In this document: piece by piece, positions 1 through 45,875 of the stretch
Position numbering within the stretch: position 1 is the stretch's first letter
Layout of the letters: every line of letters starts with the position of its first letter
Source: Methanomassiliicoccales archaeon
GTDB taxonomy: Archaea > Thermoplasmatota > Thermoplasmata > Methanomassiliicoccales > JAAEEP01
Length of the DNA stretch: 45,875 bases
NCBI GenBank assembly: GCA_013415695.1
Contig: JAAEEP010000015.1
Location: 1-45,875, forward strand
Direction: 5' to 3'
Position numbers and translations under genes: made by a program
Notes under the pieces: generated by a model
What the model saw: the letters and a program-made list of their open reading frames with translations, nothing else
Database searches by the model: none
Told to the model about the DNA's origin: nothing

Positions 1-153
1 TTGGTTCTCCGCCTCACCTCCCATCAGAATCAGGGCTCCGGCTATCGCCGCCACAACAATAATAATGACGACAATGGCCGCGATGACCTTGGTCATCGAG
101 CCTCCGCCGCCGCCCCGCTCTTCAGGAAGGGGTATTTCGCCTTCACCTTCCAT
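1..153 (-). CDS. Membrane-anchored protein, N-terminal fragment (runs off the window)
   Basis: Only the first 51 codons are present. The start ATG (151–153) follows an AGGAGG ribosome site at 161–166 by a short spacer. The protein opens with about 18 acidic and Gly-rich residues (a run of five Gly), followed by one strong hydrophobic segment rich in Ile, Val and Ala, and then a Gly/Glu stretch. This suggests an N-terminal membrane anchor with the bulk of the protein outside the cell, as in archaeal solute-binding proteins or other exported proteins. The function cannot be told from this fragment. Confidence 0.7.
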   Translation of the reverse strand, partial: MEGEGEIPLPEERGGGGGSMTKVIAAIVVIIIVVAAIAGALILMGGEAENQ

Positions 154-212
154 TAGCTTTCCTCCTTTATCCGTATATTATAGGATAAACTAGATTTTGT
201 AACAGTTCGTTG

Positions 213-222
213 CTATATATAG
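213..222 (-). promoter_or_regulatory. TATA box for the leftward membrane-anchored gene
   Basis: The sequence CTATATATAG lies about 60 bases upstream of the start codon at 153, which would place transcription initiation near 185–190 and leave a short leader carrying the AGGAGG site. The remaining bases between 223 and 405 are AT-rich and show no gene. Confidence 0.45.
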
Positions 223-405
223 ATTGTGGATTTGTCTGGACACTGGGCAATTCAATTTACATTCTTTGGAAGTTTTTCTTAAATTCCTCGATGTTTTTGG
301 ACAATTTGTCCAAAATAATAAGACGAGTTAGATTTTAGACACCATCCTTAGAAATATGCTATCGATTAAATCTCGGATATTGTAATTAATTGACCGATAA
401 TAATC

Positions 406-1068
406 TCATATGATCTCTAACTCTACTTGGTCTGTTCCTTGAAGGATCATTTTCTTCGCCCACACCAGCTTCCTTATCTTCTCTTTGGACTTCCTTCCCT
501 CTTTCTCTCGAGGATTTTCGAAATCGAATCCAACGAGGATTATTCTACGAACACCGAAGTGGAGAGCCATCATCACGGCTCTATCACCATCTGTGAATCC
601 CCCGAAATTGAACAGATTGCCGAATGGTCTGCACTGGACCGTTGGAGTGATCAATCCTGGAAAAAGGGGGAGATGCTCGCTCACTGAATACATATTGTCT
701 CCATGAGCATGGATGACGGCTATGCTTCCCTGAACATTGGACTCGATCTCGTCCTCGATATTTCCATCGAGGTCGGTCACGATGATTTCAGGAATCACTC
801 CGATATCCAATAGAGATGAGGTGGCACCATCAGCCGATATGACAGTCCCCTCAAGTTTGGCCCTTTCCAAGGCTTCCTCCAGATCCGGTCCGTGACCAAT
901 TATTGTGGCCGTCTCACAAAACCTTCTGCAGAGACATTCGATTCCGCATATCCTATCCCTCGGGCAGAGCGAATCGAGAAGTCTTGCAGCCTCAATATCC
1001 CTCACAGGATCATATCCCATATCCTTCAGGATATCATGGTAGATGGGCTCCCACTCTTCGAATTCCAT
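406..1068 (-). CDS. mptE: 6-hydroxymethyl-7,8-dihydropterin pyrophosphokinase, MptE-like (DUF115)
   Basis: A protein of about 220 aa with the archaeal MptE/DUF115 pattern: an N-terminal helix region (EFEEWEPIYHDIL), then GHGPDLEEAL, ISADGATSSLLD, PEIIVTDLDG, HAHGDN, FGGFTDGDRA and ILVGFDFE. In methanogens MptE transfers pyrophosphate from ATP to 6-hydroxymethyl-dihydropterin on the way to tetrahydromethanopterin or folate-type C1 carriers. I chose the ATG at 1068 because AGGTG lies six bases upstream. A GTG three codons earlier directly abuts the stop codon of the upstream DUF373 gene. The two genes are co-directional and probably co-transcribed. The family assignment is firm; the exact pterin made by this organism is not known. 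Confidence 0.88.
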   Translation of the reverse strand: MEFEEWEPIYHDILKDMGYDPVRDIEAARLLDSLCPRDRICGIECLCRRFCETATIIGHGPDLEEALERAKLEGTVISADGATSSLLDIGVIPEIIVTDLDGNIEDEIESNVQGSIAVIHAHGDNMYSVSEHLPLFPGLITPTVQCRPFGNLFNFGGFTDGDRAVMMALHFGVRRIILVGFDFENPREKEGRKSKEKIRKLVWAKKMILQGTDQVELEII

Positions 1069-1077
1069 CGAGCACAC

Positions 1078-2229
1078 CTAATCTATGGACTCTGCTGCCT
1101 CGGAGATCTCCTTCTCATCTTCTTCTATGCGTCTGGACATGGAGCGGAGGGAGGTGTTAAGCAGTCCGCCAAAGACCCCCAACAGGAAGCCTGTCATCAT
1201 CTCGAGTATGATGATGCCCTCATCGTAGTTGCGATATCCCAGGAAGAACTCTGTCGCGTCAAGGGCGCCCTGAAGGATGAAGGCGATGGCGAACACCGTC
1301 ACCGAAAGTACCAGGTATGTCCAGTATACCTTCCCCCTTGAAAGGTAGTTGTTCAGGAACCTGCCAGTTTCGTAGCAGAAGATGGCGAAAGCCCACATCC
1401 AGAGATTCGCGGATACGAATACGATTATCTGGAGGAATATGTCCGCATCTGGATCGGATAGGGCTGTGTCAACTCCGTATGCTAGGCCAGCGATAATCAG
1501 AACCACTGTCAGCACTGCGAACGGAATCATCTGGCTTCCAGATCTTACGGCCTTTCCAGCCCTTCTGGACCAATTGCGAGCTCTATCGACTACTCTGTAG
1601 GCATAGAAGATAAGGTATATGCCAAGTACCAATGTTATGGTGCCTCCGGCCATCTCTGATATCGTCCCTGGGTCCCAGTCCGTGTAGAGCTGGAATAGCT
1701 TAGGCATCAGTGAGAAGAACCCAAACAAGGCCAGGATGAGGCCGATTGGGGTGAGGATTCTCTTCCTCATCTTATCATCCTGGAGGGTCTTGAGGATGAT
1801 GTAATAGGTACCCTCGACACTCGGCGCCTGCTTCACGAACACCTTTCTTACGGAGTCGACCTTCACCCTTGAGGAGATGATGGGATAGATGTACTCGTCC
1901 TCTGCCCCATCGCTGACCAGGATGACCCGTTCGGGCTTGACGACCTCTAGCACATTCTCCAGTTGGTTGGTTAGAGTCAGATCCGACTCGTACCCGACCT
2001 TGATATCTCCGCAGATGGTCGCAACCTCTACATCCATCCCTTTCTTCACCATTTCATCATACATACTGATGGCTGCCAATAGGGTGTTGGTGTCTGAATC
2101 CTCGGCGTCCTTCAACCCTAGGGCCAGGGCTGCTTCGAGGTTATCCTCCCTTCCAATGAAAGGTCCGGAGAGCCCCGCCTTCTCGCCGAAGTCGTTGTCT
2201 CGGTCCACAGAGAGAACCAGGATCGTCAT
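1078..2229 (-). CDS. DUF373 family integral membrane protein
   Basis: About 383 aa. The N-terminal 150 residues form a soluble alpha/beta region with the DUF373 signatures LSVDRDND, GREDNLEAALALGL, DAEDSDTNTLLAAI and ILVSDGAEDEYI. The C-terminal half has about five to six hydrophobic segments, and the tail is acidic. DUF373 is widespread in Euryarchaeota and has no established function. The conserved Asp-rich motifs suggest a nucleotide or metal site, which is inference. The ATG at 2229 is chosen over an upstream TTG because the conserved strand TILVLSVDRD starts there. An A/T-rich box near 2263–2274 fits a promoter with a short leader. The stop codon sits directly against the mptE start region. 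Confidence 0.85.
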   Translation of the reverse strand: MTILVLSVDRDNDFGEKAGLSGPFIGREDNLEAALALGLKDAEDSDTNTLLAAISMYDEMVKKGMDVEVATICGDIKVGYESDLTLTNQLENVLEVVKPERVILVSDGAEDEYIYPIISSRVKVDSVRKVFVKQAPSVEGTYYIILKTLQDDKMRKRILTPIGLILALFGFFSLMPKLFQLYTDWDPGTISEMAGGTITLVLGIYLIFYAYRVVDRARNWSRRAGKAVRSGSQMIPFAVLTVVLIIAGLAYGVDTALSDPDADIFLQIIVFVSANLWMWAFAIFCYETGRFLNNYLSRGKVYWTYLVLSVTVFAIAFILQGALDATEFFLGYRNYDEGIIILEMMTGFLLGVFGGLLNTSLRSMSRRIEEDEKEISEAAESID

Positions 2230-2420
2230 CCATCTTTCCAATCCCGATTCTATCTATTTGAAGCTTTTTATCTAATTCCTCACGTGGCCACCTAAAATTT
2301 CGACTCTTCACTCATTATCCAACTCGATCCTTCTCTCCAGAGTCATCGAATGGATTATCATTAATCTCAAGTTCGAAAAAAAAGGTTAAATGTATTGACG
2401 GAGATGTTGCAGGGACGCTG

Positions 2421-3530
2421 ATGGAAGGAAGGTCAAGCTTCAAGGAGTGCCCTCGATGTGGGCTTAGGAACCGGTTATCCGCCACAAAGTGCGATTTCTG
2501 CGGTTATGAGTTCAAGGGCTCAAGTGAGGAGTGGTCCGATTACGTGGACATCCTAGAGAAGCTCAGCAAAGGGGACGAGGTCCGCCCGGTAGACGAGGAT
2601 CTTTCAAAGAAGATCGAGTCAACACTTGTTAAGAAAAGAGATGTTGAAGAGGTCATGGTTGAGGGATCGGCTGCTGCCGCTGGCATAGCGGTGATTGGGG
2701 GCAGAGAATCGATCGAGGAAGATCAGATCGTCACAGAGGTAGATGAACCCAAGGAGGTCGTAGAGTTCGTGGATTCCATGATCGAGGATGATACATCAGA
2801 ACCGATCTCCCGAGAGACAGAGGAACCTACTGCGGAAGTTGAGACCACAGAGGGGGCAAGCCTGGAGTATTTGGAGGAACTGATCTCCGATGAATCGGAA
2901 GCAATTCCAGAGGCCAAGTATTCGGAAAGGGATGAAAGACATGGTTTGGAAGCTGCGGCAGCCGCTGGTGCACTTGCCGCCAAAACGGCCGAACCAGAGG
3001 AACCGGAACTTGAGATTCCTGTAGAGCGAATGATGGAGGATGTTCCGGATATCGAAAAAGAATTGGCAACTGAAGAGATCCGTGAATTCAGTATAGAGCA
3101 ATACGCCGAGGAAGTACCTGAGTTCCAAGAAGAGATCGCAGTCGAGGAAGAGACCATAGAATCCTTTATTCCCGTTGAACTGGAGGAACCGGGTCCAGTG
3201 GAGATCGAGGAAACTCCACCTCAATCTGCTGAGACGGCAACGCCAGAATCACTTGTAGCTGTGGAGGGAGAAACAGATGAGGTGGAACTGACCGAGGGCG
3301 AAGAGGTCATTTCATCACCTTCACCCGCTATCCCATTCGCGGCATCTATGGGCGTAGGAGCCGTATTGTACTTGGCAGCAATGGGCGGTTATCTCTTCCT
3401 CTCTTTGGATGCGGCCTTGGTATGGGCATTGGCCATTCTTGGGTCAGTAATGATATTGTTCGGTTTCCGGCGCTTCTACGATGTCCTGCTTCCGGTGTCA
3501 GAGGCGCGAAAACGTAATGCGGGGCAATGA
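2421..3530 (+). CDS. Zinc-ribbon, acidic-linker, two-TM membrane protein
   Basis: A 369-aa protein. Residues 9–26 form a CPRC…CDFC zinc ribbon. A long, strongly acidic, low-complexity linker of about 270 residues follows, rich in Glu, Ser and Pro, and is interrupted by two short Ala-rich stretches (near residues 80–93 and 175–190). The C-terminus carries two hydrophobic helices (about residues 305–350) and a short basic tail. The likely topology is a cytoplasmic zinc ribbon tethered by a flexible linker to a C-terminal membrane hairpin. I do not recognise a named family. An AT-rich stretch ending in GGTTAAATG lies about 30 bases upstream. The zinc ribbon could bind a nucleic acid or protein partner, but nothing in the sequence identifies it. 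Confidence 0.8.
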   Translation: MEGRSSFKECPRCGLRNRLSATKCDFCGYEFKGSSEEWSDYVDILEKLSKGDEVRPVDEDLSKKIESTLVKKRDVEEVMVEGSAAAAGIAVIGGRESIEEDQIVTEVDEPKEVVEFVDSMIEDDTSEPISRETEEPTAEVETTEGASLEYLEELISDESEAIPEAKYSERDERHGLEAAAAAGALAAKTAEPEEPELEIPVERMMEDVPDIEKELATEEIREFSIEQYAEEVPEFQEEIAVEEETIESFIPVELEEPGPVEIEETPPQSAETATPESLVAVEGETDEVELTEGEEVISSPSPAIPFAASMGVGAVLYLAAMGGYLFLSLDAALVWALAILGSVMILFGFRRFYDVLLPVSEARKRNAGQ

Positions 3531-3620
3531 CCGTTTGCCCTTTTTCTGCAGCCTCACCTTGATATATCATCAGAATGTGATGTATCTACGTAGATTGAAT
3601 TCATAAATGGTGGTGATTGA

Positions 3621-4256
3621 ACGAGAATCGTCTGGCATGGTCATGCCTGCTTCGAAATAATTGGTACATCCACTTTGGTAGTGGACCCTCATGATGGTAA
3701 GTCCATCGGTATCAAGACGCCCGTTGTGAGGGCAGATGTTGTCCTGGTCAGTCATGATCATTTTGACCACAACTGTGCCAGGATCGTCAAGGGAGACTTC
3801 ACCAAGATCGCGGTCGAAGGCGAACGGCAGGTCGACGGGGTATTGGTGAAGGGTCTGAAGGCCTATCATGACGAGGTCCAGGGGGAAAGACGCGGGTCCA
3901 TTTTGATTTACCGTTTCGAGATGGACGACGTCTCCTTCTGTCACTGTGGGGATCTAGGGCACACATTATCCAAGGAGCAGGTGGAGGCTTTGACACCAAT
4001 AGATGTGCTCTTCGTACCAGTTGGTGGAGTGTTCACTATCGACGGAGAGGCTGCACAGGAGATAGTAAGTCAGTTGAAGCCCAAAATCGTGGTCCCTATG
4101 CATTTCCGTGTAGGGGGTCTGTCACTTTCAATACAGACGCTGGATCCCTTCCTGAAAGATATCAGCGAGGAAAAGATATTCAGGGTAGGGAACGAGGTTG
4201 ACATCCTACCAGAAGATCTTCCGACTGAAACGGAGTACTGGGTATTCTGTCTTTAG
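3621..4256 (+). CDS. Metallo-beta-lactamase-fold hydrolase (UPF0173-like), apparent ACG start
   Basis: About 211 aa, the usual size for small stand-alone MBL hydrolases of the UPF0173 type. The motifs are in order: WHGHACFEI (residues 5–13), SHDHFDH (about 44–50, the HxHxDH zinc motif), CHCGDLGH, and PMHFR near residue 160. The first in-frame ATG/GTG/TTG is a TTG at 3675, but starting there would remove the first beta strand and HGHACFEI, which the fold needs. An in-frame TGA immediately precedes ACG at 3621, so translation cannot begin further upstream. ACG lies behind GGTGGTGAT (3609–3617), a near match to the archaeal ribosome site. Family membership is clear; the substrate is unknown. A TATA-like box (GATATATCAT, 3561–3570) lies upstream. 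Confidence 0.82.
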   Translation, partial: TRIVWHGHACFEIIGTSTLVVDPHDGKSIGIKTPVVRADVVLVSHDHFDHNCARIVKGDFTKIAVEGERQVDGVLVKGLKAYHDEVQGERRGSILIYRFEMDDVSFCHCGDLGHTLSKEQVEALTPIDVLFVPVGGVFTIDGEAAQEIVSQLKPKIVVPMHFRVGGLSLSIQTLDPFLKDISEEKIFRVGNEVDILPEDLPTETEYWVFCL

Positions 4257-4274
4257 AATATGCCTTGATTATTA

Positions 4275-4934
4275 TCAAATGAAACCCAGGCTGTCCTCGA
4301 CCCTGCCTAGCTCTATAGGCGTGCTTCTAGAACCTATTGCAGCACCCTTGGTGTTGGCGATCATACAAGCCCCCACCAATGCTGCTCCGTAGTTCAAGGT
4401 ACCCAGGGAAGCGGGAACCTTGAACAGTCCACTCAGCATCTTCAACTCAGCCTCAGATGTCTTGGGATGGCAGAGAATTCCCTTATTCGTGACCACGCAT
4501 GCAGACCCCACAGTGTTCGAGCCAGCAATCGTTCCCTGTACAGTCTCAACCTGAAGTGTTCTCTCGATACCTTTTATAGCCTTCTTTCCAAGCCTGGGAT
4601 TGACTAGGGCGGCGTTATCGTTTACCAGAATGTTGTTCCCAGCAGCGTTCAACCTGTCGTCCAGTCGGGCGACTGGGACATGTTTTTCGATCACTTCGAG
4701 CTCCCGATCATTGGCCATTCCCGAGACCATCGCTCCGTAGGAATTGACGGCCATGAGGGAACCGATGATATTGGCACCTGCAATAGAGGTCTTTTCCACC
4801 GCGACCTCCAGGCAATCCTCTATATCCTGAATAAGTGATTTTGCCGAGTCGAGTGGTACTAGAGAGAAGCACTCGTTCGCCACTGAATAGACACCGATGT
4901 ACGGGTTGCCATCGTAGCTAGAGAGCTTCATCAT
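4275..4934 (-). CDS. eif6: Translation initiation factor 6 (aIF6)
   Basis: A 219-aa protein, full length for archaeal IF6. It shows the repeated five-fold pentein motifs typical of the family: NPYIGVYS at the start, IAGANIIGSLMAVNSYGAMVS, NDNAALVNPRLG, GTIAGSNTVGSACVVTNKG and LVGACMIANTKGAAIG. aIF6 binds the 50S subunit at uL14 and blocks premature joining with 30S. It is the last gene of the classic archaeal block eS19–PDCD5–eL39–eL31–aIF6, and a GGTG site precedes its start. It converges with the MBL hydrolase gene with 18 bases between the stop codons. Confidence 0.97.
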   Translation of the reverse strand: MMKLSSYDGNPYIGVYSVANECFSLVPLDSAKSLIQDIEDCLEVAVEKTSIAGANIIGSLMAVNSYGAMVSGMANDRELEVIEKHVPVARLDDRLNAAGNNILVNDNAALVNPRLGKKAIKGIERTLQVETVQGTIAGSNTVGSACVVTNKGILCHPKTSEAELKMLSGLFKVPASLGTLNYGAALVGACMIANTKGAAIGSRSTPIELGRVEDSLGFI

Positions 4935-4950
4935 GTGGTTGCACCAGTGG

Positions 4951-5214
4951 TCATTCCTCGGCGAGTGAGACCTCGACGAGGCCGTCCTCGAACTTGATGG
5001 CCTTCACCCTGATGCTGGATGGGGGTTTCTGTATTCCCCTGGACCAGATCTTCTCATTAAGGGCTCCGTCTATCCAGACGTCATCCTCATCGGCCTTGAG
5101 ATGCCTGACCACGTACTCCCTGATCTCGGCGATAGCCCGCTTCGCTCGCCTGGTGCGGGGAACGGCCTTTGTCTTTCGAAGCGGGATGTTAAGAATCCTC
5201 TCTTCCTCTTCCAT
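4951..5214 (-). CDS. rpl31e: Large ribosomal subunit protein eL31
   Basis: About 87 aa starting MEEEERILNIPLRKTK, matching archaeal eL31: an N-terminal strand, a basic helix with RTRRAKRAIAEIREYV, and ADEDDVWIDGALNEKIWSRG. The ATG at 5214 is preferred over a GTG three codons upstream because family members start just before the NIPLRK strand. eL31 sits near the peptide exit tunnel of the 50S subunit. It lies between eL39 and aIF6 in the ribosomal block. Confidence 0.95.
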   Translation of the reverse strand: MEEEERILNIPLRKTKAVPRTRRAKRAIAEIREYVVRHLKADEDDVWIDGALNEKIWSRGIQKPPSSIRVKAIKFEDGLVEVSLAEE

Positions 5215-5232
5215 ATGACTCACGACTCGGGA

Positions 5233-5388
5233 TTACTTCTTAAGTTTATTCATTCTCCAACTCCTCCTCTTAGGATGGCGGAGGAACTGTCTGTTCGTCT
5301 TCATCATCACCCATGCGGGCACTCGTCTGTTCTGCTTGCCCGCCTTCAGGAGCCTCGACTTCATTGCGTGGGGCTTGTTCCTGGTCAT
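5233..5388 (-). CDS. rpl39e: Large ribosomal subunit protein eL39
   Basis: A 51-aa, very basic protein encoded from ATG 5388 to TAA 5233. It reads [20 protein letters not shown], continues through [12 protein letters not shown] and ends WRMNKLKK, the standard full-length archaeal eL39. The protein lines the peptide exit tunnel. Its start lies two bases after the PDCD5 stop codon, with GAGAGGAAATGATC acting as the ribosome site inside the end of that gene, so the two are translationally coupled. It is small enough to be missed by automatic gene callers. Confidence 0.96.
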
Positions 5389-5390
5389 GA

Positions 5391-5732
5391 TCATTTCCTC
5401 TCGATAGTTATCTCGCGCTTCTGGGGTGCCAGCTTTCTTAGGATGGCTCTGAGCGTATCATCGTCGATTTCATGGTCAAGCCTTCCCGAGGAAGCAAGCG
5501 AAATAAGTTGATCCTCAACAAGTCTGGCCACTTCAGGATGGGCTATCTTGACCGTTCCCAGGCGCTCTCTGGCCTGAGGGGTCAGGATGCTCCGAAGAAT
5601 CGCCTGCCTCTGATCCTCGATACGCTTGGCCTGCTCTTCAGCGGCGGCCTGCTGGGCAACTTGATCATGCTGCTGCCTTTGGATCTCGGCGAGACGCCGT
5701 CTTCGAAGTTCTTGTAGCTCAGGATCCTCCAT
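5391..5732 (-). CDS. PDCD5-family DNA-binding protein
   Basis: About 113 aa. It has the PDCD5 layout: a charged N-terminal helix ([20 protein letters not shown]), a Gln/Ala-rich coil, [42 protein letters not shown] and a basic C-terminus. Archaeal homologues bind DNA weakly and always travel with eS19 and eL39; the in vivo role is uncertain. I chose the ATG at 5732, preceded by AGGGAGAG, rather than the TTG overlapping the eS19 stop codon. Confidence 0.93.
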
Positions 5733-5743
5733 GGGCTCTCCCT

Positions 5744-6172
5744 TCAATCGCTCAAAGTATCGTGGACCTCTTTGGCCACGTTATCCAGCAGGGATCGTCC
5801 CTTGGGGCTCACGACCCTGCCCTTGTTACTATCCCTGACAACCAAACCTGAGGACTCCAGCTGCATCATGCACTTTCGGGTAATAGAACCACTGCCTTTG
5901 ACTGCCTTATTGGGCTTCGAACCTCTGTCGGCATAGCCGCCATACTCCGCTGCAAGCCGGGAGGTCCCTATCGGCCCTTTCATGTATATCTTCCTCAGAA
6001 TGGACGCGGTCCGGATATACCACCAGTCCTCCTGAATGGGGGACCTCTCACGGTGCCTGCCGGTCTTGGCAAAGAACGCCCACTCAGGAGCCTCGATGGT
6101 CTCGAACTCCTTAAGCTTAGTGGCCGTCATCTCAATCAGTTTGTCAGGGGGAACATCATAGACGGTAACCAT
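5744..6172 (-). CDS. rps19e: Small ribosomal subunit protein eS19
   Basis: A 142-aa protein, full length. Motifs: VYDVPPDKLIE, APEWAFFAKTGRHRERSP, DWWYIRTASILRKIYM, GPIGTSRLAAEYGG and the winged-helix end QLESSGLVV…GRVVSPKGRSLLD. It assembles into the 30S head. It is the first gene of the ribosomal/aIF6 operon. GAGGTAG seven bases before the ATG serves as the ribosome site, and a good TATA box lies at 6234–6247. Confidence 0.97.
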   Translation of the reverse strand: MVTVYDVPPDKLIEMTATKLKEFETIEAPEWAFFAKTGRHRERSPIQEDWWYIRTASILRKIYMKGPIGTSRLAAEYGGYADRGSKPNKAVKGSGSITRKCMMQLESSGLVVRDSNKGRVVSPKGRSLLDNVAKEVHDTLSD

Positions 6173-6233
6173 CTAATCTACCTCAATTAGCATCATTACT
6201 GAATAGGCTATAGGCTGACCGCATTAACAAACT

Positions 6234-6247
6234 GCCTATATAAAAGG
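6234..6247. promoter_or_regulatory. Shared divergent TATA element between eS19 and UbiX genes
   Basis: GCCTATATAAAAGG reads as CTTTTATATAGG on the minus strand, close to the archaeal consensus, about 65–70 bases before the eS19 start. On the plus strand TATATAAA lies about 75 bases before the UbiX start. A single element may therefore serve both directions, with the ribosomal operon as the better match. Confidence 0.55.
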
Positions 6248-6316
6248 ATTGTGGGTCATGGAGCCTGATGGCCATTGCCGAAAGGATTGATATACCTTCC
6301 CAACTATCATGCAGGC

Positions 6317-6868
6317 GTGAGGTTCGTTCTAGCCATTACAGGTTCCTCAGGAATACCTTATGGAACGAGATTATTAGAGACCTTCCAAGGTGAGAGCGTA
6401 CTGGTGGTCTCCGATACGGCCAAGGGTATGTTGGAGATGGAGGCAGGGATCACCTACGAAGAACTGGCGTCCAAGGCGAACCATGTTTTTGACGATAAGG
6501 ATCTCTTCGCACCGATAGCTTCTGGCAGCTGCCGCTTCGATGGCATGGTGATCGCCCCATGCTCGGTTTCAACCATGAGCAAGGTGGCCAGCGGTATAGC
6601 GGACACCCTGATAACCCGAGCTGCCTCGGTGTGTCTGAAGGAGGGAAGGCAGTTGATACTTGTTCCCAGGGAAACACCTGTCACTGAAATCATTCTCGAG
6701 AACCAACTGAGGTTGGCCAGGGCCGGGGCTATGATCCTTCCCGCTTCTCCTGGATTCTATCATCGACCAAAAGACTTGGATGATATGATTGATTTCGTGG
6801 TCGGAAAGATATTGGATCAGATCGGACAGGACCATGCCCTCTACAAGCGATGGGGCGGCCTGGATTGA
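6317..6868 (+). CDS. ubiX: UbiX-like flavin prenyltransferase
   Basis: About 183 aa from the GTG at 6317, the usual length. It shows the flavoprotein/UbiX motifs: VLAITGSSGIPYGTRLLE at the N-terminus, an SDTAKG strand end, ASGSCRFDGMVIAPCSVSTM (FMN contacts), KVASGIADTLITRAA, RQLILVPRETP and MILPASPGFYHRP. UbiX prenylates FMN to make the cofactor of UbiD-family decarboxylases; no ubiD lies in the window. A TTG start 14 codons upstream is less likely because the added residues precede the conserved first strand. The gene converges with the MMPL exporter gene, with six bases between stops. Confidence 0.92.
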   Translation: MRFVLAITGSSGIPYGTRLLETFQGESVLVVSDTAKGMLEMEAGITYEELASKANHVFDDKDLFAPIASGSCRFDGMVIAPCSVSTMSKVASGIADTLITRAASVCLKEGRQLILVPRETPVTEIILENQLRLARAGAMILPASPGFYHRPKDLDDMIDFVVGKILDQIGQDHALYKRWGGLD

Positions 6869-6874
6869 AGCGGG

Positions 6875-9800
6875 TCATTTGTTCTCCTTCCGGGCTTTTT
6901 TCCACTCCTTGTGCTTGATCTTCTCTTCTGTTCTCACCCTCTGGAGTCTTCCTGGAGCCCACCAGTTGTATCCTTCAAGGAGGACCATTATTGCTGGGAC
7001 GAGGTAGATGCGCACGATGGTGGCGTCCAGGAGGATGGCAAAGGCAAGGGCGAAGCCGAATTGCTGCAGCAGGGCTGTCGAGGAAAGCATCATGGTGGCG
7101 AATGCGCCGGCCATTATGATCCCGCAGATGGTGATGACCTTTCCGGTCCTTTCCACAGCTTCCACTATGGCCTCCTTGTCGTTCTTTCCCTTGGAGACCT
7201 CCTCCCTGATTCGCGTGGTGAGAAGGATGTCATAGTCCATTCCCAAGCCCATGCATATCACGAACAGCATCATAGGCATCATCCATAGGATGGGGGTGCC
7301 TACGATATGGATGAAGACCAGCATGGTGATTGCTATGGTCCAAGAGATGCTCAGAAGAATGGTGATGATCAGCCTAAACGGGATCAGGACGGATCCCAAG
7401 ACCACAAGGAGGACCAGGTATATGCCGACGATGACGGCGATCTGCATTTGGCTGAAATCTTCCTGAACCATCTCAGATATGTCGAACATTACGGCGGTGC
7501 TACCCGTGGTCAATACCTGCTGGACAGAGGGATAGCTTATCGTCGCGTTCGATCCCACGGATCTTATCTCGGTCACCAGGTCAATGGATTCCTTGGCGAA
7601 GGGTTCGGTCTCCAAGATCACTTGGATGAGCACGGCTGTCCGGTTCTTTCCAACCATGTGCTTCATGAGGCTGAGATACTCCGTTGCAACCAAGGGCGAA
7701 TATTCTGAAAGATTCCGGTAGTTGATGAGTTCGCCCAATGGTCGAGTGGGTGACATCACCTCCTTGACATGGGGAAGGGAATCCAGATCATGAGAAATGT
7801 CCTCCACTATGTCAAGGCTCTCCATATCGAACTTATCGCCGTCCAGGACGACTATGGTGAAGTTGACGGTCATGAAGGTCGGGTCGATTCTTCCCTGACC
7901 AAAGCCGTCGCCTAGGACTTCGAGACCTTGTTTGCTCTCGGTGTCTGGCATTCCAGCTATGAAGTCGTAACTCGTCTCCAGTGTTAGAACGAGGTAGGTG
8001 GTTGGAACCGATATTAAGAGTGCTGCCAACACGATTACCTTGGCGTGCTTGACGGCAAATCTTGCGCTTTTTCCAAAATACCCAATCTTCTCCTTGATGT
8101 CCTTCCTGATCGATTTCCCCCTTCTTCCGGTTTCGAGTTTGGATGGCCAGAACAGCCTGTCCCCCAATAGACATATGATTGATGGGAGGAGTGTCAAAGC
8201 AACAAGAAGGGCGATGAGTATCCCTATCGCGAGCGAGAGCCCCATGGATTGAAGCAACGCAAAGCGTCCGAGAGCGAGAACTCCGAAACCGATCATGACA
8301 GTCATTCCGGAGGTGGTGACGGCCTCACCCGCCCACTCCACCGAGATCCGCACGCTCTCCTCCTTGCTCAGGCCATTGGTCCTCTCCTCTCTGTACCGTG
8401 AAAGGATGAAGATGCAGTAATCACAGCCAGCACCAAGCATGGCGGTTATCATGATCGCCAGCACCGAGTAGTGGATGGATGTCAGGTAACTGCCTATGAA
8501 GTAGATTACGGCCATTGCCACCCCGATGGCGATACCTATACTGAGCGGAGGGATGGAGCTCGCTACGATTGACCTGAAGAACATTCCTATCAATACCAGG
8601 ATTAGAACGATCACGACTGGGTCTATCTTCTCAAGATCCTTGTCAAAAGCCTCGTTGATGTCGAGGTTAATGGCATCTCCACCCGTGACATATGGTATCA
8701 GGCCTTGGTACTCGGATGAGATCGAATGGACGATATCTCTCACAACTCCGACAGAGTCAGCCGCCACGGAGGAGGATTCGTACGTCAGGACCATCATTGT
8801 GGTGTCGTTCGCAGGAACATTGACCATGTTGCTGACGAGCGCCCCAGGAACGTAAATCGGAAAGAGTTCTACGGTCGAATTCCTGACCACCCGTTCGGCC
8901 AACCCATAAAGCTGGGCGAAGCTCGGTGAGTCACCAAGCATTTCAACTTCCCAAACCACCCACTTCTGGGATTCTGCTTCCAGGCTTACCATTCCCACTA
9001 CCATTTCAGTTTGGGCCAGTGTATCGTTCCAGTGGGAGAATCCAAGACCAGTGAAGATGGCAAGGATCATCTCTCCCTCGTCTCCACCCAGCATCTCCGC
9101 GTAATCGATAACGGCGATGTTGACCATAGCCTCGAATTCTTCCTGATCGGGTGCTCGATCTGTCCCGTTCCACTGCTGGTAGAACAATTCGAAATACTCC
9201 AAGGCGTATGATTCGTTGATTTCTCCATCGATCAGGGACCTGCAGAACTGGTTGAGGATGTGATACTGGTCCCAGGACCAAAGATCGAAGCTGTAATAGA
9301 TAAGTATGAAGAACTCCTGGAACTCCGCTGGAATGGCTTCAAGGAATGCTGGCAAGGCATCCTGGACGGCCAGTTTCGCTCTTAGGACGGGTTCATCAGC
9401 CAAGGTCGAATTCAAGGACGTTTGGTTCCAGGATGAGATGTAAAGTGAGAACCAGCTCCAGGCCATAACCTGCATGGTAGAGTTCATACCCTGCATTATG
9501 GGGTGTGACTGCAGAACTCCAACAGCTTGGGAATAGGCCGCAATATCGACCTGGAGTGTTGTCCAGTTGGGATATACCGCTCTTATAGACTGCCACACCT
9601 GGACATGGATGTCAGGCATCCCCCAGATGATGAAGGCGGACCCGTTCGACTGCCAGTAAATCTGCTGAAAGGTAAGGGGAAGGCCGAAAAGCAGTTCCGC
9701 TGTCAAGTTGACAAGGACCTTCCCCTCTGAAATTCCCCGGGACATCCCTGTCATCACACCAGAACTGTAGTCTGTAAGGCGCGAATATAGGGACTCTGAG

Positions 9801-10132
9801 GTCAATTTCCCTCCGATCCTTCCGTCATGGCTGGCGTTGAAAAGCTCCTTTTCAATTCGATATATGACATCCTTACTCTGGTTGTCAAGTATGTTTTCCG
9901 ATGTGAGGGCGATGATGGTCGATTCACCGCTCATCACATCCCCGAACTCGTCTACAATGAACTCCATGGCCTTCTCAGATTCCAGCTGATTAGGGGCCAT
10001 CTCCGTCTCCTCGTACACTAGAACATCGCCAACCATTGGGGCGAAAGGAAGGGCGATGATTAGCAGGATCATCCAGAGGATGATGATTGCCTTATGTCGC
10101 CGTACGATGATGTCCGCCAGCTTAGAGAATAT
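6875..10132 (-). CDS. RND/MMPL superfamily exporter, apparent ATA start
   Basis: About 1085 aa. The layout is duplicated: TM1, a very large extracellular domain (about 400 aa in the first half), a block of five TMs with AMLGAGCDYCIFILSRYREE, a cytoplasmic linker, a second TM plus a smaller extracellular domain, and a second block with MGLGMDYDILLTTRIREE. The paired Asp residues in these helices are the usual proton-relay sites. Such hydrophobe/MmpL-type transporters move lipids or hydrophobic compounds. From the first ATG (10072), TM1 would lack its N-terminal half; the in-frame extension FSKLADIIVRRHKAIIILW looks native and has no ATG/GTG/TTG. The only plausible position is ATA at 10130–10132, ten bases after AGGGGG. 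The substrate is unknown. Confidence 0.87.
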   Translation of the reverse strand: MFSKLADIIVRRHKAIIILWMILLIIALPFAPMVGDVLVYEETEMAPNQLESEKAMEFIVDEFGDVMSGESTIIALTSENILDNQSKDVIYRIEKELFNASHDGRIGGKLTSESLYSRLTDYSSGVMTGMSRGISEGKVLVNLTAELLFGLPLTFQQIYWQSNGSAFIIWGMPDIHVQVWQSIRAVYPNWTTLQVDIAAYSQAVGVLQSHPIMQGMNSTMQVMAWSWFSLYISSWNQTSLNSTLADEPVLRAKLAVQDALPAFLEAIPAEFQEFFILIYYSFDLWSWDQYHILNQFCRSLIDGEINESYALEYFELFYQQWNGTDRAPDQEEFEAMVNIAVIDYAEMLGGDEGEMILAIFTGLGFSHWNDTLAQTEMVVGMVSLEAESQKWVVWEVEMLGDSPSFAQLYGLAERVVRNSTVELFPIYVPGALVSNMVNVPANDTTMMVLTYESSSVAADSVGVVRDIVHSISSEYQGLIPYVTGGDAINLDINEAFDKDLEKIDPVVIVLILVLIGMFFRSIVASSIPPLSIGIAIGVAMAVIYFIGSYLTSIHYSVLAIMITAMLGAGCDYCIFILSRYREERTNGLSKEESVRISVEWAGEAVTTSGMTVMIGFGVLALGRFALLQSMGLSLAIGILIALLVALTLLPSIICLLGDRLFWPSKLETGRRGKSIRKDIKEKIGYFGKSARFAVKHAKVIVLAALLISVPTTYLVLTLETSYDFIAGMPDTESKQGLEVLGDGFGQGRIDPTFMTVNFTIVVLDGDKFDMESLDIVEDISHDLDSLPHVKEVMSPTRPLGELINYRNLSEYSPLVATEYLSLMKHMVGKNRTAVLIQVILETEPFAKESIDLVTEIRSVGSNATISYPSVQQVLTTGSTAVMFDISEMVQEDFSQMQIAVIVGIYLVLLVVLGSVLIPFRLIITILLSISWTIAITMLVFIHIVGTPILWMMPMMLFVICMGLGMDYDILLTTRIREEVSKGKNDKEAIVEAVERTGKVITICGIIMAGAFATMMLSSTALLQQFGFALAFAILLDATIVRIYLVPAIMVLLEGYNWWAPGRLQRVRTEEKIKHKEWKKARKENK

Positions 10133-10205
10133 GAATCGACTGCCCCCTAGACAACTGAGTGAGTTAACTCGGAATTCAATATATTAAAATGGCGTCAAGA
10201 GTGGC

Positions 10206-13085
10206 TCATTCCACAAAAATTGCTGGCCTTCGAGGCTGCGCCACCTTTGCCTTACCCTCAGGGTCGTGGATGCCCTCCTCATCAGCCTGTCGGACGACAA
10301 CCTCGCATCCAAGCTGGGATTCTATGAAGTCCCTGGAAGATGAGAGATAGACCAATTCGTCAAACTCCACTCCAAGTGATCTCAGATCCTCGTCTGAGCG
10401 CTTGGCGATATCTTCGGCCATCTTTCGGGCGAAATTCGAAGCGTCCTTTCCCTTGGAACGGATGTCGGGATCGGCCATGGCCATCTTGGTCAGCTTTGGT
10501 ATGCTGACTTCATCCTCGATCGCCATCCTCACTGCCATGGAGAATACCTTGCTCTTCCACTCGGGAGAGGTGTAAAGGAATATTCTGCTGGGAGTGATGC
10601 CCGTGACCCTCAGTATCTCCTTCACATCCGACATGACATCCTTCAGGAATTCCTCAGCTTCCTCCACATCTGTGAAGATGTCATTCTCGTTGATCTCAGG
10701 CAGGGACTCCGTGGAGACCAGTCTCTCGTTGTCCATCAATGACCAGAGTTCCTCCGCGGTATGGGGTGTGATCGGTGTCATGAGGCGGACCCATATATCC
10801 AAGACCTTCTTGGCCACATTCCCATTCCTTCCGCCCCTGCGGGTGTACCAGCGGAGGTCGTTCATCATCTCGAAGTAGACCTCGTTCGCCATCATTCTGA
10901 GGTCATATTCCTTCATCCCTTCCGCCACGAATGCCATCCTGCTGTTTGTCTTGGATAGAAGCCACCTGTCTATGATGGTCTCTGTCCCATCTGGAAGGGA
11001 GAGCAGTTCCTCAATCATGCGTCGGATCCGTTCCATTCTGGAGCGGTAATTCTCGATGGCATCCTCGTCAAACTCCACATCAGCGAATGGTGCTGCGATG
11101 TGGGCATAGTATAGCCTCAGGGGATCAACTCCGAACCTCTCTGCTGCGTCAGGAATGGGCTCCGCCCCACCCTTCGATTTCGATATCTTCCCCAGCTTCC
11201 CGGTTATGTACCAGTTGACGAAAATGCCTTGGGGCCAGTGCTTCTCGGGAAGTATCGCCACATGATTCATGAGGAATGCGGGGAAATGCACGGTCATGTG
11301 CTCCTTACCTCCAAGATTGATGTCCAGTGGGTACCAGTACTCAACCTCAGCCCTCATCCTCTCCAGCAGATCCACCTGGATCCCGGTCTGGTTGGCCACC
11401 TGGTCGACATCACCCTTGCCAAGTAGAACGAAATCGAAGAAATCCTCACTCATCTGTTCCTCTTTCACCTCACCTGAATTTGCGTAGCGGGAAATGAGAT
11501 AGTATATGGGGTAGAGGGTCGAATCGGAAATCGCTTCGATTATCCACTTGTCGTCGAATGGGAAGGTGGTACCAAGCCAGTTGCCCTGTCTCACGCAGGC
11601 TCTCTCCCTGAACCAGTCCAGAACACCTTGCACATTGGAGTAATAATCATTGGGCATGATGTGCATCCTACTGGCCTGCTCCTTGCTGTTCCTGGTCAGG
11701 TCTGGATTGGCGTAATCGATGAACCATTGATCGGGAACCTTCTTGATCACCACGGGTTTTCCGCAGCGACATATGACCTCCTCGGAGAGGTCATAGAACA
11801 TCTCCGCTTCATCCCGCTCTATCATCATTTCCCTGATGCGCTCCTTCGCTTCCTCAACCCGGAGGCCGGTGAACTCTCCGCAGTTCTCGTTCATGTGACC
11901 AGTGTGGTATCCCGCCTTGTAGACTATTTTCTTGGCCTCCTCAAGACGGGGATCTCCGCTCCTCTCTATGCCCATCTGCTCGATTATCTCGGCCGCGGGG
12001 AAGGGTCCGAAACCTTTCGAGTCGATAATGGCAATGGGCTCTATAGAACGGACCTCGTCCTGATCAAGGCCGAACTCCCTCAGCAGGGCATCATCAGCCT
12101 GCACCTCCCTAAGTGATATCCAGTCATCAGGGGCATCAGAGGGAACACTCGTGACCAGTCCACTTCCGACATTGGGATCGCAGAACCTCGCCGGGAGAAC
12201 CAGAATCTCGCGGTGTATGACCGGTGCAACGCACTTCAGGCCAACCAGCTCCCTTCCGGGTATGGCGTCGATGAGCTCCAGGTCATCTTTCTGGTACTTC
12301 ATCTTGTCGAAGGCGGGCCGACTGATCACCCAGGTCTCGTCGTTCCTCCTTACTTTGACATAGTCTACGTCAGGGTTGACCCAGAAGTTAGTCTGACCGT
12401 ACACGGTCTCGGGTCTAAGGGTGGCGGCTATGAGCGTGAGCTCACCGCTCTTGAACTTGAGCAGGGTGTACTCGTTGATCTCCGCACGGCCCCCTTTTTG
12501 AAGGTCCGTCTCGGAAGCGTCTATCGCCACAGGGCCGCATTCCAAGCAGGCGGGAGCGAAGTACGGCTTCTGGATGAGCAGATCATTCTGATTCAGCTTG
12601 TAGAACTGCCACTGAATGAACTTCTTGTAATCGGGATACAGAGTGCACGTGAACCTACGCCAGTCGGCCAGGAAACCGAATCGTTTCCAGTACTGGTTAA
12701 CGTAGACATCATTGAAGAAATCCACAACTCCCATAGGTGTCTCCAGATCCGGTATCTTCTCTTCTGGGCAACCGTTGGAGAGCAGGTAGTTCAGGGTGGC
12801 GGGGTCTTTACTCATCACACGGTTCGCGAGGCTTATAGCCCCGTTCCCGGTGGCGTGTGTTCCCACTGGAAACAATACATTGTACCCGGTCATTCGCTTA
12901 TATCGGCTGATAGCGTCGACGTAGGTATATCCCCGCATATGCCCCACGTGCAAGTAGCCGGTCACACCGGGATAGGCGAAGATGATCATGAATTTGGGCC
13001 TGGAGCTCACTTCGGGTTCATTTATCCGTTTGGAGTACCATTGCTCCTGCCACTTTGCCTCAATCTCGGATGACCGGCTAGCCAT
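10206..13085 (-). CDS. leuS: Leucyl-tRNA synthetase (archaeal type)
   Basis: A 959-aa class I synthetase, the size of archaeal/eukaryotic LeuRS. Visible: HVGHMRGYTYVDAISRYKRM (HIGH motif) near residue 45; VLFPVGTHATG; the inserted CP1 editing domain with TLRPETVYGQTNFWVNP and SVPSDAPDDW; a C-x-C pair in EEVICRCGKP; a Leu-site block KEHMTVHFPAFLMNH; KISKSKGG (the KMSKS loop); and an archaeal C-terminal extension. It charges tRNA-Leu, one copy of which is at 20838. The ATG at 13085 is chosen because AGGTG lies upstream and the ASRSSEIEAKWQ helix is the normal N-terminus. The 5' side is divergent from the RHH/FtsZ genes. Confidence 0.97.
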   Translation of the reverse strand: MASRSSEIEAKWQEQWYSKRINEPEVSSRPKFMIIFAYPGVTGYLHVGHMRGYTYVDAISRYKRMTGYNVLFPVGTHATGNGAISLANRVMSKDPATLNYLLSNGCPEEKIPDLETPMGVVDFFNDVYVNQYWKRFGFLADWRRFTCTLYPDYKKFIQWQFYKLNQNDLLIQKPYFAPACLECGPVAIDASETDLQKGGRAEINEYTLLKFKSGELTLIAATLRPETVYGQTNFWVNPDVDYVKVRRNDETWVISRPAFDKMKYQKDDLELIDAIPGRELVGLKCVAPVIHREILVLPARFCDPNVGSGLVTSVPSDAPDDWISLREVQADDALLREFGLDQDEVRSIEPIAIIDSKGFGPFPAAEIIEQMGIERSGDPRLEEAKKIVYKAGYHTGHMNENCGEFTGLRVEEAKERIREMMIERDEAEMFYDLSEEVICRCGKPVVIKKVPDQWFIDYANPDLTRNSKEQASRMHIMPNDYYSNVQGVLDWFRERACVRQGNWLGTTFPFDDKWIIEAISDSTLYPIYYLISRYANSGEVKEEQMSEDFFDFVLLGKGDVDQVANQTGIQVDLLERMRAEVEYWYPLDINLGGKEHMTVHFPAFLMNHVAILPEKHWPQGIFVNWYITGKLGKISKSKGGAEPIPDAAERFGVDPLRLYYAHIAAPFADVEFDEDAIENYRSRMERIRRMIEELLSLPDGTETIIDRWLLSKTNSRMAFVAEGMKEYDLRMMANEVYFEMMNDLRWYTRRGGRNGNVAKKVLDIWVRLMTPITPHTAEELWSLMDNERLVSTESLPEINENDIFTDVEEAEEFLKDVMSDVKEILRVTGITPSRIFLYTSPEWKSKVFSMAVRMAIEDEVSIPKLTKMAMADPDIRSKGKDASNFARKMAEDIAKRSDEDLRSLGVEFDELVYLSSSRDFIESQLGCEVVVRQADEEGIHDPEGKAKVAQPRRPAIFVE

Positions 13086-13193
13086 TTTGTGCACCTGCGC
13101 AGGGTATATAGGATGTTTGTAAATACCTTTTGCGTCAATACACTTGCCCATAATAAGGGCCAGATGTCTATGAAAAAAGTGTCGCACGGTCTG

Positions 13194-13283
13194 TATGACA
13201 CGGTGATTTTATCTTGACTATATTATGACAAAATATGACATTTTGATAATGCTTATATATCTTGTATGACATTACATATGACG
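13194..13283. promoter_or_regulatory. Five TATGAC(A/G) repeats around the RHH gene TATA box
   Basis: TATGACA occurs at 13194, 13224, 13234 and 13265, and TATGACG at 13277. The distances are 30, 10, 31 and 12 bases, close to whole DNA helical turns. Two copies precede and two follow the TATA box GCTTATATATC (13251–13261). This arrangement suits a ribbon-helix-helix protein, whose dimers bind short tandem sites cooperatively. The first downstream gene encodes such a protein, so autoregulation is a reasonable inference. Confidence 0.6.
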
Positions 13284-13308
13284 GTCCTAGTGACCTAGGT
13301 GGGAACGC

Positions 13309-13671
13309 ATGGATGGCGAGAGGATTTCACTGCGCCTAGAAAGGGAAGACCTCGAGCTCATCGACCGTTTCATAGAGGAATCTGAGGAGATATCCAATCG
13401 GTCGCAGCTTGCTAGAATTGCCATCCGCTCATACATAGAAGGGGTAAGCTCCCAACCCTCGCAGGGAGCCGATAACAGGATCAGCATTATTGTTCCCAGA
13501 CCAGCAATGGGGACGATAAAGCGGTATGTAAGGGATGGGGTATACAAATCGATGGTCGAAGCCATCGAGAGCTGTGTGCGTGAACACTTCATAACCAAGG
13601 AATACATGGAAACGCTGAAGAAAAGGGCTCTCGAGGAGGAGCTCAACACGATCAGCGTGATATCCGATTGA
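13309..13671 (+). CDS. Ribbon-helix-helix transcriptional regulator (CdrS-like)
   Basis: A 120-aa protein. Residues 4–45 form an RHH fold: strand ERISLRLERED, then two helices ending SNRSQLARIAIRSYIE. A second segment begins with another strand-like stretch (NRISIIVPRPAM), followed by helices (KSMVEAIESCVREHF). AGGTGG precedes the ATG by six bases. It lies directly upstream of the FtsZ-like gene in the same direction, as the short RHH regulator CdrS does with ftsZ2 in haloarchaea, where it controls cell division genes. The CdrS link is an inference from fold and position. The TATGAC repeats upstream are candidate operators. Confidence 0.82.
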   Translation: MDGERISLRLEREDLELIDRFIEESEEISNRSQLARIAIRSYIEGVSSQPSQGADNRISIIVPRPAMGTIKRYVRDGVYKSMVEAIESCVREHFITKEYMETLKKRALEEELNTISVISD

Positions 13672-13803
13672 TTCCGGCGGACAAATAGTCAGCCAACGAG
13701 CAATGTCCGTGCAACTTGGGGCCAAGAAGGGATGGGATGCGCGGTTCTGTTTGGCGAACAGCTTGAGCTAATATGCTCACAATGACCTCATGGAGGAAAG
13801 GGG

Positions 13804-14625
13804 ATGATGGAGAAATCGGTATTGGAAGAACAAATAGTCACCATGCTCACCAAGGGCCTTGTCAAGCCCAAGATCGCCGTGGTGGGCTGCGGAGGAGCAG
13901 GCAACAACATCGTTCACAGTGTATACTGGAATTCTAGGAACGAAGTGGAGACGATAGCCGTCAACACCGACGAGACCAAACTAGGAAAGATAGAGGCTCA
14001 CAAGAAGGTCCTTATTGGCAAAGACATAACCAAAGGACGTGGTGCCGGTGGATTCCCTGAGGTAGGCGAGTACTGCGCCGAGTGCGCGAGAGAGATCTTC
14101 GAGGACATGCTGAGCGAGAGCGATATCGTGTTCGTGATCGCTGGCATGGGCGGAGGAACCGGTACTGGTGCTGCCCCCGTTATCGCTAAGATAGCCCGGG
14201 AAAAAGGTGCTGTGACCTTCGCAATAGCCATTAACCCCTTCTCACATGAGGTCGACAGAACCAAGAGGGCGAAGGAAGGAATAGGTAAACTGAAGGAGGC
14301 GGCAGAGACCACCATCGTTCTGGAGAACGACAGGCTCCTCGATATTGCGGGCAACCTTGCCTTGAGAGAGACCTTCTCTATAATGGAGAGGAGCATCATG
14401 AAGATCATTGAATCGGTGGACAGCAAGATCAGCGAGTCATTCTTCCTGCAAATCGAGACCGACGTAAAGGAGATGCTGGACGAGATGAATGAAGCGGAAC
14501 TGGAGGACCTCAGTGACCTCACATCGAGGCGCCCTGAACCTCCCGTGCCCATGCCCCACGCCGAACTGGGGATGGGCGGTCCGGATTTCAGCCCAGGATT
14601 CGGTCCGGGCCTAGGTCCGCTTTGA
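13804..14625 (+). CDS. FtsZ-family GTPase, truncated: GTP-binding domain only
   Basis: A 273-aa protein, against roughly 360–390 aa for canonical FtsZ. The N-terminal half is clearly FtsZ: KIAVVGCGGAGNNIV (about residue 23), VNTDETKL, LIGKDITKGRGAGG, GMGGGTGTGAAPVIA (about 115), and helix H7 beginning DRLLDIAGNLALRETFSI. After H7 the catalytic T7 loop (NxDFAD) is not present; SFFLQIETDVKEM occupies that place. The C-terminal domain is missing and is replaced by an acidic stretch and a Pro/Gly/Phe-rich tail. No frameshift is visible: the frame ends cleanly, and a strong terminator follows 30 bases later. GGAGG lies seven bases before the ATG. It should bind GTP but may be unable to activate hydrolysis in a neighbouring subunit. 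Confidence 0.9.
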   Translation: MMEKSVLEEQIVTMLTKGLVKPKIAVVGCGGAGNNIVHSVYWNSRNEVETIAVNTDETKLGKIEAHKKVLIGKDITKGRGAGGFPEVGEYCAECAREIFEDMLSESDIVFVIAGMGGGTGTGAAPVIAKIAREKGAVTFAIAINPFSHEVDRTKRAKEGIGKLKEAAETTIVLENDRLLDIAGNLALRETFSIMERSIMKIIESVDSKISESFFLQIETDVKEMLDEMNEAELEDLSDLTSRRPEPPVPMPHAELGMGGPDFSPGFGPGLGPL

Positions 14626-14654
14626 TCAAGTTCAAGCCAAACAGACCATACGAC

Positions 14655-14690
14655 GGTGGGAGGTCACTCCTCCCACCTAAACTGTTTTTT
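14655..14690 (+). terminator. Hairpin terminator after the FtsZ-like gene
   Basis: A perfect 9-bp stem, GGTGGGAGG (14655–14663) with CCTCCCACC (14669–14677), has a 5-base loop and is followed by a T-run at 14685–14690. It separates the RHH–FtsZ unit from the convergent por–ior operon. Confidence 0.8.
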
Positions 14691-14752
14691 CCATCAAATA
14701 TGATCGAGGCTGAATTATTGAATGAATTGAAGCAGTCTTATGAACTTACCTT

Positions 14753-15358
14753 CTAGAACTGGTCCATGATCTCCATCGCTGCCTGGTAACCACCCTGGAA
14801 TGCCCTCTCGTTCATGTCCCTGAACTTCTTGGGCACACGATATAAGAGAGACTCCTTAAGTTCCTCCACGTACAGAGGGAATCCCTTTACGGCCGCCACC
14901 GCCCCAATAAGGACGGAATTGGTAGCAATGGCGCCTCCGAATTCGATGGCAATTTCCGTGGCGTTCACAGGAATGACCTTGCTGCTAGCAGACCTCATCT
15001 TCTCGATTATGTACTCCAGGTCAGGATATTCATCCGCTCCCATGGACACCGTGATCGGTATTATGGGGTGTGTGTTAGCCACGATGTAGGTATCCTTGTT
15101 GGCATACTCCAGCGAGCGGTAGGCCTCGATGGGCTCGAATGCCAGAAGGAGATCGGCTCCTCCCTTGGGGATCAATGGTGAAATGACATTATCCCCCATT
15201 CGAATCGTTGAGGTGACGCTGCCCCCTCTCTGGGCCATTCCGTGGACCTCGCTCATGGTTACATCCATGCCCTTGCGCATCGCGGTCTCCCCAATCACCA
15301 TGGATGCCAGGAGCACGCCCTGACCGCCCACGCCAACCATTTGGATGTTGTATTTCAC
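14753..15358 (-). CDS. iorB: Indolepyruvate:ferredoxin oxidoreductase, beta subunit
   Basis: A 201-aa protein of the 2-oxoacid oxidoreductase gamma-domain family: MVGVGGQGVLLASMVIGETA, SEVHGMAQRGGSVTSTIR and DLLLAFEPIEAYRSLEY. IorB pairs with IorA to oxidise aryl pyruvates, from aromatic amino acids, to aryl-acetyl-CoA with ferredoxin as acceptor. The GTG start overlaps the iorA stop codon by four bases, so the pair is translationally coupled. It is the last gene of the six-gene por–ior operon. Confidence 0.94.
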   Translation of the reverse strand: MKYNIQMVGVGGQGVLLASMVIGETAMRKGMDVTMSEVHGMAQRGGSVTSTIRMGDNVISPLIPKGGADLLLAFEPIEAYRSLEYANKDTYIVANTHPIIPITVSMGADEYPDLEYIIEKMRSASSKVIPVNATEIAIEFGGAIATNSVLIGAVAAVKGFPLYVEELKESLLYRVPKKFRDMNERAFQGGYQAAMEIMDQF

Positions 15359-17196
15359 TGGTCCACCTCCTCGATGGCCTTCTTAGGGCAGACCTGAGCG
15401 CAAACACCGCACCCTATGCACATGGTCTCCTCTATTACCACATCGTCTCCCACCCTGAAGAGAGCGGGACATGACAATTTCTCGACGCAGGTGTAGCACT
15501 TGTTGCACTTCTCTTGATCCACCTTGTACTGCCCCTTCGTCAATCGCCTCTCCTTCTTTAGGGCTAGGGGACAGGGTTTCTCCGCTATTATCACCGCCAC
15601 GCCGTCGTATTCAAGCGCCTCCTTCATGGCTGCCTGGGTTCCCTTCAAGTCATAAGGGTCCACGGTCTTGACGTAGCCAACGCCCAGACCTTTCACCAAG
15701 GGCTCGATCTTGATGGCCTCTGATGTCCATTCACCGTGCTTCCTTCCGGTCCCAGGGTGAGGTTGATGGCCGGTCATGGCGGTGGTCCTGTTATCCAGTA
15801 TTACCAGAACGAATCGATGATCGTTGAATACCGCGTTGATCAGCCCCGGAACGCCCGCATGGAAGAATGTGGAATCCCCTATGAAAGCCATCACCTTCTG
15901 GTCGGTTGCCTTGGAGAATCCACCCGCTGCACCGATGCTCGATCCCATACAAAGCAGGAAATCGCCCATTGTTAGCGGTGGTTGCACTCCCAAAGTGTAG
16001 CATCCTATGTCGATGCTATAGACCACTTCCTTCTTTCCAACGGCCCTCTTTGCCGCGTAAAAAGTGCCCCGGTGCGGACAGCCTGCGCAGAGCATTGGTG
16101 GTCTCCGCGGAAGGGCTATCTTCTCGACATCAAGCGGGAGCTTTCTTTCCTCCACGGACACCAGTTCCGAGAGCGATGCGATGATGTCAGGGTTGAACTC
16201 GAATGCCCGTGGGAGATGTCCTGTCCGCTTTCCGTACACCGGGACACCGATGTTATGACCCTTTGCGATCCTCAGTACCTCGTCCTCAAGGAACGGTTCC
16301 AGCTCTTCGATGACAATTACGAACCTCTTGTCCTTCATGAAATTGGCTATCTTCTTCTCGGGGGAGGGATTTGTAAAGCCCAGCTTCAGTATTTGCACTC
16401 CTTTCAGCCACTCCTTGACGTAGGTGTAGGATACTCCACAGGTGATGACTCCTATTTCGCCCTCACCCTCTACGAAGTTGAGAGGCGAGTTCTCGGCCAT
16501 CTCCATCGCCCTCTCCCAGCGCTCAAGCTGGGCGATGCGATCGAGGCGGGCGTGAGCCGGAATGCAAACAAATCGCTGCGGATCCTTCTGAAAACGTCCT
16601 CTCTGCTCGATCTCCGGGATCTTCTCGAGTTCGATAATTGCGCGAGCATGGTTCACTCTGGTAGTGGTCCTGTAAAGCACGGGTGAGCCCAGCTCCTCTG
16701 AGATCTTGAAACCCATTTTGAGCATATCCTTGGCTTCCTTGGGAGTGGATGGCTCAAGCATGGGAACCAGGGCGAGCTTAGAATAGAATCGATTGTCCTG
16801 CTCGTTCTGGCTGCTGTGGGCTGTAGGATCGTCGGCGGTCATCACAACCATGCCTCCCCTTACACCCGTGTAGCCGAGGGTGACAAATGCGTCACTCGCC
16901 ACGTTCAGCCCAACATGTTTCATGAAGACGAAAGCCCTTAAACCGGTTGCTGCAGCCGCTCCCGCGACCTCCATTGCAACCTTCTCGTTGGTCGAGTACT
17001 CGAAGTACATTCCCACCTTTTGGGCCACTCTCTCTAGAACTCCTCCCACTTCCGAGGACGGGGTGCCCGGATAGGTAGCCGCGATACTGACACCTGCTTC
17101 CATGCAGCCTCGGGCGATCGCCTCGTTCCCTAGGAGAAGGAGTTTCCCGGATTCGGCGACTATGTCGTCCAGAGGTTCACCCCTTGCTCTGTTCAA
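15355..17196 (-). CDS. iorA: Indolepyruvate:ferredoxin oxidoreductase, alpha subunit
   Basis: A 613-aa fusion of pyrimidine and thiamine-diphosphate-binding domains plus a C-terminal ferredoxin domain. Motifs: KLLLLGNEAIARGCMEAG and TYPGTPSSEV at the N-terminus; a THDP region with MLCAGCPHRGTFYA, GDSTFFHAGVPGLINAV and ILDNRTTAMTGHQP; and two [4Fe-4S] motifs, CNKCYTCVEKLSC and CIGCGVCAQVC. It oxidises aryl pyruvates together with IorB. The start overlaps the end of porB by 20 bases: the TTG at 17196 is taken, though it sits very close to its GAGG site. The conserved part begins about 18 residues later, and CTG at 17172 behind AGGGGTGA is an alternative. Confidence 0.95.
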   Translation of the reverse strand: MNRARGEPLDDIVAESGKLLLLGNEAIARGCMEAGVSIAATYPGTPSSEVGGVLERVAQKVGMYFEYSTNEKVAMEVAGAAAATGLRAFVFMKHVGLNVASDAFVTLGYTGVRGGMVVMTADDPTAHSSQNEQDNRFYSKLALVPMLEPSTPKEAKDMLKMGFKISEELGSPVLYRTTTRVNHARAIIELEKIPEIEQRGRFQKDPQRFVCIPAHARLDRIAQLERWERAMEMAENSPLNFVEGEGEIGVITCGVSYTYVKEWLKGVQILKLGFTNPSPEKKIANFMKDKRFVIVIEELEPFLEDEVLRIAKGHNIGVPVYGKRTGHLPRAFEFNPDIIASLSELVSVEERKLPLDVEKIALPRRPPMLCAGCPHRGTFYAAKRAVGKKEVVYSIDIGCYTLGVQPPLTMGDFLLCMGSSIGAAGGFSKATDQKVMAFIGDSTFFHAGVPGLINAVFNDHRFVLVILDNRTTAMTGHQPHPGTGRKHGEWTSEAIKIEPLVKGLGVGYVKTVDPYDLKGTQAAMKEALEYDGVAVIIAEKPCPLALKKERRLTKGQYKVDQEKCNKCYTCVEKLSCPALFRVGDDVVIEETMCIGCGVCAQVCPKKAIEEVDQ

Positions 17197-18076
17197 CCTT
17201 CCTCAGGAGCTCCTCGTACTCTTCATCGACCATGGCCTGTATCTTAATGGCCATATCCTCTGAGATCCGTCTGAAGCGTCCCTGAGTCTTCAGGTACTCC
17301 GAAACCGGCTTTCTCTCTTTTATCGTTTTAGTAAGCCTGTATTCGTTCCCCTGCACCTCGTACAGGGGGAACATGTTGGTCTGAGTAGCTAGGCGAGCCA
17401 CCTCGACCGTCTTGGCGGTATCGACGCGCCACCCAGGTGCGCACGGGGACAAGGCATGGATGAACTTTGGCCCCTCGTACTCGGTTGCCTTCCTTACCCT
17501 CTTGACGAAATCTTCTGGGTAGGCAACGTTGACAGTAGCACCGTAGACGATACCGTTGGCCACCATCATCTCCATGATCTTCTTCTTCCTCTGAAGGATG
17601 ATCTCACACTTCTTGCCCAGTGGCGTTGTGGTGGTCCACGCCCCGATCGGCGTGGAACCGCTGCACTGGATACCGGTGTTCATGTAGGCCTCGTTGTCCA
17701 TCATGACATAGATGAAGTCAGTGCCCCTGTCCACCGCACCCGAGAGTGCTTGTAGACCTATGTCCACGGTCCCGCCGTCGCCTGCCCAGCCCAGGACGGT
17801 CGCATCCTCAATACCCTTGGCGTCAAGGGCGGCCCTGATTCCGGAGGAAACTGCTCCAGTGCTCTCGAAGGCATGGTCCATCATATCGAACTTGAATGCC
17901 GTTCTGGGCCAGACCCCGCCTATGACGGGGGTGCAGCCCGCGGGGACGTTCATGATTACCCGGGGGCCCAACGCCTTCATGGTGTATCTCATGGCCAGAG
18001 GTGCACCGCAACCCGGGCAGGCCGCGTGTCCCCTGTAAAGGTACTCTTCCTTTGGAAGGGGTAGCTTTGCCATCAT
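17177..18076 (-). CDS. porB: Pyruvate:ferredoxin oxidoreductase, beta subunit
   Basis: About 299 aa with the THDP-binding signature of PorB: HAACPGCGAPLAMRY near residue 20, GWAGDGGTVDIGLQAL, and MDNEAYMNTGIQ…GSTPIGAWTTTTP, which is specific to pyruvate rather than 2-oxoglutarate enzymes. The extra Cys pair in CPGCG and later Cys residues would hold the proximal [4Fe-4S] cluster. The ATG at 18076 overlaps the porA stop codon (ATGA) and follows GGAGGTG; the next codon is also ATG. The enzyme converts pyruvate and CoA to acetyl-CoA, CO2 and reduced ferredoxin. Confidence 0.95.
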   Translation of the reverse strand: MMAKLPLPKEEYLYRGHAACPGCGAPLAMRYTMKALGPRVIMNVPAGCTPVIGGVWPRTAFKFDMMDHAFESTGAVSSGIRAALDAKGIEDATVLGWAGDGGTVDIGLQALSGAVDRGTDFIYVMMDNEAYMNTGIQCSGSTPIGAWTTTTPLGKKCEIILQRKKKIMEMMVANGIVYGATVNVAYPEDFVKRVRKATEYEGPKFIHALSPCAPGWRVDTAKTVEVARLATQTNMFPLYEVQGNEYRLTKTIKERKPVSEYLKTQGRFRRISEDMAIKIQAMVDEEYEELLRKVEQSKG

Positions 18077-19263
18077 TCCCACCTCCTTGGTCCGCCTTTG
18101 AGGGCAACCCAATCGATAATGCGGTCCACCTTGCCTTTCTTGCTCAGTGACAGAAGGTCCTCGAAAATTAGTTCAATGTTCTTCTTGGTCACGTCCCTTC
18201 CTCCCAGACCGCCTATGTAATTCTTGATCGGAACTCCGTCGGGTGAATATAGGGCATTCCTGATCTCCTGGAAGAATGCTCCGCCCTGACCCATGGTGTA
18301 ACTCTTGTCGAACACGCCGACCATGGAGACCATGTCGTTGAGCTTGACCAACTCTTCACCTGGGAACGGTCGGAATGACCTGAGCTTGACCAGCCCCACC
18401 TTCTTGCCTCTGTCTCTCATCTCATCCACCACATCCTTGGCGGTTCCAGTTGGAGCTCCAGCGATCACCAAAGCGACATCGGCATCATCACAGCGGTAGA
18501 ACTCCACAAGGCCGCCGTAGCTCCTGCCGAATCTGCGCTCAAAATCCCTTTCGACCTCCACGATCTTCTCCTTACTGTGCTCCATATCAAGCATACGCCG
18601 ATAGCGGTGCTCTTGCCACCAGTCAGGGGCGAGCACTCCCGCATATCTCCTAGGCTCGCTTTTAAAATCGATCTTGAACTCCGGATCGAAGGGAGGTAGA
18701 AAGTCGTCGACCTCCTCTTGTGATGGCATATCCACCGCCTCGACGGTGTGGGAAAGTATGAACCCGTCCTCTATCACCATGGCAGGTGTCATGATCTCCC
18801 GGTCCTCGGCTATCTTGTAGGCCATGATTGTCATGTCGAGAGTCTCTTGGTTGTTCTCACAGAAGAACTGCATCCAGCCCGCATCCCTCTCGCTAATAAC
18901 ATCAGAATGATCTGACCAGATGGTCCACGGGCCGCTTAGGGCCCTTGCGGCCACAGGCATGACGATGGGCCTGTTCACACCAGCTGCCCAAATGAGGTTC
19001 TCGTGCATTAGGGCAAGACCCTGCGATGAGGTTGCAGTGAATGTTCTAGCGCCTACGTACGAGGCTCCTATCACGGCGGCCATAGCGGAGTGCTCACTCT
19101 CGACCTTGATGTATTTGGCGTCCATCTCACCTGTGTCCACAAGCTCTGCTAGCTTCTCTGAGATTGATGTCTGAGGAGTGATGGGATAAGCCGCGATCAC
19201 CTCCACGCGTGAGAGCTTAGCGGCGTATGCAGCGGCGTAGTTTGATGTGATTATCTCTATCAT
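18073..19263 (-). CDS. porA: Pyruvate:ferredoxin oxidoreductase, alpha subunit
   Basis: About 396 aa, the usual size. Motifs: AYPITPQTSISEKLAEL, KVESEHSAMAAVIGASYVGART, TATSSQGLALMHENLIWAAG, SDHSDVISERDAGWMQFF, and a C-terminal transketolase-type domain ending GGLGGRDVTKKNIE. It forms the core heterodimer with PorB. The ATG at 19263 is preceded by GGAG; the upstream in-frame codons lie inside porD. Confidence 0.95.
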   Translation of the reverse strand: MIEIITSNYAAAYAAKLSRVEVIAAYPITPQTSISEKLAELVDTGEMDAKYIKVESEHSAMAAVIGASYVGARTFTATSSQGLALMHENLIWAAGVNRPIVMPVAARALSGPWTIWSDHSDVISERDAGWMQFFCENNQETLDMTIMAYKIAEDREIMTPAMVIEDGFILSHTVEAVDMPSQEEVDDFLPPFDPEFKIDFKSEPRRYAGVLAPDWWQEHRYRRMLDMEHSKEKIVEVERDFERRFGRSYGGLVEFYRCDDADVALVIAGAPTGTAKDVVDEMRDRGKKVGLVKLRSFRPFPGEELVKLNDMVSMVGVFDKSYTMGQGGAFFQEIRNALYSPDGVPIKNYIGGLGGRDVTKKNIELIFEDLLSLSKKGKVDRIIDWVALKGGPRRWE

Positions 19264-19265
19264 TC

Positions 19266-19538
19266 TTACTCCTCCCTCACCATCTCGATGGCATCCTTTG
19301 GGCACTCATTGGCACAGATGCCGCATCCCTTGCAGTAGTCCAGATTGACAGTTGGGAAATCGTCCGCCTCCTCTACCTCTATGGACATATCTGGGCAGAA
19401 CTTCCAACATATGTAACAGCGGATGCATTTCTCCTCGTCGATCACCGGCCTCATAGTCCTCCAGTTACCAGTCATGATGTCCTCAGTTGACTGAAGGCTC
19501 ACCGGAGTGGAGGGTAGATCCTCGTAACTCCTAAGCAT
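19266..19538 (-). CDS. porD: Pyruvate:ferredoxin oxidoreductase, delta (ferredoxin) subunit
   Basis: About 90 aa with two [4Fe-4S] motifs, CIRCYICWKFC and CKGCGICANEC, each followed by Pro, as in PorD. It carries electrons from the catalytic core to external ferredoxin. The ATG at 19538 follows GGGGGTG; a GTG two codons earlier overlaps the porG stop codon and is the alternative start. Confidence 0.94.
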   Translation of the reverse strand: MLRSYEDLPSTPVSLQSTEDIMTGNWRTMRPVIDEEKCIRCYICWKFCPDMSIEVEEADDFPTVNLDYCKGCGICANECPKDAIEMVREE

Positions 19539-19540
19539 TA

Positions 19541-20092
19541 TCACACCCCCTTCACAGAATCGAATGCTTTCCTAGCGGCCTCAGCATTCTGCTCCTTCTT
19601 TGCCGGAGCCGCCTGCTTGATGCTCTCGATGACGTTCTCGATCTTCACTCTAGGGCAGATAGCAGCGAACGCTCCGATCACCGCGGTGTTCACGATAGGA
19701 GCGGCCATGCTGCCCAATCCCATATCAAGTGCGATGCCCGTCGCATCTACCGTGAATATCTCACGATCGGTTTTGAGTCCTAACTCCTCTGGTGACTTGG
19801 GCGAATTGATAAGCACTTTACCATTTTCCTTGATGCCATCCAGGACATTCACCATCTTGATGAGCTTGGCATCAAGAACGACCACATAATCAGGTTCATA
19901 AATACCAGCATGGATCCTGACAGGCTTGTCGTCGATCCGGCAGAAAGCCATAACCGGTGCCCCCCTCCTCTCCGATCCGAAAGAGGGAAATGCCGATGCC
20001 TTCATTCCGTCCATGATCGCGGCCCTGGCCAGGAGTTCCGAGGCCACCACGGCCCCCTGGCCTCCCCTTCCATGGAATCTGATCTCTATCAT
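19541..20092 (-). CDS. porG: Pyruvate:ferredoxin oxidoreductase, gamma subunit
   Basis: A 183-aa protein. Motifs: [45 protein letters not shown], and [25 protein letters not shown], all typical of the gamma domain that binds CoA and shapes the active site. It is the first gene of the operon porG–porD–porA–porB–iorA–iorB, in which every junction overlaps or nearly does. The leader has a TATA box at 20128–20135. Confidence 0.95.
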
Positions 20093-20127
20093 CGAATATT
20101 ACACCCATTGGGTTTCATGCATAGGAG

Positions 20128-20135
20128 CTTATAAG
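20128..20135 (-). promoter_or_regulatory. TATA box of the por–ior operon
   Basis: CTTATAAG within the palindrome AGCTTATAAGCT lies about 36–43 bases upstream of the porG ATG (20092), giving a predicted initiation site near 20105 and a leader of about 12 bases. Between this box and the next gene (20136–20312) the DNA is AT-rich, with no gene. Confidence 0.55.
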
Positions 20136-20348
20136 CTTTTTGGGATTCAACCTAAATCACCAAAGTGGAGAACATAACGATTACGAATTTTCCCTAATTG
20201 AAATGTCTACAATTCGAAATGCTGCTCCGATTTCTTCTATATGTCGATTGAAGTGCAATTTGAATAATCATTTGTCTAAAGGTCATGAAAAATCGATCTG
20301 CGGAATGGAGAGATTAATATATGTATTCCAACTTATTTGACGGTCCTT

Positions 20349-20780
20349 ATGTCCCTGCATTATCTGGCTTTTCGGACCTTGGTCCACGCAACTGAGAGCG
20401 AGGAGAAGGTATTTGAGGCCATGAGATTTGTCACCAGCCTTGAGGAACTGTCTCGGACCGAGGTGCAGGGTCATCATGGGAACGCCATAGTCATTCTTGA
20501 GGGTGAGATAAAGAAATCAAGGGAGATCGATGGATTTTTCAACAGGATGGATAGAGAAGCCCTTGAAGAGATCATCAAGTCACTAGATCAAAGGGTCGAT
20601 GAGAATTGCCATATCTATTTCCGTCTTGACAAACAGGAGGCTTACCAGGGCCGGATCGTTCTAGCAGGGCACGAAGATTTCATACAGGTTCGGGGCAATG
20701 TCAAGTCGTATCCCAAGAGGAGGGACTCGGCGATGGGTTCTATACGAGAATACCTTGATTCATTCATCAAGAACCATTAG
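20349..20780 (+). CDS. RNA-binding protein, predicted exosome-associated (COG1325/DUF54)
   Basis: About 143 aa. It reads SLHYLAFRTLVHATESEEKV at the start, then EVQGHHGNAIVILEGEI, FFNRMDREALEEI, HIYFRLDKQEAYQG and IQVRGNVKSYP. This matches the archaeal DUF54 family, often annotated as an RNA-binding or exosome-subunit protein; biochemical proof for the family is thin. The ATG at 20349 is chosen because TTAATATAT at about 20314–20322 would start transcription near 20345, which suggests a leaderless message. tRNA-Leu follows 57 bases after its stop. Confidence 0.85.
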   Translation: MSLHYLAFRTLVHATESEEKVFEAMRFVTSLEELSRTEVQGHHGNAIVILEGEIKKSREIDGFFNRMDREALEEIIKSLDQRVDENCHIYFRLDKQEAYQGRIVLAGHEDFIQVRGNVKSYPKRRDSAMGSIREYLDSFIKNH

Positions 20781-20837
20781 TAAAGCATGTTATTTCTGGA
20801 AAAAGATTATTAACGGTTTTTCCATCCCTTGAACCGA

Positions 20838-20925
20838 GCAGGGGTAGCCAAGCCTGGTCAACGGCGCAGGGCTTAGGACCCTGTCCTGTAGAGGTTCGTG
20901 CGTTCAAATCGCACCCCCTGCACCA
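20838..20925 (+). tRNA. tRNA-Leu (anticodon UAG), CCA encoded
   Basis: The acceptor stem GCAGGGG pairs with CCCCTGC. The D-arm contains TAGCC…GGC. The anticodon stem CAGGG/CCCTG holds the loop CTTAGGA, giving anticodon TAG for Leu CUN codons. A long variable arm (class II) and the T-arm GTGCG TTCAAAT CGCAC follow. The discriminator is A at 20922, and CCA (20923–20925) is present in the DNA. There is no intron. Confidence 0.96.
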
Positions 20926-21092
20926 CCTATATCTATCCCCAATCGATTCCCATGCACGACCTCTTGAATCATATATGATGATCGCTTGGATAATGTCTTA
21001 GATGCAGAATTAATTAAACAATCCCTGCTAGCATTAATACGAGTAATATCAAGGGAAATCGGGAGATGCCACATCCGGATATGAGGCAATAA

Positions 21093-21431
21093 TTAAGGAA
21101 CGTCGTTCTCTCCCTTGTAAATATAGTTCTCTATCTCCTTGAGCTTCTCCGCGACCTTCCTGCCCTTGTCGCTGAGAAAATATATGTGTGTGACACGCGG
21201 ACTACTTCTCATTACCACTTCCACCAAGCCTTCTTCCTCCAACCGCCTGGCGAGGGCTGCCATGGTGTTGTAGTTCTTGCAGACCTTCTTCATCTGCGAT
21301 GCAATGATTTCCTTCTCATCATAGAGCAGGAGAATGAGGCCAGAGGAATGTGGCAGTCTAAGCACAGACTCATGTTCCTCATCGCAGACCTGTGAACCGG
21401 TCTGATAGTCGCGCAGGACTTGAGTTCCCAA
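21093..21431 (-). CDS. Winged-helix transcriptional regulator (MarR/ArsR-like)
   Basis: About 112 aa. The middle of the protein forms a winged helix: LILLLYDEKEIIASQMKKVC, a recognition helix in NTMAALARRLEEEGLVEVV, and a wing with SSPRVTHIYFLSDKGRKVAEKL. Two Cys residues flank the domain. The TTG at 21431 is chosen as the start because AAAGGAGG lies seven bases before it. The target genes are unknown, and its neighbours do not suggest a pathway. Confidence 0.75.
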   Translation of the reverse strand: MGTQVLRDYQTGSQVCDEEHESVLRLPHSSGLILLLYDEKEIIASQMKKVCKNYNTMAALARRLEEEGLVEVVMRSSPRVTHIYFLSDKGRKVAEKLKEIENYIYKGENDVP

Positions 21432-21754
21432 TTCTAAACCTCCTTTTGGATGGGCGGGCAACCCCTTTAATCCAAATTTGTTTCTCCTGGCTTGAAGGCA
21501 GATGCTCGTTTCCGATCAATCTGTTTCCAGGGTTACCGTACCCTTTCTTGCTAGAAAATAATTTTGAAGAAACTAGATAAGAGGGCGTTTCAAATTCCCA
21601 TTACTGATAATGATATTGGAATCCGATATAGCACTGCTCTCACTCAAGACCATAAGGAGCTGGCCTTCTTGTATTGAGGGTTTCTCAACCATGATAACCA
21701 CCATTCAAGAATGGCTCCCTAACCTCTTCTTGCTTCATTATCGGCCGGCTCATT
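21432..21754. other. Intergenic region without a recognisable gene
   Basis: The right-hand edge of the wHTH gene's leader (GGAGG ribosome site at about 21438–21443) lies here. The rest is mixed sequence with several in-frame stops on both strands. I see no RNA structure, repeat or convincing coding frame. Confidence 0.5.
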
Positions 21755-21988
21755 CTATTTCGTCCCGGGCGTTGATCCTCTCAACCTGTCCTTGACCATG
21801 AGAACCCAGTACCAGAGCACGAACCACAGGAAGAACTCCCCCAGAAAGAAGATTATGAAGTCAGTGGTGAAGTCGGCCGTGAATGCCGGGATGTTGAAAC
21901 CAGGTATTGCGTATATTATCAGGGAGGTTAGTGCTGAGCAGATCAAGGCTGCTAGCAACGCATTTGTAATCCTCTTTTGTTTGGTCAT
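21755..21988 (-). CDS. Small two-TM membrane protein
   Basis: About 77 aa from the ATG at 21988 (MTKQKRITNALLAALI). Two hydrophobic helices, around residues 8–28 and 35–60, are joined by a short polar loop, with a basic C-terminus (VKDRLRGSTPGTK). It is co-directional with the Cys-rich protein gene 50 bases upstream. I do not recognise a family. Confidence 0.6.
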   Translation of the reverse strand: MTKQKRITNALLAALICSALTSLIIYAIPGFNIPAFTADFTTDFIIFFLGEFFLWFVLWYWVLMVKDRLRGSTPGTK

Positions 21989-22038
21989 GTTACAGAACGG
22001 GGATTGGAAAACTATCTTATAATGATGGTGGCGAGCGG

Positions 22039-22551
22039 CTACTTCTCCATGAAAGTGCAAACAACGGTTCCTCTCTGACTGTCCACAATTCCGTATTTAC
22101 ATTCAGTGCATTCACTGAGGGAAGTCACCTTCTTGAGGGCTGGACAACTCGTAAGGAAACGCACCTCTCTGAATCCACAGAATGCGCACCTGGCACTTCC
22201 TGTTTCCCGGTCGAATTCACTCGCAAACTCGCACTCCTCACCTTCAGAGTAACCGACGTTTCTATCCAGTCTCGGGCACTTAACGGTGAATACTCTGTCC
22301 ACTACATCCATGGCATTCGACCTTCGTCTGCGCCCTCTCACTTCCATCTGGTGAAGCATCTCGTTGATGAACTCGTCGGGGTCCATGATGTCAAGGGTTC
22401 GCATCATATTTCGGAGTCTGGTCAAGGTGTCCGTTGACAACTCAATCTGCGGGCCTCCCAATTCATCACCATGAGACCAGTTGTCACCCGCATTATTTAC
22501 TCCTTTTGAACCTACCTCGCGAATAGAGTCATTCAATGCATCCTCAATCAT
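22039..22551 (-). CDS. Cysteine-rich protein of unknown function
   Basis: 170 aa. The N-terminal half is helical and acidic (TLTRLRNMMRTLDIMDPDEFINEML, then RGRRRRS). The C-terminal half has eight Cys residues, including the pairs CAFC and CTEC and single ones in KCPRLD, ECEF, SCPAL and VCTF, which could hold zinc or Fe–S. An AT-rich box close to the ATG (about 22566–22580) would give a leaderless message. I do not recognise the family. Confidence 0.65.
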   Translation of the reverse strand: MIEDALNDSIREVGSKGVNNAGDNWSHGDELGGPQIELSTDTLTRLRNMMRTLDIMDPDEFINEMLHQMEVRGRRRRSNAMDVVDRVFTVKCPRLDRNVGYSEGEECEFASEFDRETGSARCAFCGFREVRFLTSCPALKKVTSLSECTECKYGIVDSQRGTVVCTFMEK

Positions 22552-22631
22552 AGAAGGATTCTGATAAGATTTAAGGTTGAAATGCTACATAACATTCGCT
22601 TATAACTCATTCGAGTTTCAGAGGGGATAGT

Positions 22632-24077
22632 ATTAAGGTCCTACTTTCAACACCTCCAGGCAAGACAAGTGAGAAGTGGCCACCGCTTGGTCTTCTCTAC
22701 GTTGCTTCTTCGATCAAAGAGCACAGGAATGACGATGTTGTCGTCATAGACGCCTTCTGCGAAAATCTAGACAAGGACGAGCTTGTCTCCAAGATACTCT
22801 CTCAGAATCCAGATGTTGTAGGGCTCAACTGCTCTACACACACATTCATTGATACTCTGTACGTGCTAAGGGAAGTGAAACATACTCTTGACCAGGTCAT
22901 AACGGTCCTAGGTGGGTATCATGCTACCTTCACATCCCGAAGGATATTAAACGAGTACGAATTCATTGACTTCCTGATTAAGGGCGAGGGGGAGGAATCA
23001 TTCATTGAACTCTTGGACCATTTAGAAACAGGGGACCCTCTTGGCGAGATACCTGGTCTAGGATTCAAACATGAAGGAATCATCGTGGACAACGATTTCC
23101 AACTCATCCAGGATCTGGATGCCATTCCTTTCCCAGATCGGGGTCTATTGAGCGGAATTGATTACGGGTACGCGCACCAGGGGATACCCCTTACACCCGG
23201 CAAGTTCACCACTATTTGCACTTCGAGAGGCTGTCCTTTTCGCTGCACCTATTGTTCATGTACGGTGCTTTCGAAGGGAAAGTGGAGAAAGAGGAGTCCT
23301 CAGAATGTGGTCGATGAGCTCAAGGTTCTTAGCGATCAGGGATACGAGACCTGCGTCTTCGTAGATGACTCGTTCACTCAAGACCGGAAGCGGGTGAGGG
23401 AGATCTGCAGGTTGATCAGGGAGAATGGCATACATATGCGCTTTTACTGTGAGGGACGTGTGGACCGTGCGAATTTTGATTTGCTAAAGGAAATGAAACG
23501 GTCAGGCTTCGACGTCATCTACTTCGGGGCGGAAAGCGCATCAGAGCACGTACTTGAATATTACAATAAGAAGATAAATCCCAACCAGATCCGAGAGGCA
23601 GTCAATAACGCGAAGAAAGTGGGAATGCTGGCCGTCACATCTTATATCGTGGGGGCTCCGGTAGAGACCAGGGAAGACATCAACATGACCATCGACCTCA
23701 TCAAAGAGACCCGCCCACACGGTATTCAGATGAACATACTCGATTGCCTCGTTGGAACTCCCATATGGGACGATCTGGAGGCGAAAGGCATCACTGGACC
23801 GAACGACTGGAAGACAAACCACCGTATCTACGAGTATTTCGATCACTTCACCAAGGAAGAACTAGATGAGATGGCCAATGGAGGCTACAAGGCTCACATA
23901 GATGGATGGATACGCCCCCGCTCTATTCTAGAGATTGGTAGGCTGTTCCTAGCCAATCCTTCTCTGAGGAAGATTATTTGGGAAAATATCAGGAATCCGA
24001 ATCTCAGAAGGAGGGTAACTAGCTCCGAGATATACAAGGATCTGGAGAGTTCATATGACTCTCAGATCGCAGATTAG
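22632..24077 (+). CDS. B12-binding radical SAM protein, apparent ATT start
   Basis: About 481 aa. The N-terminal domain (residues 1–140) is a cobalamin-binding Rossmann fold: KVLLSTPPGK at the first strand, KWPPLGLLYVASSIKEH, VVVIDAFCENLD, PDVVGLNCSTHTF, TVLGGYHATFTSR and FLIKGEGEESFIEL. The radical SAM core starts at about residue 196 with TSRGCPFRCTYCSC (CX3CX2C), then VFVDDSF, FYCEGRVD, IYFGAESAS and SYIVGAPVET. A GTG at 22863 would cut off the first 77 residues. No ATG, GTG or TTG exists in frame between an upstream TAA and that GTG; ATT at 22632, five bases after GAGGGG, sits exactly where family members start. Such enzymes methylate or rearrange lipids, hopanoids or cofactors; the substrate here is unknown. 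Confidence 0.88.
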   Translation: MKVLLSTPPGKTSEKWPPLGLLYVASSIKEHRNDDVVVIDAFCENLDKDELVSKILSQNPDVVGLNCSTHTFIDTLYVLREVKHTLDQVITVLGGYHATFTSRRILNEYEFIDFLIKGEGEESFIELLDHLETGDPLGEIPGLGFKHEGIIVDNDFQLIQDLDAIPFPDRGLLSGIDYGYAHQGIPLTPGKFTTICTSRGCPFRCTYCSCTVLSKGKWRKRSPQNVVDELKVLSDQGYETCVFVDDSFTQDRKRVREICRLIRENGIHMRFYCEGRVDRANFDLLKEMKRSGFDVIYFGAESASEHVLEYYNKKINPNQIREAVNNAKKVGMLAVTSYIVGAPVETREDINMTIDLIKETRPHGIQMNILDCLVGTPIWDDLEAKGITGPNDWKTNHRIYEYFDHFTKEELDEMANGGYKAHIDGWIRPRSILEIGRLFLANPSLRKIIWENIRNPNLRRRVTSSEIYKDLESSYDSQIAD

Positions 24078-24170
24078 TCCCATTTCAATTTATATTGTCA
24101 TACCGATACAAAATTAATAACAATCGATAAGTATTAATAGTGGAGCATACAGATTAATCACGGATCTCAG

Positions 24171-24554
24171 ATGATTAGAAGGACTGGTACATTAGAAATG
24201 CATGAATTCGTCGATGCGCTTATGAACAGAATCGGCCTCAGGGAAGAAGTGGCGATTGACGTGGCGCAGCGTGTTCTTAACTACTTTGGTTATGGGGACA
24301 CGATCATAGATAATATGCTGAATCAGGACGACAGAAGGTTGTTCTACTTTCTTCAGGATTCCGGTATGATGGGCACCGATTGGGATGAGACCTTTCTGCC
24401 CAATGGCAGGGGTTGGAGGATATTTTACTGGCGCTTGGACCTCCCAAGAATCAGGAGCTATTTAGTCAAGGAAGATGAGGGCACCAGGGAGGAGGTGTTG
24501 GAGGTCTACGACACCCTCCCGGATAACGCATGGTGCCGTGAGGGCGCAATGTGA
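24171..24554 (+). CDS. DUF6015-like small protein
   Basis: 127 aa. Two to three helices (MHEFVDALMNRIGLREEVA, VAQRVLNYFGYGDTIIDNML) lead into a winged-helix-like second half (DDRRLFYFLQDSGMMGT, RGWRIFYWRLDLPRI). This resembles a family of small Thermoplasmata proteins annotated DUF6015, recalled by pattern only. A second ATG nine codons in is possible. A TATA-like GTATTAATA at about 24131 supports the first ATG with a short leader. T-rich sequence follows the stop codon. Confidence 0.65.
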   Translation: MIRRTGTLEMHEFVDALMNRIGLREEVAIDVAQRVLNYFGYGDTIIDNMLNQDDRRLFYFLQDSGMMGTDWDETFLPNGRGWRIFYWRLDLPRIRSYLVKEDEGTREEVLEVYDTLPDNAWCREGAM

Positions 24555-24605
24555 AACGACACAGCACCCTTTTTCTATCCTTTAAGAGATATCACTTCGA
24601 TTCCC

Positions 24606-25835
24606 ATGAGACCTAGAAAAATCCTCCTCGTGGTGCTTGACGGGGCTGGAGATAGGGCTGTGGAGTCCCTTGGACATAACACTCCACTTCAGGCCTCAGA
24701 ACACCCCAACCTGGATTGGTTCGCAGAGAACGGATCCTGTGGCATTATGGACACCATTTCACCTGGGGTGAGACCCGGGAGTGACACCGCCCACCTCTCA
24801 ATCCTGGGATATGATCCGTACGATATTTACACTGGTAGGGGGCCTTTCGAGGCAGCCGGAGTGGGCATAGTGGGAAAGAAGGGGGATGTGGCGTTCAGAT
24901 GCAACTTCGCCACTGTGGATGAGAACATGTGTGTGGTCGATCGGCGTGCCGGAAGGATAAAAGAGCCGGATACGAGAGAGCTCGTATCCGTTCTCGAAGG
25001 GATGACCATCGAGGGAGTCGATATCACAGTAAAGGAGGCCACGGAGCACAGGGCTGCCTTATTACTCTCAGGGAAGGGACTTTCCGCCCATGTAAGCGAC
25101 GTCGATCCTCACCAACTTGGACCTATACACGAATGTCAGCCGCTCGAGGAGAATGCCAAGCTCACAGCCAGAGTCGTCAATGAATTCGTGAGGAGATCTT
25201 ACGATAAGCTCAAGGATCACCCGGTCAACTTGAGGCGGGTCAAGGAGGGGAAGCCCGTCGCCAACATTCTCCTTCCCCGAGGTTCAGGAATATTTCCCGA
25301 TATACAGCCCTTCAAGGAGAAGTATGGAATGAAGGCCGCATGCATCTCGGGAGTCAGCCTCATCAGGGGAATCGGAAGGGTGCTGGATATGGAGGTCATA
25401 GAAGATCAGAGGTTCACCGGAGGACTCGATTCCGACATCGATCTGAAAATCCAGACGGCCCTTGATCTGCTGGATGAGAACGACTTCGTGCTACTGAACG
25501 TTAAAATGGCGGACATTGCATCCCATGATTCGGATCCCCAGCAGAAGATGGAGGTCATCTCGCTCATAGATTCCATGATAGGCATCTTAAGGAAAGAGCT
25601 GAATCCTGAGATGGTAGTAGCAATCACGGCCGATCATTGCACACCCATCACAGTAGGAGATCACACTGGTGACCCTGTACCCTTGATCGTTTGGGCTGCA
25701 GATGGTGTAAGGGATAAAGTAACAAGGTACGACGAGGCTTCCTGTTCCATGGGGGGCCTGGGAAGGATTCGCGGAGTCAATCTGCTTCCCATACTACTAG
25801 ATAAGGCGAATCGTTCCGAAAAGTATGGTGCCTGA
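24606..25835 (+). CDS. apgM: 2,3-bisphosphoglycerate-independent phosphoglycerate mutase, archaeal type
   Basis: 409 aa, full length. Alkaline-phosphatase superfamily motifs: [23 protein letters not shown] (metal-binding Asp), [21 protein letters not shown] (catalytic Ser in GSDTAH), [26 protein letters not shown], and the metal cluster near the end ([36 protein letters not shown]). It interconverts 3- and 2-phosphoglycerate. TTTAAGAGATAT about 25 bases upstream suggests a leaderless transcript. Confidence 0.96.
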
Positions 25836-25872
25836 ATGTGAGCGTCAAATGATGGTTAAGGAGTTCTAGAAA

Positions 25873-26241
25873 ATGAGGTACTGCTACTGCCCGGAATGCG
25901 ATAAACTCCGTCCCAGGAATTGGTATGCACGGAATAAGTGCGAGATTTGCAGGGGGAAGTGCACCGTAATCGAGGTGAACCGAACGATCTATGGTTACAT
26001 GATGTACTTGCTCGATGCGGTGGCGGCGGTCTTCATTGGCATCTACCTTTTCGCCGACAGTCTCACTGGTTCTTTGGGAGAGTTTGTTCAGTCCCTGGGA
26101 ATCGAGGCGTTGACCATCATCATCTTCGCGCTGATCGGTGCCTCGGTAGTGTTCGGATACTTCGATCTGAAGGAGACCTCGAGGCGTGCAGAGCAGAAGG
26201 TTGAACAGATAAGAATGAAGAAACTTGAGCAGCTCCTATAG
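25873..26241 (+). CDS. Zinc-ribbon two-TM membrane protein
   Basis: 122 aa. An N-terminal zinc ribbon (CYCPECDK … CEICRGKC) is followed by two hydrophobic helices (about residues 46–65 and 78–97) and a basic amphipathic tail. It starts 37 bases after apgM, with AAGGAG upstream, so it may be co-transcribed. The stop is two bases from the stop of the convergent pilin-like gene. Function unknown. Confidence 0.72.
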   Translation: MRYCYCPECDKLRPRNWYARNKCEICRGKCTVIEVNRTIYGYMMYLLDAVAAVFIGIYLFADSLTGSLGEFVQSLGIEALTIIIFALIGASVVFGYFDLKETSRRAEQKVEQIRMKKLEQLL

Positions 26242-26243
26242 GT

Positions 26244-26729
26244 TCATCTCCATATCTCAAGTTTGAATTGTAGTTCCCCTCCCAGGATCGGCATCTCACT
26301 GTAAAGGGAGGAAGGCCACACACATTCTGCATTGATTGGAACATCTCCGATTAGAAGCTCATCGGATCCAAGAATGACCCTCCAGGCGAAGTTGGTCCAG
26401 GAAGGAATCAACCCCTCAATCATTTCTGCTATTTCTTTTATTTCTCGCTCGTATGAATTGAGATCCTCTCCCCTGTTCAAAGCCAGGAAATATGCAATGG
26501 CAAAATCGCTGACAGTGATCCATGTGTTCTCATACTCTCCTGAACTCGTCATCTGTACAGTGGTCCTGAGAACGACCTCATGTGCCCTGTCCACATAGTC
26601 TCTGAGGTCCACCTCTTGATCCTGATATCGATTCGAAGTCACTGCTACCAGTGAAACTGAGACAATTGCCGCAACCGTGAGGAATATCATAGCATCAAGA
26701 AGGGCTGCTTGACCTCGCTTACCTGGCAT
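26244..26729 (-). CDS. Pilin-like protein with class III-type signal
   Basis: 161 aa. The N-terminus reads MPGKRGQAALLDAMIFLTVA: a KRG|Q site like those cut by archaeal prepilin peptidases, followed at once by one hydrophobic helix and then a polar ectodomain with regular strands. It lies one base after the neighbouring pilin-like gene, so the two are certainly co-transcribed. With the Tad-type ATPase and TadC-like genes nearby it is probably a minor pilin or pseudopilin of an archaeal type IV pilus-like machine. Confidence 0.72.
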   Translation of the reverse strand: MPGKRGQAALLDAMIFLTVAAIVSVSLVAVTSNRYQDQEVDLRDYVDRAHEVVLRTTVQMTSSGEYENTWITVSDFAIAYFLALNRGEDLNSYEREIKEIAEMIEGLIPSWTNFAWRVILGSDELLIGDVPINAECVWPSSLYSEMPILGGELQFKLEIWR

Positions 26730-26730
26730 G

Positions 26731-27216
26731 TCACCACGTCCAAACTCTCAGCAAAGCGGGTCGCACATCCTTGGGGGAGTGGTAAACATTGATCGGCATC
26801 GATAGACAGCATCTCTCCCCCTCAATATACGATCCATTCTCTCCCAGAACAATCGTGGATTCAGGGGAGAGTTCGTTGATCACCAGCTTGAATTCATTTT
26901 CGATGTCAATCTTTGATAAGTTGATGTGCGCTAGGGCGGAGTGTTCTATCACCCCCTCGTCTATTAGGAGAGAGCTGTCGTCCAAAACTAGGTTCATCAA
27001 TTCCTGACATCGGCTATCCAATTCAGAATCCGCTACATCATCGATTGCTATGATATAGAATGATAATGTCAAAATTAGCAATCCAGAAGTAACAATCATG
27101 ATCGCTAAGATGCTCTCTATGAATCCCCCGATGCCCTTTTTGTCTTGAGCGAGAGGATTTGGAGTCGTTATCCTGCAACGGGGTTCATTTCCCTTTGGCT
27201 TGAAGGCGATCCTCAT
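26731..27216 (-). CDS. Pilin-like protein with class III-type signal
   Basis: 161 aa. About 29 mostly basic or polar residues end in KKG, then IGGFIESILAIMIVTSGLLI forms the membrane helix, followed by an acidic ectodomain. The KKG|I junction and an acidic residue at +6 match the pattern in the neighbouring pilin-like protein. It is downstream of the U32 gene in the same direction with a 70-base gap. Likely a structural or minor pilin; an anchored ectodomain protein is the alternative. Confidence 0.7.
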   Translation of the reverse strand: MRIAFKPKGNEPRCRITTPNPLAQDKKGIGGFIESILAIMIVTSGLLILTLSFYIIAIDDVADSELDSRCQELMNLVLDDSSLLIDEGVIEHSALAHINLSKIDIENEFKLVINELSPESTIVLGENGSYIEGERCCLSMPINVYHSPKDVRPALLRVWTW

Positions 27217-27286
27217 CAGAGTCCCGATAGACTATCGATTAAATATGCAGTTCACTACAGGTAGATTTCACAGGATATGTCAGGAT

Positions 27287-29212
27287 TCAAGTTACTCCAC
27301 GGAGGAAGTGACCAGCTGTCACCTTTCCACACTTTCTCTTGATCCTCCCTTTCCTCTTGAGGTCATTTTCCTTGAAAGCTCTGGCAACATTCTCGCACAA
27401 TCCTGGATCCCGGCGTCTCAAGTCCAACCCGATGGAGTCCAATCCCATCGCCTGGAGCTCATCCATGTAGTCCAGGAGCAGAAGATCAGCGCAGTTCATG
27501 ATATGAGCGTATCCCCAACGGTCCCGGTAAACGGGGAACTTCCGTCCAGCATCATCCACGAGAACACCCTCCCTGATGCTTGGATCTCTCGTCACCATCA
27601 ATTCAACCCTCCCGAAGGCCATCGCCTCCAACCTCCCCGAATAATGCTGGAGGACATCCCTCATCTCGTCTCTCGAAAGCTCAACCGAGAGCGTGTACTG
27701 ATGCAAATCGGGAATGGTCATGCTGTTGAAGAAGTTCAGTGAGTAATGTCCGAACAATTCTCGGTCATGATACTCTTGGAGTTGTCCAAGGGTGCAGACC
27801 ATGACCTCATCCGCATCGATCCTAGGGATCTGAGTTGAGATCCTAGGTAGCAAAGGGACAAACTCGATTCCCTGATCAATGCACATGATCCTTGCTTCAT
27901 CCATTCTGGGATTCAGGTCGAAGTATACCCTGTCCGCGAAAGGAAGCACGCTCTCCAGGGTCCGGGTCGATGATATGTAACAAGAGATCATAGGGGTCTT
28001 GGAATGCCTTTCTTTCTCTTCGAGTTCGATGTCCACTTCTTCCCTCTTCCCATCGATTTCTGGAACCTGAATTGAGGATATAATCTGGAATATGGAATCG
28101 AAATCCCGGTCCTTGGTTTTGAACGCGAGGTAATTACCATCGTCCAGTGTGAATGGAGGCGTAAGGGAGGTGACCTGACCTTCACTCTTGAACTCGTCAA
28201 TGTCAAAGCCCCCTACCTTCTGGTTGGCCCTGTACAAAGTGATCCCGTCTCCAACCTCTAGACCTTGATCGGCAATTTTCAATCGCCCAAACGCCATAAT
28301 TGCATTGCCCAGCGGTCTTCCCCTGGAGTTAGGATATCGTTTCTGCATGACTTCATCGCATTCCAGGTATCCCCGGGTGAATCCCCTGTTGAAAGCCACT
28401 TCTAAAAGCTCTTTCTCCCGTTGAGTGATGATATCAGAATCGCCCTCAGCTGCCCTCTTCACTGCGTTCTTGTAAACAAGTGAGGCCAGGTAGGTGTAAA
28501 CCGGGCTCCTCATCCTTCCCTCTATCTTCACGCAGTTGATACCCATCTCCATTAGTTTGGGAATGGATTCCACTCCGAACAGATCAGCGGTACTCAGCAG
28601 GTAACCTTCCTCACCCCCAAGGGTGTAATGCATTCTGCATGGTTGAGCACACAATCCACGATTTCCGCTTCTGCCCCCCACCATGCTTGAAAAGAGACAT
28701 TGACCGGAGACTGAGTAGCACAGGGCACCATGGATGAACACCTCGATTTCGATATCAACGGCACGTTTGATAGCCGATATCTCTTCAAGGCCGAGTTCTC
28801 TGGCCAATATCACTCGGGAAATCCCGTTGTCCGCAGCCCACCTTGCCCCTTCCGGGCTGTGGATGCCCATCTGAGTCGAGGCGTGCAATGGAAGGGAGCA
28901 CCTGTCCCTGATAAGATTGAGAAGTCCGCGATCCTGAATGATGGCAGCTTCAACCTCGATGGAATCCAAGAACTCGATGAAGGAAAGAGCTCTACCCAGT
29001 TCGTCCTCTTTAATAAGGATGTTGGCGGTAACATGGACCTTGACACCCCTGTCATGAGCATAAAGAACGGCCCCTCTCAGTTGAGGGTCCGTGAAGTTGC
29101 TGGCAAGTCTCCTCGCCCCGAATTCCTTTCCACCGAGGTAAACAGCGTCAGCTCCTCCTAGTATTGCAGCTTTCAGTGATTCCATGGAGCCAACGGGGGC
29201 TAGGATATCCAT
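27287..29212 (-). CDS. Peptidase U32-family protein
   Basis: About 641 aa. The U32 core is at the N-terminus: MDILAPVGSMESLKAAILGG, ADAVYLGGKEFGARR, NILIKEDEL, LHASTQMGIHSPEG, SRVILARELGLEEI and EVFIHGALCYSVSGQCLFSS with RGLCAQPCR (conserved Cys). Further domains run to the C-terminus, as in the long DUF3656-containing members. Bacterial relatives RlhA and TrhP hydroxylate rRNA or tRNA bases; others are called collagenase-like peptidases, so activity here is open. The ATG at 29212 is chosen because TTAAATAT lies about 25–35 bases upstream (leaderless) and family members start there; an ATG 41 codons earlier is unlikely. Confidence 0.9.
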   Translation of the reverse strand: MDILAPVGSMESLKAAILGGADAVYLGGKEFGARRLASNFTDPQLRGAVLYAHDRGVKVHVTANILIKEDELGRALSFIEFLDSIEVEAAIIQDRGLLNLIRDRCSLPLHASTQMGIHSPEGARWAADNGISRVILARELGLEEISAIKRAVDIEIEVFIHGALCYSVSGQCLFSSMVGGRSGNRGLCAQPCRMHYTLGGEEGYLLSTADLFGVESIPKLMEMGINCVKIEGRMRSPVYTYLASLVYKNAVKRAAEGDSDIITQREKELLEVAFNRGFTRGYLECDEVMQKRYPNSRGRPLGNAIMAFGRLKIADQGLEVGDGITLYRANQKVGGFDIDEFKSEGQVTSLTPPFTLDDGNYLAFKTKDRDFDSIFQIISSIQVPEIDGKREEVDIELEEKERHSKTPMISCYISSTRTLESVLPFADRVYFDLNPRMDEARIMCIDQGIEFVPLLPRISTQIPRIDADEVMVCTLGQLQEYHDRELFGHYSLNFFNSMTIPDLHQYTLSVELSRDEMRDVLQHYSGRLEAMAFGRVELMVTRDPSIREGVLVDDAGRKFPVYRDRWGYAHIMNCADLLLLDYMDELQAMGLDSIGLDLRRRDPGLCENVARAFKENDLKRKGRIKRKCGKVTAGHFLRGVT

Positions 29213-29320
29213 GGTCTGGTCAACGAAATGGATGATATTTAAGTGGTGTCGAGGAATGGTTAGTCTGCAATTAGTCGCAACCTGCTTATCTCCTCCCGAT
29301 GAAAGGGGTACGGGAGAAAG

Positions 29321-29887
29321 ATGAGGATATTGCATAAAAAGAGAATCGCCCCAATCAATTCAAGAGGATCATATTCTTACACGAATTGCCATCATACCCG
29401 GGATGATGGAGAATTGATCATTGATTGTCACTCCTGCTCTGGGGGGCAGGGTTTGAATGATGACCATTGCTTCCGATCCGTGTTGAGGGTGCTTTCTTCC
29501 GGGGCTAGAGTTGACAGTCTGATACTATCTGGAAACTGGGAGGTGAGCTATGGTGGTGATTGCGTTCGTGCGATGTGCTCCCTTGCTTCGGTGGTACGAT
29601 TCTGCCAGGAACTTGCTAGGACGTCCACCATGTTTCAGGATTGTAAGGGATGCGTTCTCTCCCCTGAGAGATTCTTCGGACAACTGGTTGATAGACTTCC
29701 CATAGTCCCTAATGCTGAACAGTTGTCTTCTTTTCAAGTTCAATCGGCGAAGCACCAGAGCGCTTGCAAGGAATGTGTCGACCGTTCGAGATCCAAACTG
29801 CTGCAGATTGATTTCGCGATTGAAGAATTAAGGAAGTATGTGGCTAGAAGTGCCTACATGGTGGTGGAGGCAGGAGATGGGAACTAG
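29321..29887 (+). CDS. Cys-rich protein overlapping the secretion ATPase gene
   Basis: 188 aa with several Cys motifs: DCHSC, DCKGC, ACKEC, plus single Cys residues. A helical C-terminus (KLLQIDFAIEELRKYV) follows. The last 11 bases overlap the start of the ATPase gene in another frame, so it is made together with it. The Cys pairs suggest zinc or Fe–S binding. From position and character it may be the separate N-terminal domain of the secretion ATPase, as long archaeal ATPases carry an N-terminal extension; this is inference. Confidence 0.65.
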   Translation: MRILHKKRIAPINSRGSYSYTNCHHTRDDGELIIDCHSCSGGQGLNDDHCFRSVLRVLSSGARVDSLILSGNWEVSYGGDCVRAMCSLASVVRFCQELARTSTMFQDCKGCVLSPERFFGQLVDRLPIVPNAEQLSSFQVQSAKHQSACKECVDRSRSKLLQIDFAIEELRKYVARSAYMVVEAGDGN

Positions 29888-31628
29888 GATCGTGATCAAG
29901 CCAACGGGTCGCAAGTCCTTTAGGTCCCCACTCCCGGTGATTAGGGGGATGGAGCAGCTTATCAGCAATGGTTCAAGAAAACGTCCCTTCTTTTCCAGTT
30001 GCTGGATTTCTCCACCCATGCCCATTGGGGCCGAGGTGGTCGAAAGCTATTGTGTTAAGGGCGCCGAGGTCAGCATATTGTCGTTATCTGGTGGGACAAG
30101 ATTCCTTTATCATTTGGTGCCCTGGGAATATAATGTTCCTGATGAATGGATGGGTATGCTCAGGCTAGCCGTCGACGACATTTTCAGAAAACCACCGGAT
30201 AGATTGGGAGCATCCATGGATGAGCTCAGGTATCTTGTTGTGTCCAGGACCAGAGAGGTACTGGGCAACCTGATCGAATCGAATAGCATCGGAGCGTCCC
30301 GAAATCCTATGGAAAGGATGGAGATTCTAACGAACCTTTCAGAGGTGGTGGGTCGATATACAGTTGGCTTTGGTCTCCTTGAGGTTCTGCTCTCTGACGA
30401 TAGGATAGAGGATATCTTCATCGATGCTCCCTGTAGCCTGAACCATATACATGTGAGCCTAGGTGGTGTGGGTGATGATACCTCCGTGCTCAGGTGTCCG
30501 ACCAACATTGTGGCCTCTGATTCGGAGATCCAGGGGCTTGCTTCCCGGCTCAGACAGATGAGTGGGAAACCATTCTCACAGGCGTTCCCAGTTATGGAAA
30601 CGGACATTCCTAATTTTCAAACCAGGGCCACATTGGTAGCTCCTCCTCTCAGTCCCGCTGGGATAGCGGTGGCTCTGAGGAGACGATCCAGGATCCCTTG
30701 GACGCTGCCCAGGATGGTGGAGAACGGGACTCTCGATTCAACGACAGCAGGTCTTCTGTCTTTCCTCATGGACGGCTGTTCGACAGTACTAATCGCTGGG
30801 GCAAGAGGTTCTGGAAAATCATCCCTGCTCAGCGCTATGCTCTTCGAATTTCCGCTTTCACAGAGGATACTCACTATTGAGGACACAGCTGAGCTTCCTG
30901 TCAAACAAATGCAGGAGATGGGGTTCAATGTTCAATCTTTGGTGGTCGAACATGGCATGGGTGAGCGAATGGAGCTGAAGACCGAGGAAGCCCTCAGGGT
31001 ATCTCTGAGATTGGGCGAATCCGCGATCATATTGGGTGAGGTGCGTGGAAAGGAAGCCCAGACCCTCTACGAAGGAATGAGAACCGGTAGGGCTGGATCA
31101 TCGGTTCTCGGTACCATTCACGGTGACTCAGCCAGATCTGTATTCGAAAGGGTGGTGCACGATATGGGGATAGCTCCAGAGGCCTTTGGAGCCACGGACG
31201 TAATAGTCACCATGGGTCTCCTCAGACCTCACGGCGCACAGCGTCAGATCAGATGTGTGATGGAGATAGCTGAACTCGCCAAAGATAGAGGACCAGGGGA
31301 GTTCAACACTTTGGGAAGGTATGATCTGATCGATGGTAGGATGGAGCTGAATCTAAAAGGCTCCGATACTATGAGAAGGATCTCTGAATCATGGGGGATC
31401 GAAGAAGAGCAATCCCTGGAGAACATCATGATGAGGACAAGGATCCGGGATAGGCTTGTCAACATAGCCTCCAAGAGGGGCCCGGAATTCCTATCGCCCC
31501 TCTGGCTTTGCAGGTGTAACGAGTTCCTTTGGAAGGAGATGACCTATCCAGATTCCACCCCAGAGATGATCGAGGCTAACTTTAACGAATGGTTGGTCAG
31601 GAGGGTGGGCGCTGAAGATATCCTATGA
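29877..31628 (+). CDS. Type II/IV secretion (Tad/pilus) ATPase
   Basis: About 583 aa. The C-terminal motor has GARGSGKSSLLSA (Walker A, about residue 307), TIEDTAELP, SVRL-like RVSLRLGESAIILGEVRGKEA (Asp box replaced by Glu in Walker B, about 386), and TGRAGSSVLGTIHGDSARSV (His box). The N-terminal half is the N1/N2 region with EDIFIDAP. This is the VirB11/GspE superfamily, of the type that drives archaeal type IV pili and Tad-like machines. ATG 29877 follows GGAGGCAGGAG; an ATG 13 codons earlier is possible. TadC-like protein, the Cys-rich protein and two pilin-like genes lie around it. Confidence 0.9.
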   Translation: MGTRIVIKPTGRKSFRSPLPVIRGMEQLISNGSRKRPFFSSCWISPPMPIGAEVVESYCVKGAEVSILSLSGGTRFLYHLVPWEYNVPDEWMGMLRLAVDDIFRKPPDRLGASMDELRYLVVSRTREVLGNLIESNSIGASRNPMERMEILTNLSEVVGRYTVGFGLLEVLLSDDRIEDIFIDAPCSLNHIHVSLGGVGDDTSVLRCPTNIVASDSEIQGLASRLRQMSGKPFSQAFPVMETDIPNFQTRATLVAPPLSPAGIAVALRRRSRIPWTLPRMVENGTLDSTTAGLLSFLMDGCSTVLIAGARGSGKSSLLSAMLFEFPLSQRILTIEDTAELPVKQMQEMGFNVQSLVVEHGMGERMELKTEEALRVSLRLGESAIILGEVRGKEAQTLYEGMRTGRAGSSVLGTIHGDSARSVFERVVHDMGIAPEAFGATDVIVTMGLLRPHGAQRQIRCVMEIAELAKDRGPGEFNTLGRYDLIDGRMELNLKGSDTMRRISESWGIEEEQSLENIMMRTRIRDRLVNIASKRGPEFLSPLWLCRCNEFLWKEMTYPDSTPEMIEANFNEWLVRRVGAEDIL

Positions 31629-33390
31629 AGATACCTACCTGTGGCTGGTGAATAATCTCGCTTGGTTCATAGCCCCATCCTTCTTCCAGAGGGCGTTCTT
31701 GCCCAAGAAGGACCCCCGTGTAGAAAGGTGGCTTGAATCAAAGAACCTGAACTGGTCAAATATCATGGGAGCCTCTTGGGGGCTGTTCATCCTCATGATG
31801 AGCATATCCCTAGGGATTCTGATCATTGATTCAATGATTGGCTTCGATCTGACACTCATGTTTCCCATGCTACTCTCTCCCCCTATCGCGGCTGCTTTGA
31901 TCTCAAACGCCCCGAAGGGTCTAGCACACAATGAGGAGAAGGTAATGACCGCAGAATCCCCGAGAATGATCGCGAGCATCACGATGAGCATGCAGGCACG
32001 CCCCAATCTGGAAATGGCGGTCATCTTTGCCTCTCAAAGAGGGGGAGGAGTGCTCTCTTGGAAACTCAGAGAACTTCTATGGAGCGTTCTCACAAGGCGT
32101 GAAGGGGACATGATCTCGGCAATGCTCTCCTTCAATTCCAGGCTTTCCGATTCCAACGATGGCCTCAGGCAGGCTCTGCACCTTGTGGTCTCCGCCAACT
32201 TCGAAAGGACGAAGGACGGTCTGGAGCGACTTCTTGATAAGGCCAATCAGATAATACTAGAAAGCTTGAAGGAGGCTGTAGATCGCTACGCATCCTCACT
32301 CACGGTTCCCACTATGGTCTTATTCTCCATCGGAATAATAATGCCCGTGATGCTTTTCGCCCTTCTCCCTCTCCTGTCAATGGGGAGCATGGCCACCTCC
32401 TCCCTTCAATTGACAAGTGGAGAGATGTTGAGTGAGGAGGTCATCGCCCTACTGATGTTGCTGGTATTTCCCTTATTCTGCTTCCTCTATGCGCGTTCCA
32501 TTCTGGAAAGGAACCCCATCAGAGTGATGGATGTTCTAGAGGTAGGATTTCATCCATCTATCCTCCTTCTCCCGGTTTCCTGGGTATTCATGGGTACTCT
32601 CTTGACTATACTTCCTCTTGGAATGCATGGTTCGTACGTCTTGCTGATGGTCATATTCCTCCCACCCTCAGTGTATCTACTCCTGAGGTCCAAAAGCGGG
32701 GGAACGAGCACTAGGAGAGAAAAAAGAACGGAGAAGGAGTTCGCCAACGCTCTCTATCAGATTGGAAACAGGATGCTGACTGGAGCTAGTTTCGAGGTAG
32801 CCTTCGAAGAAGCGGCTAATTCCATGGATGGTTCTCATTTCTCGAGATATGCTAAAAGGGTAGTCCAGCTCTCCAGAATTTCCAGAGAGGACATCACCCT
32901 TCTGGTTGGCAGGTCAGATCTCATAGGGGTGGAATCATCGGTTTTAGAGGCTGCAATGAACTCCGTTGCCGACTCCGCCAAGAGGGATCCTCTGGCTGCG
33001 GGCAAGGTTGCGCTAAATCTTGCTCAGAGCATTAACGACCTGAGAAGAGGTGAAGCCCGTGTCGAAGAGAGGCTGAGGGGGGTCATTGACATGATGAGGT
33101 CTACAGCCTTGCTCTTTGCCCCAATCGTCCTGGGAATTACCAGCTCCTTGTTTGGAGTGATCGGGGCCCAGACCGGCCAGCCCTTAGGGTCGATGGAGGG
33201 AATCGCGCTGATCGTCGGCATTTATCTGATGGAACTGGGATTCATCGTGACCTACTTCACCACATTTCTTATGGGCGAGGGAGGATGGAAGGAAGTTGGC
33301 ATGCAGTTTGCAGCAAGAGCGCCACTCTCGCTTCTAGTCTTTGTGTTAACCTCGCTGTTAAGCATGAACGGTATGCTCTCGATGACGTGA
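31612..33390 (+). CDS. TadC-like pilus assembly platform membrane protein, possible CTG start
   Basis: About 592 aa. It contains two type II secretion F-like repeats: cytoplasmic helical regions (residues ~110–215 and ~355–475) each followed by TM pairs (MVLFSIGIIMPVMLFALLPLL; STALLFAPIVLGITSSLFGV), with extra TMs at the N-terminus, in the centre and at the C-terminus. It anchors the pilus motor in the membrane. A GTG at 31648 gives 580 aa but has no ribosome site. CTG at 31612 lies seven bases after AGGAGG (31599–31604) and adds KISYEDTYLWL, natural in composition. The gene overlaps the ATPase gene by 17 bases from CTG. Either start is possible. Confidence 0.8.
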   Translation: MKISYEDTYLWLVNNLAWFIAPSFFQRAFLPKKDPRVERWLESKNLNWSNIMGASWGLFILMMSISLGILIIDSMIGFDLTLMFPMLLSPPIAAALISNAPKGLAHNEEKVMTAESPRMIASITMSMQARPNLEMAVIFASQRGGGVLSWKLRELLWSVLTRREGDMISAMLSFNSRLSDSNDGLRQALHLVVSANFERTKDGLERLLDKANQIILESLKEAVDRYASSLTVPTMVLFSIGIIMPVMLFALLPLLSMGSMATSSLQLTSGEMLSEEVIALLMLLVFPLFCFLYARSILERNPIRVMDVLEVGFHPSILLLPVSWVFMGTLLTILPLGMHGSYVLLMVIFLPPSVYLLLRSKSGGTSTRREKRTEKEFANALYQIGNRMLTGASFEVAFEEAANSMDGSHFSRYAKRVVQLSRISREDITLLVGRSDLIGVESSVLEAAMNSVADSAKRDPLAAGKVALNLAQSINDLRRGEARVEERLRGVIDMMRSTALLFAPIVLGITSSLFGVIGAQTGQPLGSMEGIALIVGIYLMELGFIVTYFTTFLMGEGGWKEVGMQFAARAPLSLLVFVLTSLLSMNGMLSMT

Positions 33391-33408
33391 GGACTGATGG
33401 AAGAAGAA

Positions 33409-33849
33409 TCAGAGTTTGACTATCCGCTCTTCGACGAGGGACTCAGCCTTGGTCATCCTGAATAGGTCCTCGTCCTTGGCCTGGAATACCTCCATGGAGA
33501 TCTCTTCCTCGTTCTCCTTGGTGGTCTCACTATCGATCTTCCGCCTCCATTGATCCTTGAGGCGAATCTCTAGAATTAACTTCTCGTCATAGAACATGCC
33601 CATGGCCAGGTTGTCATCCTTGATCTTGATGTTCCCCTTTCCCATGGTGCAGCAGGAGGTGAATTGGACACCATCAATGAGGCAGGACATAGGAGGCCTT
33701 GTCCCGGTGTACACCACAGCCCATAACTTGCCTTCGAATTTTTTCCTAGCCGTCTGTCCCATTCGATACCCAACTACAGCCCAGGGTCCGAGGTGACCGT
33801 GGAATTTCTTGAGTCTCTCCATCTCCTCTGGAAGGCTCATCAGCTCCAT
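33409..33849 (-). CDS. FmdE-family protein
   Basis: About 146 aa. The PF02663 (FmdE) pattern is visible: KKFHGHLGPWAVVGYRMGQTA, GTRPPMSCLIDGVQFTSCCTMGKGNI, then an alpha/beta tail. FmdE-type proteins are named after the molybdenum formylmethanofuran dehydrogenase operon, but many archaea have stand-alone copies of unknown role; the His and Cys residues suggest metal or cofactor binding. No formylmethanofuran dehydrogenase genes are nearby. ATG 33849 follows AGGGGG by nine bases; the longer frame upstream is unlikely. Confidence 0.85.
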   Translation of the reverse strand: MELMSLPEEMERLKKFHGHLGPWAVVGYRMGQTARKKFEGKLWAVVYTGTRPPMSCLIDGVQFTSCCTMGKGNIKIKDDNLAMGMFYDEKLILEIRLKDQWRRKIDSETTKENEEEISMEVFQAKDEDLFRMTKAESLVEERIVKL

Positions 33850-33994
33850 TATCTTGTGCCCCCTATTTATTTCCATTGTCAATATTCAACTCTTTGGAGA
33901 ACCATACCTGGGGGTGGTGAGGCGAATTTGCAATTCCTTTATATGTTGAAGCAGAAAGTTCTTTAGGCGTCCATTCCTGCCATCCTTGGTGTAT

Positions 33995-34549
33995 ATGCCT
34001 ATACCGAGCTGGTCGGAACTGAGAAGATCGAGAAAGGCTGAGGTGACCATGCTCATCATTTTCACCATCTGGCTTCTACTCATATTGGTCGCCCCCCTAT
34101 CACTTCCCAGGGGCAGCGTTCAGGACCTCTCGGGTAAAGTGGGGGGGATAGACAGCGGAGAGCAGATCGATTCGATGAACCCTCTTGCTTGGGTCATGTA
34201 CACGATAGGCGACATGTACTGCCATCAAATCCCTGAAAGGTCGTTGTTCTTGAACGACAATCAAATGCCTTTCTGCTCGAGGGATCTCGGTATATTCATA
34301 GGCCTGGTGGCAGGGATGCTTCTTGCTGTCCTTCTTGACATAAGGATATCCATATTACTGTTCCTCCTTACCTTGGTACCAATGGGGATCGATGGATCCC
34401 TTCAGTTACTTACCGATTACGAGTCCTCGAATATGCTCAGATTGATGACAGGACTAATCGCGGGGGCGGGAGTCTCTCTCATCATGTCAAGATTGGCTCG
34501 ACAAGTCCTGGACGTATATGATGAGAATTCTGAATCGGCTCGTTCGTAG
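33995..34549 (+). CDS. DUF2085 family membrane protein
   Basis: About 184 aa with four hydrophobic helices. The DUF2085 signature is present: MYTIGDMYCHQIPERSLF and MPFCSRDLGIFIGLVAG, with the conserved Cys-His and Cys-x-Arg motifs, and PMGIDGSLQLL. Function unknown. TATA-like TTTATATG (about 33938–33945) lies about 50 bases upstream of the ATG at 33995. Confidence 0.85.
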   Translation: MPIPSWSELRRSRKAEVTMLIIFTIWLLLILVAPLSLPRGSVQDLSGKVGGIDSGEQIDSMNPLAWVMYTIGDMYCHQIPERSLFLNDNQMPFCSRDLGIFIGLVAGMLLAVLLDIRISILLFLLTLVPMGIDGSLQLLTDYESSNMLRLMTGLIAGAGVSLIMSRLARQVLDVYDENSESARS

Positions 34550-34921
34550 AGATGAAAAGGAGGGAGGCAGGCAGGTACTGGAGTCCTGACGCGCTGCCAT
34601 CCCGAATTTTTAATTTCGGAGCACACTTTTTTGTGCGTACAACGGGAATGGACTTATACGCTACCCGCCTCATTACCAGATTAAGTGCTTCCACGATATA
34701 AGGGTATTGAATAGGATATCAAAGTGTGTTTCAATCCGATCTAGAGCACATTAGTTTTATGTGCTAACTCCGTCAAAGAATATTTAAGGCATCTCGATGA
34801 CTCAGGATTGCTGGCAATGAAAGTATTTATCATAAAAAAGATTATATATTCGCTCTTTCATTTGTGAGAGCGCCGAGAGTGCAAATTGCATCTTTTACTC
34901 GATTTTGGAAGGTGTGAAATT
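34550..34921 (+). promoter_or_regulatory. Long intergenic region: hairpins and proteasome beta promoter
   Basis: No gene is visible. Three T-rich hairpins lie here: CCGAA/TTCGG (34602–34619), GCACA/TGTGC around a T-rich loop (34621–34636), and AGCACAT/ATGTGCT with a T-rich loop (34745–34765). The first two could end the DUF2085 transcript. Near 34842–34849, TTATATAT is the likely TATA box for the proteasome gene, leaving a leader of about 45 bases with AGGTG seven bases before the ATG. The second and third hairpins share the stem core GCACA. Confidence 0.5.
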
Positions 34922-35578
34922 ATGGTAAGTGAACAAATTAAGAAAGGAACCACCACGATAGGTATTGTCTCAGGAGACTCGGTGGTTCTGGCCACAGAAC
35001 ACAGGGCCACCATGGGTAACGTCATTGCTCACAAGGAAGTTCGTAAAGTTTTCAAGATTGACGATAATCTCGGGCTAACCACTGCTGGATTGGTAGGTGA
35101 TGCACAGCTCCTGGCTAGATACTTGAAGGCCGAGGTGGAGCTCTACAAGCTAAAGAGGGGCTCTACCATGAGCGTAAAGGCTGCATCCACGTTGCTCTCC
35201 AATATTCTTAGAGGAGGAGGAGGCGCAGCTGGGTACTTCTATGTCGGCCTTATAATGGGAGGAGTTGACGCAACAGGTGGTCATGTATATGGCGTCGATG
35301 CAGCTGGAGGATCAATCCGTGACAATTATGTGACCGTTGGATCAGGTTCTCTTTTTGCTTACGGGGTCCTAGAGGATCATTACAAGAAGGACATTACCCT
35401 CGATGGTAGCATTGATCTCGCAATCCGCTCACTTAGTGCGGCAATGAAGCGTGATGCCGCGTCCGGTGATGGAATAACGGTCGCCGTCATCACTCCGGAG
35501 GGTTACAGGGAGCTCGACAACGACGAGCTAAAGTCCAGGATAGACAAGATGGGCTTGGACTATCCGAAGGTAGACTGA
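34922..35578 (+). CDS. psmB: 20S proteasome beta subunit
   Basis: About 218 aa. A 9-residue propeptide (MVSEQIKKG) precedes the nucleophile Thr: KKG|TTTIGIVSGDSVVLATEHRA. The catalytic set Thr1, Glu17 (Asp in most homologues) and Lys33 is complete. Later motifs: GLVGDAQLLARYLKAE, GAAGYFYVGLIMGGVD, GVDAAGGSIRDNY, GSGSLFAYGVLE and DAASGDGITVAVI. It forms the inner rings of the proteasome. Glu at 17 is as in Thermoplasma. The start is ATG 34922 behind AGGTG. Confidence 0.96.
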   Translation: MVSEQIKKGTTTIGIVSGDSVVLATEHRATMGNVIAHKEVRKVFKIDDNLGLTTAGLVGDAQLLARYLKAEVELYKLKRGSTMSVKAASTLLSNILRGGGGAAGYFYVGLIMGGVDATGGHVYGVDAAGGSIRDNYVTVGSGSLFAYGVLEDHYKKDITLDGSIDLAIRSLSAAMKRDAASGDGITVAVITPEGYRELDNDELKSRIDKMGLDYPKVD

Positions 35579-35635
35579 TCCTCTCCTTACACAAACTCCA
35601 AACATTCAATTTCAAACACCAAGTGGGAATAGTTC

Positions 35636-37546
35636 ATGAGCGCAGAGAGAATTCTAGAAGAGGCACGTGACCAGGTAAAACGGATCGTGCCCTCTGAGGT
35701 TGATATTACATCAATAGAGTTCGAGGGTCCTGTGGTAGTCATATATACCCAGGATATGGAGAAGTTCGCCTCGAACAACGATATCGTAAGGCAGCTTGCC
35801 CAAGGACTTCGAAAGAGAGTGGCGATCAGGCCAGATCCATCAATGCTGGCAGATCCTGAGACCGTTGAAAAGAAGCTTCGGGATATTATTCCCGAGGATG
35901 CTCAGATCACCGACATTTATTTCGAGCACGATAATGGAGAAGTCACTATCGAGGCCATCGCACCCGGTCTGGTCATCGGAAAACATGGTTCCGTTCTTAA
36001 TGAGATCAAGAAGGAAATAGGCTGGGCTCCAAAGGTGGTGAGGGCACCGCCCATCCCATCCAAGACCGTTTCGGAAATCAGGAAATATCTTCGTACGGTC
36101 CAGGAAGAAAGGAAGGAGTTCCTGAAGAAGGTCGGAAGGAAGCTGATGCGTCACCGGATAGATGGAGAATCCTGGATAAGGGTGACTGCCCTAGGTGGAT
36201 ATAGAGAAGTCGGAAGGAGCGCAACACTGCTCTCAACCCGTGAAAGCAAGATACTAATAGACTGTGGAGTGGACGTCTCGAGCAATGAGAACGGATCTCC
36301 TTATTTCAACGCCCCCGAAATACAGCCATTGGATTCCATAGACTGTGTTGTCATTACTCATGCTCATCTCGATCATTGCGGGCTTCTGCCTGCCCTTTAC
36401 AAGTACGGATATGATGGTCCGGTATACTGCACACCACCGACACGGGATATGATGTCACTCCTCACCCTGGATTACATCAAAGTATCCTTCGGAGAGGGCA
36501 GGAGGAGCCCCTACGAGTCTTCGCACATCAGGGATATGGTTTCCCATTGCATCCCCCTGAAGTACGGGGAGACCACGGACATTACACCGGATATCAGGCT
36601 CACTCTTCAGAATGCGGGTCATATTCTTGGATCAGCAGTTTGCCATTTCCATATCGGTGATGGGCTGTACAACATTGCCTTCACCGGGGACATGAAGTTC
36701 GAGAGAAGCTGGCTGTTCAATGCCACTGCGAACAAGTTCCCACGGCTGGAGACACTGATCACCGAATCCACCTACGGGGCGCACCACGATATGCAACCCA
36801 GTAGGGGAGAAGCCGCTAATCAGCTCAAGAGCATCCTGGAACGCACACTGAGCAAACAGGGCAAGGTGCTGATTCCAGTATTCGCGGTAGGGCGATCCCA
36901 GGAGGTCATGCTGGTGATGGAGGAACTCATGCGAACCGGTAAGGTTCCCACGGTCCCCGTGTACCTGGATGGCATGATCTGGGAAGCCACGGCAATACAT
37001 ACGGCGTATCCCGAGTATCTTAACAGCCAGCTTAGGACCCAGATATTCCAGATGGGTCAGAATCCATTCCTGTCCGAGATATTCAACCGGGTTGACAGCT
37101 CTGACATGAGAGAGAGGATATCACACGATCCTGAGCCCTGCATCGTGCTGGCGACCAGCGGAATGATGAATGGTGGACCGGTTCTGGAGTATCTCAAAAA
37201 TTGGGCTGATAATCCTAAGAACTCCCTGATTTTCGTCGGATATCAAGCCGAGGGAACTCTTGGAAGGAACATTCAGAGAGGTTACAGCGAGCTAACGCTC
37301 ACTGAGAGGGGCAACCCAGTGACCGTGAAGTTCAAGATGAACGTAGATACCTGCGATGGTTTCTCAGGTCACTCAGACAGGAGGCAGCTCATCAACTACT
37401 TTGCGTCCCTTGAACCCAGGCCCGAGAGAGTCATCATCGGTCATGGGGAGGAGAGCAAATGCTTGGACCTCGCTTCCGCACTGTATAAGAAGTTCAACGT
37501 AGAGACCAGGGCACCCATGAACCTAGAGACCATCAGGCTAAAGTGA
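35636..37546 (+). CDS. aCPSF1/FttA: KH–metallo-beta-lactamase–beta-CASP ribonuclease
   Basis: 636 aa, full length. Two N-terminal KH-type RNA-binding regions (first 150 residues, with VIGKHGSVLNEIKKEIGW) precede an MBL domain (GGYREVGRSATLLST, ITHAHLDHCGLLPAL with HxHxDH, NAGHILGSAVCHF, FTGDMKFE) and the beta-CASP domain (SGMMNGGP, SGHSDRRQL, HGEESKC). Archaeal aCPSF1 (FttA) is the general transcription termination factor. It lies 57 bases after psmB, a common archaeal pairing, with GGGA before ATG 35636. Its stop abuts the stop of the convergent taw1. Confidence 0.96.
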   Translation: MSAERILEEARDQVKRIVPSEVDITSIEFEGPVVVIYTQDMEKFASNNDIVRQLAQGLRKRVAIRPDPSMLADPETVEKKLRDIIPEDAQITDIYFEHDNGEVTIEAIAPGLVIGKHGSVLNEIKKEIGWAPKVVRAPPIPSKTVSEIRKYLRTVQEERKEFLKKVGRKLMRHRIDGESWIRVTALGGYREVGRSATLLSTRESKILIDCGVDVSSNENGSPYFNAPEIQPLDSIDCVVITHAHLDHCGLLPALYKYGYDGPVYCTPPTRDMMSLLTLDYIKVSFGEGRRSPYESSHIRDMVSHCIPLKYGETTDITPDIRLTLQNAGHILGSAVCHFHIGDGLYNIAFTGDMKFERSWLFNATANKFPRLETLITESTYGAHHDMQPSRGEAANQLKSILERTLSKQGKVLIPVFAVGRSQEVMLVMEELMRTGKVPTVPVYLDGMIWEATAIHTAYPEYLNSQLRTQIFQMGQNPFLSEIFNRVDSSDMRERISHDPEPCIVLATSGMMNGGPVLEYLKNWADNPKNSLIFVGYQAEGTLGRNIQRGYSELTLTERGNPVTVKFKMNVDTCDGFSGHSDRRQLINYFASLEPRPERVIIGHGEESKCLDLASALYKKFNVETRAPMNLETIRLK

Positions 37547-38473
37547 TCAATCTTCGATCTCTGTCCTGGTACCGCTCTTCCCGAGCAACACGACCCTGCT
37601 GTCCGCCTTTTGCTTGAGGATCTCTATTCCTAGGAGAGTCCCCAATCTCCTTGAGAATTCCACTATGTTGGCGTGGGATGGCATGTTGGTCAGGTTCAAT
37701 CGACTTCTAGAGCCCCCCACGAGCACGAACCCCTTGGGCTCCACGAAAGTGGGCTCCGCTTTCTCGTCGAGTATTGCATATTGTTCTTCCCAGCCTAAGT
37801 TCCAACCCTTGACCAGAGTATGCCTTATCACGGTTCTCGCATTAAGGGAAGGCATGATCTCCAGGGTACGGTTGAGCCTCTCCCACCCATCTGGGACAAG
37901 GGGAACGCACAGCTTCCTGTAGATGTCCTCGTTCGGCGCAGCCACCGTGACGTACAGTTGCCTCGGTAACGGGTCCAGATTCTCCAGGACCTCGGGTAGG
38001 GTTCCGTTTGTCACCAGGAATGTGGTCAGCCCTCTTCTGTGACAGACCTCCAACAGCTCCCCCAATCGAGGATAGAGCGTTGGCTCTCCTGCCAGGGAGA
38101 TTGCGACGTGCTTGGGCTCATTTGCCTCTTCGAACTTCTCCAATGGGCATCGGGCATCACCCTTGAACCCCGAGACAAGAGTTCGCTGGTGCTCGATCAG
38201 GGCATCAAGCATCTCCTCCGGATCGGTCCAATCACCACCTTCTGATTCGAAACCCTGTACCCGCCAGCAGAAAAGGCAACGCTGGTTGCACTTGGTTATC
38301 ACCGGAGTCATCTGAAGGCATCTATGGGATCTTATGCCGTAGAAGTCTTGTTTGTAGCAGCTTCTCTCGTGAAGAAGTGACTGTCTCATCCAGTGACAGA
38401 GTTTGACAGCTGCATGATCGCCGTAGACGCGGTACTGCTGTTTTTCCAATATCTTCTTGAGGCCCTCGTTCAT
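37547..38473 (-). CDS. taw1: 4-demethylwyosine synthase (TYW1 family)
   Basis: 308 aa. The radical SAM motif KCNQRCLFCW has Cys at 62, 66 and 69; three further Cys at 26, 39 and 52 match the positions that hold the second [4Fe-4S] cluster in archaeal TYW1 crystal structures. Further motifs: HVAISLAGEPTLYPRLGELL and TFLVTNGTLPEVL. It builds the tricyclic imidazopurine at G37 of tRNA-Phe. ATG lies after AGGTG, eight bases after the rfcL stop. Confidence 0.94.
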   Translation of the reverse strand: MNEGLKKILEKQQYRVYGDHAAVKLCHWMRQSLLHERSCYKQDFYGIRSHRCLQMTPVITKCNQRCLFCWRVQGFESEGGDWTDPEEMLDALIEHQRTLVSGFKGDARCPLEKFEEANEPKHVAISLAGEPTLYPRLGELLEVCHRRGLTTFLVTNGTLPEVLENLDPLPRQLYVTVAAPNEDIYRKLCVPLVPDGWERLNRTLEIMPSLNARTVIRHTLVKGWNLGWEEQYAILDEKAEPTFVEPKGFVLVGGSRSRLNLTNMPSHANIVEFSRRLGTLLGIEILKQKADSRVVLLGKSGTRTEIED

Positions 38474-38481
38474 CCTAACAC

Positions 38482-39903
38482 CTAGAACTCGAAGAGGTTT
38501 CTCTGGGACCTCACATCGCTTGGCTCGGGCCTTTGCTCCTGAGGTGGAGAAGGTTCATCTATTGGCCTGGTAATCTCGCCCCTCTCGGTGACGTCCTTGA
38601 CCTTGGCGATCTCGGCTATCAGGTGCTTCACGGTGGGAGAGTCTACCTTCTCCCCCAGCAGGAAGGCCATCTCCTCCTGCTCGAGATCGAGATCGATGGA
38701 TAATGCAATCCTGAAGTCCCGGTTCTTCTGGAATAGCCAACTCAAGTAGGGAAGGATGTCCTCCCTTGCTCGCGATTTTGAGGTGTGTGCTTTCATACCG
38801 ATCTTGTCGGAGATGCTGGATTGCACGGCACGCCTGGCCTTGGTACGGGACATCTTAATAAGGTATCCTGGAAAGCGGAACCTTGAGTAGCCTCTGTGAG
38901 GCTTGTCCCTCGATGACGCTACTCCAAAACTGAGCATGTCCGAGGCGTAGGACCAGAACCCAAAGTATTGTCTCCTGATGACCCTTCCCAGAAATAGGTC
39001 GGCGCGGCAAAGCGCCTCCATTCCTTTCACCAGTTCCTCTGGGTCTTTGTATTCGTAGGGCAGGTTCTCCTCGACCCAGAGTTTCACGCTGTCCAATGTC
39101 TCGTCCACGTCCATCATCATGCTTCGGGCCTTTAACGGATCGTTTCCCTTGAATATCTCGGTCATGAGGTCGTACATCGTCTTGGATACGAACCTGTTCT
39201 GGAGAGTCGCGGCATCCTTCTCGGAGACCTCCTTCCTGCCCATGGACAAGGACTGCAGGTCCCTGACCGCAGCCCGGAGATCTCCATTTGAATTGTCAGC
39301 GATCATATCCAGAGCTCGCTGTGAGATCTTCAGACCTTCATTCTGGACTATGCCACCGAGAACCTTCCCGATGGTGTTGGCCTTGACTTTGGAGAACCGT
39401 ATCTGTTTGGTCTGGGAAGCGATGGCCGAACTCCTCCGCTTCAGCTCGTAGAAATCGTTAACGATCAGAATCACAGGCTGCTTGGTCTTCTGGATCAGGT
39501 CCGAGATTGCTGGTATTCCCCCCCGGTCCTCCCTGCCGAAGATGTTATCCGCCTCGTCCAATATGATGAGCTTTCTATATCCATGATGGCTAGAAAGGAA
39601 CTCCCCATCGTCAGTGAATGTATCTGCCAAAGCACCTCTGAGGGCAATCCTCTTGATGGCATCTGCGTTTCTCTGATCCGAGGCGTTCATTTCCACCACG
39701 CCCCAGCCAAACTCATTCGCAAGGGCAAGTGCGGCGCTGGTCTTGCCCACTCCCGGAGGGCCCATGAGGACAACGGCCTTCTTATCGGGCTTTCCCTCCT
39801 CCCATCGCCTGGCCCAGTCTCTGAGATCCTTCACGGCTTTGGGATTGCCATGTACCTCATCAAGAGTGTCAGGTCGATATAGCTCGGTCCAGTCGCTCGC
39901 CAT
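38482..39903 (-). CDS. rfcL: Replication factor C large subunit
   Basis: 473 aa. AAA+ clamp loader: WTELYRPDTLDEVHGN (RFC box), VVLMGPPGVGKTSAAL (Walker A, about residue 47), KLIILDEADNIFG (Walker B), and the RFC lid domain. The C-terminus ends QRNLFEF, a PCNA-interacting (PIP) motif, after a Pro/Glu-rich stretch. It loads PCNA with RfcS, which is not in the window. An AT-rich box upstream (about 39921–39935) is a likely promoter. taw1 follows in the same direction. Confidence 0.96.
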   Translation of the reverse strand: MASDWTELYRPDTLDEVHGNPKAVKDLRDWARRWEEGKPDKKAVVLMGPPGVGKTSAALALANEFGWGVVEMNASDQRNADAIKRIALRGALADTFTDDGEFLSSHHGYRKLIILDEADNIFGREDRGGIPAISDLIQKTKQPVILIVNDFYELKRRSSAIASQTKQIRFSKVKANTIGKVLGGIVQNEGLKISQRALDMIADNSNGDLRAAVRDLQSLSMGRKEVSEKDAATLQNRFVSKTMYDLMTEIFKGNDPLKARSMMMDVDETLDSVKLWVEENLPYEYKDPEELVKGMEALCRADLFLGRVIRRQYFGFWSYASDMLSFGVASSRDKPHRGYSRFRFPGYLIKMSRTKARRAVQSSISDKIGMKAHTSKSRAREDILPYLSWLFQKNRDFRIALSIDLDLEQEEMAFLLGEKVDSPTVKHLIAEIAKVKDVTERGEITRPIDEPSPPQEQRPEPSDVRSQRNLFEF

Positions 39904-40003
39904 CAGCAGTCTCTATCCATTTATGAAATAAATAAGTGACCCTTACCCCCCTGAAAATCGGTTCTTCACATCACATAAATATTATCTTAGACCATCATCA
40001 AAC

Positions 40004-40531
40004 ATGGATGAGAGGAGGATAGAGTGCGGGGGGCGTAGTTTCCTGATTTCCGGTGTTGAAAAGGAGGACTGGGAGTGGATCAAGGACGGGATAGCGGAGA
40101 GCATGATCAAATCCATTCCAGAGAGCTACCAAGCGGATCCAGTCATAGTCAGGGAGAGGGCGATATTGGAGGCCGGTAAGCTTTGGGATAACCCCTCCAT
40201 CAGGAACGAGCTGCTGATCGCGAAGACCGAGGGAGAAGAAAGGGCCGGTGCCCTATGGATGGTGGCCCTACCCTTCCAATACACCGGGGAGATGAGAGGC
40301 TGGGTTCTTCAGATATTTGTCTCTGAACAATTTAGAGGCATTGGATTGGGAAAGGCCTTGATGAAGATAGCAGAGGAATGGACCCTTGAGGAGGGGCTTC
40401 ATAGGATCGGCTTGAATGTTGGTACGGGAAATAAAGAAGCGATCGCGCTCTACAGGTCATCGGGTTTCCTGATCGAGGGGTACAATATGGGGAAGGCACT
40501 TCGGTCAAGAGCTGAATCCAACGAGAAATGA
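40004..40531 (+). CDS. GNAT-family N-acetyltransferase
   Basis: 175 aa. Acetyl-CoA site: LQIFVSEQFRGIGLGKALM (motif A, R-x-x-G-x-G/A pattern) near residue 110, then LNVGTGNKEAIALYRSSGF (motif B). The first 60 residues are helical and differ from RimI-type enzymes, so the substrate is not predictable. A TATA-like CATAAATATT (39973–39982) gives a leaderless transcript. Confidence 0.88.
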   Translation: MDERRIECGGRSFLISGVEKEDWEWIKDGIAESMIKSIPESYQADPVIVRERAILEAGKLWDNPSIRNELLIAKTEGEERAGALWMVALPFQYTGEMRGWVLQIFVSEQFRGIGLGKALMKIAEEWTLEEGLHRIGLNVGTGNKEAIALYRSSGFLIEGYNMGKALRSRAESNEK

Positions 40532-40721
40532 TTTCGATATGGGGTGAAGGTCAGTTCTCATCTATGCCTGAAAATCTTATTCGACCTTAGACGGTTCATG
40601 ACTCAAACTTGGTTCCCGCAAAGGATTCTTTTCATACTCACCTTTTCAAGGTGTGCGGGCTTGTTGTTTGGGCAACATATTTGAAATGGTTATTCTCTAA
40701 CAAATTGCTAGGAGGAAAAAA

Positions 40722-41669
40722 ATGAGGAGTTCTCAACAAGGCTTGACCACCCTGGCTTTGGTGGTTGTGGTGGCCGTAGTCATCGTTGTGGTTTCCGCCA
40801 TGGTGTTGATCTTGGTGATTCCTCTCAAGCCCGTTGACGTTCACGAGTACCGGGAAGTACCCTCACAATCTGGTGCGGAGAATATCGATTTGAATCTCGT
40901 GGGAAACATAGGGGCGATTGAAGTGACCTTTGATGATCTGGAGGACAAGTTCCTAACCCTTGATGTCTGGGTGAACGGAGCTATTAATATTTTCGACGAT
41001 CCAGGAGATTATAATCTTTCCTTCGAGTACGTTTTCTCGGGGGACACCTTGGACGTCGATGTCAACCTTGAACCAACCGATTTATTCAAGGGGATCAAGT
41101 TCCTGGTCATAAAGGCTGAAGTGGTAATAAGCGACGAGCTCAATGCCGATCTGGACGTCATGACAAACACTGGCAGCGTGAATTTGACCACGAACCCGCA
41201 CATCAATATCACAAGAATGCAACTCAACACCAATACTGGCTCCGTGGAAGCATATCTCGACACTGGCACGACACTTTGGAATGACATTGAAATGTCTACG
41301 AACACCGGTTCCGTCTATCTGCAATGGGAAGACCTCGTTCTTACCCAGGATATTACTGTAACGCTCGTGACAAGTACTGGAAGTACTGATTTCAGAGGAC
41401 GGCAGACCGTGGCTTTGGGATATGATCTGGAAGTTTCGAGCACCACTCAGACAGGAAGCGTCTCTGCAGATATCGATATCAGTGGGGACATATCCGCTGA
41501 GATAGACTGGAGCCTGGGAACGGGAGATACGGAGATCCATCGAGAGATCGGATTTTTGAAAGACGGTAATCACATGGAATCCAACAACTTCCCAGCTGAG
41601 GATAACATTTCAATCTCCCTGCATACCTCCACCGGTAACGTTGACATCTGGGCAGAGTGGAATGATTGA
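40722..41669 (+). CDS. Membrane-anchored DUF4097-like repeat protein
   Basis: 315 aa. One N-terminal TM (LALVVVVAVVIVVVSAMVLI) precedes an extracellular domain of repeated beta strands. The motif [T/S]NTGSV or close variants recurs about every 25 residues from residue 145 on (NTGSVNL, NTGSVEA, NTGSVYL, STGSTDF, QTGSVSAD, TGDTEI, STGNVDI), which fits a beta-helix/DUF4097-type fold. It is probably a surface protein; function unknown. AGGAGG precedes the ATG and a strong hairpin terminator follows the stop. Confidence 0.8.
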   Translation: MRSSQQGLTTLALVVVVAVVIVVVSAMVLILVIPLKPVDVHEYREVPSQSGAENIDLNLVGNIGAIEVTFDDLEDKFLTLDVWVNGAINIFDDPGDYNLSFEYVFSGDTLDVDVNLEPTDLFKGIKFLVIKAEVVISDELNADLDVMTNTGSVNLTTNPHINITRMQLNTNTGSVEAYLDTGTTLWNDIEMSTNTGSVYLQWEDLVLTQDITVTLVTSTGSTDFRGRQTVALGYDLEVSSTTQTGSVSADIDISGDISAEIDWSLGTGDTEIHREIGFLKDGNHMESNNFPAEDNISISLHTSTGNVDIWAEWND

Positions 41670-41700
41670 AGCCTTCCTGAGGCTTCCAAACACCTTTTTC
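41668..41700 (+). terminator. Hairpin terminator after the DUF4097-like gene
   Basis: GAAGCCT (41668–41674) and AGGCTTC (41680–41686) form a 7-bp stem with a TCCTG loop, overlapping the TGA stop codon by two bases, and are followed by a T-run at 41694–41698. Confidence 0.75.
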
Positions 41701-41773
41701 TTCCTTGCATTACCCTTCTTCTCAAACATACATGTGCTGGATTGACCTTCTGATTAGCTCCCTTGAGGAGATA

Positions 41774-43024
41774 TCAGCCCTTCCTGCGCAGTTCGACGGA
41801 TCTAGCGTGTTCGTGAAGACCTTCGGCTCTCGCCAGTGTTTCGACCATGTTTCCGATATGGTCCAGACCTTCTTTCGAGATCATCTGAACAGAGGTTCTT
41901 CTCAGGAAATGATCGACATCCAGTCCTGATTTTACGCTTGGGTAGCCCGCTGTTGGCAGGATGTGGTTGGTTCCCGATGCATAATCTCCGCACGCAACTG
42001 CAGAGTATCTGCCGACAAACACTGCTCCAGCGTTCCTGACCATATCCACGGCGGGCCATGGATCCCTGAGCTGAATGGAGACATGCTCGGGTGCCATCTT
42101 ATTGCATGCTTCGATAGCTGCCGATACGCTATCAACCACTATGAATCCAGCGTTTTCAAGGACCTTTTCGATTATTTCCCTGCGTGGGGTGGAGTCCAGC
42201 CTGGACTCGATGCATTCCCAGACCTGCTCTGGAAGTTTGGGATCGACCGTCACCAAGGCACATGATGCCTTTGGATCGTGTTCAGACTGGGCAAGTATGT
42301 CCGCCGCAATGAAATCTGGATATCCCGAATCATCAGCAACAATAACGATCTCGCTGGGACCAGCAGGAAAATCGATATCGACTATATTCTCAAGTATCAT
42401 CTTGGCCGCAGTGACGTAGATGTTGCCAGGGCCTACCACCTTCTGAACACGGGAAATAGTCTCCGTTCCCAGTGCCATAGCAGCAATGGCCTGCGCTCCA
42501 CCCAGGCTGTACACTTCTCGTACACCAGCGACGCAAAGGGCTACCAAGGTGATGGGATTAATAGGCGGAGGAGTGCAGCAGCATATCTGAGGAACACCAG
42601 CTACCCGCGCAGGCACGGTCGCCATAAGAACAGTGCTTGGGTAGGATGCCCTACCCCCTGGTATGTATGCCCCTACCCTTCCAAGCGGTTCGGTCTTCAT
42701 CCCGAGGATGATGCCCGGTCCTGCCTCGCCAAACCAGGCTGGGGGAGGCATCTGCATGCGATGGAACCTGCATATTCTGTAATAGGCGTCGTTCAGCGCT
42801 TTCACAATCGCAGGATCGACTAGATCGAAGGCACCCTCGAGCTCCTCTTTAGTCACCCTGATTTCATCTAGGTCAACGCCATCAAGCTCCAAGGTTATGT
42901 CCTTAAGGGCGGCATCTCCACCAATCCTCACCCGCTCTATGATTTGAGCGACGGATTCATGGACGTTGCTCAGGTCGGTTCTCTTTGAGGTCCTCCAGCC
43001 CTCCGGGTCGAGAGACTCCCACAT
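41774..43024 (-). CDS. hisD: Histidinol dehydrogenase
   Basis: 416 aa, full length. Motifs: LGRVGAYIPGGRASYPST, VVGPGNIYVTAAK, DFPAGPSEIVIVAD, ADILAQSEHDPKA (zinc ligands Gln and His), MAPEHVSIQL, and CGDYASGTNHILPTAG with a C-terminal His. It makes histidine from histidinol with two NAD+ steps. No other his genes are here, so the pathway must be scattered. GGTG precedes the ATG. Confidence 0.95.
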   Translation of the reverse strand: MWESLDPEGWRTSKRTDLSNVHESVAQIIERVRIGGDAALKDITLELDGVDLDEIRVTKEELEGAFDLVDPAIVKALNDAYYRICRFHRMQMPPPAWFGEAGPGIILGMKTEPLGRVGAYIPGGRASYPSTVLMATVPARVAGVPQICCCTPPPINPITLVALCVAGVREVYSLGGAQAIAAMALGTETISRVQKVVGPGNIYVTAAKMILENIVDIDFPAGPSEIVIVADDSGYPDFIAADILAQSEHDPKASCALVTVDPKLPEQVWECIESRLDSTPRREIIEKVLENAGFIVVDSVSAAIEACNKMAPEHVSIQLRDPWPAVDMVRNAGAVFVGRYSAVACGDYASGTNHILPTAGYPSVKSGLDVDHFLRRTSVQMISKEGLDHIGNMVETLARAEGLHEHARSVELRRKG

Positions 43025-43069
43025 GATTGCACCATTGGCAAATGACTAGATTACCTTTACGGACTTCAC

Positions 43070-43303
43070 TCACTGCTTCATCATCAATACTGGTCTCTGC
43101 CTTAGAGACCCTCCAAGCATAGATCCCAGTGTTACAATGGCGGCCGAGAGTACTGTCCAGTTTTCATCAAGGTTTGCTCCAAGCAGGACCCAGGCTGAAA
43201 CATCTATTATAGCGAGGGTGATCGCGAAATAGATTATTCCAACGACAATCAGAACCAGGGTGGATACTACGGTCATTAAGATTGATTTCAAATCCTCCTT
43301 CAA
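43070..43303 (-). CDS. Small two-TM membrane protein
   Basis: About 77 aa from a TTG at 43303, seven bases after AGGAGG. Two hydrophobic helices: ILMTVVSTLVLIVVGIIYFA and WTVLSAAIVTLGSML, with an Ile/Asp/Trp segment between. Upstream codons in the same frame (to 43351) have no ribosome site and are not needed. No family recognised. Confidence 0.6.
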   Translation of the reverse strand: MKEDLKSILMTVVSTLVLIVVGIIYFAITLAIIDVSAWVLLGANLDENWTVLSAAIVTLGSMLGGSLRQRPVLMMKQ

Positions 43304-43392
43304 CGCCTTACCTCCTGTGTTTTGGTGAACGGGCATCCAGGGTGATTGCAATAATGGTTTGCCTAACTTTTCGGTTATGGGAATGCGATCGC

Positions 43393-44211
43393 TCAGCTGT
43401 TCTCTCTAAACATTATAGCGATATCCTCAGAATACATTGAGAGGCGGTTGAATTCCTCTTTTGTGAGAGAGCGGGAATGGGCGATCTTTTTTCGTATAGG
43501 ATCCAACTCGTGAAGTTTAGACACAACGCACTTGAACTGCTCTTCGTTCAGGACATCTTGGAAGTACTTGCGGTTCTTACCCTTCTCCAGGATCGTCTTG
43601 AGGTCGTTGAAATCGGAGTAATCAATCCAGCGGTAGGATCCGTAAGTATACGAGGAGGATTCCTCCGTGGATCTTCTCAGATTGCACTGCTCCAGGATGT
43701 TCTTGGGAACGTAGTTGCCTATATTCTTCTCATTAGGGATCACGACTCGTTCCTGGATGAGGTCCCTTAGGAAATTCTCAAGCTCGTACAGGAATCGGTA
43801 GCCCAGGAAGTTGAACTCCGACTCAATGCTTGATTCCACGGCTTCCTCTAGTTCATTCCTCATCTCTTGATTAGACTTGCCGGTTATCTCTTCAAGGGTC
43901 CTGTCCTCATCCTTTGATCTTCGAACCAGCTGGTAGTACTCATCCAACGTCCTCGCTGGAGATCTATCGGTTTGAGCGTTTGCACCGATGATGAAGGTAG
44001 GACCGATCCTTGCGGGTCTCATCTCGTTCAAAAGGTTCATTGAGGCTATGGGCTCCTCGAGGGACTTGGACAGCTCCTTCGCGAACCGTCTTAGTTTGGA
44101 GAACGATTTGGAACCCTCGTTCATATCATTTATGGATTCCTGAAGTTTCTTGGATGATTCCTTGGGATCACTTTTCTTCTTCTCATCCTTCTTGAGTTCC
44201 TCGGAGCTCAT
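43393..44211 (-). CDS. HEPN-domain protein (Swt1-type C-terminus)
   Basis: About 272 aa. The N-terminal third is basic, rich in Lys and Ser, and coiled (SEELKKDEKKKSD). The C-terminal 120 residues are helical and end with LDPIRKKIAHSRSLTKEEF: RxxxxH, the HEPN ribonuclease or binding motif, in the context seen in Swt1-type HEPN domains. Such domains are often RNase toxins or defence and RNA-repair factors. No partner antitoxin is adjacent. ATG 44211 follows GGAAGG. It is divergent from trpB2, with a shared upstream region. Confidence 0.72.
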   Translation of the reverse strand: MSSEELKKDEKKKSDPKESSKKLQESINDMNEGSKSFSKLRRFAKELSKSLEEPIASMNLLNEMRPARIGPTFIIGANAQTDRSPARTLDEYYQLVRRSKDEDRTLEEITGKSNQEMRNELEEAVESSIESEFNFLGYRFLYELENFLRDLIQERVVIPNEKNIGNYVPKNILEQCNLRRSTEESSSYTYGSYRWIDYSDFNDLKTILEKGKNRKYFQDVLNEEQFKCVVSKLHELDPIRKKIAHSRSLTKEEFNRLSMYSEDIAIMFRENS

Positions 44212-44314
44212 GTACCTTCCTCTGAAGCAAATCATCAGTTCATTCAATAATCTTTGCGTCCGACACCCAATAAATGGGAATTAGGTAGGTAAGAGCGGAT
44301 AGTATCTAGGATAA

Positions 44315-44373
44315 TATTGTATTATTCTATACACCAAAGCAATATATAGTACTCTATTGTATATATTGTACAT
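44315..44373. promoter_or_regulatory. TATTGTA repeats and inverted repeat before trpB2
   Basis: TATTGTA occurs at 44315, 44355 and 44364. CAATATATA (44340–44348) and TATATATTG (44360–44368) form a 9-bp inverted repeat separated by 11 bases, about two helical turns between half-site centres. The left arm overlaps the probable TATA box of trpB2, whose ribosome site is GGGAGGAG near 44381. A repressor site is likely; its protein is unknown. Confidence 0.45.
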
Positions 44374-44394
44374 CCTTATTGGGAGGAGTGCAAT

Positions 44395-45762
44395 ATGGTT
44401 GATAGAATCAAGATTTTCCTTGACGAGGAGGATATTCCCAAGAACTGGTACAACATCCAACCCGACCTTCCCTCTCCGCTGGACCCACCCCTGATGCCCA
44501 ATGGTGAGGTGGCTGGACCGAAAGACCTGGCTCCATTCTTTCCCATGGAGCTGTTGAAGCAGGAGATGAGCCAGGATAGATGGATCCCCATTCCGGAAGA
44601 GGTTTTGGAAGCCTATCGCATATGGAGACCTTCCCCTTTGTACAGAGCCAAAAGGCTGGAAAAGGCCCTGAAGACGCCAGCGAAGATATACTACAAGTGG
44701 GAGGGAGTGAGCCCAGCGGGCAGCCACAAGCCCAACACGGCAGTGGCTCAAGCCTACTTCAATATGAAGGAAGGGATCGAGACCCTGACCACAGAAACCG
44801 GAGCGGGTCAATGGGGATCGGCCTTGGCCTTTGGCACTTCCCTGTTTGGCCTGGGATGTCGAGTATACATGGTCCGCATCAGCTTCGAGCAGAAGCCCTA
44901 TCGAAGGAGTTTGATGCAGACCTGGGGAGCCACCTGCGTACCAAGTCCCAGCACCAAGACAAAATTCGGAAGGATGATGTTGGAGAAGTATCCCGATACT
45001 CCTGGAAGCCTAGGCATTGCAATTACTGAGGCAATGGAGGATGCATTGACCGACGAGAAGACGAAATACTCGCTTGGAAGCGTTCTCAATCACGTCCTGC
45101 TTCATCAGACAATCATTGGATTGGAGGCGAAGAAGCAGTTCGAGATGATCGATGAGTATCCCGACTCCCTCTATGGGTGCGTGGGCGGAGGAAGCAACTT
45201 CGCAGGTGCAGCGTTTCCTTTCGCTGCGGACAAGATGAACGGTTCCCGACCGGATGTCAAGATCGTGGCCTGCGAGCCCTCTGCTTGTCCGACATTGACC
45301 AAGGGCCCGTACATGTACGATCATGGAGACACTGGCAAGATGACACCCATGATGATGATGTACACCCTTGGACATGACTTCGTCCCACCACCCATACATG
45401 CAGGCGGACTCAGGTATCACGGTGACGCCCCCCTTCTCTGCAAATTAGTGCACGAGAATGTCATAGAGGCCGCTTCCTTCCAACAAAAGGAGTGCTTCGA
45501 AGCAGCGGTATTATTCGCGAGGCAGGAGGGTTTCGTTGTAGCCCCAGAGACCTCCCATTGCGTAAGGGCAGCCATTGACGAGGCCATTAGGTGCAAGAAG
45601 ACTGGAGAGGAGAAAGTAATCTTCTTTGCAAACTCCGGACACGGTTTCCTTGATATGTCCTCTTACGATGCATACTTCTCCGGCAAGCTGGTGGATTATG
45701 CGTTGCCAGAAGAGGATATAAGGAAGGCAACCTCGAGCATCATACCTCCTGGAGGCGCATGA
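44395..45762 (+). CDS. trpB2: Tryptophan synthase beta chain-like, TrpB2 type
   Basis: 455 aa, longer than TrpB1 owing to the N-terminal extension of the TrpB2 group. Motifs: [29 protein letters not shown] (PLP Lys), [30 protein letters not shown] (phosphate loop), [12 protein letters not shown] and [12 protein letters not shown]. TrpB2 enzymes make tryptophan from indole and serine, usually without a tight TrpA partner; no trpA is present. GGGAGGAG precedes the ATG. Confidence 0.95.
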
Positions 45763-45801
45763 ATAGGTTCTGCACCCATAGTTTTCACCCCTAAACGCCT
45801 T

Positions 45802-45830
45802 CCCCCTCTATCCCTCGAGGGGGGCTTTTC
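45802..45830 (+). terminator. Hairpin terminator after trpB2
   Basis: CCCCCT (45802–45807) pairs with AGGGGG (45818–45823), or internally CCCTCGAGGG, followed by CTTTTC. The rest to 45875 holds no gene start that I can support. Confidence 0.65.
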
Positions 45831-45875
45831 AAGCTCCCCTCAAACCTCTAATCAGTACGAATGAACAGCAATTTT

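Follow-up and report, generated by a model that had tools for sequence, protein, structure and literature searches.

FtsZ is a tubulin-like cell-division protein, and both FtsZ and tubulin are understood via head-to-tail assembly, in which the T7 loop of one subunit completes the GTPase site of the next. In the FtsZ of Staphylococcus aureus, a subunit uses its top face, near the nucleotide (H1, H2, T3, T5, and the H6-H7 loop), to contact the bottom face of the next subunit (T7, H8, S9, and H10). Assembly is lost with either the D46A or the R143Q substitution; a GTP-bound monomer arriving at a filament most likely binds through its top face to the growing, T7-exposing end; and MciZ, a bottom-face binder, caps FtsZ (PMC8936486). 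A cdrS-ftsZ2 operon is known in other archaea, namely, Haloferax and Halobacterium (PMC7439475), and a GID-type C-terminal motif has been defined for SepF-anchored archaeal FtsZ (PMC8178401). Finally, Makarova and Koonin described in 2010 the FtsZl1 family, suspected of forming a filament without a T7/C-terminal-domain face (PMC2875224).

Set beside these systems, the short FtsZ encoded in the window (the whole stretch of DNA analyzed here, 45,875 nucleotides from a Methanomassiliicoccales archaeon; Table 1) belongs to a genuine, evolutionarily conserved, and distinct FtsZ subfamily that has neither the T7 loop nor the C-terminal domain and is encoded behind a ribbon-helix-helix (RHH) gene. 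With the archaeal FtsZ2 of the cdrS-ftsZ2 operon, it has in common the superfamily, the GTPase domain, and the RHH gene directly upstream; FtsZ2, however, carries a T7 loop, a C-terminal domain, and a GID-type tail, and the short FtsZ is without all three. Canonical FtsZs (S. aureus FtsZ, Methanocaldococcus jannaschii FtsZ1) share about 39 to 44% identity with it over the nucleotide-binding half (ca. 43% for S. aureus FtsZ), and yet, unlike them, it cannot form both protofilament faces, because everything after H7 is missing. FtsZl1 likewise has no recognizable T7 region or FtsZ C-terminal domain but is highly diverged, with family inserts, a coiled coil, and a helical C-terminal domain of its own (PMC2875224), whereas the short FtsZ is closely related to FtsZ and ends in a short tail, with no FtsZl1-type coiled coil or helical domain after the GTPase domain. 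MciZ and SulA, bacterial inhibitors that bind FtsZ ends, would share with it the action proposed below, i.e., occupying the bottom (T7) face and blocking growth; these are unrelated small proteins, whereas the short FtsZ would act as a subunit mimic with GTP at the interface.

Table 1. Features of the short ftsZ locus (positions within the window)
Feature	Coordinates	Strand	Evidence
CdrS-like RHH regulator, preceding short ftsZ in the conserved gene pair	13309..13671	+	PF01402, 1.6e-5; NCBIfam NF058555 (CdrS), 6.3e-7
Conserved leader element AAGGGATGGGATGC, candidate regulatory DNA/RNA	13727..13740	+	Lies between rhh and short ftsZ
Shine-Dalgarno sequence GGAGG	13792..13796	+	7 nt 5' of ATG, by sequence
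Short FtsZ open reading frame (GTPase half only), 273 aa	13804..14625	+	Start and stop as first annotated
FtsZ GTPase (nucleotide-binding) domain, residues 23-198, T1-T6 intact	13870..14397	+	PF00091 (residues 23-182), AF2 model, PDB alignments
Extended H7 helix, residues 187-227, in place of T7/start of C-terminal domain	14362..14484	+	AF2 model
Additional acidic helix, residues 230-241	14491..14526	+	AF2 model
Disordered Pro/Gly-rich tail	14527..14622	+	pLDDT 44-63 over most of it; tails compared among relatives
Hairpin and T-run, probable transcription end	14655..14690	+	Lies between convergent genes

The GTP-binding signatures, read as intact in the first-pass annotation, are indeed so: the PF00091 match is strong (6.2e-42; 144.5 bits against a cutoff of 33), and the G-box glycines are invariant across 55 aligned members. 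A domain search found no FtsZ_C (PF12327) in the protein, and the NCBIfam ftsZ model (TIGR00065) scored 227.4 bits, under its cutoff of 295.2, aligning only at model positions 16 to 228 of 353. The T7 motif (NxDFxD) was reported missing as well, and it is found neither in the short FtsZ and its 54 aligned orthologues (0/55) nor in 18 further members (0/18). An AF2 model built from the 55-sequence alignment (mean pLDDT, 88.7; core, ca. 98) returned the predicted FtsZ GTPase core with no C-terminal domain; in Foldseek, this core superposed on FtsZ crystal structures, including that of S. aureus, at ca. 1.2 Å over ca. 190 residues, the C-terminal domain having no counterpart. The description of a protein ending just after H7 was right in that T7 and the C-terminal domain are missing, and needs correction for what takes their place, since H7 is modeled as a single helix of 41 residues, after which come a helix of 12 residues and the disordered tail. 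A tail motif is partly conserved (PHAEL...FGPGLGPL here, LIHADLxPM...FGPSMFG in relatives), with conserved residues in several families. By inspection, the tails of the short FtsZ and its relatives contain no SepF-binding motif of the GID type, and no canonical SepF peptide was found in them.

The signals expected of a functional gene (a clean stop, a terminator, and a good ribosome site) were all recovered; the terminator-like element consists of a perfect 9-bp hairpin (14655-14677; -19.3 kcal/mol) with TTTTTT starting 7 nt further on. Only about 128 bp separate the short ftsZ from the convergent gene downstream, which leaves no room for a hidden C-terminal domain there. An Rfam scan around the gene gave no match.

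Taking as close short orthologues those with an E value below 1e-50 and an open frame of about 245 to 340 aa (upstream read-through included), we found them in 38 of the 45 genomes of Methanomassiliicoccales families f1 to f4 and f6. The distribution of PylS, together with the match of an f5 PylS to the PylRS structures 6jp2 and 6ezd, identifies the order as Methanomassiliicoccales; we take these structures to be Methanomethylophilus alvus enzymes, and family f5 is presumably the Methanomethylophilaceae. Matches to the short FtsZ occur in 95 of the 102 f5 genomes, and their orthology is supported, despite an identity of 27 to 39%, by the shared gene neighborhood (RHH, leuS, and indolepyruvate oxidoreductase genes). 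A profile search of 400 genomes of the class added short members from five more of its families (f8, f16, f20, f24, and f26). Beyond the class, the best matches among 77 sampled genomes of the phylum were full length, apart from a few short frames. A single-protein search of the contig collection was uninformative, returning one bacterial FtsZ. The 99%-complete genome G125 keeps full-length FtsZs and has no close short orthologue, so that the short form is dispensable there. Comparison of close pairs gave Ka values far lower than Ks for the core (e.g., 0.009 versus 0.37 and 0.067 versus 0.88) and lower than Ks for the tails as well, where constraint is weaker; the subfamily is under purifying selection. 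As a separate observation, several near-complete genomes of the class had no FtsZ match at an E value of ≤1e-20 (G177, G193, G225, G237, G248, G291, G303, and others, from genera g56 and g88 of family f22). These may belong to the same group as Picrophilus, Acidiplasma, and Ferroplasma, from which FtsZ is given as absent in an ESCRT survey (PMC11188069).

In all 21 loci of the order that were inspected, eight of them from the Methanomethylophilaceae, an RHH gene lies directly upstream of the short ftsZ on the same strand; leuS adjoins in 17 and indolepyruvate oxidoreductase genes are nearby in 15. The class-level loci also have an RHH gene upstream, with the exception of one at a contig end. 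At 29.3 bits, under the NF058555 cutoff of 100, the window's RHH protein is, as far as profile scores tell, related to CdrS and not the haloarchaeal equivalog. The leader between the two genes holds a second conserved feature: GGGATGGG was found in 46 of the 65 upstream regions, whereas no 8-mer exceeded 5 in shuffles, and the element has 1 to 5 copies per genome against 0 for a control pattern. Most short ftsZ genes of the order have a near-invariant AGAAGGGATGGGATGCAC about 60 to 90 nt 5' of them, in many cases with a hairpin after it (the window and loci L184, L185, L189, L191, L192, L198, L202 to L204, L209, and L211). With weak covariation support, the element and hairpin make a candidate for a new RNA or regulatory element. 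In family f20, the AGAAGGGATGGGATGCAC element also lies 5' of the full-length ftsZ2. Separately, a copy of the element forms part of the loop of a conserved hairpin (GGGAAGGGCTAG...CTAGCCC..TTCCC), in which 24 bases of the loop are invariant; this hairpin, present in families f1, f2, f4, f5, f6, f8, and f20, had no Rfam match.

The upstream gene also bears on the origin of the subfamily. Full-length FtsZ2-type copies, whose T7 reads NLDFAD or similar, are immediately preceded by an RHH gene, and none was seen upstream of the FtsZ1-type copies checked, i.e., those grouping with M. jannaschii FtsZ1. In the phylogeny of the GTPase domain that had been proposed as a check (IQ-TREE; 77 domains, CetZ sequences left out), all short forms fell on one side of a single branch, set off from full-length FtsZ with support of 96/99. 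Since the columns of this tree extended into H7 and T7, it was rebuilt with columns cut before them and a bacterial sequence added, and the split held at 95/85. The attachment of the short clade among the FtsZ2-type copies is weakly supported, and the trees do not settle the root or the precise sister. The short ftsZ thus looks like a duplicate of the cdrS-ftsZ2 module devoid of the C-terminal domain; the C-terminal half would have been lost in a common ancestor of several lineages of Thermoplasmata, a single loss being the simplest history.

The genome containing the window (2.0 Mb, 99.6% complete) encodes seven PF00091 proteins, namely, the short FtsZ, one degenerate copy, and five full-length FtsZs, in agreement with the suggestion that a full FtsZ would be encoded elsewhere. 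FtsZ_C matches in this genome equal the full-length FtsZs in number, leaving no orphan domain that could represent a separately encoded C-terminal half. The degenerate protein (G000:C4:76669-77193; L118:4325-5221) has GGDTGSY for the G-box GGGTGTG, no T7 motif, and a weak FtsZ_C match (0.024).

The Methanomethylophilaceae, by contrast, have essentially no full-length FtsZ: FtsZ_C was detected in 45/45 genomes of families f1 to f4 and f6 versus 2/102 genomes of this family, both matches being weak, and several of the genomes without it are single-contig assemblies of 98 to 99% completeness. A typical genome holds two tubulin-superfamily genes, encoding the short FtsZ and a protein of 270 to 300 aa derived from FtsZ2, which has an RHH neighbor too. 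This FtsZ2 remnant (loci L119 to L125, L128, and L134), kept in most of the family, has T7 deleted (VSVGMSKL in G104 and PFFSTF or similar elsewhere, versus NLDFADL in the FtsZ2 of the window's genome) and T2/T3 shortened, although a two-domain FtsZ fold is still predicted (pLDDT, 88.6; TM score of ca. 0.8 to FtsZ). Judged by its sequence, the short FtsZ is the only FtsZ left in this family with intact GTP-binding signatures, and in G023, G110, G116, and G117 (genera g10, g20, and g21; 94 to 99% complete), no other tubulin-superfamily protein was detected. Nearly all genomes of f1 to f4 and most of f6 have a clear SepF, which is weaker in many Methanomethylophilaceae genera and is not listed for g18 and g20; its erosion, to the point of being weak or undetectable in several genera, appears to parallel the loss of full-length FtsZ. 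A search of the order for ESCRT-III as a substitute divider gave nothing above the cutoff, a weak test given that the Sulfolobus control also fell under it. The open-access literature, to which our survey was confined (subscription literature being outside its scope, so that priority is not certain), yielded no account of FtsZ in either Methanomassiliicoccales or the Methanomethylophilaceae, of the short subfamily, of the disappearance of full-length FtsZ from this family, or of any archaeal FtsZ without the C-terminal domain; FtsZ goes unmentioned in the comparative-genomics and ISO4-H5 genome papers, and the ESCRT survey discusses those Thermoplasmata that have no FtsZ at all (PMC11188069).

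What, then, might the short FtsZ do? In species with a full FtsZ, the best-fitting mechanism would be capping or regulation of the latter's filaments, as the first-pass annotation had offered among its suggestions. The short FtsZ would be a GTP-binding head with a top (nucleotide) face and no bottom face. By geometry, GTP-loaded heads would dock, through their conserved top surface, on the growing end of a full-length filament (most likely of FtsZ2), where the bottom (T7) face is exposed. Having no bottom face of their own for a further subunit to bind, they would stop or meter growth there, and hydrolysis of their GTP by the T7 loop of the filament might then release them. The tail may recruit, or be held by, a partner, and the CdrS-like upstream regulator could set the dose. 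We give this capping mechanism a probability of roughly 0.4. It is favored by the five coresident full-length FtsZs, the one-branch split, the RHH pairing like that of ftsZ2, the low Ka, the consistent loss of T7, the published polarity, and the kept top face: among the 55 members, D46 is kept as D56 in 54, R143 as R152 in 48, and N25 as N35 in 51. Against it, the equivalents of Q48 and R67, which contact the partner, are not conserved, and G125 does without a short orthologue. Moreover, about 100 Methanomethylophilaceae genomes retain the subfamily although no canonical FtsZ with T7 and the C-terminal domain is detectable in them; a partner at the T7 end is therefore not a general requirement, and capping cannot be the whole story. 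Because the head is kept there with no T7 partner, in that family it would have to act alone as a GTP switch or in a complex with the T7-less FtsZ2 remnant.

The first of these, a GTP-dependent molecular switch acting outside filaments, is a serious if tentative alternative for the subfamily at large; the GTP/GDP state of the head would control a partner bound via the tail or the extended H7, such as a membrane anchor, a DNA-bound CdrS-like regulator, or another divisome protein. Retention of the short ftsZ together with the RHH gene, the conserved tail residues, and survival in genomes devoid of any T7-bearing FtsZ, in some of them as the sole detectable tubulin-superfamily protein, all agree with such a role. 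Conservation of the D46 and R143 equivalents at the filament interface, however, would not be expected if FtsZ contact had been abandoned, and no GAP-like partner is known.

The new kind of GTP-dependent assembly that the first-pass annotation also suggested would be a polymer or dimer built without T7, in which the GTP face contacts a new surface (the extended H7 and the extra helix) or two top faces enclose GTP between them; it seems rather improbable to us. The predicted 41-residue H7 and extra helix might provide that surface, and the family is kept where canonical FtsZ is absent; to our knowledge, however, no tubulin-superfamily filament is known without a T7/C-terminal-domain face, FtsZl1 being the suspected exception. 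Still harder to credit is an obligate unit in the Methanomethylophilaceae, in which the short FtsZ would supply the GTP-loaded top face and the T7-deleted remnant the C-terminal domain and bottom face of a stable, nonhydrolyzing filament or heterodimer. Most good genomes of the family hold exactly these two proteins, and the remnant's predicted two-domain fold would suit such a unit, though it is without T7 and part of T2/T3; only the short form is seen in g10, g20, and g21, however, and outside the family it coexists with an intact FtsZ2. Finally, we dismissed a pseudogene, a frameshift, a chance or assembly artifact, or a split FtsZ with its other half elsewhere, for which the missing half alone speaks, since orthologues in dozens of independent genomes are equally short, with synteny and purifying selection, and the genome has no orphan FtsZ_C. 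Neither of the findings that would have refuted the first-pass reading, full-length orthologues or a separate C-terminal half, was made, and the earlier judgment that this is not a pseudogene stands.

Capping thus remains our preferred reading where a full FtsZ is present, and it suggests a previously unrecognized regulator of archaeal Z-filament ends, a subunit mimic. For the Methanomethylophilaceae, a bolder and, on balance, unlikely proposal is that they divide or remodel membrane with a tubulin-superfamily system devoid of any T7 loop or canonical protofilament faces, such that the GTPase half suffices without canonical filaments or canonical GTP hydrolysis. A subfamily reduced to the nucleotide-binding half, together with this family, which includes gut methanogens, makes the need of head-to-tail assembly for FtsZ function directly testable and invites one to ask how a tubulin relative can function once its filament-building and GTP-hydrolyzing parts are gone.

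Two other loci in the window deserve mention. Beside the short ftsZ, at 14753-20092, lie two adjoining gene sets for TPP-dependent ferredoxin oxidoreductases, the first of the indolepyruvate type and the second a 2-oxoacid oxidoreductase set, in a neighborhood kept in much of the order. Further along, at 26244-27216 (minus strand) and 29838-33390 (plus strand), small, N-terminally hydrophobic proteins that look prepilin-like by eye are encoded near a large ATPase and a multispan membrane protein, an arrangement resembling an archaeal pilus/type IV filament locus.
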